Below are positions 1-59,221 of a stretch of DNA of 59,221 bases, one piece after another. Source of the DNA: Cytophagaceae bacterium (GTDB lineage: Bacteria > Bacteroidota > Bacteroidia > Cytophagales > Spirosomataceae); assembly GCA_024642485.1 (NCBI GenBank), contig JAHEAY010000001.1, forward strand, positions 1 through 59,221, in the 5' to 3' direction. A program made the position numbers and the translations under genes. A model generated the notes under the pieces. The model was given only the letters and a program-made list of their open reading frames with translations. It searched no databases and had not been told where the DNA came from. Every line of letters begins with the position of its first letter. Position 1 is the first letter of the stretch.

Positions 1-133
1 ACGTAAAATGCTCAAAGCCGACCTCATGGATTAATTCAATCGCATGTTTGACAATCTGCTTCCCTAACTCCGTTCCTTCCGGATCACGAAGATAAATATG
101 CTCATTGACCTTAAAACTTAACGAATAATCCAT
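1..133 (-). CDS. TetR/AcrR-family regulator, N-terminal part only
   Basis: The gene runs off the left edge; 44 codons are visible. After the start the protein reads MDYSLSFKVNEHIYL and then an HTH entry typical of TetR repressors (KQIVKHAIELIHEVGFEHFT). It is divergent from the ABC/HlyD/TolC operon that starts at 265, the usual position of a TetR repressor controlling an efflux or secretion system. A Bacteroidota -7 box (155-162, minus strand) lies 22 nt upstream of the ATG, and an operator-like sequence lies in the promoter spacer. The family call is from the N-terminus alone; the ligand is unknown. Confidence 0.72.
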   Translation of the reverse strand, partial: MDYSLSFKVNEHIYLRDPEGTELGKQIVKHAIELIHEVGFEHFT

Positions 134-154
134 GGTTATATACATTTAACCCGA

Positions 155-184
155 CAAAAATAGACGATAATAATACTACCACAA
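155..184 (-). promoter_or_regulatory. Promoter of the tetR-like gene
   Basis: Minus strand reads TTG (182-184), 19 nt spacer, TATTTTTG (155-162), matching the Bacteroidota primary sigma pattern TTG-N17-23-TAnnTTTG. The partial palindrome at 166-180 sits within the spacer, which would allow autorepression. Confidence 0.5.
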
Positions 185-206
185 AATATATTTTAGTTTT
201 ATTTAC

Positions 207-221
207 AATAGTATTACTATT
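207..221. promoter_or_regulatory. Palindromic operator candidate (TetR) before the export operon
   Basis: A perfect 7-1-7 palindrome, AATAGTA-T-TACTATT, lies where the -33 element of the ABC operon promoter would be (its -7 box TAGTTTTG is at 239-246). A related sequence at 166-180 shares the 8-bp core TAGTATTA on the opposite strand and sits inside the tetR promoter. Such placement fits a TetR repressor controlling both divergent units. The palindrome is seen; binding is inferred. Confidence 0.55.
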
Positions 222-264
222 ATTTAAAAAAGTATATTTAGTTTTGTGCCACAATCGTTACAAC

Positions 265-1908
265 ATGACACATTCCAATCCATTATCGCGCATCGCTTCA
301 TTGGTAAATCTGCATAAAAAGGAGGTTACATCCATTTACCTCTTCTCCATGCTCAGTGGTTTGATCAACTTAAGCCTTCCCTTAGGCGTGCAAACAATCA
401 TCGGATTAGTCATGGGTGCCACAATGGTTAGTTCTATATATGTCCTTATTTTCTTGGTTGTTTTAGGCGTGTTTTTGGTAGGCCTCCTGCAAATCAATCA
501 AATGAAAATTATTGAAACGATACAGCAACGGATATTTGCCAACTACGCCTATGCCTTTGCGGATACGATTCCCCGATTAGATTTAAAGCAAATGGATCAT
601 TATTTCATACCAGAGAAAGTGAACCGTTTTTTTGATACCGTTACTATTCAGAAAGGTTTTGCCAAATTGTTGCTCGACATTCCCATCGCGAGTGTACAAA
701 TTCTTTTTGGTATTTTACTACTGGCATTATATCATCCTTTGTTCATCCTTTTAGGCGTGATTTTGTTCATCTTATTGGTGCTCATCTTAAGTTATACAAG
801 CAAAAAAGGGATTAGCACGAGCATCGAAGAATCGAATTTCAAATATGAAGTTGTGGGCTTTTTCAATGAAATGGCACGCACGCTCAAATCTTTCAAATTC
901 AGCCAGGGATCTAATTTAAACTTCGAAAAAACGAATTCCCATACGCGTGGATACCTGCAAGCACGCACGCAACATTTCGAAGTATTGTTGTTCCAGTACA
1001 AATCGCTCATCTTCTTTAAAGTGAGTTTGACGATTTTAATGCTCACGTTGGGAACCTATTTATTAGTCCAACAACAATTAAATATCGGCGAATTTATTGC
1101 TGCTGAAATTGTCATTTTAATGGTTATCGGGGCCGTGGAAAAGTTAATCACCAGCCTAGACAGCGCCTACGATGTCATCACGGGGCTAGAAAAGATTGCA
1201 AGTGTTACCGAGAGCCCAACAGAACATTCAGGTAAACTTGAATTAGACATTCAAAAAGGTTTAGACATCCAGATGACCGGTTTTAGCTTTTCATTTGATG
1301 CTGACAAAAAGGTTCTTGATTCGATTTCTTTACGCATCAAGCCGGGCCAAAAAGTAAGTATTTCGGGCCCGGAAGGATCTGGAAAATCGATATTGCTACG
1401 TATGTTGACCGGCAATTACCAAGACTTTCTAGGCAGTTTCCAAATTAATCATTTCCCAATTCAAAACTATAACCTACAAAGCCTTCGCAAACATACCGGC
1501 GTGCTTTTGCATGGGCAAGAGATATTTGGAGGAAGCCTTTGGGAAAATATTAGTTTAGGCCAAAAAGAAATCTCCCCGGCATTTATCCTTCAAAAAGCAC
1601 AGGAGCTTGGCTTTGATGATTTACTACACCATTTTCCCGAAGGTTTTGACACGATCATCGAACCGATTGGAAAGAAAACGCCCCAAACCATCATTCGTAA
1701 AATCCTGATTCTTCGTGCGCTTTGCGGAGACAAAAAACTCCTATTACTTGAAGAACCTTGGGAAGGGCTAGCTACCGATACCGCAGAAAAAATCAAAAAA
1801 TACCTAATCAATCAGCCCGCAGATACGAGTGTCATTGTCGTATCGAACGACCCCGGTTTTAACAAATTGACAGACCAACAAATTAACATGCGCCATGGAA
1901 AAATTTAA
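265..1908 (+). CDS. ABC exporter, permease-ATPase fusion with degenerate ATPase motifs
   Basis: 547 aa half-transporter of the HlyB/type I secretion-like class: membrane domain of about five to six helices (residues about 20-300), then a nucleotide-binding domain. Walker A is intact (GPEGSGKS, about 368-375). The signature LSGGQ is replaced by a GKKTPQTIIRK-like stretch (about 469-478), Walker B reads LLLLEEP, the Q-loop Gln is a His-Gly-Gln variant and the switch His is Asn (VVSND, about 527). No peptidase C39 domain precedes it. The ATG at 265 is preferred over an in-frame TTG at 244, which overlaps the -7 box. First gene of an ABC-HlyD-TolC operon; substrate unknown. Confidence 0.82.
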   Translation: MTHSNPLSRIASLVNLHKKEVTSIYLFSMLSGLINLSLPLGVQTIIGLVMGATMVSSIYVLIFLVVLGVFLVGLLQINQMKIIETIQQRIFANYAYAFADTIPRLDLKQMDHYFIPEKVNRFFDTVTIQKGFAKLLLDIPIASVQILFGILLLALYHPLFILLGVILFILLVLILSYTSKKGISTSIEESNFKYEVVGFFNEMARTLKSFKFSQGSNLNFEKTNSHTRGYLQARTQHFEVLLFQYKSLIFFKVSLTILMLTLGTYLLVQQQLNIGEFIAAEIVILMVIGAVEKLITSLDSAYDVITGLEKIASVTESPTEHSGKLELDIQKGLDIQMTGFSFSFDADKKVLDSISLRIKPGQKVSISGPEGSGKSILLRMLTGNYQDFLGSFQINHFPIQNYNLQSLRKHTGVLLHGQEIFGGSLWENISLGQKEISPAFILQKAQELGFDDLLHHFPEGFDTIIEPIGKKTPQTIIRKILILRALCGDKKLLLLEEPWEGLATDTAEKIKKYLINQPADTSVIVVSNDPGFNKLTDQQINMRHGKI

Positions 1909-3202
1909 TGCATTTGACCACATATACCAAGAAGGCAAAAGCACGGCAATTAAACCTTGGCTGATTGCTTTGTTGCTCATTTCCTTGGGACTAATTTTCT
2001 TGCCTTGGACGCAGAATATCCGAAGCAAAGGTCATGTCACGAGTCTCTACCAAGAGCAAAAACCGCAAAAAATCTACAGCCCCATTGCGGGTAAAATTAG
2101 CCAATGGTGGGTGAAAGAAGGGGACACCGTGCAGGCGGGTGACACGCTGGCGAAAATCACGGAAATCAAAGGCGAGTACCTCGACCCGAATTTAATTGCC
2201 CGCACGCAGGAGCAACTCCAAGCGAAAAAGGAATCCATGCGTTACTATGAACAAAAAGTAACCGCCACTGACGCACAAATGGATAATTTGCGTAACGCGA
2301 AAACCTATAAGCAAGAGCAATTGCGTAACAAAGTCAAGCAGCTCCAACAAAAATTAGTGGGTGAAAACGCCGAATTAGTCGCAAGCCAAAACGACTACAA
2401 TTTAGCCAAAGACCAATTCGAACGGAATCAAAAAATGTTCCGAGAAGGGCTTATATCACAAACGCAATTCCAACAACGAAACGTATCCATGCAGAACGCA
2501 TTGGCGAAAAAAACCGTTGCTGAAAATAAAGTCAATCAAACCCAACAAGAAATCGCGAATACGCAGATTGAGCTAAAAGGCGTAGACCAAGAATACAGCG
2601 AAAAAATCAATAAAGCGGAAAGCGATCGTTTTCAAAGTTTAGGCCAAGTGGAAAGCAACCGTGGTGATGTTGCGAAACTTGAAAACCAAGTCACAAATTA
2701 CACGATTCGTAATGGGATGTACTACATCATTGCGCCGCAAGCGGGTCAAATCATCCAGGCTCAAAAATCGGGTATCGGAGAAATCCTTAAAGAAGGTGAA
2801 GATTTGTTGACTATCGTTCCAGACAATAATCATGTAGCTGTGGAGATTTTTGTGCGCCCGGTTGACCTGCCGCTCGTTGCATCGGGACAAGCAGTCCGAC
2901 TAATATTTGATGGTTATCCAGCGATCATCTTCGCAGGCGGTTGGCCTGAGCAGTCATACGGAACCTTTGCCGGGAAAGTATTAACGGTGGAAAATACGAT
3001 TAATGATGCAGGACTATTTCGGGTCATTGTTGTTGAAGACCCTAGCATTAAAAAATGGCCTAAAAGACTTCGCATTGGAGCTGGTGCCCAAGGAATTGCC
3101 TTGTTAAATGACGTTCCGCTTTGGTATGAATTATGGCGAAATATTAATGGCTTCCCGGCGGATTATTACACAGCGAAAAAGGATAAAAAGAATGAAAAAT
3201 AA
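1895..3202 (+). CDS. HlyD-family membrane fusion (periplasmic adaptor) protein
   Basis: 435 aa adaptor linking the inner-membrane ABC exporter to an outer-membrane channel. One membrane helix near the N-terminus (about 23-42), then a biotinyl-lipoyl half motif (YSPIAGKISQWWVKEGDTV), a long charged coiled-coil hairpin (about 105-260), the second lipoyl half (IIAPQAGQIIQA) and a beta-barrel C-terminal part. It overlaps the ABC gene by 14 nt and the TolC-like gene by 11 nt, so the three genes are almost certainly co-translated. The signature fits type I secretion or peptide/drug export rather than RND efflux. Confidence 0.88.
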   Translation: MEKFNAFDHIYQEGKSTAIKPWLIALLLISLGLIFLPWTQNIRSKGHVTSLYQEQKPQKIYSPIAGKISQWWVKEGDTVQAGDTLAKITEIKGEYLDPNLIARTQEQLQAKKESMRYYEQKVTATDAQMDNLRNAKTYKQEQLRNKVKQLQQKLVGENAELVASQNDYNLAKDQFERNQKMFREGLISQTQFQQRNVSMQNALAKKTVAENKVNQTQQEIANTQIELKGVDQEYSEKINKAESDRFQSLGQVESNRGDVAKLENQVTNYTIRNGMYYIIAPQAGQIIQAQKSGIGEILKEGEDLLTIVPDNNHVAVEIFVRPVDLPLVASGQAVRLIFDGYPAIIFAGGWPEQSYGTFAGKVLTVENTINDAGLFRVIVVEDPSIKKWPKRLRIGAGAQGIALLNDVPLWYELWRNINGFPADYYTAKKDKKNEK

Positions 3203-4589
3203 AGTCCTGTTCTTATTATTTGTGTGTACGGCAAGTTTTGGCCAACAAAAAACCTTGAGCTCATCCGAGTTTTGGCAAATTGTACAGAACTACCACCCGA
3301 TTGTGAAGCAAACGGCCATCGAGATTAAAAAATCCGATGCGCAATTGCTGATTTCACGCGGAGCTTTTGACCCTGTTATCCAGCATTACAGCACCCAAAA
3401 GACACTTGACGGGAAAAATTACATTGATTATCATGCTCCTGCGCTTTCCATCCCAACCTGGTATGGCATCGAATTGAATGCTGGAATCGAAAACATTCAA
3501 GGTACACGCTTAGACCCAAGCCAAACCATGGGTCAGACAAGCTACCTGGGTATTCAAATTCCTTTGGCGAAAAACCTAGTGATGGATAAGCGAAGAGCCG
3601 CACTCCAACAAGCTAAAATCATGCAGAAAATGGCCATTCAGGACCAGCGCAAGGAGTTAAATGCCTTATTACTTGAGGCCATGGAAAGCTATTTTTCTTG
3701 GCAGCGAAGCCATCAGGCCCTAACGGTTATAGAAACGAATTATAAGAAGGCAACTGACCGACTCGCCTTCGTGAAAAAAAGTGTGGAGCTGGGTGACCGA
3801 CCGGCCATCGATACCTTAGAAGCCTTGACGCAAAAACAAAGTTTTGAAAATCAGTTAAATGCCAAAATGCTTGAGTTTAACAATGCGCGCCTCGCGGTTT
3901 CGGCATTTCTATGGTCGGCAGAAAATAACCCCGTGGACCTTCCCGAACAGGTTATCCCAGCACAAAATAACGAGGCAGGACTGTTGGTTAACTTTGATCT
4001 TAACCTCGAAAGTCTTGTAGAAAAGGCGACGCAAAATCATCCGGAAATTAACGCCTACCGACTGAAATTGGATGCCTTGGGCATTGAGAAAAAGTTGAAA
4101 TTTCAGAGCCTATTACCCAAACTAGATGTTAATTATAACCATTTGTCAAAAGGTGGCCCTTCGCTTTATGGTGCATCCTTTTTGGAAAACAATTACAAAT
4201 ATGGATTGAAATTTGAGTTGCCATTGCGTCTTTCAGAGGGTCGAGGAGCTTACCAACAAGCGAAATTAAAATTAGAGGAAGAGCAGCTGAATCTAAACCA
4301 AAAATCCTTGCAAGTAGCGATTAAAGTACGAAGCTATTACAAACAATTTGAAAGCCTTAAGCAGCAGATTCGAACGCAAGAAGCCGCCCTGGCAAATTAT
4401 CAATCACTAGTAAAAGCGGAAGAATCCCGATTTGAATTGGGAGAATCTTCCTTGTTTTTGATTAACAGTCGGGAAGTAAAAGCCCTCGAAGCTGCTGAAA
4501 AGCTTATCGACCTGAAAACGTACTTCTTAAAAACGACGGTGGGTTTGCAAGCTTATGCGGGTATTTTGAGTGAGACTTCAGGACTTTGA
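3192..4589 (+). CDS. TolC-like outer-membrane efflux protein
   Basis: 465 aa with a signal peptide (MKNKVLFLLFVCTASFG) followed by two outer-membrane efflux protein repeats, rich in long amphipathic helices; it would be the outer-membrane channel for the preceding ABC and HlyD proteins. The ATG at 3192 gives the signal peptide directly and overlaps the HlyD stop by 11 nt; an in-frame ATG at 3108 would lie deep inside the HlyD gene and is rejected. The end overlaps the convergent hydroxylase gene by 12 nt. Confidence 0.87.
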   Translation: MKNKVLFLLFVCTASFGQQKTLSSSEFWQIVQNYHPIVKQTAIEIKKSDAQLLISRGAFDPVIQHYSTQKTLDGKNYIDYHAPALSIPTWYGIELNAGIENIQGTRLDPSQTMGQTSYLGIQIPLAKNLVMDKRRAALQQAKIMQKMAIQDQRKELNALLLEAMESYFSWQRSHQALTVIETNYKKATDRLAFVKKSVELGDRPAIDTLEALTQKQSFENQLNAKMLEFNNARLAVSAFLWSAENNPVDLPEQVIPAQNNEAGLLVNFDLNLESLVEKATQNHPEINAYRLKLDALGIEKKLKFQSLLPKLDVNYNHLSKGGPSLYGASFLENNYKYGLKFELPLRLSEGRGAYQQAKLKLEEEQLNLNQKSLQVAIKVRSYYKQFESLKQQIRTQEAALANYQSLVKAEESRFELGESSLFLINSREVKALEAAEKLIDLKTYFLKTTVGLQAYAGILSETSGL

Positions 4590-5342
4590 TTTGACATCGG
4601 CAAAAGCCTTGTCATAATCTTCTCGAATTGTACCCATCACTCGGTCCCAGAACAAAAGATACAAGCCATAATTCCCCGTAAAATATTTGTGATGCTGGTT
4701 ATGCGCCACCGCTGTGTTGACCCAGCGGCCAACGCGCGTTGTACTGAAACCTTTGGGATACAACTCCCATCCTAGATGGCCATAAATGTTGTAAATAATG
4801 GAAAATAAGAAGAAAATCGGCACATGTGTGACATGCATTGGTATCGTAAAGTAAAACAAAATGATAATTCCATTTTCCAAAATCGCCTCCAAGGGATGAA
4901 AAGCATAGGCCGCCCACGGTGACGGATTCGTTGATTTATGATGCACTAAATGAAACCATTTGAATAAAACGGGATGGTGCATCACGCGATGAATCCAATA
5001 AAAATAGGTATCGTGCAGGACAAACATGATCGGGTAAGCTAGCAAGTAATAAGTCCATCCGTAGGTGGCAATGTCCTTGTAAATCGTCGTATAGGGACGA
5101 ATGGAAGGGTTAAAAACCACAGCTGTCACGATGCCAGCGAAAATGCACATGCTAGAAAAAGAGAAAAGAATTTCCCTGACATAGTCTTTCGTCGCAGGAA
5201 AACGAACTTGGATTTTCTGTGCTGCAATTCGATTCCGAAGGATAAAATAACAGAGTAAAAATGCCGCGCCTGCAAGCAGAAAATAACGACTTCCTACTTT
5301 GTTAAGAATTTCAAGAAATTTGTCGAGGAAAAAATTCATCAT
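4578..5342 (-). CDS. Fatty acid hydroxylase/sterol desaturase family membrane di-iron enzyme
   Basis: 254 aa integral membrane protein with the eight-histidine di-iron pattern of this family: HDTYFYWIHRVMHH (about 109-122), FHLVHH (about 128-133) and HNQHHKYF (about 213-220), set between about four hydrophobic segments. The family hydroxylates or desaturates lipids, sterols or carotenoids at the membrane; nothing nearby fixes the substrate. Two adjacent start Met codons are possible. Reads convergently with the TolC-like gene. Confidence 0.85.
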   Translation of the reverse strand: MMNFFLDKFLEILNKVGSRYFLLAGAAFLLCYFILRNRIAAQKIQVRFPATKDYVREILFSFSSMCIFAGIVTAVVFNPSIRPYTTIYKDIATYGWTYYLLAYPIMFVLHDTYFYWIHRVMHHPVLFKWFHLVHHKSTNPSPWAAYAFHPLEAILENGIIILFYFTIPMHVTHVPIFFLFSIIYNIYGHLGWELYPKGFSTTRVGRWVNTAVAHNQHHKYFTGNYGLYLLFWDRVMGTIREDYDKAFADVKSKS

Positions 5343-5367
5343 AATTAAGTATTGAATGGGGGGCTCC

Positions 5368-6435
5368 CTATTTTTTTCTACCCCACCAATTCGCTAAAAT
5401 TGAAGCGGTAATATTTTGCATCGAACCAAAAATTCCGGGTACCAATCCCATCGTGGCAATGTAACCCATTTTGGCTGCAATGCCTGAGGCTAAGCCCGCA
5501 TTTTGTAAACCAACTTCAAAAGCAATTGTTCGAGAGTCCTGTTCATTAATTCCCATCCATTTACTGATCCGGTAACCAAAAAAATAACCTAAGAGATTAT
5601 GAATCAATACGATTAAAATCAATAACCATCCAATGGACATAAGTGTACTGTGACCCGCTGAGACAGTCAATGCCACGATAAAAATAATGGATGCCATCGA
5701 TAAAATAGGCAATAATTCATCCAGCCATTTCTGCTTGCCATAGGCATATTGATTATAGACTAAGCCAGCAATAACCGGGAAAATGACGATTTCCATAATG
5801 TGCCAAAACATATCCCAAAAGTTAATGGGCACTAATTGGTTGGCTAGTAATTTCATCAATAAAGGGGTTAAAAGGGGTGCAAGCAGGGTGGAAATCGAGG
5901 TGACAGTCACGGAAAGCGCTAAGTTTCCCCCAGAAATAAATGCCATGACATTCGAAGCAACTCCGCTGGGCGAACAACCTACTAAGATAATTCCGGCGGC
6001 GATTTCAGGTGGAAGATCTGTCGTCATCGCTAGGGCCAAACCGATTCCCGGCATGATTAAATAATGACAAAATATACCAGCAAAGATGGGTTTGGGCGAT
6101 TTGACAATCTCCACAAAGCGGGATAAATTCATGTGAATCCCCATGCCAAACATCGTTACTACCAACAAAGGGGTAACCAATTTCTTCAACGGAAATCCCT
6201 GATAACTAACCATGTTTTCAGGAAAAGTGAAGGCGTAGGTAGAAGCCGCAAAAATGAAAAATGTATACGAAAATCCTTTCAACAAGGGATAGGCTTGAAA
6301 TCCTAAAGCCAACAAGGCAAAAAATAAAATCAGTAAAATGGGAGCAACAGAAACGCCAAGCAAAAAGCAGGTAGCAGCACCGATACCCGCAAATAATCCC
6401 AAAGCAAGACTAGCTTGACAAAAAAGGTGTTTCAT
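5368..6435 (-). CDS. Bile acid:sodium symporter (BASS) family transporter
   Basis: About 355 aa with roughly ten membrane helices. Family hallmarks include GCSPSGVASNVMAFISGGN and, near the C-terminus, EVGLQNAGLASGIAAKMG, the two crossed-helix regions that bind sodium in BASS proteins. Bacterial members import organic acids such as pantoate, pyruvate or steroid-like acids with sodium. The Met at 6435 is preferred because an upstream in-frame codon (6489) would include the leader and the -7 box CAAAAATA (6465-6472, plus-strand reading). It carries the recurrent AAACCTAT leader motif just before the ATG. Confidence 0.85.
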   Translation of the reverse strand: MKHLFCQASLALGLFAGIGAATCFLLGVSVAPILLILFFALLALGFQAYPLLKGFSYTFFIFAASTYAFTFPENMVSYQGFPLKKLVTPLLVVTMFGMGIHMNLSRFVEIVKSPKPIFAGIFCHYLIMPGIGLALAMTTDLPPEIAAGIILVGCSPSGVASNVMAFISGGNLALSVTVTSISTLLAPLLTPLLMKLLANQLVPINFWDMFWHIMEIVIFPVIAGLVYNQYAYGKQKWLDELLPILSMASIIFIVALTVSAGHSTLMSIGWLLILIVLIHNLLGYFFGYRISKWMGINEQDSRTIAFEVGLQNAGLASGIAAKMGYIATMGLVPGIFGSMQNITASILANWWGRKK

Positions 6436-6464
6436 GTTTGATAGGTTTATTTTGATAAAAATAA

Positions 6465-6472
6465 CAAAAATA
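6465..6472 (-). promoter_or_regulatory. -7 promoter element of the BASS gene
   Basis: Minus strand TATTTTTG matches TAnnTTTG and lies 30 nt upstream of the start codon at 6435. No clear -33 TTG was assigned. Confidence 0.4.
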
Positions 6473-6522
6473 TAGTTGGGGCTCCACATCCTTCCCTAAC
6501 TTTAAGGGAATAAGACCTATTT

Positions 6523-7293
6523 ATGTTACAAACACCCAAAGTAGCCATCGTCACTGGTTCTGCGCGCGGCATCGGTTTAGCCACCGCACAATTATTTCAA
6601 AGCCACGGCTATCGCGTTGCGCTCGTTGACCGAGATGAATCCGAGGTACGAAAAGCGGCAGCAGGAATCGAAAATTCGATTGCGATTGCTTGTGATATTT
6701 CATCACCTGCCGACGTATCTCACATGATTGAAACCGTCATGAATTCCTTTGGTCGGATTGATGCATTGGTTAATAATGCCGGTGTGGCGGAATTTAAACC
6801 GCTCGAAGAAACCGATTTTGACTGTTGGCGTAAAATCATGTCCACCAACCTGGATGGCGTATTTCTATGCACGCAAGCAGCTATCCCAGCCTTGAAAGTG
6901 AGTCGGGGAGCAGTTGTGAACATCGGCTCCATTTCAGCAGTTCGGGCAAGTACCTTGCGCGTTGCTTATGGCACATCCAAAGCTGCTGTTGTTCACCTGA
7001 CGAAGCAATTAGCTGTTGAGCTGGGTGATTATGGCATTCGTGTGAATTGTGTCTCGCCGGGTCCGGTAAAAACGCAACTGGCAGCTGCCGTTCATTCCCC
7101 TGAAATCATCACGGCCTATTACAATGGCATACCCTTAAATCGATCGGCAACGGTTGACGATATTGCCGAAACCGTCTACTTTTTATGTTCTGAAAAAGCG
7201 GGTTATGTGACGGGCCAAATGATAGCTGTCGATGGGGGATTTGATGCCGCTGGCGTGGGACTTCCAGCATTAAGAGCCAAGCGCGGACAATGA
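6523..7293 (+). CDS. Short-chain dehydrogenase/reductase (SDR)
   Basis: 256 aa classical SDR. The NAD(P) motif TGSARGIG is at the N-terminus, NNAG is near residue 85, and the catalytic set is present: Ser in NIGSIS, Tyr and Lys in YGTSK (about 149-153). The C-terminal half keeps VNCVSPGPVKT and the family end motif VTGQMIAVDGG, followed by an 18-residue extension. Substrate cannot be told. Its stop overlaps the next ATG (ATGA), so it is translationally coupled to a secreted surface protein gene, an unusual pairing. An AGACCTAT leader sits 2 nt before the ATG. Confidence 0.88.
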   Translation: MLQTPKVAIVTGSARGIGLATAQLFQSHGYRVALVDRDESEVRKAAAGIENSIAIACDISSPADVSHMIETVMNSFGRIDALVNNAGVAEFKPLEETDFDCWRKIMSTNLDGVFLCTQAAIPALKVSRGAVVNIGSISAVRASTLRVAYGTSKAAVVHLTKQLAVELGDYGIRVNCVSPGPVKTQLAAAVHSPEIITAYYNGIPLNRSATVDDIAETVYFLCSEKAGYVTGQMIAVDGGFDAAGVGLPALRAKRGQ

Positions 7294-8360
7294 AACTCAT
7301 TTGCTTTTTACTCCTTTCCTTCACTGTTTTTTCGCAAGAAAAATACCGCATTTCAGGCAGCGTCAAAGACGCTAAAACCGGTGTGGGGATTCCAGGCGCA
7401 AGTATTTACCTAGAGGGCACCACTTTAGGGACTCAGGCAGATTCCGCCGGGAATTACCACGTGAATCGGATTGCCGCGGGACGATATCGTTTGGTGGCAT
7501 CCTTTGTGGGCTATAAACCTAGCATTCAATTTATTGAGGTCCGAGGGCAATCCAAGGTCCTGAATCTTACACTGGAAGAAGACAACCAAACACTCGACGA
7601 AGTGCGCGTCAGCTCCACCCGAGACAAGACCTGGGAAAAGCAAATACGAATCTTTGAAAAAGCCTTTTTAGGAGATAGCTATAACCGCAAGGAGGTGCAA
7701 ATTCTTAATAAAGAAGTGGTGAATTTTGAGGAAGATGACGACGGACTCATCGCCACGGCGATCGCACCTTTGACAATCGAAAACCAAAGCTTGGGATATA
7801 AAATTACCTACACCTTAGACCGACTGGAAAAGACGAGGGATTTGACCTCTTTCCGGGGTTTGGCGCGTTATGAAATAATCCGGCCTACTTCGTCCAAACA
7901 AGAAAAACGCTGGGAAGAAAATCGGAAAGAAGCCTATTTGGGTTCACTCTCGCATTTCTTAAAAGCCTTGTTTGATAATCAATTGGAAGCCGAAGGCTTT
8001 AATGCCTACTTACTTAAACCTGGGATTCAAAATACCTCGGCTGGCAAGCGGGGATTCTTTTTTGACATTTCAACGAATCGACATTTTCCCTTTCAGGCCA
8101 TTGATTTGGTCAAGCCCTATCGAGATACCGATTTATATTTTTTAGATACCCAAAATGCCATTGAACTTGTCTTTAATCAACGGCGCGTCCTCCGACCGGT
8201 CTTCCCAGATGCACCTTATCCCTATACGATTTTGATTCCTAAAGGTTTGGTATTGCTCAGCGCATCTGGAAATTTAATGGATCCATTTTCGCTTGAAATG
8301 CGGGGGGATATGGGCCGTATAGGCATGGCGGAATTGTTGCCCTTGGATTACATACCATAA
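7290..8360 (+). CDS. Secreted protein with carboxypeptidase-like regulatory domain
   Basis: 356 aa with a signal peptide (MKLICFLLLSFTVFSQ) and an N-terminal CarboxypepD_reg-like beta-sandwich (about 19-105; pattern KTGVGIPGASIYLEGTTLGT and GNYHV, ending in a VSFVGY-type strand). The remaining 250 residues are a soluble, strand-rich domain seen in many Bacteroidota surface proteins; there is no TonB plug or barrel. Cell envelope location is inferred; the function is unknown. It overlaps the SDR gene by 4 nt. Confidence 0.78.
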   Translation: MKLICFLLLSFTVFSQEKYRISGSVKDAKTGVGIPGASIYLEGTTLGTQADSAGNYHVNRIAAGRYRLVASFVGYKPSIQFIEVRGQSKVLNLTLEEDNQTLDEVRVSSTRDKTWEKQIRIFEKAFLGDSYNRKEVQILNKEVVNFEEDDDGLIATAIAPLTIENQSLGYKITYTLDRLEKTRDLTSFRGLARYEIIRPTSSKQEKRWEENRKEAYLGSLSHFLKALFDNQLEAEGFNAYLLKPGIQNTSAGKRGFFFDISTNRHFPFQAIDLVKPYRDTDLYFLDTQNAIELVFNQRRVLRPVFPDAPYPYTILIPKGLVLLSASGNLMDPFSLEMRGDMGRIGMAELLPLDYIP

Positions 8361-8385
8361 AAAAGGGTGCCTTTTCAGGCACCCC
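8361..8385 (-). terminator. Rho-independent terminator of the FISUMP gene
   Basis: Perfect 7-bp stem GGGTGCC (8365-8371) / GGCACCC (8378-8384) with a 6-nt loop. On the minus strand it is followed by a T run (A run at 8359-8364), so it serves the leftward gene ending at 8406. The rightward gene ending at 8360 may use the same hairpin without a U tract. Confidence 0.75.
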
Positions 8386-8405
8386 AAAACAGAGAACTAG
8401 CATCA

Positions 8406-9668
8406 CTAATCTTTGCGGCAACGAACAGAGAAACCATGCAAGCCTCCCTCCAAGGCATCTGGGTACTTATTGATATCATTGTTTTCGGCCTGCAAGTAAA
8501 TATAATAACGCATGTCATTATTACCTGGGTTCTTAATCCAGAAATAAGATTCTGTACTAACATTTTTAATATCAAACTGCCCTCTAATAATCCCTCCTGC
8601 AGGATAAGCGCTAAATCCCGTACGATTCGTTGCCACAAAAGGGGTCTTCCAGCCCGTAGTCGCTTTGATATTAGGTGCACCTGGCATACCAGCTGCGGTA
8701 ATTAATTCCATCCAATCCATATCGGTCGGAATATGATAGCCAACGGGTGCTAAACCTCGTGGATCATCGACTGCATATTTATTATACAATTTACCCCAAA
8801 CGGTTGTACCTGCATTTGATTCAAAATTGTAATAACACCAAGCTCCTGTCGTTGCCTTATTCCAATCTGCCAAATTTTTAATTTCGGGAATCACATCCCC
8901 ATTTCGATATGTTGTCACGTCCAAATTCTTTAACATCCAAGTATGGCCGCTGATAGTCACCTCTTCGTATGTAGCCATTTTGAGCGTTCGTGCTTTTTGG
9001 GAAACCACCGGACTATCCCCGTAATTATTAAACCGAACAACTTGATATGTATATTCTGTATCGAGAAGAAGACCTTTATCGGTATAAGAATTGTCCGTGG
9101 CGCCCAAGGTAGCAATCAGGGTGAAGTTTGCATCTGCGGCAGACTTACGATATACTTTTGTTCCCACTACCGGAACTGTTGCTGTACTTGCATCATGATT
9201 TGACCATGTTACCAATATTGTATTGAGTGAGGTAACCTCCAATAGTACAGCCCCTGGTGAACTAGGCAATGGAAGACTTGGTGTTACTACAGTCAAGTAT
9301 TTGGGATTCCCATTGGCATCTCCATTCCAACGATAAATGCGATATTCATAGGTAGTATTGGGTTTTACCGTTGTATCAACATAAGCCTCTGTAGGATATT
9401 TAACATTCTCCAAGTTCGTGTAATCTGTTTCATTCGGCCCTTTACGACCCACGAATGTACCACTAAAACTAACCGTACATTCCTTATTAAAACTATTGGT
9501 ATTGGATTCTCCCCATTTTAGGGAAATTTGTTTAGGAAATTTGGGATCCGTAGAGTACGAGAACGTACCTATATCACAGGGTTGATCAGCAACCGGATCT
9601 TCTACCTTACAGCCTGAAATTAAATATGCGAACACGAGCGTGCCAAAAATAAATTTTAAACGAAACAT
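8406..9668 (-). CDS. FISUMP-domain lipoprotein with fibronectin type III-like domains
   Basis: 420 aa. Lipoprotein signal peptide with lipobox LISGC (Cys about 20). Then an FnIII-like segment (about 25-130), a clear FnIII domain (about 135-230, ending in TYQVVRFNNYGDSP) and a C-terminal Fibrobacter succinogenes major paralogous domain (about 232-420) with its hallmark series WMLKNLDVTTYRNGD, GKLYNKYAV, DPRGLAPVGYHIPT, GFSAYPAGGI and GFSVRCRKD. Likely a surface-anchored protein; FISUMP domains have no established biochemical role. It has its own promoter (9696-9727) and terminator. Confidence 0.88.
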   Translation of the reverse strand: MFRLKFIFGTLVFAYLISGCKVEDPVADQPCDIGTFSYSTDPKFPKQISLKWGESNTNSFNKECTVSFSGTFVGRKGPNETDYTNLENVKYPTEAYVDTTVKPNTTYEYRIYRWNGDANGNPKYLTVVTPSLPLPSSPGAVLLEVTSLNTILVTWSNHDASTATVPVVGTKVYRKSAADANFTLIATLGATDNSYTDKGLLLDTEYTYQVVRFNNYGDSPVVSQKARTLKMATYEEVTISGHTWMLKNLDVTTYRNGDVIPEIKNLADWNKATTGAWCYYNFESNAGTTVWGKLYNKYAVDDPRGLAPVGYHIPTDMDWMELITAAGMPGAPNIKATTGWKTPFVATNRTGFSAYPAGGIIRGQFDIKNVSTESYFWIKNPGNNDMRYYIYLQAENNDINKYPDALEGGLHGFSVRCRKD

Positions 9669-9695
9669 TTGTTAGATGGGTTTGATTATCGATGA

Positions 9696-9727
9696 CAAAG
9701 GTATTCCCAAGGTGATGCTCTAATCAA
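9696..9727 (-). promoter_or_regulatory. Promoter of the FISUMP lipoprotein gene
   Basis: Minus strand TTG (9725-9727), 21 nt spacer, TACCTTTG (9696-9703), an exact match to the Bacteroidota promoter pattern, 28 nt upstream of the ATG at 9668. Confidence 0.55.
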
Positions 9728-9779
9728 CCAAAGCTTGTCGAAGCCCAACAAATGATGTCACAAAAATATAGACAGCTCA

Positions 9780-10892
9780 CTATCTGCGATTTACAGCTGT
9801 AATTAAATCAATTGGCGTTCCCCCATGAAACTTTTTAAACGGTTTATAAAGCGCCGTTCGAGAATTAAAACCCGATTCTTTTGCTAATGCCTCAATGGAA
9901 TAATGGGAATAAGACGGATTTTTGGCTAAAGCAACAAAATATTCCACGCGTTTTTTATTCACCAGCTGACTAAAACTCATCTTGTAGCGCTGTATGATTT
10001 GCTCGTTAAATTGATCTGATTCCAAAATCTTGTTTTGCTTGCAATAATGCTCAATCGTCGCCTGCGTATTCAAATAATACATCTCCTGAAAAAAGGGAAC
10101 AAAAAAATTTTGATCATTAAGGCTAAGTTGATCCGCTAAAATATAGCGCCTAAAATCAAATTTATTGACCTCGTGATTGTTTAAAAATTCAGGACGATAG
10201 ATGACATTCAAAAATAAACCCGCGCAGAAAAAAGCATAGATACTATGGCTAAATTCAAAATAATAGGGCGTATCTACGACCCACCAAGCCACCACATTGT
10301 TACAAAAAACAACAAATATCACCAGAAACATGCTAATTCGCAGCCAACGCTTTAGTTTCATGCCATATAAATTGCGATCTGATTGTATTTTTTTCACCAC
10401 TTGATACAGGCGAAAAACAGCAATTAACAAGATGATTCGTTGAGCGAATCGAATCAGTTGAACAAAGGGAAAGTCCTCAACAATTCGCAATAAAAATACA
10501 GCTCTGCGATCTAGGTGAAGGTTCATGTAGCCTCTCAACATATAATAATTGTAACAATTCAACAAAAAAATCATCACAACGGTCCAAGCAATCCATTTGG
10601 AAACACGTCCTTCCGTTATAATGGATAAGGTGAGTAAGCCTGTCACCCAAATCCCAAAATTGATTAATGGAGACCATGCAACTAAATCATGAAAAGATAC
10701 TTCCACCCAAAGCAGCACATCCAATCCCCACAATGTCACTAAAAAAAGAGCAAAAGTAATTTTAAAGTGACGCGGACGTTTAAAAAGAAGCAGAAAATCG
10801 AACAAAGCTAGCGCTCCTAAAACAATGGATGCAAAATATCCATAATCAAGCACTTGTTTGATTATGGAAAAGTCGGCCAAGAACATATTCAT
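9780..10892 (-). CDS. Membrane-anchored AraC-family transcriptional regulator
   Basis: 370 aa. Six to seven hydrophobic helices fill residues 1-235, a sensor-like membrane module; the C-terminus is an AraC/HTH_18 domain (about 265-370) with the second helix-turn-helix in SIEALAKESGFNSRTALYKPFKKFHGGTPIDL. The longer frame starting at 10919 is rejected because that ATG lies in the loop of the terminator of the upstream gene (10911-10928), so a transcript made after that terminator would lack it. The ATG at 10892 (or 10886) follows a -7-like box (10897-10904). Targets unknown. Confidence 0.78.
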   Translation of the reverse strand: MNMFLADFSIIKQVLDYGYFASIVLGALALFDFLLLFKRPRHFKITFALFLVTLWGLDVLLWVEVSFHDLVAWSPLINFGIWVTGLLTLSIITEGRVSKWIAWTVVMIFLLNCYNYYMLRGYMNLHLDRRAVFLLRIVEDFPFVQLIRFAQRIILLIAVFRLYQVVKKIQSDRNLYGMKLKRWLRISMFLVIFVVFCNNVVAWWVVDTPYYFEFSHSIYAFFCAGLFLNVIYRPEFLNNHEVNKFDFRRYILADQLSLNDQNFFVPFFQEMYYLNTQATIEHYCKQNKILESDQFNEQIIQRYKMSFSQLVNKKRVEYFVALAKNPSYSHYSIEALAKESGFNSRTALYKPFKKFHGGTPIDLITAVNRR

Positions 10893-10904
10893 GATACAAA
10901 TATC

Positions 10905-10928
10905 GAAAAAGGCGCTCATTCGAGCGCC
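10905..10928 (-). terminator. Terminator of the MocA-type oxidoreductase gene
   Basis: Perfect stem GGCGCTC (10911-10917) / GAGCGCC (10922-10928) with a 4-nt loop, followed on the minus strand by five T (10906-10910). It starts 6 nt after the stop codon at 10935. Confidence 0.78.
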
Positions 10929-10934
10929 CTTCTT

Positions 10935-12335
10935 CTATTTTAATTTCATATTCACAGGATCCCACTGGATAATCTTCTTGCTGAAATAACTTTCATTACA
11001 AGCCAATGCTGGCGCAGCCGCCCTAAATCCGAAAGTCGCATCTTCCACGACTTGTTTCCCCGTGCGAATGGCATCAAAGAAATTCGTAAAGTGATCTACG
11101 TGCTCATCGTATCCTGGAGGCGCTTTGAAAATCACATCCTCCTTGATAGGACGCTTGCGTTGTGCCTCCGTCCATTTGGCATTGTATTCCTTCGTCATCT
11201 CATCTTGCATGCTTTTCGAGAAAGTAAATACGGAATCGTATCCACCAAAACCTGGTGCCTCTGGCATAATGCTATGCTTCACGGAAATCGTATTTCCCTT
11301 CACATCCATCACTCCTTCCGAGCCGATCAGTCGAATCACTTCCTGTCCACCCGTTCCGCTGACAAAGTTTACTTGCAAGGTTAATTGGAATGCTGGATGT
11401 TCTGGCGTGTCGGCATATTGCATGACGCCCGACATCACATCTGGCAGGTTCCGACCGTCTTTCCAATGGCTGAATTGGCCCGTAGAGAAAATCGTTTCGG
11501 GACCATTTGAGTTGGTCATAAAGTGTGTACCACTCAATAGGTGAATGAATAAATCACCCGCAACTCCCGTTCCCACTTCTTTGAAAGCACGCCACCAAAA
11601 GAATTTTTTCGCATCAAATTCCATTTTGGCGGTAGCCTCAATGAAACGATTCCAATCACATGTTGACGCATCCGCATCCTTCGGAATAGTATACTCCCAT
11701 GCCCCGATTGAGCTTTGACGATCATACACGGCATTCACCATGTTCAGTTTCCCGATTTCACCGTTGGCCAACATCTCCTTAGCCTTCGCCAAACCAATGC
11801 TACTCACGCGTTGAGAACCTACTTGTAATACTTTATTGTATTTTTTTTGCGCTTGAATCACGCGATGTCCTTCGTCGATTTTATAAACCATCGGTTTTTC
11901 GCAATACACGTGCTTGCCTTTTGCGAGCGCGTCGATCGTGATGCGTGCATGCCAAACGTCATGCGTGGCGATGATGACCGCATCAATATCAGGACGATCT
12001 AAAAGTTCTTTGTAATTACGTGTTGTGTACAAATCTTTGCCATAAAGTTCTTTGGCATTTTCAATGCGCCCCGTATATAAATCACAAATTCCAGCTAATT
12101 CTACGCCGGGAACTTTTAAGGCAGAAGCTAAATCGAAGTGTCCTTGCACACCAAAACCAATCACGCCCAAGCGGATTTTATCGCCAACGGAAATCGGTTT
12201 TTCGTAAAGCAAAATACGCTCTTCGGCTTTTTGCTGAGCAGCGAATGATTGAAGTGGCGCCGCTGCTGCGACCATACTCGTTGCACCTATTTGCTGCAGA
12301 AAACGTCTGCGCGATGCGGAACTGTTATTTTTCAT
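10935..12335 (-). CDS. Gfo/Idh/MocA-family oxidoreductase with Tat signal
   Basis: 466 aa. A twin-arginine signal (SRRRFLQQIGATSMVAAAAP) precedes an NAD(P)-binding Rossmann fold (GVIGFGVQGH, about 55-64) and the family EKP motif (KHVYCEKPM, about 140). The C-terminal MocA-like domain follows. Tat-exported members of this family in Bacteroidota usually act on sugars or sugar acids in the periplasm, with tightly bound cofactor. Downstream is a strong terminator; upstream a TolB-like gene is 26 nt away, so the two are probably cotranscribed. The exact substrate is unknown. Confidence 0.87.
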   Translation of the reverse strand: MKNNSSASRRRFLQQIGATSMVAAAAPLQSFAAQQKAEERILLYEKPISVGDKIRLGVIGFGVQGHFDLASALKVPGVELAGICDLYTGRIENAKELYGKDLYTTRNYKELLDRPDIDAVIIATHDVWHARITIDALAKGKHVYCEKPMVYKIDEGHRVIQAQKKYNKVLQVGSQRVSSIGLAKAKEMLANGEIGKLNMVNAVYDRQSSIGAWEYTIPKDADASTCDWNRFIEATAKMEFDAKKFFWWRAFKEVGTGVAGDLFIHLLSGTHFMTNSNGPETIFSTGQFSHWKDGRNLPDVMSGVMQYADTPEHPAFQLTLQVNFVSGTGGQEVIRLIGSEGVMDVKGNTISVKHSIMPEAPGFGGYDSVFTFSKSMQDEMTKEYNAKWTEAQRKRPIKEDVIFKAPPGYDEHVDHFTNFFDAIRTGKQVVEDATFGFRAAAPALACNESYFSKKIIQWDPVNMKLK

Positions 12336-12361
12336 AATAGGTTATTTTTTCAAGCACTAAT

Positions 12362-13276
12362 TTACAAATCTTCTAATGCGTATCGCACATACGCGAACTT
12401 TTTCCCGTCCGGGCTCCAAGAAGGCACATTAATCGTTCCCTGGCCGCCATAAAACGCCTCTGTCAAATCCCGAATTTGCTTCGTTTTTAAATCCAATAAA
12501 CGCAATTTGATTTGTCGGCCAAAAGGGTGCGCCTGCACCTGATCTTCCATGTAGGTAATTATTGTAGCCACTTGGTTGTTCGGCGCAATGTGCGCAAACC
12601 AGTTGGAATAATGATCAAATGTCATTTGCTCAGGCTCAGAGCCATCTGGTTTCATCCGCCAAATTTGCATCATCCCAGTTCGATAGGAATTGATGTAAAT
12701 GTATTTTCCATCGGGCGAATATTCTGGCCCATCGTCTAGTCCATCTGTGCTCGTAAGGCGAATTTCTTCTCCGCCGTTTGTCGACATCGAATACACGTCA
12801 TAATTCCCATTTCGCGCGGCGCAATACACCATCGTTTTCCCGTCGGGAGACACGCCATGCCAATACGATGGAGTCAAAGGCGTTAACTGAATCGGTGTTC
12901 CTCCTTCCGAAGCAACCTTGTAAATGAACGAAGTATGCTCTATGATTTCAGCTTTTGCACTAGAAATAAATAAGGTCTTTCCGTCAAAACTATAGCCATG
13001 ATCATTGTTGGCCTTCTGCACCTCACCCGAATTCAGCACCCCTAATTTTTCACCATTGGGGCTTATTTTTTCGAGTTTTCCGTAAGCATTGATCAACAGG
13101 TATTTCCCATCGCGAGACCAATTGGGCGCCTCAAAATGCCTTTTTTCTTCCAAAATTTTCTCGGATTTTCCACTAGCCAAGTCATAGATGTACAAGGAAC
13201 TGATGGCTTTTTTGCCTGCTGGCACTTGTGCCGAAAGCGAGCTGGCGATGAGCGCCAGAGCGAGTATTTTTTTCAT
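12362..13276 (-). CDS. TolB-like beta-propeller secreted protein
   Basis: 304 aa with a signal peptide (MKKILALALIASSLSAQ) and repeated WD40-like PD40 units of the type W-S-x-D-G-K-Y/K-I (NWSRDGKYLLIN, GYSFDGKTLFIS, GVSPDGKTMVYC, EYSPDGKYIYIN, SWSPDGKKFAYV), giving five to six blades. Proteins like this occur beside Gfo/Idh/MocA genes in Bacteroidota and bind or process carbohydrates or act as lyase-like enzymes; I cannot tell which here. It probably shares a transcript with the oxidoreductase 26 nt downstream. AAACCTAT leader motif 1 nt from the ATG. Confidence 0.75.
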   Translation of the reverse strand: MKKILALALIASSLSAQVPAGKKAISSLYIYDLASGKSEKILEEKRHFEAPNWSRDGKYLLINAYGKLEKISPNGEKLGVLNSGEVQKANNDHGYSFDGKTLFISSAKAEIIEHTSFIYKVASEGGTPIQLTPLTPSYWHGVSPDGKTMVYCAARNGNYDVYSMSTNGGEEIRLTSTDGLDDGPEYSPDGKYIYINSYRTGMMQIWRMKPDGSEPEQMTFDHYSNWFAHIAPNNQVATIITYMEDQVQAHPFGRQIKLRLLDLKTKQIRDLTEAFYGGQGTINVPSWSPDGKKFAYVRYALEDL

Positions 13277-13350
13277 GATAGGTTTAGATTCCTGTAAGTT
13301 TACATAGAATCAAAGAAGATTCCTATCCTGATGAATCCCGATTAGCTTTC

Positions 13351-13424
13351 TCTCTCACCTTTGGGAATCCCCAATCACCTTTGGCAAACCTTGGAGGATT
13401 GCCAAAGGTAAGGGAGTGCGAGAG
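13351..13424. repeat. Nested inverted repeat in intergenic region
   Basis: The 183-bp gap 13277-13459 contains a perfect 11-bp inverted repeat, ACCTTTGGCAA (13377-13387) / TTGCCAAAGGT (13399-13409), enclosed by a weaker outer pairing CTCTC-CAC / GTG-GAGAG. An additional partial copy, CACCTTTGGGAAT, precedes it. There is no T run on either strand, so it is not a standard terminator, although it lies just after the leftward gene ending at 13460. It could stabilise the end of that mRNA. Confidence 0.5.
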
Positions 13425-13459
13425 CGATTAAATCAGTCAAACTGATAATCAATATCAAC

Positions 13460-14704
13460 TTATTGGAAAGAAAAAATCAAAGGAAAAACAAAAATGACTA
13501 TCGCCGCCCAGAATGCATAATATGGTAAAAAACGCGTCATACTCTTCTCTACATCCTTAAGCGATTTTTGTCCATTCAATAATCCAAGCAGTTGGATTGT
13601 CACAAAAATCAAATTCAATAATACCATCACATTACTGCCCAAAACCGCCAGTCGGTTAGGTGTTATCCCCATCTCCATCAAACGAAAGGTGATGGCCGAC
13701 AATGCAACGCAATTATTAATAATCGCTAAGAACGCTAAAATGACGAGTGTTACTCGGTGAAATTGTGAGGCATTTTCTTGGGTCGCTTCACTGACAGAAA
13801 ACAACAATAGGGCCATGACTCCTAATAAAATGCCATTGAAAATCACTAAAAATTCCCGGTCATTATAGGGATCTTTGCCATTAAACGTAAATACGCCCAA
13901 AAATATAAGCAACATCAAGGAGACTAAAGGTGTAAAAATCCGTGCAATAACTGGGGATATTTTGCTAACGAGCGTGGGGTTTTGTTGGACTAATACAGTC
14001 GCCAACAAAGGCACGGTTGGAAAGACAGAGAGAATCAAATAACGGAAATAAAAATCTTCGATTTTAATCCCAATCAAATTAAATAAATTAATCGTTAAGG
14101 CGGTAAAAAGGCCACCGGCCAACATGATTACGGCACACATCACCAACAAGTCTCCATGAAATCGCAAAAAATCGATTTGTTTAGCAGGCGTTGATTGCTT
14201 GCCCCCACTGTACAAATAACCCGCCATCAACCAAACTAAAATAGGCAAATGAAGGCATGTTAATAGCAATGTGTCGCTCGAGGGATTATTCGGTAGGAGG
14301 TTGACAAATACAATTGAAACCACAAGTACACCAAACGGTACAATGGCATTTTGCCAGGTTAAACCTTGCTTAAATGCGAAATAACCAGCTAATCCAGGCA
14401 TGACAATAAAAGCAATATTGCGAGGAAAATAGAAATCATGTGAGATGGAAAGCAGGTCGGGTAGCTGCATAAATAATGCGGCAAAAACGGCAACAAATCC
14501 TACATAAGTCCAGTCTTTCCGAGTTCCCCAGGAAATTTCATCTGATTGAGACCGCAAACGCTCAGACCAAATTTGGGCACTGAGCTCCGACTGGATTTCA
14601 GGATAAATTTCATGAAAAGCACGCTTGAATGCAGACGGATTTGAGCGGTATAATTGCTCCAAAGATGCTGCATGATGGATGTTTTCTTTGATTTGATTTT
14701 TCAT
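13460..14704 (-). CDS. Polytopic membrane protein of unknown function
   Basis: 414 aa. A soluble N-terminal stretch (about 1-75) is followed by about ten to eleven hydrophobic helices to the C-terminus. I do not recognise a confident family (it resembles DUF4153-type proteins in layout). The start at 14704 lies 1 nt after the stop of the HTH gene, so a longer frame from 14764 inside that gene is rejected. It forms a tight three-gene unit with the HTH regulator and another membrane protein, a layout often seen where a small MarR/HTH_34 regulator controls a membrane protein. Confidence 0.7.
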   Translation of the reverse strand: MKNQIKENIHHAASLEQLYRSNPSAFKRAFHEIYPEIQSELSAQIWSERLRSQSDEISWGTRKDWTYVGFVAVFAALFMQLPDLLSISHDFYFPRNIAFIVMPGLAGYFAFKQGLTWQNAIVPFGVLVVSIVFVNLLPNNPSSDTLLLTCLHLPILVWLMAGYLYSGGKQSTPAKQIDFLRFHGDLLVMCAVIMLAGGLFTALTINLFNLIGIKIEDFYFRYLILSVFPTVPLLATVLVQQNPTLVSKISPVIARIFTPLVSLMLLIFLGVFTFNGKDPYNDREFLVIFNGILLGVMALLLFSVSEATQENASQFHRVTLVILAFLAIINNCVALSAITFRLMEMGITPNRLAVLGSNVMVLLNLIFVTIQLLGLLNGQKSLKDVEKSMTRFLPYYAFWAAIVIFVFPLIFSFQ

Positions 14705-14705
14705 G

Positions 14706-15008
14706 CTACGATTGCATTTGTTTAATGAGTTTTTCCAACGAAAGTAAATGAGCAGAAAAGGCATTACGACCTAATTCTGTGACCGCATATTGCGTGTTTG
14801 GTTTGCGCCCAATAAATTGCTTGTGGACTTCTATATAGCCCAACTTTTCTAACGCCTGCATGTGGCTCGCCAGGTTACCATCGCTCAGTTGTAATGCTTC
14901 TTTTAACCGAGCAAAATCCATTTCATCTTGCACGACGAGTAAGGACATCAATCCCAAACGTACACGACTCTCAAAGGCCTTGTTCAGTTCGTCTATAAAA
15001 TTATGCAC
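14706..15008 (-). CDS. Small winged-helix regulator (HTH_34 type)
   Basis: About 100 aa (113 if the ATG at 15047 is used). A winged helix fills the protein: ESRVRLGLMSLLVV, then the recognition region LQLSDGNLASHMQALEKLGYIEV and a wing with GRKPNTQYAVTELGR. This is the DNA-binding fold of the HTH_34/MarR-like family found in Bacteroidota. I prefer the GTG at 15008, which overlaps the upstream stop by 8 nt and starts close to the domain; the ATG start would overlap by 47 nt. Probably regulates its own membrane-protein operon. Confidence 0.78.
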   Translation of the reverse strand: MHNFIDELNKAFESRVRLGLMSLLVVQDEMDFARLKEALQLSDGNLASHMQALEKLGYIEVHKQFIGRKPNTQYAVTELGRNAFSAHLLSLEKLIKQMQS

Positions 15009-15624
15009 GTTCAAATTTGATATAAATAATGAAACCGTAAATGACATGTACTAATCCGAAACCTAAAGCCCAAATCACTAAGCCATAATTCCAATAATAA
15101 GTAGCCACCAGACCTAATACCAAAAAGAGAATTCCTACCGTACGAACAGCCTCCAAGGTAAATTTGCTTGCTCCCCAAAGCCCCAAACCATAAAATAAAA
15201 GGGTAACAGGCGCCACAAATATGACAAATCCGATGCGAATCAAAAGGATCGAAAAGATACCACCCACTAGTACCGGAATCGCCAAACTAAGTGTTAATTG
15301 CCGCGCTGCGGGATCCCAAATCTGCTTGCCCTTTTGCCGCGCATTACGCCAAGCCATCAAAATTCCAAGCCCCAGACAAGTAAGAAGTAAACAGATAAAA
15401 CCGTAAACAACCAGCAACTGATTAGGAGACTGCCACATCTGCACCAACGCTTCCGACTGGAATGGAGAAATCCCAGTAACAAGATAAAGCACATAAAGAC
15501 AAAGGAACGTTAATAATCCAGCAACCATACCAGATATCCCACTTATCGACTTAAATCGAGTAGCCTGATCCATCATATTCCGCATCTCTTGGATGGCGGC
15601 CAACTGTTCTTCGTGATTTTTCAT
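15001..15624 (-). CDS. Membrane protein, first gene of the HTH_34 operon
   Basis: 207 aa. An N-terminal soluble helix of about 30 residues (EEQLAAIQEMRNMMDQATRF) precedes about five membrane helices. No enzymatic motif is visible. It leads the operon with the HTH_34 regulator and the larger membrane protein; overlap with the regulator suggests translational coupling. A good promoter lies 22 nt upstream of the ATG. Function unknown. Confidence 0.72.
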   Translation of the reverse strand: MKNHEEQLAAIQEMRNMMDQATRFKSISGISGMVAGLLTFLCLYVLYLVTGISPFQSEALVQMWQSPNQLLVVYGFICLLLTCLGLGILMAWRNARQKGKQIWDPAARQLTLSLAIPVLVGGIFSILLIRIGFVIFVAPVTLLFYGLGLWGASKFTLEAVRTVGILFLVLGLVATYYWNYGLVIWALGFGLVHVIYGFIIYIKFERA

Positions 15625-15645
15625 AATAAAAAGTACTTTGTGTTA

Positions 15646-15675
15646 CAAAGCTAATTAGAAAAACCAAAAAATCAA
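15646..15675 (-). promoter_or_regulatory. Promoter of the membrane protein/HTH_34 operon
   Basis: Minus strand TTG (15673-15675), 19 nt spacer, TAGCTTTG (15646-15653): exact Bacteroidota promoter pattern. Confidence 0.55.
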
Positions 15676-15679
15676 GTGA

Positions 15680-16576
15680 CTAGCCCAAGTGATATTGGAC
15701 AATTTCCGTAATTTCCCTTTGTAGGCGGCGAATAATATTCCATTTGGCATACGGCCTGTAATAGCAGATACTCACTTCGCGACTTAATGTGCCATCCTCG
15801 AGAGCCAATAAATGTTGCCTTCTCTCATCATTCAATTGACGAACATACAAGGCAGGCACCAAGGTCATCCCTTGAAAAGTGTCCACGAGATTTAGTAACG
15901 TATCAAAAGTGTTTGATTCAACCGACAAATTAATCGGTAATGATTTATTCTTTTTCAGGTCACAGAGTTGTATAATTTGATCCCGCAAACAGTGTCCTTC
16001 CTGCAATAAAAAAATCCGTTGTTGGCTCAAAGCCGACTTACTCAGTTTTTTTTCCCCCGCAGCCAAGTGTCCATACAAACGCAGATCTTCCACATACAAC
16101 AGCTCCGTCTCCAAATCTGTTGCCGCAATGGGTGTACTTAAAATTCCAACATCCAATTTCCCATCTCGCAAATCTTTCACTAATTGATTCGTGGTAACCT
16201 CATGTATCTCCAAATATAAAAGCGGATATTTTTCCACCAAGTATTTCATTATTAGAGGCAAAATCGAACTCGCAATCGTGGGAATAATGCCCATTTTAAC
16301 ACGCCCCTCAATTTTCTGATTTATAGCTTTAGACGAAGCGAGCAACGCATTTGCGTGTGCAACAACTTGTTGGGCCTGATCTAATATCGCACGTCCATTC
16401 TCCGTAGTCGCTATCGGATTAGCCTTGCGATCAAAAATTACGATATCCAGCTGCTCCTCCAACTTCTTCACCATCGCACTCAATGTGGCTTGAGTCACAT
16501 GGCAATAATCAGCTGCCTTACTGAAACTTTTTAATTGGTCAACAGCCAATATGTACTCCAATTGGTGGATATTCAT
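15680..16576 (-). CDS. oxyR: OxyR, peroxide-sensing LysR-type regulator
   Basis: 298 aa. N-terminal LysR helix-turn-helix (about 1-60; SFSKAADYCHVTQATLSAMVKKLE) and a substrate-binding-like sensor domain. The redox pair of OxyR is conserved: C196 and C205 in GHCLRDQIIQLC, the same spacing as C199 and C208 in E. coli, with the typical downstream GMTLVPALYV. It is divergent from katG, and the intergenic region holds an OxyR-type box overlapping its own -7 element. Oxidation of the Cys pair by peroxide should activate katG. Confidence 0.93.
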   Translation of the reverse strand: MNIHQLEYILAVDQLKSFSKAADYCHVTQATLSAMVKKLEEQLDIVIFDRKANPIATTENGRAILDQAQQVVAHANALLASSKAINQKIEGRVKMGIIPTIASSILPLIMKYLVEKYPLLYLEIHEVTTNQLVKDLRDGKLDVGILSTPIAATDLETELLYVEDLRLYGHLAAGEKKLSKSALSQQRIFLLQEGHCLRDQIIQLCDLKKNKSLPINLSVESNTFDTLLNLVDTFQGMTLVPALYVRQLNDERRQHLLALEDGTLSREVSICYYRPYAKWNIIRRLQREITEIVQYHLG

Positions 16577-16580
16577 CTGT

Positions 16581-18985
<2,405 letters not shown>

Positions 18986-19007
18986 GTTGATTAGTTAGGT
19001 TTGAGTT

Positions 19008-19040
19008 AAAAGCCGGTTCCTATTGGGAGTCGGCTTTTTT
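19008..19040 (+). terminator. Terminator of katG
   Basis: Stem AAAAGCCG (19008-19015) / CGGCTTTT (19031-19038) with an inner pairing of TTCC with GGGA, followed by T residues, 22 nt after the katG stop. It can also work for the leftward sulfatase gene ending at 19039. Confidence 0.75.
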
Positions 19041-20688
19041 ATTTCCGCTTCGCCTTCATCTCTGCCGCCTTCGCTTTGGGAACCCCAAACACTTTTCCAT
19101 CAGCAGCGTCTTTCAAAAACCGATCAATGTAGCCATTGCTAATCGTGCTATTGTCTTTGTATTTCAATCGCAAAGCCTGCAATTGTCGATGCAAGGTTTT
19201 GCGAATGGAAGCATAAGCTGGATCATTATAAACATTTTTCAATTCCAACGGATCCTTTTCGCGGTCGATAAGCTCCCAGGTATCCGCTGAAAAATAATAA
19301 TGAATCAATTTATATTTCTTCGTCACAATGGCATAATGCCGGTTCACCATGTGTTCCGCCGGATATTCGTAATAATGGTAATAAACCGCATCGCGAGACC
19401 AAGCTTTGCCCGTCATCAACGGAATCAAACTTTGACCTTGCATGTCCTTAGGTGCCGGAATGCCCGCTGCATCTAAAAAGGTTTGCGCAAAATCAAGATT
19501 TTGAACCAAGGCATCTGATTTTTGCCCAGGCTTAATGTGCTTTGGCCAAGACACCATCAGTGGCGTTTTGAATGACTCATCGTAAATAAAACGTTTGTCA
19601 AACCAACCGTGCTCACCCAGGTAAAAACCCTGATCAGACGTATAAACAATAATCGTGTTTTCCATTAATTTGTTGGCTTCCAAATAGTCCAACAAGCGAC
19701 CCACATTTTCATCCACGGCGCGAATCGTTCCCAAATAATCTTGCATGTAGCGCTGAAACTTCCAGCGCATTTTATCTTGTTCCGTCATGCTCGGATAGGC
19801 CTTTTTAAACTCTGCATTGATGCGATCATAAACCCGCTCAAAATTCGCTTTTTGACTTGGATTCAAGCGCCCCATTTCCGCAACAAACCGACGCTTATCA
19901 AAACCAATTTCAGGAATCTTCAAGGAGTCCATGGTCGCGGGATATACTTTGTTGTCGCCGGCCCAACTCATGCTCGTCAGGATATTCATTTCCGCTTCTT
20001 TGGCAGGTGCCGTCCGACCGGAATAATCGTCAAAAAGTGTCTTCGGTTCTGGGTAATTTTTCTGCGTCATTTCATCCAAATGCCGCTCGGCCATCAGCCA
20101 CGAACGATGCGGCGCCTTGTGCAAATACATGAGCATAAAAGGCTTGTCGGCCGAACGCTCTTGCTTCAACCAATCCAAAGTCATATCTGTAATGATATCC
20201 GTCACATAGCCGTTGACCTTAATATTTCCCTCCTTTTTCGTGATGAAATCCGGGTTATAATAATTGCCTTGGTCCGGCAAGATTTTAAACTGATCAAACC
20301 CCTTGGGACTATTCCCAAAATGCAGTTTCCCAAACATGGCCGTTTGATAGCCATTCGCCTGTAAAATCTGAGGAAAGGTGATGTTGGTCGTATCAAACGG
20401 GAAATGATTATCCACCTTCCCATTCAGATGTGAATGTTTGCCGGTTAGAATTGTCGCTCGGCTCGGTGCACAGATGGAATTGGTGACACTCGCATTGGTA
20501 AACAAAATCCCATTTTTGGCGATCCGATCGATATTCGGGGTGGAAATGAGTCTTTGGTCATATGCCGAAATCGCCTGGTAGGCATGGTCGTCCGACATGA
20601 TGAAAATGATGTTCGGGCGCTTATTCGATTGCGCAAACGCGGGTGAAAGGCTCGCGCAAACAAGCAGAATAAGCAAAAGAGATTTCAT
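19039..20688 (-). CDS. Secreted sulfatase
   Basis: 549 aa type I sulfatase. Signal peptide (MKSLLLILLVCASLSPAFAQ), then metal-binding NIIFIMSDDHAYQAISAY, and the formylglycine motif C73-A-P-S-R77 in SICAPSRATILTGKHSH. The C-terminal part keeps the family series YTSDQGFYLGEHGWFDKR and a short C-terminal subdomain. It hydrolyses sulfate esters, probably from polysaccharides or small organosulfates; choline sulfatase cannot be told from glycan sulfatase by reading alone. Cys at position 73 needs conversion by a formylglycine-generating enzyme not seen here. AAACCTAT leader motif precedes the ATG. Confidence 0.92.
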   Translation of the reverse strand: MKSLLLILLVCASLSPAFAQSNKRPNIIFIMSDDHAYQAISAYDQRLISTPNIDRIAKNGILFTNASVTNSICAPSRATILTGKHSHLNGKVDNHFPFDTTNITFPQILQANGYQTAMFGKLHFGNSPKGFDQFKILPDQGNYYNPDFITKKEGNIKVNGYVTDIITDMTLDWLKQERSADKPFMLMYLHKAPHRSWLMAERHLDEMTQKNYPEPKTLFDDYSGRTAPAKEAEMNILTSMSWAGDNKVYPATMDSLKIPEIGFDKRRFVAEMGRLNPSQKANFERVYDRINAEFKKAYPSMTEQDKMRWKFQRYMQDYLGTIRAVDENVGRLLDYLEANKLMENTIIVYTSDQGFYLGEHGWFDKRFIYDESFKTPLMVSWPKHIKPGQKSDALVQNLDFAQTFLDAAGIPAPKDMQGQSLIPLMTGKAWSRDAVYYHYYEYPAEHMVNRHYAIVTKKYKLIHYYFSADTWELIDREKDPLELKNVYNDPAYASIRKTLHRQLQALRLKYKDNSTISNGYIDRFLKDAADGKVFGVPKAKAAEMKAKRK

Positions 20689-20744
20689 GGCAATAGGTTT
20701 AATTCACTCAAATTAGGCAATAAAATCTGGCAGACCAAAAGCTA

Positions 20745-21233
20745 TTACTTCGCTTTCAGCTTATCATATTCCCGCTGCTCCAAGGACCCCACTTCGATGA
20801 CATAGGCATTTACATACTGAATTCCCAATCCCAATCCCCAGCCTAACATCGGCCAAATAGGCCATGGAATGTGATCAAAACGGATATCTTCCGGCATTGT
20901 CAAGTACCATACCATCCACAAAAATGGGATGACAAGGGAATAAGCACTTAAGCTTCGTTTAAATTTGGCGCGGCGTTTAGCAAGCTGCCAGAGTTGTTGG
21001 TCTGTACTTTCCATGATATTTCGTTTTTCAGTTTCGTCATCTGGAGCATACAATAAAGTCAAATTCACACCCAGTACTTCCCCAATCGCATTCATCGAAT
21101 ACAAGCTGGGCTTCCCTTCATTGCGTTCCAAACGTTGCACGGTTCGCAGGGCAATCCCGCTTTTTTCGGATAGCTCGTTTTGCGTTAAGCCCTTCGAGGT
21201 ACGGATTTCCTTTAATTGTTCTCCAAAATTCAT
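20745..21233 (-). CDS. XRE-family regulator with C-terminal two-helix membrane domain
   Basis: 162 aa. An N-terminal HTH_3 domain (about 4-58: EQLKEIRTSKGLTQNELSEK, SGIALRTVQRLERNEG) and a C-terminal 2TM domain (two hydrophobic helices, about 90-145), an arrangement common in Bacteroidota. It stands alone between the sulfatase and the YdeI-like gene. Target unknown. Confidence 0.82.
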   Translation of the reverse strand: MNFGEQLKEIRTSKGLTQNELSEKSGIALRTVQRLERNEGKPSLYSMNAIGEVLGVNLTLLYAPDDETEKRNIMESTDQQLWQLAKRRAKFKRSLSAYSLVIPFLWMVWYLTMPEDIRFDHIPWPIWPMLGWGLGLGIQYVNAYVIEVGSLEQREYDKLKAK

Positions 21234-21292
21234 GGGCCAAAATTGGGTTTTAAAATGGTGTAAACAAACGCCTTTTCTATGACTTCTTTACG

Positions 21293-21946
21293 TCATCGCT
21301 TGAAATTTTCAATGGCACGATGCGAACCATCGCAGCCCGGTTTTTTCTTCGTCAAACCGCAAACACAATCTGTCAAGCCTTTTCCTCTTAGGATGTATTT
21401 CTCGTTTTTCTCGATGCGCGCGATGCGGGTCGCCGACTGCTTTCCATCGGAAAAATGCATCACATAGGCACGCTGTCGGCCAGGGCTAAGTTTTTCAAAA
21501 GCTGATTTTAGTGCCGGTTTTTCAACAAAAATCGATGTTAATTCTTCTGGGATCGGAAGCTCTTCTGCCTTTTCTACTTTTAATCCCAGTTTCTCCACTT
21601 CGATCGCCTCCAACACATAGGCACGGATGCTGGCTTCTTTGGCCTGAATTTCTTCCACAGAACAGAACTTCATCCAGCGACCAGATTGCGTGTTTTCTCC
21701 CGGTTTAATGAGCAAGCCCTCGGCGTCTTGCAAGAGCCCTCCTTTGAAAAAATTCAATGCGCAATGATCCTTGAGCGAGGCGATGCCAATGATGTTTTTG
21801 GAACCCCACATATAGACAGGCGTGGCCCATTTATAGGTTTCAATCAAAAGGCAGTCCAATAAAATTCGGCGCAAATAAGCCATTTCTTGTGGCCATTTTT
21901 TCGCATGTAAAATAAGTTCGTCTACCTGTGGATTTTTCATATTCAT
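21293..21946 (-). CDS. YdeI/DUF1801-type protein with C-terminal CDGSH iron-sulfur motif
   Basis: 217 aa. Residues about 10-110 match the DUF1801/YdhG fold (ATPVYMWGSKNIIGI and LNFFKGG); about 125-190 match the OmpD-associated (YdeI/OmdA) helical tail (FEKLSPGRQRAYV). The last 25 residues carry C194-x-C196-x2-T-x3-P-x-C205-D-G-S-H209, an exact CDGSH 2Fe-2S ligand set (three Cys, one His). So it looks like a fusion adding a redox cluster to a YdeI-like protein. Starts at 21946 or 21940 are equally possible. Function unknown. Confidence 0.82.
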   Translation of the reverse strand: MNMKNPQVDELILHAKKWPQEMAYLRRILLDCLLIETYKWATPVYMWGSKNIIGIASLKDHCALNFFKGGLLQDAEGLLIKPGENTQSGRWMKFCSVEEIQAKEASIRAYVLEAIEVEKLGLKVEKAEELPIPEELTSIFVEKPALKSAFEKLSPGRQRAYVMHFSDGKQSATRIARIEKNEKYILRGKGLTDCVCGLTKKKPGCDGSHRAIENFKR

Positions 21947-21994
21947 TAGAAATAGCAAGAAATTTGCTTTAGTCTACAAAGAAAGAAAAAAGCC

Positions 21995-23998
21995 ATGAAA
22001 TCTCGTATCCTTTTTGCCGCGCTTCTCATTTCGGGAAGTTTGTTTGCTCAAAACCAGCCCATCGTAAAATCGCAGAGCGCCGCTTTATTGCAATTGGGGA
22101 AATTGACATTCAAGGATTTGAATAAAAATCAAAAACTAGACAAATACGAAGATTGGCGATTGCCGGTTGCAGAACGCGTAAAGGATTTGGTTTCCCAAAT
22201 GACGCTCGAGGAAAAATTGGGATTCATGTTAATCAGCACGACACGTATGGGAGGAGATAATGTCTTCGCCAATGGCGTTCAAGGAGGCGGACCCAAACCT
22301 GTCATTACTGATGGATTCAATGAAGAAGATCTAGTCCAAAATACAAATATGTTTACCCGCAAGCCCCTCGGCGCGCCGAACATGTCGGCTGCCGGAACAA
22401 CCAAAGGGGTAACGCAATTTCACCTACGCCATTTTATTTTGCGGGCAAATGCATCGCCTGAAATTATGGCGAAATGGTCTAATAACTTGCAGGCATTGTG
22501 TGAGTCGACACGCTTGGGAATTCCAGCCATCGTGGCATCCAATCCGCGTAACCACGTGACAACGGATGCATCCGTAGGTTTGAGTGTAGGACTTACGGCA
22601 TTTTCAAAATGGCCCGGCGAATTGGGCTTAGCCGCGATGCGTGATTTTCCATTAACGCGAAAATTTGCGGAAACCGCTGCTGCCGAATGGCGCGCGGTGG
22701 GATTGCGCAAAGGCTATATGTACATGGCGGATTTGGCCACGGAACCGCGCTGGGGCCGTGTGGAAGGGACCTTTGGAGAAGATGCGGATTTGACATCGAA
22801 CATGATTACCCAAATTGTATTAGGGTTTCAAGGAAACAAATTGTCAAACACATCGGTGGCAATGACCACCAAGCATTTCCCGGGGGGCGGTCCTCAATTA
22901 GATGGACAAGACTCACACTTTGATTGGGGAAAATTTGCACACTATCCGGGTGGCATGTTTGACTACCATGTGAAACCATTTAAGGCTGCCATCGCGGCGG
23001 GGACTTCGGCAATCATGCCTTATTATTCCGCACCCAAAGGCAAGGAGTTCGAAGAGGTCGGATTCTCCTTCAACAAAGCGATGATTGGCGATTTATTGCA
23101 AGGCAAATTAGGCTTCCACGGAATCATCAATTCCGATACGGGCCCGATAGAAATGATGCCTTGGGGCGTGGAAAACTTGAGTATACCTGAGCGCTACCAA
23201 AAAGCTTTGAATGCGGGCGTAGATATTTTCTCGGGTGCAGCGGATCCAACAACCTTAATTGAAGTTGTCAAAAATGGCTTAGTCAAAGAGGAACGAATCA
23301 ACCAATCAGTTGCCAAATTATTAACCGAAAAATTCGAATTAGGACTATTTGAAAACCCCTATGTGGATGTGGAAGCAGCGACGAAAATCGTAGGGAATAA
23401 AGAGGCAGTGGCAGCTGCGGAATTAGCTTTGCGCAAATCGATCGTGTTATTGCGCAACGATGACAAACGTTTGCCATTGGCGAAGAAAACCAAAGTGTAT
23501 TTCGAGACCTATTTCCAGCAGGGACGCAATGCAGGAGAAGCGATTAAAGTTTCGAAACCTTCCTATCCCGGCTTAGAGTTCGTATCAACCAAAGAAGAAG
23601 CCGATGTGGTATTGCTCTGGTTGGTCCCTACGAGCGGCGGATTGTTCAGCTCACAAGGATCAAAAATCGATTTGAATTTGTCGGCCAATCGCATTGATGT
23701 GAATCACGCGAATGAAATCTTAAACGCGAAACCGACAATCCTAGCAATTAATTATACCAACCCGTGGGTGATCGAAGAAATCGATAAAGGAGCAGCGAAA
23801 TCAATTATCGCAACCTTTGGTACGACGCAAGATGCCTTATTGGATATTGTAACGGGCGCTTATAAACCTACGGGCAAAATGCCATTTACGACGCCAAGAA
23901 GTCAAGCAGCTGTGGAAGCGAATAAATCGGATGTGCCAGGGTATATGGAGGGGCCGACTTATGGATTATTTGCCTTTGGGCATGGATTGAGTTATTAA
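21995..23998 (+). CDS. Glycoside hydrolase family 3 enzyme (beta-glucosidase-like)
   Basis: 667 aa with a signal peptide (MKSRILFAALLISGSLFAQ). An EF-hand-like DLNKNQKLDKYEDW lies before the GH3 domain, then MTLEEKLGFM, WGRVEGTFGEDADL, KHFPGGGPQLDG and the nucleophile region GIINSDTGPIEMMPWG, where the Asp of SDT is the expected nucleophile. The C-terminal alpha/beta sandwich follows (SIVLLRNDDKRLPLA), ending at FGHGLSY without an FnIII domain. Releases beta-linked sugars from oligosaccharides in the periplasm. Divergent from the YdeI-like gene. Confidence 0.9.
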   Translation: MKSRILFAALLISGSLFAQNQPIVKSQSAALLQLGKLTFKDLNKNQKLDKYEDWRLPVAERVKDLVSQMTLEEKLGFMLISTTRMGGDNVFANGVQGGGPKPVITDGFNEEDLVQNTNMFTRKPLGAPNMSAAGTTKGVTQFHLRHFILRANASPEIMAKWSNNLQALCESTRLGIPAIVASNPRNHVTTDASVGLSVGLTAFSKWPGELGLAAMRDFPLTRKFAETAAAEWRAVGLRKGYMYMADLATEPRWGRVEGTFGEDADLTSNMITQIVLGFQGNKLSNTSVAMTTKHFPGGGPQLDGQDSHFDWGKFAHYPGGMFDYHVKPFKAAIAAGTSAIMPYYSAPKGKEFEEVGFSFNKAMIGDLLQGKLGFHGIINSDTGPIEMMPWGVENLSIPERYQKALNAGVDIFSGAADPTTLIEVVKNGLVKEERINQSVAKLLTEKFELGLFENPYVDVEAATKIVGNKEAVAAAELALRKSIVLLRNDDKRLPLAKKTKVYFETYFQQGRNAGEAIKVSKPSYPGLEFVSTKEEADVVLLWLVPTSGGLFSSQGSKIDLNLSANRIDVNHANEILNAKPTILAINYTNPWVIEEIDKGAAKSIIATFGTTQDALLDIVTGAYKPTGKMPFTTPRSQAAVEANKSDVPGYMEGPTYGLFAFGHGLSY

Positions 23999-24014
23999 AA
24001 TTATCAGGAAGTTG

Positions 24015-24062
24015 TTTCGTTTATTTTGATTAATTGTTTAATTTTAATCGAAATAAACGAAA
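24015..24062. promoter_or_regulatory. 19-bp-arm palindrome before the toxin-antitoxin pair
   Basis: Left arm 24015-24033 and right arm 24044-24062 are complementary at 18 of 19 positions (the other pair is T/G), with a 10-nt loop. The outer 12 bp, TTTCGTTTATTT / AAATAAACGAAA, are perfect. It ends 3 nt before the antitoxin ATG and contains a -7-like TTATTTTG. Such a position fits an autoregulatory operator of the TA operon; as RNA it would form a hairpin at the start codon. The palindrome is directly visible; the role is inferred. Confidence 0.7.
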
Positions 24063-24065
24063 GTT

Positions 24066-24518
24066 ATGCGCTCCATTGAAAAGCCGAACCCTGCAGATCA
24101 GAAATTAGCCAAAGCCACTTTTGAAGTCATTCGAAATGAGCGTGGCAATTATCGAACAAAACGCAAAAGTCGTATTACGCTCCATTTTAAGGAAACTAAT
24201 ACGAGTGCCCAACTACCCGAACATGCGATTCCTTTAATTGAGGAAATGTTGAAATTGATGGCAGAGGGAAAAGCTTTCTCAATTGTACCTACAGATTCCG
24301 CATTAAGCTCACAGGAAGCCGCTGATATATTACAAGTATCGAGACCCCACATGGTTCATTTGATGGAAGAGGGTAAAATTCCGCATTATAAAGTGGGAAG
24401 CCATCGAAGGGTGTTGCAAGAGGATTTGGTAGCATACCAAAGGGATTTGAAAAAATCCAGAGAAGATAATTTAGCACTTATTGCCAAGCAAGCACAGGAA
24501 GATTCATTGGACTACTAA
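24066..24518 (+). CDS. Antitoxin with excisionase-type helix-turn-helix
   Basis: 150 aa. The C-terminal half contains an excisionase/MerR-like HTH (SSQEAADILQVSRPHMVHLM, then GKIPHYKVGSHRRVLQEDLVAY), typical of DNA-binding antitoxins that partner PIN toxins. The N-terminal half (about 1-70) is basic and may be the toxin-binding part. Its stop overlaps the toxin ATG by 1 nt (TAATG). Likely binds the large palindrome directly upstream. It should neutralise and co-repress the toxin. Confidence 0.83.
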   Translation: MRSIEKPNPADQKLAKATFEVIRNERGNYRTKRKSRITLHFKETNTSAQLPEHAIPLIEEMLKLMAEGKAFSIVPTDSALSSQEAADILQVSRPHMVHLMEEGKIPHYKVGSHRRVLQEDLVAYQRDLKKSREDNLALIAKQAQEDSLDY

Positions 24519-25069
24519 TGCTAAAGGCTGTACTTGATGCTTGCGTAATTTACCCAGCTCCGATTCGTGATTTATTACTCAGCCTAGCAGATGTAGGGCT
24601 ATTCAAGCCATTTTGGTCCGATGAAATTAACCAAGAATGGGGTCGGAACTTGTTGATTAAAAGGCCTGACATATCACCCATCAAAATAGCGATGACAGTT
24701 CAAGCCATGAACGATTCATTTCCTGATGCTAATATTAAGCAGGATAAATCTATTATCAGTCATTTAAACCTACCCGATCTAAATGATCTCCATATTTTGG
24801 CAACAGCGATTTCAAGTGGGTCAAGCTACATCATCACTTCCAATTTAAAAGACTTTCCAAATGATCAGCTCAGACATTTTTCCATCGAGGCAATCGATCC
24901 AGATTCCTTTATCTTAAACCTCTTCCGAGAACAAGATGTCCTAGCAAATTTCGCTTTCGAAAACCAAATTAAGCGATTGAAACACCCTCCATTATATAAA
25001 ACAGAAGTATTAACAATTTTTGAGAAATTGGGTTTGATTCGAACGAGCCAATATATAAAAGGCCTATAA
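24518..25069 (+). CDS. PIN-domain toxin (VapC-like ribonuclease)
   Basis: 183 aa. PIN catalytic acids are visible: D7 (VLDACV), an acid in SDEINQEW (E36/E40), D87/D90 (DLNDLHILATA) and D112 (TSNLKDFP). The first 130 residues form the PIN domain with the reading LYPAPIRDLLLSLA-like typical of the PIN_3 clade, and about 50 C-terminal residues are an added helical tail. Predicted metal-dependent endoribonuclease, the toxin of a type II TA pair. Ends 6 nt into the convergent gene. Confidence 0.83.
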   Translation: MLKAVLDACVIYPAPIRDLLLSLADVGLFKPFWSDEINQEWGRNLLIKRPDISPIKIAMTVQAMNDSFPDANIKQDKSIISHLNLPDLNDLHILATAISSGSSYIITSNLKDFPNDQLRHFSIEAIDPDSFILNLFREQDVLANFAFENQIKRLKHPPLYKTEVLTIFEKLGLIRTSQYIKGL

Positions 25070-25693
25070 GTTATATTTCAAGCCCACCGTTGCAATCACC
25101 TGCCCATCTGTGAGTGTATAGTTGCCAAAGGCTTTGGCCTGGAAATGTTTATTGATATCATAGGAAATTGTCTCGGCAACACCTGTCAAATCTCCCACAG
25201 TCAGGTAGTATCCTTGCGTGAGCAAGTTCCATTTCTTGTAATGGTAATTGGTATTTCCTGACACCAACGTCACCTTAAAATCAGAATTCCGCGCATTGCC
25301 ATTCAAGATAAAGGAGCCAACAGTCAATTTCTCGTTGACCGGATAAGACATTGTTAATTCCCGACCAAAGAAACTCGTGACTTCATAATCTTCCGTCATT
25401 TGAAAGGCTGGAATATGAATCCCCACAATCGCTTTAAACTTCTTGTCGATGAATCGGTAACGCGTAAACAAGGCCACCGTCGTAGGGGTCATACTTTTCA
25501 TGCGCATCATGTACATCAAAGATCCCGTCAATCTTTTCTTCGGATTCGTACTCGCATTGATGATAATATTCGGCTCTTTCGAAGTAAAAGCAGGGATAAA
25601 AGAGAATCCACCAGTGCTTACTTCAATGCTACCTGTTTGGGCATTTAGCGAAAAAGCGGCGAGGATAAGGCAGATGGCCAACAATTGTTTCAT
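25064..25693 (-). CDS. Small secreted beta-barrel-like protein, unknown
   Basis: 209 aa with a signal peptide (MKQLLAICLILAAFSLNAQ). The mature part shows alternating strands (TVALFTRYRFIDKKFKAIVGIHIP) and ends in VATVGLKYNL-type barrel strand. It may be an outer-membrane barrel of eight strands or similar. No family recognised. It has its own promoter (25721-25751) and overlaps the toxin gene by 6 nt at its 3' end. Confidence 0.6.
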   Translation of the reverse strand: MKQLLAICLILAAFSLNAQTGSIEVSTGGFSFIPAFTSKEPNIIINASTNPKKRLTGSLMYMMRMKSMTPTTVALFTRYRFIDKKFKAIVGIHIPAFQMTEDYEVTSFFGRELTMSYPVNEKLTVGSFILNGNARNSDFKVTLVSGNTNYHYKKWNLLTQGYYLTVGDLTGVAETISYDINKHFQAKAFGNYTLTDGQVIATVGLKYNL

Positions 25694-25720
25694 TTTGATA
25701 CATTAGGGGATTTGAAGGTG

Positions 25721-25751
25721 CAAAAATAGGTATTTCCCTTTCCGAAAACAA
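25721..25751 (-). promoter_or_regulatory. Promoter of the small beta-barrel gene
   Basis: Minus strand TTG (25749-25751), 20 nt spacer, TATTTTTG (25721-25728), 28 nt upstream of the ATG. Confidence 0.5.
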
Positions 25752-25777
25752 CCAAGGGCTTTTTCAGTTACCTATGT

Positions 25778-27241
25778 ATGTCCAAATCTCCCATCCATAT
25801 TGTCTGGTTTAAACGTGATCTCCGATTTACAGATCATGAACCTTTGTACCGGGCATTGGAGTCGGACATCCCCGTTTTACTGGTCTATTTTTTTGAACCT
25901 TCGATGATGGCATTCCCCGACAGCGATCTACGTCACTGGCGATTTGTGCATGAATCTTTGATGGAAATGCAAGGGCGTTTGGAAGATCGGAACGGGATCC
26001 TCTATATTTTCCACAACGAAGTGCTGCCTGTGTTTCAGGCTTTGGCGGAACAATTTGATATACGCCAAATTTCCTCTCATGAAGAGATTGGGAATGATTT
26101 GAGTTTTCAACGGGACAAGTCGGTGGCGGCTTTTTGTAAGCAGCCCAACATTACTTGGAGAGAAACGCCAACCGGCGGTGTCATTCGCCGCTTGAAATCC
26201 CGAAAAACTTGGCAAGAGCGCTGGGAAAAAACGATGCGACAAGAGCCCTTTTTTGTTCGAGAGGACAATTGGAATTTAGCACGATTAGACTCGGCTTTTT
26301 ATGACGCCTTTAAAGGTCCCGAACTTCCCATGTCTTTTAAAACGCGGAATCCTATTTTCCAAGAAGGTGGCGAATACTGGGGCTGGAAGTACATGAAAAG
26401 TTTCATCGAAACTCGGCACACGGCTTACAGCTCCTCCATCAGCAAACCGGAGGCTAGTCGACGAGGATGCAGCCGAATCTCCCCCTATTTAGCCTACGGA
26501 AATATCAGTATGCGGATGGCCTATACCTACACGATGCAGCATTACAAAAGCGCTGCGAATAAACGCGCGCTGCAAAATTTCATTTCCCGTTTGCATTGGC
26601 AAGGGCATTTCATCCAAAAATTCGAAGATGAATCGCGGATGGAATTTGAACCGGTCAACAAGGCCTATCAAGCGCTGGAGAAAGACCGCGATGAGCGTTT
26701 AATTCAGGCTTGGCAAGCAGGCCAAACGGGCGTTCCGCTGATCGATGCTTGCATGCGCTGCGTGGTCGCGACGGGTTATTTGAATTTCCGGATGCGGGCG
26801 ATGGTTGTATCTTTTTTCGTCTTTAATCTCTGGCAGGATTGGCGTGATTTGGCACATTTTTTAGCCCGTCAATTTCTCGACTATGAACCCGGAATTCACT
26901 ACCCGCAAATCCAAATGCAAGCAGGAGTAACGGGCATCAATACCATCCGAATTTATAACCCAGTTAAGAATTCCTACACACACGATCCAGACGGCGTTTT
27001 CATCAAAAAATGGGTGCCGGAATTAGCCGCGGTTCCAGCGACGCTAATTCATGAACCCTGGAAATTAAGCGACATGGAGCAGACTTTGTTTGGGGTGAAA
27101 ATCGGTGTGGATTATCCCGCTCCCGTCGTGGATTTAAGTGCGACAAGAAAGACGGCATCGGATCAAGTTTGGGCGATGCGGAAAACGAAAAAGGCCCGAC
27201 AAGAGGGGGCGCGAATCCTCGAAAAACACGTGAATAAATGA
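25778..27241 (+). CDS. Photolyase/cryptochrome-family flavoprotein with altered Trp region
   Basis: 487 aa. N-terminal alpha/beta antenna-binding domain ([17 protein letters not shown]) and C-terminal FAD domain ([45 protein letters not shown]). At the place where CPD photolyases have a W-Q-W pair after the DLAxN region, this protein reads HYPQIQM (I378, M380), so the proximal Trp of the electron-transfer triad seems missing or moved. It keeps [10 protein letters not shown] and a KKWVPEL tail. Member of the photolyase superfamily; CPD repair is not assured and photoreceptor function is possible. Overlaps the next gene by 4 nt. Confidence 0.88.
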
Positions 27242-28677
27242 GCGCATTCCTGATTTTTCCGCACCAATTATTTGAAGAAACAATCGCTCAAGAAGCGGAT
27301 GTTTTCTATGTCGTGGAATCGGATTTGTTCTTCAAACAATATGCCTTCCACAAACAAAAACTGATCTTCCATCGGGCCAGCATGCGGGCCTTCGCGGATC
27401 GCCTCCGCGCCGCAGGGAAATCGGTGGAATACATTGATGCGCAGGACCCTCGTTCTTCTGAAGTCGAACTTGTTTCGTCTATTTCAGACACAATTACCCT
27501 ATTTGATCCCAATGATTATCTGCTCGAACGCCGACTGCGTCGCGCCGGAGATATTCACTTGTTGGCTAGCCCGAATTTCCTCAACACCGACACCTCCCTG
27601 CTCGGCACCCGTAAACCCTATTTCCAAACAGCCTTCTATACCCAGCAGCGAAAAGATCGCGGGATTCTGCTCGAGGCCGACGGAAAACCGCAGGGAGGCC
27701 ATTGGACTTTCGATGCGGAGAACCGGAAGAAAATTCCGAAAAACACCTTCATCCCGGCACCCTTTCCAGAGACCGTTCCGAATGATTATATCCTTGAAGC
27801 CATCGACTATGTCGCTACCCACTTCACAAATAATCCGGGTTCTTCAGAACGTCCCTTTACAGGTGCTTATTATCCCGTCACTCATGGCGAGGCACAGGCT
27901 GCTTTGGACCAATTCATCAAGGAACGCATGCCGCTTTTCGGGGATTACGAGGATGCCATCAAAGCCAATGAAAAGACCTTGTTTCACAGCATCTTGAGTC
28001 CACTGATTAATGTAGGATTGTTGAATCCGAATCAAGTTATCGAACGTGTTGCCGCCTCCGCCGCACCATTAAATAGCGTGGAGGGATTCATTCGACAGGT
28101 AGTTGGTTGGCGTGAATTTGTCCAATTGTTGTATCGGAAAATCGGGGTCCAACAGCGTACTACAAATTATTGGGGATTTACGAATGAGATGCCCGCGGCC
28201 TTTTACAACGGGACCACAGGTGTGGAACCCATCGACCAAACGATACGCAAGCTCTTAAAAACGGGCTATAATCACCACATTGAGCGCCTCATGGTGTTGG
28301 GTAATTTTATGTTATTGTGCGAAATCAAGCCGGATGCGGTCTATCGCTGGTTCATGGAAATGTACATAGATGCCTACGATTGGGTGATGGTGCCCAACAT
28401 CTACGGCATGTCGCAATTTAGCGATGGCGGATTAATGACCACCAAACCCTACATCTGCGGGTCCAATTACATCCTGAAAATGAGTGATTACCCGAAGGGC
28501 GAGTGGCAAGAAATTTGGGATGGATTATTTTGGCGATTCTTGGATAAACAACGCGAAACCTTCCGCAAAAATCCCCGTTGGGCCATGCTCATCAGCACCT
28601 GGGACAAAATGCCTGTGGAAAAACGAGAGGCACATCTTACGCGCGCAGAAACCTTTTTAGCGCAATTGTTTGCTTAG
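27238..28677 (+). CDS. FeS-BCP/PhrB-like photolyase without cluster cysteines
   Basis: 479 aa. It belongs to the prokaryotic (6-4) photolyase/CryPro clade: no FKRDLR antenna start but FPHQLFE, the long [13 protein letters not shown] helix, MSQFSDGG and [16 protein letters not shown]. In PhrB the stretch after SDY carries two cysteines and a third in a CPFN motif; here it reads [15 protein letters not shown] (418-432), and the position of the first ligand Cys appears to be a Pro (about 331). So the [4Fe-4S] cluster appears lost. Coupled to the preceding photolyase by an ATGA overlap; its end overlaps the next, convergent gene by 21 nt. Confidence 0.87.
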
Positions 28678-29733
28678 TTTATTCCAAAACGAGAAGAAAC
28701 TATTGAACTCCCCTTGTAGGCCAGGAGCCAAGGACGGATGCACCTCACGAATACCCTGAAAATGGGCATTGATTGGGTGATCTCGGAAAATGCCGTGCAC
28801 CTTTAGATCGGAATATTCCCCATAATAAACTTGAATCCCCGGAATGTTTTCGGCGAGTGAAAGGATAAACTCAATCGTCTTGGGAGCCATCGGATGTTTC
28901 GCAAAATGACTCGGTTCTAAGACCAGAATCCGATTGCCGGCTTCCCCCTCATGGAAGCTAGGATCCAGCGTATAATGGGTATAAATGAAGGTGGGAATAC
29001 CATCGATTAAATCCAGCGGCTTTGTATTAGGCGGAGTAAATGGAAGCGATGCTTCGACCGAGCTACGTAAATGTTCGGGAGGAGATTTCAATGGTAAATC
29101 CTCGTAATCGAAATCCAGAAATGTTCCTTGCTGCTTGCTACCCGTATAACGATTGATATTTTCTTGGTTCGCGTAATACAATTTGTTGCTGAAGGTGCCG
29201 GCGCACCATTGCCAACTCAGCGCATTACTCGCCAAATCGCCGTCCAATAAATGGTAATACATCCACTGAGCAGGTTCTAGCCAATGGTATTTCGCCACAT
29301 TACAAATCGTGGCTGCCAAATACATGCGGAGATGATTGTGCAAGTAGCCTGTTTCCGGAAATGGAGCTAGCTGTGTATCTAAGGCCTGGATTCCCGTCTT
29401 GGATGCTAATACGGCACGAGGTATCCCGAAGCGTTCAATGCCCTCCTGCGGATGGCGAATGTCCTCAAAAATTCCATCGCCTTTTTGAAACCAAGTCCGC
29501 GTGTAAAACTCCCGCCAGGCTAATTCTTGAATGAATTTTTCCGCTTGTTCCAAGCCGATTGCACGGTCTTTCAGTCGCTTGACAACTTGTGGAACGGTGA
29601 TAAATCCGCGGGATAAATAGGGGGATAAATAAGACACGCCACCCGTGATAAAATTACGCGATCGAGCATAATGCTCGGGGTCGAATTGGTCGATGCGCTG
29701 ATATACCTCGGCAAGTTTCGTTGGGAATTCCAC
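28657..29733 (-). CDS. Photolyase-like protein lacking the N-terminal antenna domain, with a C-terminal alpha/beta part
   Basis: 358 aa. It starts directly at the FAD-binding domain (YARSRNFITGGVSYLSPYLS at 22-41) and keeps ELAWREFY, GYLHNHLRMYLAATI, DGDLASNALSWQWCAGT and NINRYTG, including the W-Q-W pair. Residues about 230-358 form an alpha/beta-looking domain (RILVLEPSHFAKHP, IQVYYGEYSDL). The order therefore looks reversed from normal photolyases. Start is GTG at 29733, overlapping the TIGR03643 stop (TAGTG), so no antenna domain can be hidden upstream. Role in DNA repair or sensing is unknown. Confidence 0.85.
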   Translation of the reverse strand: MEFPTKLAEVYQRIDQFDPEHYARSRNFITGGVSYLSPYLSRGFITVPQVVKRLKDRAIGLEQAEKFIQELAWREFYTRTWFQKGDGIFEDIRHPQEGIERFGIPRAVLASKTGIQALDTQLAPFPETGYLHNHLRMYLAATICNVAKYHWLEPAQWMYYHLLDGDLASNALSWQWCAGTFSNKLYYANQENINRYTGSKQQGTFLDFDYEDLPLKSPPEHLRSSVEASLPFTPPNTKPLDLIDGIPTFIYTHYTLDPSFHEGEAGNRILVLEPSHFAKHPMAPKTIEFILSLAENIPGIQVYYGEYSDLKVHGIFRDHPINAHFQGIREVHPSLAPGLQGEFNSFFSFWNKLSKQLR

Positions 29734-30029
29734 TAGCGCTTACTGATTTTGTTCATACTAATGCTGCGTTGTAACGTACATTTAAATCGGGGGTCTAGAG
29801 CGACGCGTTTTTGCAGGTGTTTCGTATTCCGGCCGGCCATCCGCTTACGCCACATGCGAAAACTGGAATCCTTGCTATTCAGGCGCATGAATTCGATGAC
29901 CTCTTTTTCCTTTAGGCCAAACTGAAATTCGATCGCCTCAAAAGGCGTGCGATCTTCCCAGGCCATTTGGATGATTCGGTCAATGTCCTCATCGGTAAAT
30001 TTATTTGCTACGTCTGCACTTTTCACCAC
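29733..30029 (-). CDS. TIGR03643 family protein
   Basis: 98 aa. It matches the TIGR03643 (DUF2805) pattern: FTDEDIDRIIQMAWEDRTPFEAIEFQFGLKEKEVIEFMR, a probable small helix-turn-helix fold, then FRMWRKRMAGRNTKHLQKR, basic and likely nucleic acid binding. Genes of this family often stand next to cryptochrome-like genes, as here, with 1-nt overlap to the FAD-domain photolyase and 29-nt overlap to the DUF2256 gene. Function is not known. Confidence 0.85.
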   Translation of the reverse strand: MVKSADVANKFTDEDIDRIIQMAWEDRTPFEAIEFQFGLKEKEVIEFMRLNSKDSSFRMWRKRMAGRNTKHLQKRVALDPRFKCTLQRSISMNKISKR

Positions 30030-30138
30030 AGTAGATGATTTGATCCCAATTCTTTTCCCACTTCTTGCGCCAGGCGAAAGGGCGGTTGCAAACGGGGCAG
30101 ATTTTGGAGGGTAAATGTTGTTTTTTAACGCCTTGCAT
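30001..30138 (-). CDS. DUF2256 small zinc-ribbon-like protein
   Basis: A 45-codon gene, easily missed. The protein begins MQGVKKQHLPSKICPVCNRP, continues with FAWRKKWEKNWD, and has CGEKC near the end: two CxxC pairs (C14/C17 and C37/C41) likely holding zinc. This is the DUF2256 family, which is associated with cryptochrome-like genes. The start at 30138 lies just after the terminator of the DinB-like gene, so a promoter must be between, or the terminator leaks. It overlaps TIGR03643 by 29 nt in another frame. Confidence 0.85.
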   Translation of the reverse strand: MQGVKKQHLPSKICPVCNRPFAWRKKWEKNWDQIIYCGEKCRRSK

Positions 30139-30173
30139 AAAAAAGGGCTTGCCTATGAAAGACAAACCCTTTT
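30139..30173 (-). terminator. Terminator of the DinB-like gene
   Basis: Stem AAAAGGG (30141-30147) / CCCTTTT (30167-30173) with a further TTG / CAA pairing inside; on the minus strand it is followed by T residues. It ends directly before the DUF2256 start codon. Confidence 0.7.
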
Positions 30174-30191
30174 CTACGGAAAATGTTTAGA

Positions 30192-30707
30192 CTAGAACAA
30201 TTTCTCTTGTGGAGGCGTCGCGCCAGCCAAACGGATATACACCGTTGCTTGTCCGCGGTGGTGTGTTTGGTGTTCAAAGGCTTTGTCGATCGCTTGGCCT
30301 TTTGTCATATCGAAACGTCCAAACAATTTTACCGACTCCGCTAATTTCGCATCCGGTACATTTTTGATCGCGTTGATGGCAAAATCATAGGCAGCTAACA
30401 CTTTCTCGGTTACGCTTGCTTTCGCCACGTCATTCGATTTTTCCAAATCCTTTGCCGTAGGAGCTACGTCCGTTGCCGTTCCCACAAACATGTAAATCGC
30501 ATCTGAAAGGTGAAGCATTTGGCCAGCAAAAGAACGCATTTCTTTCGTTGGCTTTAAGGCATAACCCGTTTCAGGCATTGCGTCTAAGTATTCTTTCGTG
30601 TAAGCACGCGCGCGCTCCCAGTCTTTCAATAGGTTCGCTTTCGGAGTTTGAGCAGTCAGGTTGCTTGCCATGGCAAGGATTGCCAAAAAGGTGAATAGTT
30701 TTTTCAT
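30192..30707 (-). CDS. DinB-family protein with signal peptide
   Basis: 171 aa. A signal peptide (MKKLFTFLAILAMASNLTAQ) precedes a DinB four-helix bundle; metal ligands of the family are suggested by H in MLHLSDAIY and by HQTHHRGQ. DinB proteins bind a divalent metal and often act as thiol-dependent transferases; secretion to the periplasm is common in Bacteroidota members. It has its own promoter (-7 box 30729-30736) and terminator, so it is a single-gene unit. Confidence 0.82.
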   Translation of the reverse strand: MKKLFTFLAILAMASNLTAQTPKANLLKDWERARAYTKEYLDAMPETGYALKPTKEMRSFAGQMLHLSDAIYMFVGTATDVAPTAKDLEKSNDVAKASVTEKVLAAYDFAINAIKNVPDAKLAESVKLFGRFDMTKGQAIDKAFEHQTHHRGQATVYIRLAGATPPQEKLF

Positions 30708-30728
30708 GATCGTTTATTTTATAATGTT

Positions 30729-30755
30729 CAAATGTACGTAAAATTTAGATTTCAA
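30729..30755 (-). promoter_or_regulatory. Promoter of the DinB-like gene
   Basis: Minus strand TACATTTG (30729-30736) is an exact -7 box; a TTG at 30753-30755 gives a 16-nt spacer, slightly short. Confidence 0.45.
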
Positions 30756-31530
30756 TCTCCCCTCGCAAATACAACACAGCCTCCCCCGCAATCTGTACCC
30801 GATCTCCAAGTAGTTTGCAAGTTAAATCCCCTGTTCTTTGGGATAATTGGCGGGCCGTTAATTCAGTCTTCCCTAGTACGGAAGCCCAATAAGGGGTCAA
30901 CGTCGTATGGGCGGAACCTGTCACGGGATCTTCATTCACGCCACAAGCCGGGCCAAAAAAACGAGAGACAAAATCGGTTTTTTCTCCGGGAGCCGTCACA
31001 ATGATGCCACGAACGGGATGGATTTTCAAGGCCTCAAAATCCGGATGGAGGGCGCGGATTTCTGCTTCCGAATCGTAGACAAAAAGATAATCCGTTTTAC
31101 CTTTAAAAACGGCACGTGGTTTCTGAGATAGACCCATTGTATGTTCGGGTAAAACCGGTATTTCTATCAGTTGGTCCACCGGAAAATTCAATGCCAAAAC
31201 GGAACCATTTCGACTCACCGTTAAGGGTCCGCTTCGCGGGGAATGGAAATTGATTTGGTCTTTGGCATAACCCAATTCATGAAACAAAACATAGGCACTC
31301 GCTAAAGTTGCGTGTCCACACAAATCCACTTCGACTGTGGGGGTGAACCAACGAATTTCATAGCGATCACCCGCAGGGACAATAAAAGCCGTTTCGGCTA
31401 AATTATTCTCCGCGGCGATGTGCTGCATTACAGCATCTGGAAGCCAGGCCGCTAACGGACAAACGGCGGCAGGATTGCCTTTGAAACGTTCGTTCGTGAA
31501 GGCGTCAACTTGGTAGATAGCGATTTTCAT
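30745..31530 (-). CDS. PhzF-family isomerase/epimerase-like protein
   Basis: 261 aa, the usual length. PhzF hallmarks: QVDAFTNERFKGNPAAVC at the start, the catalytic Glu in NNLAETAF, WFTPTVEVDLCGHATLAS and, near the end, GVNEDPVTGSAHTTLTPYW. The fold is diaminopimelate epimerase-like; PhzF itself isomerises a phenazine precursor, but most bacterial homologues have unknown substrates and no phenazine genes are present. Overlaps the DUF4386 gene by 4 nt (ATGA). Confidence 0.9.
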   Translation of the reverse strand: MKIAIYQVDAFTNERFKGNPAAVCPLAAWLPDAVMQHIAAENNLAETAFIVPAGDRYEIRWFTPTVEVDLCGHATLASAYVLFHELGYAKDQINFHSPRSGPLTVSRNGSVLALNFPVDQLIEIPVLPEHTMGLSQKPRAVFKGKTDYLFVYDSEAEIRALHPDFEALKIHPVRGIIVTAPGEKTDFVSRFFGPACGVNEDPVTGSAHTTLTPYWASVLGKTELTARQLSQRTGDLTCKLLGDRVQIAGEAVLYLRGEIEI

Positions 31531-32186
31531 GAAGCCAAAATTAGGTCATTTTCTTTAAATCCTTTGAACGTCAAATAAAGCCCCAACGAAAACTCCCAAA
31601 GTGCAATAGGTATAACGGTTAATGCGATTTCTGGCGCGCGCTGATCGTACACACTATATAAAACAGCTACATCGCCAGCTACCAACGTAAAGGCCCCGAT
31701 AATTCCAATGATGGGTAAAATTCGTGGAACAAGACGTGTTTGATAAAGCAGGGTTCCCAAAAGCAAGGCATTGACGGCGGGAATGAAACTTTGGCTAATT
31801 AAAAACAAGCGGTCGTAGAGCATCACGAGTCCACGAGCCAAAACTTGCGACTCGCTGCCTAAACTACGAAGACTTAACACCGTTAGTAAACTCGCAACGC
31901 CTGCAAAAATCAAGGTTGCTTCCAAAACCCGAGCGGCTACAAAACCCAAAGCCAAGCTTCCATTTTGCTTCTTCAAAACGGGATAAAAAGCGAGTGCCGT
32001 CCCAATGCAGGCCAATGCCATCAACAATTCCAAGATTCCACCGAGCACCACATCGCTGGCTGGCGCTGAGCTTAAGATAAAATTCGGTTGGTGAATTTCG
32101 TGGTAAAGCGACAAGGTTGGGATCGAAATGAAGGTCAACAGGTATAGTATACCCGCGGTCAAAGATGTTTTGCGTGATGCTGTCAT
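31527..32186 (-). CDS. DUF4386 family membrane protein
   Basis: 219 aa with about six membrane helices: KTSLTAGILYLLTFISIP, AFYPVLKKQNGSLALGFVAARVLEA, ALLLGTLLYQTRLVPRILP and ALWEFSLGLYLTFKGF are characteristic of DUF4386 proteins. No function is known. It is the first gene of a two-gene unit with PhzF and stands back-to-back with the GNAT gene. Confidence 0.82.
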   Translation of the reverse strand: MTASRKTSLTAGILYLLTFISIPTLSLYHEIHQPNFILSSAPASDVVLGGILELLMALACIGTALAFYPVLKKQNGSLALGFVAARVLEATLIFAGVASLLTVLSLRSLGSESQVLARGLVMLYDRLFLISQSFIPAVNALLLGTLLYQTRLVPRILPIIGIIGAFTLVAGDVAVLYSVYDQRAPEIALTVIPIALWEFSLGLYLTFKGFKENDLILAS

Positions 32187-32248
32187 GTATGCAATTTGGA
32201 AAATTATTTGAAATCAAAAATGGATTATTATTTAAACGGCAAGCTCGC

Positions 32249-32256
32249 TATCTTTG
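32249..32256 (+). promoter_or_regulatory. -7 promoter element of the GNAT gene
   Basis: TATCTTTG is an exact TAnnTTTG match only 6 nt before the ATG at 32263, so the mRNA would be leaderless or nearly so. Confidence 0.5.
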
Positions 32257-32262
32257 AAATCA

Positions 32263-32790
32263 ATGAATGTCATAATCCGACCAGCCTCCCCTTTAGACCT
32301 CGCTGCCTTACAAGCCATCGGCCGAAAAACCTTTGCGGAAACTTTTGCCGCTAGCAATTCAGAGGAAAATTTAGCGGCGTATCTGGAAGAGGGGTTTTCT
32401 GAAGATAAACTCGGAGCAGAACTGCGAAACGAAAATTCCCAGTTTTACTTTGCCCTTCAAAAAGAGAACGTGATAGGCTATTTAAAAGTGAATTGGGGGG
32501 ATGCACAAAGTGAAAATCAAGACCCCAATGCCCTGGAAATCGAACGCATTTATGTACTTCAGCAATACCACGGAACGCAAGTAGGCGCGCTTCTTTATGA
32601 ACAAGCGTTAGCCATCGCACAAGCACGCAAGGCACCGTATATCTGGCTAGGTGTTTGGGAAGAAAATCCGCGGGCGATTCGGTTTTATCACAAGCAAGGA
32701 TTTGTGGAATTTGGGGAACATATCTTTCAACTAGGTGATGATGCGCAGCGGGATGTGTTGATGAGGCTCGATCAAGGATTGAATGGATAA
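32263..32790 (+). CDS. GNAT-family N-acetyltransferase
   Basis: 175 aa with a full GNAT fold: N-terminal MNVIIRPASPLDLAAL, central strand IERIYVLQQYHGTQVGALLYEQAL (motif A, pyrophosphate binding with QYHGTQVGA) and the late ARKAPYIWLGVWEENPRAIRFYHKQGF. It transfers an acetyl group from acetyl-CoA to an unknown amine. The TTG at 32254 is part of the -7 box, so the ATG at 32263 is the start. Confidence 0.88.
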   Translation: MNVIIRPASPLDLAALQAIGRKTFAETFAASNSEENLAAYLEEGFSEDKLGAELRNENSQFYFALQKENVIGYLKVNWGDAQSENQDPNALEIERIYVLQQYHGTQVGALLYEQALAIAQARKAPYIWLGVWEENPRAIRFYHKQGFVEFGEHIFQLGDDAQRDVLMRLDQGLNG

Positions 32791-32878
32791 TCCGTAATTT
32801 TGGTAGAAATACCCGTAAAATATATTTCTTTTTCTCGACTAGGTTCCTTTACTTTATTCCCTTGATAAACCTCTTGCC

Positions 32879-35944
<3,066 letters not shown>

Positions 35945-38185
35945 TTATGATTTTAATTGGGGTTGAAAAGGTTGTTGGTAAAAACGTTTTCCCGTCGCCT
36001 TATACAGCGCATTCGCCACCGCAGCAAAAACCGGAGGGAATGGTGGCTCTCCAAGACCCGTTGGATCGATCTCATTCTTCACAAAATGCACATCGATTTT
36101 CTTCGGTGCCTCATTGTGGCGAATCATGCGGTAGGTATCGAAATTCTTTTGATCCGTCTTACCATCCGTTAATGTCAACTGACCAAATAAGGCATTGCCA
36201 ATCCCGTCGATCGCTGCACCTTCGGCCATGTTTTTCGCTCCCTCAGGATTCACGACAACGCCGCAATCAAGTGCCGTAGTTACTTGGTCGACCGTCACTT
36301 GATCGCCCTTCACCTGCAAATCAATGACCTGCGCTGCATAAGAATTGTGGCAGAAATACGCCGAAACGCCTCGCTTTTTACCCGCGTTTTCCGGTTTTCC
36401 CCAACCCGATTTATCTCGAACTAATTCCAACACGCCCATGTAGCGGCTCGCGTCATAATCGTTGGTTTTTCCTACCGGATTGTCTTTCGCACGTTGCAAT
36501 AACTCCAAGCGGAAGGCAATTGGGTCTTTGCCCATATATTCCGAAATCTCATCCAAGAACGACTGCTCTGCCGCGGCGTTAAAATTCGAACGCGGCGCAC
36601 GGAATGCACCGATCGTAATGTTCGATGGAATCGCCCAACTCTCCGCTAGGTAATTATCCAAAGCTCCTGCCGGGAAACGGTTCGCGTGCAAAGGAGATTC
36701 GGGAACGCCTCCGCCTTTGATGTGCATCGCTGTTAAACGCTTGTTTTCGTCGAAGGCGGCACGGTAGGTCAACTGATAGGATGGTCGGTAAATACCCCCA
36801 CTCACATCATCTTCGCGTGTGTAAATTAATTTGATAGGCGCATTGGCTTGTTTCGAAATCAAGGCTGCTTCGATCATGTAATGACCATAAGCTCGCCGAC
36901 CGAAACCGCCGCCCATACGTGCTAATTCAATCGATATATTTTCTTTCGGAATTCCCAAACGAGCCACCATGGATGGTACCATCATTTCAGGAATCTGGAT
37001 AGGAGCTACAAAACGAACCTTATCTCCCACAAAATGTGCGAAAGTATTCGTTGGCTCCATAATATTATGCGCTAAGAACGGTGCCGTAAAGGTCCGCTCA
37101 ATCACATGTTTTGCTTCCGCAAAAGCCTTTTCAGGATCCCCATCTTTCCGCTCGATGCGGCCGGGTTTTTTATCCATTTCCAGCATTTGGGCATAGTGCT
37201 TTTTCGTGCTTTCTAAGCCGGATGGAATCAAGGTTTCGCGGTTATTTTGACCTGCTTCTTTTCTTTCAGGAGCAACCTCCCAAACCGCCTTGATTTTCTT
37301 CCGCGCATTCATGACATCCCAGGTAGATTTACCCACGACGGCAATGACTTCATTGAAGGAACGCGTATCAAAACCCGCAAATTTGTGGTCGTCATTGTAG
37401 ACCTTGATGGTGAAAATATCCACGATACCTGGCATCTTTTTCGCTGCGGTCACATCGAAGGATTTCAATTGCATACCGAAAGCCGGTGGACGTTCCGTCA
37501 TGGCATATAACATGCCAGCCTCGCGGTAATCCAAACCAAACAAAGGTTTTCCTTGTACGATTTTAGGTCCCACCACATTCTTTTGTGGCGTTCCCAACAA
37601 ACGGAAAGATTGATTTCCTTTTAAAACGATGTCCTTGGGAACCGGTAATTTCGAAGCTGCCTCCGCAAAGGTTCCGTAGCTCTCTGATTTGCCACTGAAC
37701 GCATGCGTCACTAGTCCATTTGAAGTCGTTAATTCCGACACGGGCAAATTCCAAGCCTGGCTTGCTGCCGTCAAAATCATTTGTCGGGCCGCAGCACCCA
37801 CCGTCCGCAATTGCTTCCAAGCCATGCGAACGCCTTGGCTACCGCCGGTAAATTGGCGTGGAAACGCTTTATTATCATAATTACCTTGCTCTACCTCAAC
37901 CTGCTTCCAATCCACGTCTAATTCCTCGGCGATCAACATCGGCAAAGAAGTCATCACATTTTGGCCAAATTCTGGATTGGGAGAAAATATTTTGATTGAA
38001 TTATCCGACGCAATTTTGATGAAACTGGTCACCTCTTGCCATACGGGTTCGATGTTCAATTCACCGAGCGATTCCACGGGTTTTGCACTCGCGAACCAAG
38101 AAATACCGAGCATCATGCCTCCACCGGATAGCGATGATACTTTCAAGAACGAACGTCTGCTGTAGTTAGTTTCTGTCTTTTTCAT
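35945..38185 (-). CDS. Molybdenum hydroxylase large subunit, isoquinoline oxidoreductase beta-like (copy 2)
   Basis: 746 aa. Tat signal ([19 protein letters not shown]), Moco-binding regions as in copy 1 ([52 protein letters not shown]) and [19 protein letters not shown] at the C-terminal catalytic Glu. Together with the 2Fe-2S subunit encoded just upstream (4-nt ATGA overlap) it should form an exported two-subunit oxidase that takes electrons from an aldehyde or N-heterocycle. The start at 38185 is preferred over an in-frame ATG at 38245, which lies inside the small-subunit gene. Confidence 0.92.
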
Positions 38186-38643
38186 GATTTCGCTGCGGCT
38201 TGTTGGATAGCTTTTTTGATACGGGTATAGGTTCCACACCGACAAATATTGCCGGTCATGAAGTTCTCAATATCTTCTTCCGTAGGGTTAGGTGTGCTTT
38301 TCAAGAGCGCCGCGGCGCTCATGATTTGGCCGGATTGACAATAGCCGCATTGTGCGACGTCAACGTCCAACCACGCTTTCTGAACAGGGTGATCCCCTTT
38401 CGCAGATAAGCCTTCGATGGTTGTGATTTCCATCCCCGCCAAAGCTGAAATTGGCAGTTGGCAAGAGCGAACAGCACTTCCATTTAAATGCACCGTGCAA
38501 GCCCCGCAGGAGCCCACGCCACAACCGTATTTTGTACCTTCCATACCGAGAATATCTCGGAGAACCCACAAGAGGGGCATGTTTTCGTCCGCCTCTACCT
38601 GGTGGACTTTCTTGTTAATGCGAACGAAATATTTCTTGATCAT
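38182..38643 (-). CDS. 2Fe-2S small subunit, isoquinoline oxidoreductase alpha-like
   Basis: 153 aa. N-terminal plant-type ferredoxin domain with C41, C46, C49 and C61 ([15 protein letters not shown]), C-terminal helical domain with C99, C102, C134 and C136 ([22 protein letters not shown]). These hold two 2Fe-2S clusters feeding electrons from the Mo site. No signal peptide: it should be carried through the Tat system by the Tat-signal-bearing large subunit. First gene of the three-gene unit; the only such subunit in the window. Confidence 0.94.
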
Positions 38644-38718
38644 AGTCTAGGTGATTTAAAAGAATCGAAGTAAATATAGGTAATCAATTCAATCAATAGT
38701 TATACTTTTCAAACAAGA

Positions 38719-39168
38719 TTAATGCTTGATTTGGTGGGTATCACGCACGCTACTAAATGTCAATGCAAGCATTTTCCATTCCTTGCCTTGTTTCTGATAT
38801 ACCTCCGTTACAGTGAATTCCGTTACTGCTACTTGTTCCCGAACGACCGCGTCCAAGGTAATTCGATTCCAAACGATTGCCGTATTACCTGAAATCTCCA
38901 CAGCTGTATCCTTCACCGTCGCTTTCTTGTACCAAATACGACCTGTTTTGATGATGTCTAATTCCTCGTCCTTCTTCCAGGTTCCGCTCATGTGAACGAA
39001 TTTGGCTTTGGCATCGAATAATTTGTCAAGCTTGTCCACGTCTTTGTCGGACATCCATTGCCATTTGTCCATCGACAATTGGATCAAGGTTTGTTCTTCT
39101 GAGCTTTGAGCAAATGTAGAAGAAAGTGTTATGAGCGAAAGGCTCACGAATAAGAGAATTGATTTCAT
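38719..39168 (-). CDS. Exported NTF2-like (DUF4440/SnoaL-like) protein
   Basis: 149 aa with a signal peptide (MKSILLFVSLSLITLSSTFAQ). The rest is an NTF2-like cone fold with DKWQWMSDKDVDKLDKLFDAKAKFVHMSGTWKK, strand VEISGNTAIVWNRITLDAV and a final EWKMLALTFSSVR, which matches DUF4440-like domains. No catalytic residues can be assigned. Divergent from an AraC regulator 152 bp away, which may control it. Confidence 0.75.
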   Translation of the reverse strand: MKSILLFVSLSLITLSSTFAQSSEEQTLIQLSMDKWQWMSDKDVDKLDKLFDAKAKFVHMSGTWKKDEELDIIKTGRIWYKKATVKDTAVEISGNTAIVWNRITLDAVVREQVAVTEFTVTEVYQKQGKEWKMLALTFSSVRDTHQIKH

Positions 39169-39320
39169 AAGTCGTTATTATTTTAAGTAACAAATTTCAA
39201 ACTAAGTACGCATATTTAGGTAGATAAATTCCGGGTTTTCCTACCATTTTTACGGATTGGAAATCTTTGCGACGTATGGATATCAGATAATTGGTAAATT
39301 CGTTCATTCAAGCTAATCCC

Positions 39321-40232
39321 ATGGAGAAAACGATTCAGGTTAATAACATCGACGAATACAATCAAAATAACAATCACAAGACGCTACATCCGCTCGTATC
39401 TGTATTGGATTATTCCAAAGCCATCGTACGTGATTGGGGCGATGCAGATTCCCTTCGATTTCAATATGGACTCTACAGCATTGTATTAAAAGAGGTGGTT
39501 TGCGGAGATATCCGTTACGGAAAACACACATACGATTACCAGGCGGGCACATTAGTTTTCTTTGCTCCTGGGCAAGTGGCCGAAATGCAAAATCCCAAAA
39601 TCCGGTATCAGCCGCAGGGACATGGACTTATTTTCCACCCGGATTTACTCATCGGAACAAACCTAGGTAGAAGCATTTCGCACTATAAATTCTTTCATTA
39701 CGAATCGCACGAGGCGCTGCACCTATCGGAAGATGAGCAAAAAATGATCTTGGACTGTTTTGCCAAAATCGAATTCGAACTCAAACAACCCATCGATAAG
39801 CATTCCAAGAAGTTGATCGTTTCGAACATCGAATTGTTTTTAGATTATTGCCAACGATTCTACGACCGTCAATTCATCACGCGGGAGCAAGTGAATAAGG
39901 GTATTCTGGAGCGTTTTGAAACTCTCATACATCAGTATTTCGAATCCGATCAAGCCCAAGTGAAAGGCATTCCATCCGTCAGTTATTTTGCAAATGAGCT
40001 ACATTTATCTGCGAATTATTTTGGCGATTTGATCAAAAAAGAAACGGGATTAACGGCCAAAGATTACATCCAAAACAAGACCATCGACGTGGCGAAAAAC
40101 CGCGTTTTTGATACCGATAAAACCATCAATGAAATTGCCTTTGAGATGGGCTTTAAATACCCTCAACATTTCACGCGCTTATTCAAGCAACGCGTGGGAC
40201 AAACACCGAATGAGTATCGGTCGTTAAATTGA
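39321..40232 (+). CDS. AraC-family transcriptional regulator
   Basis: 303 aa. N-terminal cupin-like sensor domain (about 1-150: [28 protein letters not shown]) and a C-terminal double helix-turn-helix: [22 protein letters not shown] and [32 protein letters not shown]. Regulators of this kind in Bacteroidota often stand next to dehydrogenase or oxidoreductase genes they control; the divergent NTF2-like gene and the molybdenum enzyme operon beyond it are candidates. Start ATG at 39321 preferred over an upstream TTG. Confidence 0.88.
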
Positions 40233-40775
40233 TTTAATGAACTTTGCCGGAACGCCACCTACAATCGTGTTTGCAGGAACGTCTTTCGTCACCACAGCGC
40301 CTGCCGCTACGATGGAATTTTCACCGATCGTAACACCCGGCAAAACAATGGCTCCGGCACCCAGCCATACATTTTTTCCAATGTGAACGGCCTTCAAATC
40401 CAGACTTTTACGCTGCGTCGGATCCACGGGATGATTCTCTGTGACGATTTTCACTTGCGGCCCAATCAACACATCGTCCTCAATCGTAATACCTCCCAGG
40501 TCTAAAAACGAGCAACCGTGGTTGATGAACACGTTTTTCCCAATTGTTGTGTGTTTACCAAAATTGGTTGAAAAAGGCGCTAATACCGTTGTCGAGGGAT
40601 CAATGCTTTGGCCTAAAATTTCAGATAAAATAGCTCGAATATCGTCGACATTGCCCGAGGAATTCAACTTTGCTGAAAGTGCGATGGTTTGATTGACAAT
40701 TTCCCAAACACCCGACCATTGTGGATCTGTGTGCGGAATAATTCCGCCGGCACGCATGCGCTCGAAAATGTTCAT
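40224..40775 (-). CDS. Hexapeptide-repeat acyltransferase (maltose O-acetyltransferase-like)
   Basis: 183 aa. N-terminal helical cap (about 1-60), then left-handed beta-helix repeats: [71 protein letters not shown]. This is the sugar or CoA O-acyltransferase family; acceptor unknown. It lies 12 nt downstream of the FabV terminator. Convergent with the AraC gene, overlapping by 9 nt. Confidence 0.86.
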
Positions 40776-40783
40776 ATGCTCAT

Positions 40784-40814
40784 AAAAAAAGCCACCCGTC
40801 AGACGGATGGCTTT
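40784..40814 (-). terminator. Terminator of fabV
   Basis: Stem AAAGCCA (40788-40794) / TGGCTTT (40808-40814) with inner CCGT / ACGG, followed on the minus strand by a T run (plus-strand A run 40784-40790). It starts 5 nt after the fabV stop at 40820. Confidence 0.75.
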
Positions 40815-40819
40815 CCTTT

Positions 40820-42022
40820 TTATTTTTCTACGGTTATCAAACCGGGAATTTCCACATTTTCATTGGCCTCCGCTGCGTAATCCACGCCATCAAAACCAAA
40901 TCCGAATAAGTTTAAGAAATCCGACTTATATCCATTCAAGTCACCAATCGAAGGTAGGTTTTCCGTCGTAGCTCCTTTCCACAATTCAGCCACTTCTTTT
41001 TGAACCGCTTCGTCCATTTCCCAATCGTCGATACGAATACGACCTTTCTCATCCACAGGAATCGAACCGTTCGTATATAGACGCGCGCTGAAAAGGCGTT
41101 GGATTTGCTCGATACAACCTTCGTGCGTGCCTTTGGCTTTCATAATTTTATAAAGCAAGGAGATATACAAAGGAATCACTGGAATCGCTGAACTCGCTTG
41201 GGTAACTAGCGCTTTATTTACAGAAACAAACGCTTTTCCGCCAATTTTGGCTAAATCTTCTGTAATCTTAAATGCTGTTGATTCTAAATGGTCTTTCGCC
41301 ATTCCGATCGTTCCTTTGCGGTAAACTGGTTCCGTTACTTTTGGCCCAATGTACGAATAGGCAACCGTCATCGCTCCTTCAGCCAAAACACCGGCACTCA
41401 ATAAGGCGTCCATCCACATCTGCCAATCTTCCCCGCCCATCACGGCAACCGTGTTTGCAATATCTTCATCGTTACAAGGCGTAATCGTCACCTCAGAAAC
41501 ATTCCCTGTGTGGAAATCAACCGTCTTATCGGAAAATGTATCGCCGATAGGCTTCAACACCGAACGATGCAACACGCCCGTTACCGGGTGTTGGCGCACT
41601 GGAGAAGCTAAACTGTAGATCACTAAATCTACCTGACCTAAATCGGCCATGATTAAGTCGATCGTTTGTGCTTTTACTTCGTTTGAGAATGCGTCGCCAT
41701 TAATGCTTTTGGCATAAAGACCTGCATTTTTTGCCGCTGCTTCGAAGGCAAGGCTATTGTAATATCCTGGTGAAGCCGTTTTGCCTTCAGCAGGAGCTTT
41801 TTCAAAGAAAACGCCAATCGTCGCAGCATCCGATCCGAATGCACTTGTTATCCGAGAGGCTAAACCAAAACCTGTAGAGGCTCCAATCACGAGCACTTTT
41901 TTCGCCCCGGCAATTTTGCCTTTGGACTTCACGTAGTCAATTTGATTTAAGACGTTTTTCTCGCAGCCTTTCGGATGTGATGTCAAACAGATAAACCCTC
42001 TCATTCTAGGTTCAATAATCAT
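40820..42022 (-). CDS. fabV: FabV-type trans-2-enoyl-ACP/CoA reductase
   Basis: 400 aa, the usual FabV size. NADH motif [14 protein letters not shown] and the catalytic Y-x8-K motif [10 protein letters not shown] are present, with [12 protein letters not shown] and a C-terminal [16 protein letters not shown] as in the family. It reduces the enoyl intermediate in fatty acid elongation; FabV enzymes are usually insensitive to triclosan. Start at 42022 ([17 protein letters not shown]) matches the conserved N-terminus; the frame from 42046 adds eight residues not seen in the family. A -7 box lies at 42044-42051. Confidence 0.95.
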
Positions 42023-42043
42023 AGTGCTCGAATTTTGTTTGTG

Positions 42044-42051
42044 CAAATATA
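42044..42051 (-). promoter_or_regulatory. -7 promoter element of fabV
   Basis: Minus strand TATATTTG, exact match to TAnnTTTG, 22 nt upstream of the ATG; the -33 element is not clear. Confidence 0.45.
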
Positions 42052-42086
42052 GTTAAAGCACCTAATTATCCCATAAAACGCCGTTT

Positions 42087-43055
42087 TCAATTGATAGAAA
42101 CGTTGAATAACAGCCCCAATAGCACTTCATTCCCCCATTTCTCCGAATGTTTCCATTCCGTCCGAAGCATTCCCCAGGAAGTTAGTTGGTAATCCGCCGA
42201 CAAAGATTGAGACAGGTCTGAAAATGATTCAGCCAAAATAATCGCCTTGGGGTCAGTATAATATTCCAAACGACCTGCCAACTTCAACGCGGGTCTGACT
42301 TGCCAAGTAAGAAATGTGGATCCGCCATGCCAAAAATTTCCTGACTCAAAGCCCACATCCTCGCACAATATCCAACTTACAGAAGAAGAAAGCGGTATTT
42401 GAACATAGTTATCGTAAAAAACACGCAGGCCTTTGCCTTCATCTCCGATAAAGCCACTGGAATTAAATCGAATGCCCTTGGCATTTTCAATTGCTAACTG
42501 TGTCCCTAAGGCCGGCAGGAATTTGTGCATCGTTTGCCAGCCGGTTAAGGCGAATAACTTCAGGTTCAAGCGTTGGCTCGGACTGTAAACCCACGCTAAT
42601 CCCGTTTCATAATACGGCGAATTTTCGGCAATATAGCTTCGCGTAAAACTTGGGTTTTCCCAGTTTTTTGCTGATTCCAAGCCGATGTGGGATGGCATAA
42701 TGCCCAGGATCAATTGATGTTTAGGCGCCAACGCTAATGTGGCATTGAGTTGGTATATATGTTTCAACATCCCCGGTTCCGAGGCCAGATTTTTCTGCGA
42801 GTAGGTGCCCAGCATAAAATCGCCGCGAAAAGTCCACTTCGAATTAGACGCCGAAAATTCGATTAAACCTAAGTTGACAGCCGGTTGATTTAACGTTGTA
42901 TGATTATACAACAAGGCCGACTTTTCATCAGCCTGAGGATTCGTAAGTGAATGTCCATAATAGGTTTCAGCATAGGCGCCCAACGAATAATGTAAGGTAT
43001 CCGATTGTCCCCAAGCGGGCAAACTAAGCAAACAAAAAACCAGTAATTTCTTCAT
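42087..43055 (-). CDS. Outer-membrane beta-barrel porin-like protein
   Basis: 322 aa with a signal peptide (MKKLLVFCLLSLPAWG). The mature chain begins LHYSLGAYAETYYGHS and is built of alternating amphipathic strands up to EVLLGLLFNVSIN, fitting the putative beta-barrel porin-2 type (OmpL-like/BBP2). No substrate can be inferred. Stands alone, back-to-back with the fucosidase gene 71 nt away. Confidence 0.7.
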   Translation of the reverse strand: MKKLLVFCLLSLPAWGQSDTLHYSLGAYAETYYGHSLTNPQADEKSALLYNHTTLNQPAVNLGLIEFSASNSKWTFRGDFMLGTYSQKNLASEPGMLKHIYQLNATLALAPKHQLILGIMPSHIGLESAKNWENPSFTRSYIAENSPYYETGLAWVYSPSQRLNLKLFALTGWQTMHKFLPALGTQLAIENAKGIRFNSSGFIGDEGKGLRVFYDNYVQIPLSSSVSWILCEDVGFESGNFWHGGSTFLTWQVRPALKLAGRLEYYTDPKAIILAESFSDLSQSLSADYQLTSWGMLRTEWKHSEKWGNEVLLGLLFNVSIN

Positions 43056-43081
43056 TCAAAACAAGTTCGCTACAAGTGCAA

Positions 43082-43089
43082 TAAGTTTG
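43082..43089 (+). promoter_or_regulatory. -7 promoter element of the fucosidase gene
   Basis: TAAGTTTG matches TAnnTTTG, 38 nt upstream of the ATG at 43127. Confidence 0.4.
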
Positions 43090-43126
43090 GATGGGTAAAT
43101 TTAAAGACTCTTTCTCTTTTATTTAC

Positions 43127-44467
43127 ATGAAAAAGATTTTCCTCCTTATCCTCCTCAGTTTCACGGCCTTTGCCCAACAAACGACGAATAAAACAGACCG
43201 GGTCAATTGGTTTCAAGACCTAGGTTTCGGGATGTTTATTCACTGGAATGTGGATGTCAGTTTAGGATCTGTGATAAGCCACTCGCTTGCGGGGGCATCC
43301 GACGAATACGTCAATAAATACATTCAAGAGCTTCCGGGCTATTTTAATCCGGAACAGTTTAATCCTAAAAACTGGGCGAAGCTTGCCAAACTCGCCGGCA
43401 TGAAATACGTCGTTTTTACGGCCAAACACCACGCGGGTTTTGCGATGTTTCAAACAAAAACGACCCCATTTAACGTGATGAACACGCCTCTCAAACGAGA
43501 CATCACGAAAGAAATCGTAGAGGCTTTCCGCGCCGAAGGAATCGCCGTGGGAATCTATTTTTCCCCCGATGATTTTTACTATTTACATACGCACAAACAG
43601 CCCATCGGCAGAGCACAAGACCCAGCCCATTATCCGAAAACCAATCCGGGTTTGATGGAATACGATAAGGCGCAATTGAAAGAATTGTTGACCCAATACG
43701 GTAAAATCGACATCCTGTTCATCGACGGACCCGGCGATGGTCTGCGCGAATTTGCCTGGTCGATCAATCCGGATTTAGTCATCACGCGCGACGCGATGAA
43801 AACGCCGGAACAAACAACGCCAAATGCATCCCTACCTAGACCTTGGGAGGCCTGTTATACGATGGGAACGGATTGGCAATACAAACCCACCAACGATCCC
43901 CAGAAATCAGGGACAACGGTTATCAATATGTTAGCGGAGATCCGAGCGAAAGGCGGAAATTTCTTGTTAAATGTGGGGCCTAAACCCAACGGCGAAATTC
44001 AGATCGAACAGGAAGCCATTCTGCGCGAAATCGCGCTATGGAACTTCGCTTATTCCGAGGCAATCTATGCCGTGAAACCCATGCCTATCATCAAAGAAGA
44101 AGGTGTTTGGTACACACAATCCAACGATGAGAAATACATTTATGCTTTCGTTTTGCGCGCTTCACCGGACGACTGGAAATACGGGGAGCGCAAGAATTTC
44201 GTGCTTTCTAATGTGCTTGGAAACGAGAAAACGCAGGTAGAAATTTTGGGATACAAAAGTGAACTCGTAGAATACAAGCAGGATTTTGATGCCAAAACTT
44301 ATGTCAGTGCCAGCCCACTTGGATTAACCGTAAGTGCCGTGAATGGCCAACGCTTCTATACAAATAACAAATGGCCGAATGCGGTGGTATTAAAAATTTC
44401 AAATGCAAAAGGACGTTTGCCTCTAGCAGATAAAACCAAACAAAGCTCCATGGATGGGGCAAAATAA
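43127..44467 (+). CDS. Alpha-L-fucosidase (GH29)
   Basis: 446 aa with a signal peptide (MKKIFLLILLSFTAFAQ). Family landmarks: NWFQDLGFGMFIHWN, FTAKHHAGFAMF, GIYFSPDDFYYL and the nucleophile strand DILFIDGPGDG with D200; the GGNFLLNVGPKPNGE segment closes the barrel. It removes fucose from glycans; GH29 also includes other specificities. The gene stands with the sulfatase and GH3 enzyme as an exoenzyme set. The earlier in-frame start (43091) would put a signal peptide inside the protein and is rejected. Confidence 0.92.
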   Translation: MKKIFLLILLSFTAFAQQTTNKTDRVNWFQDLGFGMFIHWNVDVSLGSVISHSLAGASDEYVNKYIQELPGYFNPEQFNPKNWAKLAKLAGMKYVVFTAKHHAGFAMFQTKTTPFNVMNTPLKRDITKEIVEAFRAEGIAVGIYFSPDDFYYLHTHKQPIGRAQDPAHYPKTNPGLMEYDKAQLKELLTQYGKIDILFIDGPGDGLREFAWSINPDLVITRDAMKTPEQTTPNASLPRPWEACYTMGTDWQYKPTNDPQKSGTTVINMLAEIRAKGGNFLLNVGPKPNGEIQIEQEAILREIALWNFAYSEAIYAVKPMPIIKEEGVWYTQSNDEKYIYAFVLRASPDDWKYGERKNFVLSNVLGNEKTQVEILGYKSELVEYKQDFDAKTYVSASPLGLTVSAVNGQRFYTNNKWPNAVVLKISNAKGRLPLADKTKQSSMDGAK

Positions 44468-44595
44468 ACGAACTCTGCGAAGGGTCGAATAAGAAAATGA
44501 TCCCCATTTCTATTGGGAACATAAATGATTTTTTGGAGATTTGCATAGCCAGGGGCCCTTGCTTTGGCATGTTAACGCTTCATAATAAAAATAAC

Positions 44596-45006
44596 ATGGC
44601 ATTTATTACAATTGAAACTACGATTAACGCTCCCTTGAAAACTGTTTGGGAAAAATGGATTTCTCCGGAACACGTACAACACTGGAACTTCGCATCTCCA
44701 GATTGGCATTGTCCAAAAGCAACATCTGACCTGAACGTTGGCGGCGAATTTCATTACGAAATGGCCTCCAAAGATGGTTCCATGAGCTTTGATTTTTGGG
44801 GTACTTACCAAGAAATCAAGGACCAAAAATCACTCACAATCTTAATCGGTGATGGCCGCAAAATGTTCGTTACTTTCGAAACAACCGAAGCAGGAACGAA
44901 AGTCGTGGAGGAATTTGAGCCGGAAAATCAAAACCCGGAAGAAATGCAAAAGGCGGGCTGGCAAATGATTTTGGATAACTTCAAAAGCTACGCGGAAAAG
45001 GCCTAA
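44596..45006 (+). CDS. SRPBCC (START/AHSA1-like) protein
   Basis: 136 aa. Starts ITIETTINAPLKTVWEKWI, then HWNFASPDWHCPKATSDLNVGGEFHYEM, both typical of AHSA1/SRPBCC lipid- or ligand-binding domains found as short stand-alone proteins. The C-terminal helix GWQMILDNFKSYAEK closes the cavity. One nt before the VOC gene, so co-transcribed. Such pairs are common in Bacteroidota and of unknown role. Start at 44596 fits the domain; longer frames are not supported. Confidence 0.85.
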   Translation: MAFITIETTINAPLKTVWEKWISPEHVQHWNFASPDWHCPKATSDLNVGGEFHYEMASKDGSMSFDFWGTYQEIKDQKSLTILIGDGRKMFVTFETTEAGTKVVEEFEPENQNPEEMQKAGWQMILDNFKSYAEKA

Positions 45007-45007
45007 C

Positions 45008-45415
45008 ATGAAACAGCTCTTTCTGAACCTTCCCTCGGAAAACTTAGCAAAATCACAGGCTTTTTACGAGGCATTGGGATTTACAGTCAATCCCATTTTC
45101 ACCGATGAGGACCAAAAATGCTTGGTTTGGAGCGAGCAAATATATGTGATGCTACAAGCTTTCTCATTCACAGACAAGCATGTAAAAAAGCCGCGGGCGA
45201 ATTTTCATGAAGTTTCAGGACCCTCTTTTACACTTCCGCTAAAAAACCAGACGCAGGTTCTCGAACTTTTTCAACAGGGAATCGAGGCGGGAGGAATTGC
45301 ATCCGAGCCCATTTTGGATGAAAGCTTTATGACGCTGCGAAGCATCGAAGATCCGGACGGTCACTTGTGGGGTTTGATGTACTTGAATCGGGAAAAATTC
45401 GAAGTCCGCAATTAA
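45008..45415 (+). CDS. VOC-family (glyoxalase/bleomycin resistance-like) protein
   Basis: 135 aa. Two beta-alpha-beta-beta-beta modules; LPSENLAKSQAFYEALGF and the final DPDGHLWGLMYL are characteristic. Metal ligand Glu and His are not all clear, so a metal-dependent lyase is not assured. Directly follows the SRPBCC gene by 1 nt. Overlaps the convergent DUF3291-like gene by 4 nt. Confidence 0.85.
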   Translation: MKQLFLNLPSENLAKSQAFYEALGFTVNPIFTDEDQKCLVWSEQIYVMLQAFSFTDKHVKKPRANFHEVSGPSFTLPLKNQTQVLELFQQGIEAGGIASEPILDESFMTLRSIEDPDGHLWGLMYLNREKFEVRN

Positions 45416-45741
45416 TGCATTTTGCCTTTTTCGGTGAGTAAGGAATAGGCCTCATCCCAACTAGGGATCGTATCCGATTCATAACCATAGGTAGGCCCAG
45501 TGGCAATTTGATGAAATGCTTTCATGGCCTTCAGGTGAGCACCACTTCGCAAATAGGCCAACATGAGCTCTCGACTTTCCCATGCCGTAATCGTGCATTG
45601 ATATTCATGCATTTTTTTGACATCACAATGTAAATTTCCTTCGGCCTTTTGGGCTTGTCGGAATGCAGGAATGGCTAAAAACCAAAACCGAATGTAAGCA
45701 AGAAATCCTTTTGGCTTTAAGCCCGTGAGTGAGATGTACAT
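45412..45741 (-). CDS. DUF3291/ABM-like small protein
   Basis: 109 aa, dimeric alpha-beta-barrel type: residues such as FRQAQKAEGNLHCDVKKMHEYQCTITAWESRELMLAYLRSG suggest a monooxygenase-like (ABM/DUF3291) fold. No enzymatic residues can be read. It starts 3 nt after the broken gene and would be in one transcript with it, starting from the promoter at 46020. Confidence 0.6.
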   Translation of the reverse strand: MYISLTGLKPKGFLAYIRFWFLAIPAFRQAQKAEGNLHCDVKKMHEYQCTITAWESRELMLAYLRSGAHLKAMKAFHQIATGPTYGYESDTIPSWDEAYSLLTEKGKMH

Positions 45742-45744
45742 ATG

Positions 45745-46011
45745 TTATTTTTTGGCGCCATTCCAGCCCTCGATAAAACCTTTGGCAAAATCTGATCCTC
45801 CAACCTCATAGCCAAATAAACAAGCCACAACGGCTAAGTGGATAAACAACACCACCTTTTGCCAGGTAGGTCTATCTTTCCATGGCTGGGATTGATCAAA
45901 AGGGTCAAATGCTAATGCAATTCCAAATTACGTTGCAGCCTCAGTCAAAGCATGATTCGTTAGCAACTGAACAAAACGGATGTAAAGATATTTATTGAAA
46001 GATGTTTTCAT
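45745..46011 (-). pseudogene. Small membrane protein gene broken by an in-frame stop
   Basis: An 88-residue reading frame with an internal TAA (plus-strand TTA at 45928-45930) after 27 codons. Both parts look like protein: MKTSFNKYLYIRFVQLLT before it and FGIALAFDPFDQSQPWKDRP, then a membrane helix (VVLFIHLAVVACLFGYEVGG) after it, with no start codon available for the second part. A -7 box (TAATTTTG on the minus strand, 46020-46027) lies just upstream. One base change, or a sequencing error, would restore the frame. The family is not recognised. Confidence 0.65.
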
Positions 46012-46019
46012 AACGGAAT

Positions 46020-46027
46020 CAAAATTA
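46020..46027 (-). promoter_or_regulatory. -7 element of the broken gene/DUF3291-like unit
   Basis: TAATTTTG on the minus strand, 9 nt upstream of the ATG at 46011. Confidence 0.4.
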
Positions 46028-46071
46028 CACGTTCAACCATTTATTTAAGACCATTCATCACAATTGGGCCT

Positions 46072-46092
46072 TATTTAAAATAATTCTAAATA
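46072..46092. promoter_or_regulatory. Metal-regulator box 1 upstream of the TonB receptor
   Basis: Inverted repeat TATTTAAAA-TAA-TTCTAAATA (9-3-9, one mismatch), just upstream of the -33 element of the receptor gene. The shape fits a Fur- or DtxR-like iron or manganese repressor site; the protein that binds it is not in this window. Confidence 0.6.
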
Positions 46093-46095
46093 GTG

Positions 46096-46126
46096 TTGCA
46101 CATATCAATTTGCCGACCTACATTTG
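46096..46126 (+). promoter_or_regulatory. Promoter of the TonB receptor gene
   Basis: TTG (46096-46098), 20 nt spacer, TACATTTG (46119-46126), an exact Bacteroidota promoter. It lies between the two metal-regulator boxes. Confidence 0.65.
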
Positions 46127-46131
46127 TACTC

Positions 46132-46152
46132 TATTTAAAATTAGTCTAAATA
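46132..46152. promoter_or_regulatory. Metal-regulator box 2, over the transcription start
   Basis: TATTTAAAA-TTA-GTCTAAATA, a second 21-bp copy exactly 60 bp after the first; it covers the expected start of transcription, 8 nt before the ATG. Occupancy would block the promoter. Confidence 0.6.
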
Positions 46153-46160
46153 AATATTGT

Positions 46161-48584
46161 ATGAAAAATATAGGTTTTTCGCTTCTCATGCTATTTTGCT
46201 TCCCATCCATGGCTCAATTAGGAGTCATTTCGGGTCAAATCAAATCCGAAACTAACGAAGCACTTCCGGGTGCATCCATCGTACTTGTAGGAACTGTCAG
46301 AGGGGTTGAAAGTAACACAAGCGGCAATTACACGCTCAAAGCCTTGAAGGCAGGTCGTTATACCGTCAAAGTAAGTTTTGTAGGTTACCAACCCAGCTTA
46401 CAAGAAGTAACCTTGGGAGAAGGAGAACAGCGCGTTGCCAACTTCATCCTGCACGATGCCACGGAACTACAAGGTGTTTCGGTCTATGCGCAGTCGGGCG
46501 TGAAGGGAAATACCTTTTTACCGCAGGTCAATGATTACACGATCACTGCGGGCAAAAAAAATGAGGTCATTGTACTAGATCATCTGCAAGCGAATTTAGC
46601 CATGAATAATTCGCGCCAAATATTCTCCAGAACACCTGGGATATCCGTTTGGGAAAGTGATGGTTCCGGTATTCAATTGGGCGTTGCATCCCGTGGGCTT
46701 TCACCCAATCGTTCGTGGGAATTCAATGTCCGCATGGATGGGTATGATATCACGCCGGACCCCATGGGATATCCAGAGGCTTATTACTCTCCACCCATGG
46801 AGGTTGTAGACCGTATCGAAATTATCCGTGGAGCGAGTTCCTTGCAATATGGCCCGCAATTTGGTGGACTCATGAACTTCATCCTACGGAAACCGGATAT
46901 ATCCACCAAACTGGTCGTAGAAAGCCAAAATACAACCGGAAATAATGGTTTATTCAGCTCATTTAATTACGTGGGAGGGACGTCGGGCCGACTAAGTTAC
47001 ACGACCTATTATCAAAAAAGAATGGGAAATGGTTGGCGTCAAAACTCCTATTTCAACACGGATCATTCCCACGGAGAATTGTCCTATGCCATTTCGAACA
47101 AATTAAAAATTGGCGCGCAAATGACGTATATGTTCACGCAAAGCCAACAAGCCGGAGGACTGACGGATGTGGCTTTTGCTCAAAATGCCCAACAAAGTTT
47201 ACGTTCCCGAAATTGGTTTAGCAATCCTTGGTTGATTTATGCGTTGACGGCTGACTATATCATCAATTCGGAATCTAAGCTTAGCCTAAAATATTTTGGA
47301 ACCACGGCTGAACGGAGTTCGATTGGATTTACAAAGGCTATCACGGAGCCCGACTTAAACGGAACTAGACAGGTTGACCAGGATTATTATCAAACAAATG
47401 GGGCTGAATTGCGCTATTTGACCAACTACAAAATCGGGAGTTGGAAGAATACCTTGGCAGCGGGTTTACGCTACTTTAAAGGTGAAATTAAACGAAAACA
47501 ATTGGGTGTAGGAAGCACTGGAACGGATATGAATTTTGCCATTCAAGGTTTATTCACGCGGGATTTAGTCTTTCACAATAGCAATTATGCCGCATTCGCA
47601 GAAACTATTTTGAGACCATCCGAACCCCTACTTATCACCTTAGGAGCTCGCTTGGAACAAATTGATACAGACATGATGGGGCAATCTGGCTTAAGTGCAG
47701 CCGGTTTACCCATCGCAGCTACACCTAGTAGCCGTGGCCGTTCATTCGTACTAGTAGGCACAGGGGCTGAATACAAAATTAGCCCAAACACAAAGTTCTA
47801 TAGCAACATCGCGCAAGCCTATCGTCCAGTTTTGGCTTCCGACTTATTGCCTCCCGCTACGACAGATGTCATTGATCCGAACTTGAAAGATGCCAAAGGT
47901 TTCAATTTCGATTTAGGCTATCGCGGTGAAATCGCGAATTACCTGACTTTTGATGTCGACTATTTTTACCTGGATTATGACAATCGCGTGGGTACGATTT
48001 CGCGCACAAATACGGATGGGAAAATCTATCAATTCCGAACAAATCTAGGGCATTCGGTATCCAAAGGAATGGAAGCTTATGTTGAATTTAGCCCTACGAC
48101 CGCATGGTTAAAACACCAAAAATTAGGCAATATTTCCATTTTTGCCTCCCTTGCAGCTATTCAAGCACGTTACATGGATTTTAAAACGACATCACTTGTT
48201 AATGGCCAAATTGTCGAAGGAAATCTTGCCGGCAAACAGGTTGAAAATGCCCCCGAAAAAATTAATCGCTATGGCATTACATATACCAAAAAAGGACTTT
48301 CGCTTAGTTGGCAAATCAGTGACATCGGTTCCGCTTTCGCAGATGCTAGCAACACAATCACTCCCAATGCTGCTGCGACCACGGGTCTAATTCCCGCTTA
48401 CCAAGTGCAAGACATTTCGGGGTCGTACAAATTTAAAAAATATGCCCAACTGAAATTTGGGGTAAACAACCTGACAGACGAACGCTATTTCACACGACGT
48501 TCCGGCGGATATCCAGGTCCTGGTATTTTGCCAGCAGATGGCCGTACTTGGTATGTGGGCTTGAATTTGAAATTTATCAACTAA
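46161..48584 (+). CDS. TonB-dependent receptor, FecA-like
   Basis: 807 aa. Signal peptide (MKNIGFSLLMLFCFPSMAQ), a CarboxypepD_reg-like domain (about 22-105, GEQRVANFILHDATEL end), plug domain with IFSRTPGISVWESDGSGIQL and RIEIIRGASSLQYGPQFGG, then a 22-strand barrel ending at GRTWYVGLNLKFIN. It resembles Fe(III)-dicitrate/siderophore receptors; two metal-regulator-type boxes in its promoter fit iron-regulated uptake. No exbB or tonB is nearby. The ATG at 46161 was chosen since the ORF before it lies inside the promoter. Confidence 0.92.
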   Translation: MKNIGFSLLMLFCFPSMAQLGVISGQIKSETNEALPGASIVLVGTVRGVESNTSGNYTLKALKAGRYTVKVSFVGYQPSLQEVTLGEGEQRVANFILHDATELQGVSVYAQSGVKGNTFLPQVNDYTITAGKKNEVIVLDHLQANLAMNNSRQIFSRTPGISVWESDGSGIQLGVASRGLSPNRSWEFNVRMDGYDITPDPMGYPEAYYSPPMEVVDRIEIIRGASSLQYGPQFGGLMNFILRKPDISTKLVVESQNTTGNNGLFSSFNYVGGTSGRLSYTTYYQKRMGNGWRQNSYFNTDHSHGELSYAISNKLKIGAQMTYMFTQSQQAGGLTDVAFAQNAQQSLRSRNWFSNPWLIYALTADYIINSESKLSLKYFGTTAERSSIGFTKAITEPDLNGTRQVDQDYYQTNGAELRYLTNYKIGSWKNTLAAGLRYFKGEIKRKQLGVGSTGTDMNFAIQGLFTRDLVFHNSNYAAFAETILRPSEPLLITLGARLEQIDTDMMGQSGLSAAGLPIAATPSSRGRSFVLVGTGAEYKISPNTKFYSNIAQAYRPVLASDLLPPATTDVIDPNLKDAKGFNFDLGYRGEIANYLTFDVDYFYLDYDNRVGTISRTNTDGKIYQFRTNLGHSVSKGMEAYVEFSPTTAWLKHQKLGNISIFASLAAIQARYMDFKTTSLVNGQIVEGNLAGKQVENAPEKINRYGITYTKKGLSLSWQISDIGSAFADASNTITPNAAATTGLIPAYQVQDISGSYKFKKYAQLKFGVNNLTDERYFTRRSGGYPGPGILPADGRTWYVGLNLKFIN

Positions 48585-48630
48585 AAAAACAATGGCATTT
48601 CTTCGCTTTTAAGATCGAAGAAATGCCATT
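48583..48630 (-). terminator. Terminator of the leftward secreted-protein gene
   Basis: Perfect 15-bp stem (48591-48605 / 48616-48630) with a 10-nt loop; on the minus strand it is followed by seven T. It may also close the rightward receptor gene. Confidence 0.8.
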
Positions 48631-48682
48631 ACTAATTAGGAATAATTCCTCCGCGAGTAAGGAATACACAAATCCCGATTCC

Positions 48683-49132
48683 TTAATGTTTCTCGTGCTT
48701 TTTCATATCCATTTGATTCTGGAAGCAATGCAAAGCACAGGCAATCCCCTTGAGAGATTTGTGGACATTTCCTATGACCACTCCTTTGGCATCTTTGATG
48801 TTACACGTTTCTTTATCGAAATCTTCAATGGTAAAGACGATATTTCCATGGTCATCAAAATAGGTTTTGCCATCCTTTCCCATCTTCCCCATGACTTTCC
48901 CATGCTCATCAGTTAATATGCCTCCGGCACTTAAAAACCCTAATTTTTTTCCATAAGAATCTTTAATAATTCGATCATTCGAAACGGTACCGGTCTTAAC
49001 TCCATCTACATAAACATCTCCTTTTGCGTTTAAAAGTAGATGACCTTTGCTATCTCTTGCTTGTTGAGCAAAGGAGGTGATTGATAGGAACAACATTCCT
49101 AAAATCAATGCGTAAGCTGATTGCTTTTTCAT
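48683..49132 (-). CDS. Secreted protein with imperfect GxVxG repeats, unknown
   Basis: 149 aa with a signal peptide (MKKQSAYALILGMLFLSITSFAQ). The mature part has a repeating pattern of short turns (DSKGHLLLNAKGDVYVDGVKTG, DSYGKKLGFLSAGGILTDEHG, KVMGKMGKDGKTYFDDHG), suggestive of a small beta-solenoid or propeller-like repeat. Two Cys near the C-terminus (ACALHCF). No family recognised. Frames starting earlier are not supported. Confidence 0.65.
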   Translation of the reverse strand: MKKQSAYALILGMLFLSITSFAQQARDSKGHLLLNAKGDVYVDGVKTGTVSNDRIIKDSYGKKLGFLSAGGILTDEHGKVMGKMGKDGKTYFDDHGNIVFTIEDFDKETCNIKDAKGVVIGNVHKSLKGIACALHCFQNQMDMKKHEKH

Positions 49133-49201
49133 GATAATTTGTTTTAAGTTTAAAATGCTTGTTGCACGCAAAGTAAACATTTGAAACACAATTACATCAT
49201 G

Positions 49202-49220
49202 GACTAAGATGATATTAGTC
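49202..49220. repeat. Short inverted repeat in intergenic region
   Basis: GACTAA-GATGATA-TTAGTC, perfect 6-bp arms, in the 169-bp gap 49133-49301 between the MIOX stop and the secreted-protein start. It may be an operator of the latter; weak evidence. Confidence 0.3.
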
Positions 49221-49301
49221 AGCTTATTATAAAATGGTACAAAGAAGTTCCTCTTCGAAATAGTTCCGTATTTGCACAAACTCAAGAGTTCGATTTAACA
49301 T

Positions 49302-50129
49302 TTACCAGTTAATCGGACCTTTGCCTAAATACTTCTCAGCAATCGGCATGTAGTAGGATTTTAGTTCTTCGTAAACGGGAACCACAGGCGATTTGGTATA
49401 TAGATCATACTTGTTGAAATCGTGAATCCAGTCCAAATATTGTTCATCTTTCGCGGTCATGAATTGGCGATAACTTCCGCCGGAATGCCAAGGATAAAAT
49501 GAATGGTAACGAATCATCGCCATGCCCGCTTCAGGAATTTTATTATCAGCATGATTCTTCAGCACCTGATACAAATACTCATCATGTCCCCAGGCCAAAT
49601 GCAAATTATCTAAGCCACAACCTGCCTCGTAAACCCCTAATTCGGTATTGTAACGACTATCCTGCATGTCAGGATTTAATGCATTGAACTCCGGATAAAC
49701 ACATGAATCTGGCAGTTTACAACCTACCACAAACACATCGCCCACTAAGCCCCATTGCTCCGCTTGAGAAGTTCCATCTTCATCTGATCCGAACAAGTAC
49801 ATCGCTTTCCCTAAATCATGAATTAAACCCACCAACTGCATCCAATCCGGTCGGCCATCCGCGCGTAATCCTTCTGCCGATTGCAATAAGTGAATGATGT
49901 TAGGGAGATTCAAATCAGGGTCAGACACATCCACGAGAACATTTAAACGCTCCATCATTTCCCACAAATCCATGGGATGATCGAATGTCAAATATTTTTT
50001 CTTCATGCGCAACACATACTCATACGTCTGACGGGAACGCATCTTGCGGTAATGCTCTTTAACAGCCGCCGTGATGTCTCCTTGTTCGTAGTTACGAAAT
50101 TCCGATTTGTCTTTAGAAATTGTTTCCAT
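49302..50129 (-). CDS. Myo-inositol oxygenase (MIOX)
   Basis: 275 aa. The di-iron HD-domain ligands of mammalian MIOX are all recognisable: H80, H104 and D105 (LIHDLGK), H182 (AWGHDEYLY), H209 (RYHSFYPWHSGG) and D242 (NKYDLYTK). The enzyme cleaves myo-inositol with O2 to D-glucuronate. It is encoded 3 nt after an SGLT-like sodium symporter gene, which is likely the inositol importer. Further glucuronate steps are not in the window. Long known from eukaryotes, it is sporadic in bacteria. Confidence 0.93.
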   Translation of the reverse strand: METISKDKSEFRNYEQGDITAAVKEHYRKMRSRQTYEYVLRMKKKYLTFDHPMDLWEMMERLNVLVDVSDPDLNLPNIIHLLQSAEGLRADGRPDWMQLVGLIHDLGKAMYLFGSDEDGTSQAEQWGLVGDVFVVGCKLPDSCVYPEFNALNPDMQDSRYNTELGVYEAGCGLDNLHLAWGHDEYLYQVLKNHADNKIPEAGMAMIRYHSFYPWHSGGSYRQFMTAKDEQYLDWIHDFNKYDLYTKSPVVPVYEELKSYYMPIAEKYLGKGPINW

Positions 50130-50132
50130 GAT

Positions 50133-51752
50133 TTAGTAAAATACAGTATAAAGCGCCGATACGATGCCCATAATTAAAATTGAAATAATCGCAAATTGGC
50201 CGCTGACGGTGAAGTCGCTTCGTTCCACAGCTAAGCCTTTCGGATTATTTACACTTGAACGATCTGCCAAAGAAATCGAGACCATGATGGCAACCAGTAT
50301 CAAATAGACCCACATGGTTACATTCAAAAATGGAATTGGATTTCCGCCGATAAAAGTATGCAAATTCTTGAATAAAACCACGAGTGGAATGGACGCCACC
50401 GCAGCGACGATTGCAGCCGTGGAGGTCGTCCGTTTCCAGAACAATCCCAAAGAGAATAAAGCAAAGGCCCCTGGCGTCAGGTAGTTGGAATATTCTTGAA
50501 TGAATTGATACGCTTGTTCTAGTTGGCGCAATTGTGGTGCAATCAAGAGCGCTATGGCAAAAGACACCCAAATCGCGATGCGACCTACCCAAACGGTTTG
50601 GGCTTCTGAGGCGTTTGGATTCAAGGATTTTTTATAAATATCCAAGCTGAAAATTGTGGAAATACTATTGCTTTTCCCTGCCAAAGAGGCCACGATCGCA
50701 GCAGTTAATGCGGCAAAAGATAAGCCTTTTAGACCCGCCGGCAACAGGTTCATCAAGGTTGGATATGAGTGATCGGGCTTAATGATTCCATCAATCGCCA
50801 TCTCGCTTTGGAAAGCCCCATTTTGATAAAGCACATACATGGCGATTCCTGGAATCACACAGATTAAGGGCATCAACAATTTCAAAAAAGCCGCAAACAA
50901 AATCCCGGAACGTGCTGTGGGTAAGTCGGCCCCCAGCGTTCGCTGAACAATGTATTGATTACAACCCCAATAATTCAGGTTATTAATCCACATCCCGCCA
51001 AACAAAATCGCGAAGCCCGGAAGCGCATCGTAATACTTATCTCCCTCCGAAAAAATCATGTGAAAATGGTCGTCGGCCTGCGAACGCAATTCCATCAATC
51101 CTCCAAAAACACCTCCGCTATTAAAACGATCTGAAACCATATCCAAGGACAAATAGGTCACCACCAATCCCCCGATGATCAACACGATTACTTGAATAAA
51201 ATCGGTATAACCAATTACCTTCATTCCACCCAAGGTGATGAAGATCGCGAATATGGCAAGCCCGATCATGGCATATAAAAAGGGAATCGAAGTGATGCTT
51301 TCAATCGCCAATGCCCCCAAATACAGGATGGACGTCAGGTTCACAAAAACATAAAGCAACAACCAAAAAACCGCCATAATCGTCGCCACCGTATTGTTAT
51401 AGCGTTGCGACAAGAATTGTGGCATCGTGTAAATCTTGTTCTTTAGGAAAATAGGTACGAAGAAAATGGCGACGATGACTAGTGCGGCGGCCGACATCCA
51501 TTCGTAGGATGAGATAGCTAAACCAATCGCAAAACCGGAGCCCGACATCCCGATGAAATGTTCGGCAGAAATATTGGAAGCCAATAAAGATGCGCCGATC
51601 GCCCACCAAGTTAAAGATCCCTCCGCTAGGAAAAAGTCTTTGGTACTGATTTCAGCCTTCTTTTTTCGCTGATACACCCAGTAGCCATAACAGGTCACAG
51701 AAACAAAATAGAATAGAAATACGACGTAGTCGAGGGTTTGTAATTGTTTCAT
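50133..51752 (-). CDS. Sodium:solute symporter (SSS), likely myo-inositol
   Basis: 539 aa with about 13-14 membrane helices. SSS family marks: SAEHFIGMSGSGFAIGLA near helix 2, VNLTSILYLGALAIESI, GGMKVIGYTDFIQ and the GCNQYIVQRTLGA loop, plus ASLAGKSNSISTIFSLDIYK. The pattern matches SGLT/SMIT-like sugar and inositol transporters. Coupled to MIOX by a 3-nt gap, so inositol is the likely cargo (inferred). Starts at 51752; -7 box at 51774-51781; AAACCTAT-like leader. Confidence 0.9.
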   Translation of the reverse strand: MKQLQTLDYVVFLFYFVSVTCYGYWVYQRKKKAEISTKDFFLAEGSLTWWAIGASLLASNISAEHFIGMSGSGFAIGLAISSYEWMSAAALVIVAIFFVPIFLKNKIYTMPQFLSQRYNNTVATIMAVFWLLLYVFVNLTSILYLGALAIESITSIPFLYAMIGLAIFAIFITLGGMKVIGYTDFIQVIVLIIGGLVVTYLSLDMVSDRFNSGGVFGGLMELRSQADDHFHMIFSEGDKYYDALPGFAILFGGMWINNLNYWGCNQYIVQRTLGADLPTARSGILFAAFLKLLMPLICVIPGIAMYVLYQNGAFQSEMAIDGIIKPDHSYPTLMNLLPAGLKGLSFAALTAAIVASLAGKSNSISTIFSLDIYKKSLNPNASEAQTVWVGRIAIWVSFAIALLIAPQLRQLEQAYQFIQEYSNYLTPGAFALFSLGLFWKRTTSTAAIVAAVASIPLVVLFKNLHTFIGGNPIPFLNVTMWVYLILVAIMVSISLADRSSVNNPKGLAVERSDFTVSGQFAIISILIMGIVSALYTVFY

Positions 51753-51773
51753 GTAAGTTAAATAGGTTCGAAG

Positions 51774-51781
51774 CAAAAATA
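51774..51781 (-). promoter_or_regulatory. -7 promoter element of the SSS-MIOX operon
   Basis: Minus strand TATTTTTG, exact TAnnTTTG match, 22 nt upstream of the ATG. No -33 TTG at good spacing was found, which would fit activator dependence. Confidence 0.45.
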
Positions 51782-51856
51782 CTTTGGTATACCAAACTTA
51801 AGAAATTCAATTTAATATTGCTTTAATACTAATTTTAAAAGCGTTTATTTTATGCA

Positions 51857-52381
51857 ATGAAAATTTTTGTGCACGCACTATTTGCGTTCTATTTAATGCT
51901 TATTATCAAATTTGTGGTATTCAAGGATATGGACATGATCCTTATCGGCCACATGCGATTCTATTTTGGCGGTACCCAAACAGGAGATCCGAATTGGATT
52001 CCATTCAAAACCATTGCGACTTATTTCATGGGAAATAAAGGATTGCTGATTGCTGGCTTAAATTTGGCGGGTAATTTGGCCTTACTATTTCCGCTTGGGT
52101 TTTTACTACCCGATGCCTTTGTTTACCTGAGACGCGCGCAAATTTTCTACGTCGCTTTCTTTATGGCGTTGAGCATTGAAACAGTACAAGCCCTATTTAA
52201 AATTGGAATATTCGATGTGGATGATGTGCTCTTAAATGGGCTTGGGCTGATTGGAGGCTATTTTATTTATGAAAAGATGCCTCATATGCTGCGAAAGCCC
52301 TGCATTTTCCTTTTTGCGGCCATCCTGAGCTTTGCTTACCTTTTTTATATCACACATAGTATTCCCATGCTACGTCAATAA
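51857..52381 (+). CDS. VanZ-family membrane protein
   Basis: 174 aa with four to five membrane helices. VanZ motifs: NLAGNLALLFPLGFLLPDAF and SIETVQALFKIGIFDVDDVLLNGLGLIGGY. VanZ family members are small membrane proteins, sometimes linked to teicoplanin tolerance, but most have unknown function. Stands alone, divergent from the SSS gene. Confidence 0.88.
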   Translation: MKIFVHALFAFYLMLIIKFVVFKDMDMILIGHMRFYFGGTQTGDPNWIPFKTIATYFMGNKGLLIAGLNLAGNLALLFPLGFLLPDAFVYLRRAQIFYVAFFMALSIETVQALFKIGIFDVDDVLLNGLGLIGGYFIYEKMPHMLRKPCIFLFAAILSFAYLFYITHSIPMLRQ

Positions 52382-52437
52382 TGCCAAAGAAGGCACATGG
52401 GCGTAATGTGGCAAGCCCGCACGAATTAGGTTTCGAA

Positions 52438-52869
52438 TTAGCCAATTACCCGCAAGGTAGAACCGGTCAATTCAACAACCAATACCGTTAATCCTTTGGT
52501 CGCTGGACCTTGAATCAATGCCCCCGTAGAACTAAAGGTTGATCCATGGGCAGGACACAAAAAGTTCGTCGTACTGGCGTTGTATTCAACGGTCGCACCC
52601 TCATGGGGACAAACAGTTGAATAAGCAACAAAACTAGCTGCTGTATTCCCTGAGGAAATTCGAAAGACAATGACACCGTTTCTCGCGATGAAATTATTAA
52701 TTGTCTTAAGCTCCGTATCCAAGTTTACAGAAAAACCCTTGGTAGAGCCTGGGGCATTTACAGCCGCAGGGGCACCACTTTCATCTTTTGAACAGGCTTG
52801 TGCCATACAGGCAACGCAGGCCACAGAAAAGCCTCCTGTTAGTGTTGTTAAAAATTCATTGCGTTTCAT
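52438..52869 (-). CDS. Exported Rieske 2Fe-2S protein
   Basis: 143 aa. N-terminal export signal (KRNEFLTTLTGGFSVACVAC, possibly lipidated), a low-complexity linker, then a Rieske domain with C87-x-H89 (CPHEGA) and C105-x2-H108 (CPAHGS) as 2Fe-2S ligands. It is a small stand-alone Rieske protein, not linked to an oxygenase or bc1 gene here; electron partner unknown. The start at 52869 is preferred over 52896 because it gives a clean export signal. Confidence 0.88.
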   Translation of the reverse strand: MKRNEFLTTLTGGFSVACVACMAQACSKDESGAPAAVNAPGSTKGFSVNLDTELKTINNFIARNGVIVFRISSGNTAASFVAYSTVCPHEGATVEYNASTTNFLCPAHGSTFSSTGALIQGPATKGLTVLVVELTGSTLRVIG

Positions 52870-52927
52870 ATATTTAGGTTTTTGGTTGCCCTTCAATAAA
52901 CATGAAAATACAGAATTCGGTCACTCG

Positions 52928-53410
52928 TTATCTTGTAAAATGGTATTCGTGCCGCTTGATCCAGCCGGCATTTCCTATAAATTGAACTTCCTTTATGATG
53001 CGGTATTGGTCTGCCTGAATCAGGTAGGTCTGTCGTAATATCGCCTTTCGATGATCATTCCCGTCTTCCCCCATCTGCTCTGTTATCCAAGAAAATTCTG
53101 ACTCAGAGACTTTGGAATATTGAACTAATTTGGCCTCGCCAAAATGCTGCTTGTTTATATAAATTGTATCTGAGCTGTTTGCCTGGGGTTCTTTGGGATA
53201 TTCAAATCTTCGGATATAACCCAAATGATCTCCCGTTAAACTTACCTGTAAATTAGCCGCCATCGAATAGGGCTTACCACTGGTATAATCCAAATAGGTC
53301 AATTGGCCATGCCAAGATCCGGATGAAAAAAGTAGATCTTTAACTTGGAATTGAGCGCAAGCTTGAAACCCCAAAAACATGATGGCCATTAGGCCGACTA
53401 TTTTTTTCAT
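52928..53410 (-). CDS. Small secreted protein, unknown
   Basis: 160 aa with a signal peptide (MKKIVGLMAIMFLGFQACAQ). The mature part looks strand-rich (WHGQLTYLDYTSGKPYSMAANLQV), like a lipocalin- or DUF1579-type barrel, and ends in IKRHEYHFTR. No family assigned with confidence. A -7 box is at 53442-53449. Confidence 0.6.
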   Translation of the reverse strand: MKKIVGLMAIMFLGFQACAQFQVKDLLFSSGSWHGQLTYLDYTSGKPYSMAANLQVSLTGDHLGYIRRFEYPKEPQANSSDTIYINKQHFGEAKLVQYSKVSESEFSWITEQMGEDGNDHRKAILRQTYLIQADQYRIIKEVQFIGNAGWIKRHEYHFTR

Positions 53411-53441
53411 CTGAGATGATTTTTTGGGTAAAAGATTTCAC

Positions 53442-53449
53442 CAAATATA
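53442..53449 (-). promoter_or_regulatory. -7 promoter element of the small secreted protein gene
   Basis: Minus strand TATATTTG, exact match, 32 nt upstream of the ATG at 53410. Confidence 0.4.
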
Positions 53450-53483
53450 TCATTATATTTAAGAATTAAATCTCATTTCATAC

Positions 53484-53696
53484 ATGTCTTTTCAAGCCTA
53501 CATCGATAACATTCAAACCAAAACGGGTAAAGGCCCAGAAGAGTTTGTTCGCCTTGCAGAGGAAAAAGGATTCCTGGAAAAAGGAGTTCCAACAGTCAAA
53601 GCAACCGAGATTGTGAATTGGCTGAAAGCAGATTTTGATTTAGGGCATGGACATGCCAATGCGATTTACGCCTATTTCAAAGGGAAAAGAGACTAA
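53484..53696 (+). CDS. DUF4287 protein
   Basis: 70 aa. Whole length matches DUF4287: FQAYIDNIQTKTGKGPEEF, GVPTVKATEIVNWLKADFDLGHGHANAIYAYFKG. A small helical domain common in actinobacteria and Bacteroidota, fused elsewhere to DUF5655 transport-like domains; function unknown. First of three close rightward genes (DUF4287, pterin dehydratase, lipoprotein). Confidence 0.88.
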   Translation: MSFQAYIDNIQTKTGKGPEEFVRLAEEKGFLEKGVPTVKATEIVNWLKADFDLGHGHANAIYAYFKGKRD

Positions 53697-53711
53697 GACT
53701 TAAGACATGCC

Positions 53712-53966
53712 ATGAGCGACTGGATAAATAACTCAAGCCAACTGGAAAAAACGTTCACGTTTGACACCTTTGAATCGGCCATGCTGTTCATGCAACAGGC
53801 GGCCGTGAAAATCGCGGAACTAGATCATCATCCTACTTGGTCGAATACCTATAATCGAATCCATGTCTTGCTGAGCACACACGATGCAGGAAACAAAGTC
53901 ACCGACAAAGATTGGACATTAGCCCATGTCTTGGATTCATTATACCTAAACTTCAAACATGATTAA
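53712..53966 (+). CDS. Pterin-4a-carbinolamine dehydratase (PCD/PhhB-like)
   Basis: 84 aa. Short form of the family, with the signature AELDHHPTWSNTYNRIHVLL followed by VTDKDWTLAHVLD. PCD dehydrates 4a-hydroxy-tetrahydrobiopterin, regenerating the cofactor of aromatic amino acid hydroxylases; a hydroxylase gene is not in the window. The catalytic His pair (DHHP) is present. Overlaps the lipoprotein gene by 8 nt. Confidence 0.9.
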   Translation: MSDWINNSSQLEKTFTFDTFESAMLFMQQAAVKIAELDHHPTWSNTYNRIHVLLSTHDAGNKVTDKDWTLAHVLDSLYLNFKHD

Positions 53967-54321
53967 ATATATCGCACTTGTTGCTTGCTTGTTTTTAACA
54001 GCATGTCAATATTTACCCATCACGCAATTGACCTCCACCACAACCATAGGTGGTAATGATGCTTTTTTACTTGGGAATAACCCTCATGGTTCTTTTACCG
54101 TTAGCCTGAAGAATTTAGCCGCAACCGACGTTAAGATTTGGAGATGCCCAATCGATGGGGGCCAGCATTCACCAGTTCAGGTGAAACCGAATGAGCAAAT
54201 ATCGGTGCGGGTGGAGAAAAACACAGCCTTACGAATTGAAAATGCATCCGCGAAAGCCGTTGACGTATTGCTGAAAGTCAAAGGGGATACCGGTTTATCC
54301 ATGGGATATCAAAAACGTTAA
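53959..54321 (+). CDS. Small lipoprotein, unknown
   Basis: 120 aa with a lipobox (LFLTAC, Cys about 16). The mature part has a beta-rich fold (GSFTVSLKNLAATDVKIWRC, VRVEKNTALRIENASAKAVDVLLKVKG). No family recognised. It overlaps the pterin dehydratase gene by 8 nt and the convergent lactamase gene by 4 nt. Confidence 0.68.
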   Translation: MIKYIALVACLFLTACQYLPITQLTSTTTIGGNDAFLLGNNPHGSFTVSLKNLAATDVKIWRCPIDGGQHSPVQVKPNEQISVRVEKNTALRIENASAKAVDVLLKVKGDTGLSMGYQKR

Positions 54322-55046
54322 GGCTTAGCAAACAGTTGCCGCGTGTATTCCAACAGTTTTGCATCGCCCACAGCACCGTGTCCGGGAACGACATGGTTCA
54401 CCTGTGGATAGGCTGCTTGAATTTTCGCAACGGTTTCCGACCAAGCGCTTACATTCGCGTCGCCCAAAAAACCTTTCGTCGCCTGCAACTCCTTAATCAA
54501 ACAGCCACCAAAAAGAACCTGCTCAGCCGGGAAATATGCCACAATATTATCGCGCGTATGTCCTTCGCCGAAGAAACGTAAATGAACTTCTTTGCGCCCC
54601 ACAAGTAAATTCGACTTGCCTGAAAAGACCTTTTGGGGCACGGTCATTTGATTCTGAGTCGCTAATTCAATCGTTTTTTCATTCGCCATCGATGGGATTC
54701 CCGCCGCATGAAAAGCTGCAAGGCCACCCAGGCAATCACTGTGAAAATGGGTAGGCACAATGGAAACGATCTTGCATTTCAAATCATCCTGGACCCAACG
54801 AATCAATTCTTGCGAAATGGGGTCATCAGTGGGCGTATCAAACACCACGACTTCATGGCCATCACGAACGATCAATCCATTGCATGCCACCTTGCCAAAA
54901 TCATCCGTCTGCAAAAAAGATGTGTGTACAAACGTGTTTTCAGATAGACTTGTAATAATCAATCGATCCGAGGTGTATAATTTTTGTTGGCCTTCCGCCC
55001 CAAAACTCATACATAAAAACACAAACAGCAAACGCTTCATCATCAT
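54318..55046 (-). CDS. Subclass B1 metallo-beta-lactamase
   Basis: 242 aa with a signal peptide. The complete di-zinc site of subclass B1 is present: H100, H102, D104, C105 region (THFHSDCLGG), H163 (GEGHTRDN), C182 (GGCLIK) and H223 (VPGHG). The order and the Cys in site 2 match class B1, so carbapenem and other beta-lactam hydrolysis is predicted. K at C182+3 (LIK) also fits B1. Start may be any of three adjacent Met codons; -7 box at 55063-55070. Chromosomal enzymes of this kind are typical of environmental Bacteroidota; activity is not proven here. Confidence 0.92.
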   Translation of the reverse strand: MMMKRLLFVFLCMSFGAEGQQKLYTSDRLIITSLSENTFVHTSFLQTDDFGKVACNGLIVRDGHEVVVFDTPTDDPISQELIRWVQDDLKCKIVSIVPTHFHSDCLGGLAAFHAAGIPSMANEKTIELATQNQMTVPQKVFSGKSNLLVGRKEVHLRFFGEGHTRDNIVAYFPAEQVLFGGCLIKELQATKGFLGDANVSAWSETVAKIQAAYPQVNHVVPGHGAVGDAKLLEYTRQLFAKP

Positions 55047-55062
55047 TTCCGAAAGGTGGAAA

Positions 55063-55070
55063 CAAAAATA
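55063..55070 (-). promoter_or_regulatory. -7 promoter element of the beta-lactamase gene
   Basis: Minus strand TATTTTTG, exact match, 16 nt upstream of the first Met codon. Confidence 0.45.
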
Positions 55071-55131
55071 TACATTTTCGACTACGATGTGATTTCAATA
55101 CCTTATTTTTAGCCTTCCAAAAACCACCCGC

Positions 55132-56067
55132 ATGAAACTAGCCTCCAAAATTCTCGGCGGAATATTCGCCCTTTTGTTCATTCTACTATTCACCATTTGC
55201 GAACATGACCGGCCGGTATCGGAATTGATTCCGTTATATGCCAACCGAGATTCGCGTTTCATGCCCATCCTAGGAATGAAGGTACATTACCGGGATGAAG
55301 GGGTACAAACGGATTCGGTTCCATTGGTTTTATTACATGGGATGTCTTCGTCCTTGAATACGTGGGATAGCGTGGCGATGGGATTAAAGGCCGAACGAAG
55401 GGTGATCAGTTTGGATTTACCGGGCTTTGGTTTGACGGGTCCTTCGCCAGAAAACACGTATAATTTCGATTACTATTCCAAATTCATTGACTCCTTTACG
55501 ACACGCCTCCACATCAAACGCTTCATCCTCGTAGGCAATTCCATGGGTGGTGCGATCTCTTGGAATTATGCTTTACATAATCCGAATGCGCTTGCCAAAA
55601 TGGTCTTAATTGATGCTGCTGGATATCCGAAAAAAGGCGAGAGTGGTTCGTTGGGTTTCAAAATTGCCTCCACACCGGTGATTAATAATCTGTTACTATA
55701 TGCAACACCCAAATCCTTAGTTCGTAAGAGTTTAGAAACCATTTATTTCGATCAAAATCGGGTAACTGACGAGCAGGTAGAGCGCTTTCACGACGCCGCT
55801 ATCCGAGAAGGGAACCGAGCTGTGGCTTTGGAAATTTTCAAAGGCTCTTTTGGAACAACGAAAAACAGAGGCCAAATTAACCAAGTGAAAATCCCCACAC
55901 TCCTCTTATGGGGCGATAAAGACAACGTCATCAGCGTGGAAAATGTGGAGCTTTTCAAACGAGATATAAAAGGCAGTAAGTCCGAAATTTATAAAAATGT
56001 GGGGCATGTTCCCATGGAAGAGATTCCCGGGAAAGTGACGGCATCTATCTTGAATTTCGTGCGTTAA
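55132..56067 (+). CDS. Alpha/beta hydrolase, membrane-anchored
   Basis: 311 aa. A signal anchor (about 7-25) precedes the hydrolase fold. Oxyanion region LLHGMSSSLNTWD, nucleophile elbow GNSMGG (Ser about 137), Asp in LLWGDKDNVIS and His in NVGHVPMEE complete the triad. Similar to esterases, C-C hydrolases or epoxide hydrolases; substrate unknown. Stands divergent from the lactamase gene. Confidence 0.88.
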   Translation: MKLASKILGGIFALLFILLFTICEHDRPVSELIPLYANRDSRFMPILGMKVHYRDEGVQTDSVPLVLLHGMSSSLNTWDSVAMGLKAERRVISLDLPGFGLTGPSPENTYNFDYYSKFIDSFTTRLHIKRFILVGNSMGGAISWNYALHNPNALAKMVLIDAAGYPKKGESGSLGFKIASTPVINNLLLYATPKSLVRKSLETIYFDQNRVTDEQVERFHDAAIREGNRAVALEIFKGSFGTTKNRGQINQVKIPTLLLWGDKDNVISVENVELFKRDIKGSKSEIYKNVGHVPMEEIPGKVTASILNFVR

Positions 56068-56128
56068 CGATAGATTCAACCTAAAATTCAACCGTGGATT
56101 TTGTAGCCAAAGTTAAATGGGGGTGCAT

Positions 56129-56368
56129 CTAATTCTCCTTGGCTTGAACATTGGAAAAAATGGCCTGCATGGGGACATTCAGTGAATAGGAAAGATTATA
56201 AACCTGATAAATGCTTGTATTGATTTGACCCAATTCGATTCTACGCAATTGCTTGCTTTCTATTTCAGCCTCATGCGCTAACTTCTCAATGGTTAGGCCT
56301 TTTTCTTTGCGTATTTCCCGAATGTTAGAGCCAACTAGAACGACCAGCTCTTCCTTCTTTAGTTTCAT
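56129..56368 (-). CDS. XRE-family small regulator
   Basis: 79 aa HTH_3 protein: REIRKEKGLTIEKLAHEAEIESKQLRRIELGQINTSIYQVYNLS gives the full helix-turn-helix. No other domain. Autoregulation is likely through the 31-bp palindrome 18 nt upstream of the ATG. Confidence 0.85.
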   Translation of the reverse strand: MKLKKEELVVLVGSNIREIRKEKGLTIEKLAHEAEIESKQLRRIELGQINTSIYQVYNLSYSLNVPMQAIFSNVQAKEN

Positions 56369-56385
56369 GGCCCAATATGGAAAAA

Positions 56386-56416
56386 GGTCAAATCTGACAC
56401 AAGGTCACATTTGACC
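56386..56416. promoter_or_regulatory. Operator candidate of the XRE regulator
   Basis: Inverted repeat GGTCAAAT-c-TGAC-ACAAG-GTCA-c-ATTTGACC: 12 of 13 positions in each arm pair, with a 5-nt centre. It lies 18 nt upstream of the regulator's start codon, the usual place of a self-repressing site. Confidence 0.65.
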
Positions 56417-56509
56417 CCAATTCCTTTTAAGCAAAAGTACATTTAGTTAACGGGGAAAAAGTAAAAACATTGCTTTGGGCTAAGGGAAGAAAAAAAACCT
56501 ATGCATATA

Positions 56510-56545
56510 GACCCACACAGCAAGTTAAACCTTACTATGTGGGTC
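56510..56545. terminator. Possible terminator of the DODA-type gene
   Basis: 8-bp perfect stem GACCCACA (56510-56517) / TGTGGGTC (56538-56545) with a 20-nt loop, 31 nt beyond the leftward gene's stop at 56576. The A run (56489-56497) is about 12 nt away, so a weak or processing hairpin is possible. Confidence 0.4.
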
Positions 56546-56575
56546 CTAAAAATTCATTGATAAATACGAGTGAAA

Positions 56576-57454
56576 TTAGCCAATCTTCACCGAGGTCATC
56601 GTGAGCGATCCGCCCACCGCTTTGTCATTGAAAAAACGAATCTTTTCGTTCTTCCCCTTTAAGCCTAGCACATAAAGCAAAGGGATGTAATGCTCCGGCG
56701 TAGGGATTGCCATCAAGGCTTCTCGGCCTAACGATTCATATTTTACGAGTCTTTCGTGTTCGTTGTTGAGAATCAAATCTTTCATTTTTTGATTGATTTG
56801 TTTCGCCCAATCAAAAGCATAATTGGGGGCATTCAATTTTCCCCAATCCAACATGCGTAAATTATGTACCATGTTCCCGCTACCCACAATCAGCACACCT
56901 TTCTGCCGCAAATCGGCTAATTCCCGCGCTAAATCATAGTGATAGGTCATATTTTGACCGGAGTCAATGCTCAATTGCAAAATAGGGATGTTGGCCTTCG
57001 GATACATGTGCCGAATAATCGTCCAAGTTCCGTGATCCAGTCCCCAGTCATGATCCAGTTCAACACGCGTACTTTTGATCAGTTTCTGGGTTTCTTTCGC
57101 AAGGATTGGATCTCCTTTGGCTGGGTATTCTACCTCAAATAATTCGCGGGGAAAACCACCAAAATCGTGAATCGTTTTCGGAGATTCCATGGCCGTAATT
57201 TGGGTACCCCGTGTCATCCAATGTGCCGACACGACCAATACCGCTTTGGGTGTAGGGATTTCCTTCGCCATCGCTGACCAAGTCCGACTGAATTCATTGT
57301 CTTCGATGCCGTTCATGGGCGAACCATGACCGATAAACAAAGTAGGCATCACTGAGCCCGTATAAATCAAATCATCCGTGAATGACTTAAATCCTGAAAA
57401 TGTATTGATACTTCCCATGGCCAAAAGACTGCTTAAAAATTGGGTTCGATTCAT
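56576..57454 (-). CDS. DODA-type (class III) extradiol ring-cleavage dioxygenase, YgiD-like
   Basis: 292 aa. Four conserved His of the family are visible: H43 (GHGSPM), H78 (SAHWM), H141 (LDHGTW) and H255 (TPEHYIPL). This zinc or iron site belongs to 4,5-DOPA dioxygenase/YgiD-type enzymes. An N-terminal extension (NRTQFLSSLLAMGSINTFSG) suggests export. Follows YceI by 31 nt, so the two probably share one transcript; the start at 57454 is chosen over 57475, which is less typical. Confidence 0.9.
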   Translation of the reverse strand: MNRTQFLSSLLAMGSINTFSGFKSFTDDLIYTGSVMPTLFIGHGSPMNGIEDNEFSRTWSAMAKEIPTPKAVLVVSAHWMTRGTQITAMESPKTIHDFGGFPRELFEVEYPAKGDPILAKETQKLIKSTRVELDHDWGLDHGTWTIIRHMYPKANIPILQLSIDSGQNMTYHYDLARELADLRQKGVLIVGSGNMVHNLRMLDWGKLNAPNYAFDWAKQINQKMKDLILNNEHERLVKYESLGREALMAIPTPEHYIPLLYVLGLKGKNEKIRFFNDKAVGGSLTMTSVKIG

Positions 57455-57485
57455 TTGAAAATACGCGAAAGGCATCGCAATTTGA

Positions 57486-58025
57486 TTACGCGATTGTTTT
57501 CACAAATTGTATTTCAGCGGCTAATTTCACTTCTTCGCTCACCAAAACTCCCCCTGTTTCCAAGGCTGCGTTCCAAGATAATCCGAAATCGTTGCGGTTG
57601 ATTTTTCCTGTCAACGAGAATCCTGCCTTGACATTTCCCCAAGGATCTTGGCTAATTCCACCAAATTCCACATCCAAGCTCACCTCATTCGTGATGCCTT
57701 TGATGGTCAAATTTCCTTTCAATTGTCCATTTTCTGCGTCGAACATTTGGAAAGATGTACTTGCGAATTGGATATTTGGATGATTTTCTGCGTCAAAAAA
57801 ATCACCACTTTTCAAGTGGCCATCACGGTCCGCATTATTCGTATCGATTGACGTTACATCGATGGTCGCTTGTGCTGTTGCTTTGCTAAAATCATCTCCT
57901 TCTGTCGTTAATTGTGCGGAGAAATTACGAAACTCGCCTTTCACGTTGGCGATCATTAAGTGCTTCACTTTAAATGTTAATTCACTGTGCGTAGGGTCAA
58001 AAGCCCAGGTTGTTGTATTTGCCAT
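57486..58025 (-). CDS. YceI-family lipid-binding protein
   Basis: 179 aa. Family signature: WAFDPTHSELTFKVKHLMIANVKGEF, NADRDGHLKSGDFFDAENHPNI and a beta-barrel pattern. YceI proteins bind isoprenoids or other lipids. No signal peptide is apparent with this start, as for many Bacteroidota members. Alternative starts (58037, 58061) would add only 4 or 12 residues. Cotranscribed with the DODA gene. Confidence 0.9.
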   Translation of the reverse strand: MANTTTWAFDPTHSELTFKVKHLMIANVKGEFRNFSAQLTTEGDDFSKATAQATIDVTSIDTNNADRDGHLKSGDFFDAENHPNIQFASTSFQMFDAENGQLKGNLTIKGITNEVSLDVEFGGISQDPWGNVKAGFSLTGKINRNDFGLSWNAALETGGVLVSEEVKLAAEIQFVKTIA

Positions 58026-58116
58026 GTTGGTTTGCATAAAAGGGTTTGTCGATATTGACAATGCAAAGTTGGGGCAAAAAACCCGCGGGCAGATTAACCT
58101 ATGTTAATAAATGAAA

Positions 58117-58704
58117 TTAGCGTTTGCTGGCCAACTGCTTACGAATTCGGCTTAATGATTGCGGCTGAATGCCAAGATAGGAGGCAATAAGGTATTGTGG
58201 AATGCGTTGCATGAAATCGGGGTGGCGCGTGGCAAATTCCGTGTAACGATCCTCCGCTTCTTCGCTGGTGGTTTTAGCCATGCGGTATTGCATGGAAACA
58301 TAGGCATTCTGAATCAATACGCGGAAATAGCGTTCCAAGATCGGCATCGCAGAACAGGCTTGTTCGAATGCCGCTTTATTCATCATCAAGACCTTCGTCG
58401 GTTCTAAACATTCGATGGAATAGGTCGATTTATTTCCTGAAAAAAAGCTAGCTAAGTCTGAAATCCAATAGCCCTCCAAGGCAAATTGAACGACCTGTGT
58501 ATCGCCTTTTCGATCTGCCAAATAACTGTAACAAGAGCCTGAAAGGACAAAAAATATGTAATTACAGCTTTGACCTGCTTCCAAGAGGAGAGCCTTTTTG
58601 TCCAGCGTTTTTTCAAAAACGAAGGCATTAAACTGCAGGGCGCATTCCTCCGACAAGGATTGGCCGCTGTACAGTTCAATGCTTTTTCGCAATAGATCGT
58701 TCAT
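58117..58704 (-). CDS. Crp/Fnr-family transcriptional regulator
   Basis: 195 aa. Cyclic nucleotide-binding-like beta-roll (about 20-120: LLLEAGQSCNYIFFVLSGSCYSYLADRKGDTQVVQF) and a C-terminal HTH (IPQYLIASYLGIQPQSLSRIRKQL). Common Bacteroidota regulator without the Cys ligands of FNR, so oxygen sensing via Fe-S is not expected. It is 91 nt upstream of YceI and on the same strand, so it may control YceI and DODA. Confidence 0.9.
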   Translation of the reverse strand: MNDLLRKSIELYSGQSLSEECALQFNAFVFEKTLDKKALLLEAGQSCNYIFFVLSGSCYSYLADRKGDTQVVQFALEGYWISDLASFFSGNKSTYSIECLEPTKVLMMNKAAFEQACSAMPILERYFRVLIQNAYVSMQYRMAKTTSEEAEDRYTEFATRHPDFMQRIPQYLIASYLGIQPQSLSRIRKQLASKR

Positions 58705-58719
58705 GGGCTTTGGGTCGCA

Positions 58720-59013
58720 TTAGCTTTCTACAAAATAAGCCAAAAGATTCGACCATTCCTCTTCGAGTGAATAGCTCGGCCGCGTTTTCTTCGCACGTGC
58801 ATACCAATAATCTGCATTCCAAATGTCACCTTCCTTCCGGTGTAAGTATGCATGCACCCAGGCAGAATCACGATCTCCCAAGTGATCAATCAGCGCATGG
58901 GCTTGATCCCAATCCCCTTTGGCATCGTACCAAAGACTTTTTAAAATCGTCGAAAGCTGTGCGTCTAGCTTGTCTAAAACAAGGGATTCTTTGAAAGATT
59001 GAAGATTGTTCAT
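58720..59013 (-). CDS. Conserved hypothetical protein (97 aa)
   Basis: 97 aa, helical. It contains the recurring stretch DWDQAHALIDHLGDRDSAWVHAYLHRKEGDIWNADYWYARA, conserved in a small family of unknown function seen in Bacteroidota and Proteobacteria; I recall it but cannot give it a name. Overlaps DUF2200 by 4 nt. Confidence 0.72.
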   Translation of the reverse strand: MNNLQSFKESLVLDKLDAQLSTILKSLWYDAKGDWDQAHALIDHLGDRDSAWVHAYLHRKEGDIWNADYWYARAKKTRPSYSLEEEWSNLLAYFVES

Positions 59014-59221
59014 TTCGATGTTCGTAAGATTTTATCCATAGCTTTTCCTTTGGCTAATTCATCGACCAATTTATCCAAATAGCGAACTTGCTTCGTCAGG
59101 GGATTTTCAATTTCTTCAATGCGGTATCCGCAAATTACCCCTGTGATTAAATGAGCATTCGGATGTAATGTGGCCTTATCAAAAAAGGTACTAAACAAGG
59201 CCTTTTCGTCAATCAGCGCCT
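59010..59221 (-). CDS. DUF2200 family protein (C-terminal part)
   Basis: The gene enters from the right edge; 70 codons are in the window. The end of DUF2200 is clear: FSTFFDKATLHPNAHLITGV, ICGYRIEEIENPLTKQVRYLDKLVDELAKGKAMDKILR. The reading frame is open to the edge (ALIDEKALF precedes the Met), so an internal Met is not the start. Function unknown. Confidence 0.85.
   Translation of the reverse strand, partial: ALIDEKALFSTFFDKATLHPNAHLITGVICGYRIEEIENPLTKQVRYLDKLVDELAKGKAMDKILRTSK

Follow-up and report, generated by a model that had tools for sequence, protein, structure and literature searches.

A candidate photorepair module of three photolyase-family genes, DUF2256 and TIGR03643 in a freshwater Cytophagaceae bacterium

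Across Bacteroidota genomes, the small protein DUF2256 tracks the DPRP-type (6-4) photolyase more than it tracks photolyase genes generally, and a gene set that unites these two families with further photolyase-family genes and TIGR03643 recurs in the phylum. In a freshwater Cytophagaceae bacterium the set occupies positions 25778-30138 of the window (the whole stretch of 59,221 nucleotides that was analysed) as five overlapping genes, here called g1 to g5. We hold, with moderate confidence, that they make up a photorepair module in which g2 and g3 are photolyases, g1 is a repair enzyme or a sensor, and DUF2256 and TIGR03643 are accessory proteins; the catalytic activities, flavin binding, physical interaction and small-protein roles that such a module would entail are ones that we infer from the sequences.

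On the forward strand, g1 (25778-27241, 487 aa; PF00875 and PF03441, from the open reading frame list and profile search) is followed by g2 (27238-28677, 479 aa; PF04244, the DPRP family, and PF03441), which overlaps it by 4 nt. The remaining genes lie on the reverse strand: g3 (28657-29733), with PF03441 as its sole Pfam family, meets g2 in a convergent overlap of gene ends of 21 nt (28657-28677), g4 (29733-30029, 98 aa; PF10985, TIGR03643, DUF2805) has 1 nt in common with g3, and g5 (30001-30138, 45 aa; PF10013, DUF2256) has 29 nt in common with the g4 open reading frame. These coordinates bear out the five overlapping genes, with overlaps of 4 and 21 nt, that the sequence-only reading had claimed; its start for g5, ATG 30138, also fits the homologues better than TTG 30165, from which the mechanically called frame runs for 54 aa. 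Chance overlap of reading frames is ruled out, as the families score above curated cut-offs and are conserved. Where g2 and g3 run in opposite directions in Aquirufa-like loci, their overlap measures 21 nt in 13 of 15 and 53 nt in the other 2; since this overlap is kept and the set recurs across Bacteroidota, the arrangement is not a product of chance. No PF03441 gene besides g1, g2 and g3 turned up in the host MAG (89% complete).

Among 148 Bacteroidota genomes, with two partial DUF2256 hits (G082 and G011) disregarded, 46 hold both DUF2256 and DPRP, 2 and 3 are discordant and 97 hold neither (Fisher p 4e-32), and a replicate on 50 new Bacteroidota genomes gave 12 with both, 4 with DPRP only, 2 with DUF2256 only and 32 with neither (p 1e-6); these p values are not tree-aware, and shared ancestry or a light-exposed habitat could inflate the counts. 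In the pooled control, DUF2256 is present in 58 of 65 DPRP genomes versus 4 of 50 with other photolyases only, and the pooled exceptions are four genomes with DUF2256 lacking DPRP and seven with DPRP lacking DUF2256. The link between DUF2256 and photolyase-like genes that had been proposed earlier is thus stronger for DPRP genomes than for photolyase genes at large. All g3 genomes (14) and all g1 genomes (20) carry both DPRP and DUF2256. Co-occurrence of the five families beyond chance, a further expectation of that reading, holds within Bacteroidota for most pairs but fails for g1 and g3, which show no association (both in 3 of 148 genomes, p 0.29).

The families are also neighbours. Because all 91 distinct g3 loci among the matches listed have another cluster member within 6 kb (g2 in 74, g4 in 65, g5 in 63, g1 in 36, all four in 24), the cluster is not due to chance. 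Of the 93 g3 loci, 80 are the best slice of a longer scan, and L121, being the same locus as L037, was left out of the neighbourhood and g2 counts. An even phylum sample yielded 13 g3 loci, every one with a neighbour (g2 in 9, g5 in 9, g4 in 6, g1 in 2). A flavin reductase-like family, labelled from the PF01613 assignment of its representative, lies close to g3 in 31 loci (29 of these on its strand; median distance 115 nt), and a second such family in 8. The window's own cluster contains no flavin reductase, and the one PF01613 gene of the host MAG is on another contig. Outside the phylum, g1 and DUF2256 overlap in Salinivibrio, and g1 adjoins a flavin reductase in Vibrio fortis.

The g2 protein has the DPRP and FAD domains of prokaryotic (6-4) photolyases and keeps their HHIERLM motif, which 67 of the 73 distinct g2 proteins share in the form HH[IL]xRLM. 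It has none of the four Fe-S cluster cysteines (C350, C438, C441 and C454 of the Acinetobacter protein), confirming the absence noted earlier from the letters of the window, and among the 73 distinct proteins, g2 and its g3-linked homologues, 71 have no cluster cysteine and two have all four. It is most likely a (6-4)-type prokaryotic photolyase without the Fe-S cluster, predicted to reverse (6-4) lesions in a light-driven reaction.

In the g3 protein, the FAD domain comes first (about residues 1-230, with the PF03441 match at 67-188) and an alpha/beta domain second (about 240-358). The AF2 model (pLDDT 90.5) places strands and helices at 248-357, and the C-terminal domain modelled alone reaches pLDDT 93.5. 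This predicted fold rules out a truncated photolyase; the earlier description of g3 as missing its antenna domain leaves out this confidently modelled C-terminal domain. As modelled, the domain order is that of the NewPHL/SPL photolyases. Homology of the second domain to the photolyase antenna domain is weakly supported: against a joint antenna profile, the best of several profiles tried, the match is weak (hhalign probability 26.8) and scores higher than every one of 600 column shuffles; when the comparison is with the Deinococcus domain alone or with only the class-I domains, the score is equalled by 3 and 4 of 100 shuffles. Sequence searches of Pfam and PDB brought up nothing notable, and Foldseek nothing at E<=0.001. 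The domain likewise gave no hhalign match to the separate N-terminal domains of g1 and g2, a negative that says little, since the g1 and g2 antenna domains also failed to match each other. The CPD-type lesion-contact residues are kept (E70, W73, N133, M137, W176), and the outermost canonical tryptophan is lost (G98). The FAD domain is 30-36% identical to SPL-like proteins of Deinococcus and alphaproteobacterial plasmids. By analogy with NewPHL/SPL enzymes, g3 would reverse CPDs, perhaps in single-stranded DNA.

The g1 protein has an N-terminal antenna domain and a C-terminal FAD domain, a feature of class I CPD and DASH enzymes, and lacks the residue set of these classes, having Arg for the CPD-contact Glu and Met at the W392 position. 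Only one of the three tryptophans of the Trp triad is kept in the alignment (W355); the other two positions, I378 and that of W314, are non-aromatic, so that the altered Trp region claimed at the outset is real. Relative to the reference, W390 becomes I378, W392 becomes M380 and N386 becomes H374, and His374 takes the place near flavin N5 that Asn usually fills. The protein groups with the Salinivibrio and Vibrio fortis plasmid copies (clade support 100/100). We regard g1 as a divergent member of the photolyase/cryptochrome superfamily, of uncertain role, that could work in sensing or as a specialised repair enzyme.

Both small proteins exceed curated cut-offs, g4 those of NCBIfam and Pfam and g5 the PF10013 gathering score. 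TIGR03643 has a conserved basic core in the alignment, for instance WRKR...KH, and looks helix-turn-helix-like by eye; a PDB profile search with g4 returned no match. DUF2256, a member of the TRASH clan according to passages of PMC4047054, has four zinc-finger-like cysteines that are invariant in 32 of 32 aligned sequences, and the PDB profile search with g5 gave nothing significant (best E 0.12). A general role in Fe-S insertion is disfavoured for DUF2256, as it accompanies photolyases both with and without the Fe-S cysteines and its partner g2 is cluster-less. Most likely, the two proteins would bind DNA or the photolyases and serve lesion targeting or enzyme maturation.

We favour repair as the function of the set because the active-site residues retained are (6-4)-like in g2 and CPD-like in g3. 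Much of the set is shared by many relatives in the phylum, an indication that the small proteins help the repair enzymes. The module reading proposed earlier is supported in that the gene set is conserved and includes small accessory proteins, but not in its view of g3 as simply lacking a second domain. Counting against a module are the genomes and plasmids in which DUF2256 or TIGR03643 has no partner nearby, the genomes discordant for DUF2256 and DPRP, the lack of association between g1 and g3, the missing flavin reductase in the window's cluster and the tryptophan lost at G98 of g3. Alternatively, the cluster could be sensory, with g1 and perhaps others as blue-light receptors, TIGR03643 as DNA-binding output, DUF2256 as adaptor, and repair secondary. 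The residue changes in g1 (two non-aromatic Trp positions, His near N5, Arg for Glu) and the basic core of TIGR03643 are in keeping with this, as are the regulatory roles that passages of PMC9178010 give for RsCryB, a FeS-BCP. We nevertheless think it unlikely, given the lesion-contact residues of g2 and g3 and the distribution of TIGR03643: it is missing from 2 of 14 g3 genomes, and of 41 genomes just 17 have a further cluster member within 6 kb of it, whereas 24 have none.

That the genes travel together as a co-transferred UV-resistance package, with no functional or physical link and with DUF2256 and TIGR03643 performing other DNA or metal tasks, would explain why gene order, strand and partner differ between lineages and why plasmid-borne copies exist. 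Of the 9 plasmid regions viewed, out of 133 matching records, 6 carry DUF2256 but no annotated photolyase, and in 16 of 48 Bacteroidota genomes none of g1, g2 and g3 comes within 6 kb of DUF2256. However, DUF2256 and DPRP agree in presence also in genomes where they lie apart (of the 46 that hold both, only 22 have the two within 6 kb, a lower bound given draft contigs), an agreement that block transfer alone would not lead one to expect, and we rate this explanation as rather improbable. It is similarly doubtful that DUF2256 aids maturation of the DPRP photolyase by flavin or antenna loading, and not DNA targeting, with a flavin reductase keeping FAD reduced: its presence beside photolyases of both Fe-S kinds and the 31 loci with a flavin reductase-like family fit, but a chaperone would be expected to be larger than a zinc finger of 45 residues. 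Extending the photorepair reading, we tentatively suggest that DUF2256 might be a zinc-finger subunit dedicated to prokaryotic (6-4) photolyases, Fe-S or not, forming with TIGR03643 a targeting or maturation platform shared by several photolyases in a multi-enzyme photorepair complex.

Photolyases are textbook single-polypeptide enzymes, and DUF2256 is a frequent bacterial microprotein. Here, inverted-domain, cluster-less and Trp-poor photolyases belong to a conserved set with two microproteins of unknown function, which bears on whether bacterial photorepair needs partners; that DUF2256 tracks a (6-4)-type enzyme across a phylum opens a direct and cheap test of the roles of DUF2256 and TIGR03643.

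The NewPHL and SPL photolyases were reportedly described by Emmerich in 2020 and Xu in 2021. Like g3, they have a leading FAD domain and a trailing alpha/beta domain, according to passages of PMC13274461 and PMC9649867; unlike them, g3 forms its own clade in the tree (support 100/98), and the branch joining it with SPL-like proteins (19 rows on one side) has support of only 78/64. The inverted order is better supported for the Deinococcus SPL-like proteins than for g3: PF00875 matches 3 of 4 of them (E 2e-4 to 1e-3, below the Pfam gathering score), and their second domain reaches hhalign probability 96. PF00875 matched none of the five alphaproteobacterial SPL-like proteins scanned (for Asticcacaulis CB 48, just the C-terminal part was scanned). 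The Fe-S-less prokaryotic (6-4) subgroup M, or PromaPL, resembles g2 in its DPRP and FAD domains, HHxxRLM motif and lack of the four cysteines, a likeness drawn from its description in passages of PMC9178010. The enzyme kinds are already known; the link of DUF2256 to photolyases, of which we found no description in the open literature searched, appears undescribed there. As may hold in the window, two different photolyase genes are transcribed together in Synechococcus PCC 7335, in a UV-B-inducible operon (passages of PMC9649867); that operon differs in having two genes and other enzyme classes, and the main text of the paper names no DUF2256 or TIGR family. On an Acinetobacter piscicola plasmid, a proteobacterial cluster differs from the window in that its photolyase has the Fe-S cysteines and the stretch shown has no g3, but, as in the window, TIGR03643, DUF2256 and a DPRP-type photolyase are adjacent.

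The photolyase cluster (25778-30138) is a chain of five genes, each overlapping the next, on contig C197 of a 2.54-Mb host MAG that is 89% complete. Assignment with Pfam and NCBIfam identified two rightward genes, a photolyase/cryptochrome (g1) followed by a DPRP-type photolyase (g2), which have 4 nt in common; leftward from 30138 run a DUF2256 gene (g5), a TIGR03643/DUF2805 gene (g4), and a photolyase FAD-domain gene (g3), overlapping by 29 nt (g5/g4) and 1 nt (g4/g3). The ends of g2 and g3 converge tail to tail and share 21 nt. These three photolyase-family genes are the only PF03441 genes in the MAG at its 89% completeness. Among the matches listed in the scan of named contigs, the closest named relatives of g3 are from Cytophagaceae MAGs and Aquirufa antheringensis (87-89% identity). 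A DinB-family gene (30192-30707), on the minus strand like DUF2256, has its 3' end about 53 nt before the DUF2256 start; a DinB-g5-g4-g3 transcript might begin with it. Just outside the cluster (24066-25069, plus strand) are an HTH_17 gene and, after it, a PIN_3-domain gene that overlaps it by 1 nt, a toxin-antitoxin-like arrangement.

The gene set recurs around g3 across the Bacteroidota. Full-length g3 is present in 14 of 148 evenly sampled genomes, host included, and in all 13 non-host genomes g1, g2, g4, or g5 is close by. A contig scan of named genomes returned at least 553 g3 relatives, of which the best 80, a biased top slice, were retained; with the 13 from the even sample these made 93 g3 loci, which became 91 after removal of L059 (no usable g3) and L121 (a repeat of L037). 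Within 6 kb of g3 in these 91 loci we found g2 in 74, g4 in 65, g5 in 63, g1 in 36, all four in 24, and at least one in every locus; without 16 Aquirufa-like loci, the remaining 75 gave 59, 49, 49, 25, and 15, respectively. Several Flavobacteria have an operon-like single-strand order, g4-g3-(g1)-(gap gene)-g5-g2. When neighbors were clustered, one protein family with a PF01613 flavin reductase-like representative turned up close to g3 at 31 loci, sharing its strand at 29 of these, and a second family with such a representative at 8 loci; the cluster in the window has no PF01613 gene, and the single one in the host MAG is on a different contig.

Other neighbors of g3 include a short-chain dehydrogenase family (representative PF13561/PF00106), the second most common, at 20 loci (e.g., L088, 12305-13084, minus strand). 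In the five loci L034, L036, L037 (= L121), L041, and L043, a FAD protein whose sequence resembles a phytoene desaturase by eye is encoded on the same strand as g3 at a median of 73 nt from it, a possible link to carotenoid genes. Locus L114, on a contig labeled Rhodobacteraceae, carries a g3-g1 pair of Bacteroidota type; the label looks wrong, because the phylum sample around that genome is the Bacteroidota one.

Across the 148 genomes, DUF2256 gave 50 matches at E<=0.001, with two partial matches excluded (over the cut-off in G082, below it in G011) that would add two genomes with DUF2256 and no DPRP. DPRP is found in 49 genomes; 46 hold both, 2 and 3 are discordant, and 97 have neither (p 4e-32, kinship ignored). 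Among genomes with a photolyase FAD-domain match and no DPRP, only 2 of 38 have DUF2256. In a replicate of 50 further genomes of the phylum the association was somewhat looser (both 12, DPRP only 4, DUF2256 only 2, neither 32; p 1e-6, kinship ignored), with DUF2256 in 2 of 12 genomes having other photolyases only; pooled, the counts are 58/65 DPRP genomes versus 4/50 with other photolyases only, again ignoring kinship. The two genes lie within 6 kb of each other in 22 of the 46 genomes holding both, and 16 of 48 DUF2256 genes have none of g1, g2, and g3 within that distance. Because the two co-occur in genomes that carry them at a distance as well, the tie points to functional dependence rather than linkage alone. 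For TIGR03643 (43 matches, of which 41 over the cut-off were used) and DUF2256 the counts are both 37, discordant 4 and 11, and neither 96; no more than 17 of the 41 TIGR03643 genes are close to another member of the set. DPRP and DUF2256 are present in all 14 g3 genomes (TIGR03643 in 12) and in all 20 g1 genomes, called at E<=1e-60; g1 and g3 themselves are not associated (3 of the 148 genomes hold both, p 0.29).

Nine regions, one of them (Spirosoma) from the Bacteroidota, were viewed from 133 plasmid records with a DUF2256 match. Three (Vibrio parahaemolyticus, Sphingomonas, Salinivibrio) have an annotated photolyase within 5 kb and six have none at that distance; the V. parahaemolyticus plasmid has an SDR between DUF2256 and the photolyases. 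Three regions were viewed from 43 records with a TIGR03643 match: in Acinetobacter, TIGR03643 adjoins DUF2256 and a photolyase that has all four cysteines, and the other two show no such neighbors. In regions chosen by their g1 match, and hence biased, g1 overlaps DUF2256 in Salinivibrio and is followed by a flavin reductase in Vibrio fortis, with TIGR03643 about 3 kb off.

The CxxC...C...C pattern of DUF2256 is invariant in 32 of 32 sequences. PMC4047054 places the family in the TRASH zinc-finger clan, and PMC11796252 describes it as highly frequent among bacterial small proteins of <=50 aa. Most of 28 TIGR03643 sequences share the core MAWEDRTPFEAI...FxxWRxR...KH, which by eye appears helix-turn-helix-like. 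Among the open-access papers searched, just four name DUF2256, DUF2805, or TIGR03643, and the mentions, as excerpted, do not concern photolyases; a search confined to that literature found no paper naming both DUF2256 and photolyase.

Residues of g1 and g3 were mapped with HMMER alignments and the letters then checked; the numbered residues (Trp positions, Asn near flavin N5, CPD-contact Glu) are given the roles usual for photolyases. Against the cyanobacterial DASH protein 1np7, g1 retains the middle Trp as W355 and has non-aromatic residues at the other two Trp positions (I378 and that of W314); His374 takes the place of the Asn near flavin N5, and Arg that of the CPD-contact Glu. Its clade (support 100/100) contains the Salinivibrio and V. 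fortis plasmid copies. The top sequence match of g2 among solved structures is 9hnk, entitled (6-4) photolyase of Caulobacter, and g2 retains HHIERLM. Among 73 distinct proteins (g2 and g3-linked homologues), HH[IL]xRLM is present in 67; 71 have none of the four cluster cysteines, with a loop deletion, and two (L040, L088) have all four. Prokaryotic (6-4) photolyases without Fe-S are already described in PMC9178010. DUF2256 occurs with enzymes that lack the cluster, which speaks against its having a general role tied to Fe-S.

Relative to the CPD photolyase 1owl, g3 retains the equivalents of E283, W286, N349, M353, and W392 (E70, W73, N133, M137, W176), with R350 changed to H134 and W314 to G98. 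Its AlphaFold2 model (alignment of 14 homologues; pLDDT 90.5, pTM 0.89) has a helical FAD domain followed by a beta-beta-alpha-alpha-beta-beta-beta-alpha domain; modeled alone (60 sequences), the latter reached pLDDT 93.5. This C-terminal domain had no match of note in Pfam (5 sequences scanned), no significant match to PDB sequences, and nothing at E<=0.001 with Foldseek against the PDB. In profile comparison its match to a joint antenna profile, the most favorable of several compared, was weak (probability 26.8, E 7e-4), though it scored above 600 of 600 column shuffles and above the match of the DPRP N-terminal domain to that profile (22.8); with the Deinococcus domain or class-I domains alone, shuffles were not clearly beaten (3 and 4 of 100). 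The best bridge between this domain and antenna domains is provided by SPL-like proteins on four Deinococcus plasmids, where the FAD domain and, after it, an antenna-like domain are fused in three and separate in one (Deinococcus sp. QL22, L139 3869-5160, two genes with a 4-nt overlap); their second domain matches PF00875 in 3 of 4 and class-I antenna domains with hhalign probability 96. The tree joins g3 with SPL-like proteins at weak support (78/64). In the alphaproteobacterial loci L140, L144, L148, L150, and L151, the neighbors of the SPL-like genes include AarF/ABC1/UbiB kinase or DUF3429 genes, and DUF2256 is not annotated in the flanks covered.

Read most simply, the five-gene set would be a photorepair module that covers two kinds of lesion, with all biochemical steps inferred: g2 would repair (6-4) lesions and g3 CPDs, alongside g1, which may be a repair enzyme or a sensor, and DUF2256 and TIGR03643 would be accessory microproteins common to the module's enzymes. 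Since PMC13274461, citing Emmerich 2020, already describes the inverted topology for NewPHLs/SPLs, g3 fits best as a Bacteroidota branch of such photolyases. The kinds of enzyme are already known; the composition of the putative module and the link to DUF2256 appear to be new.
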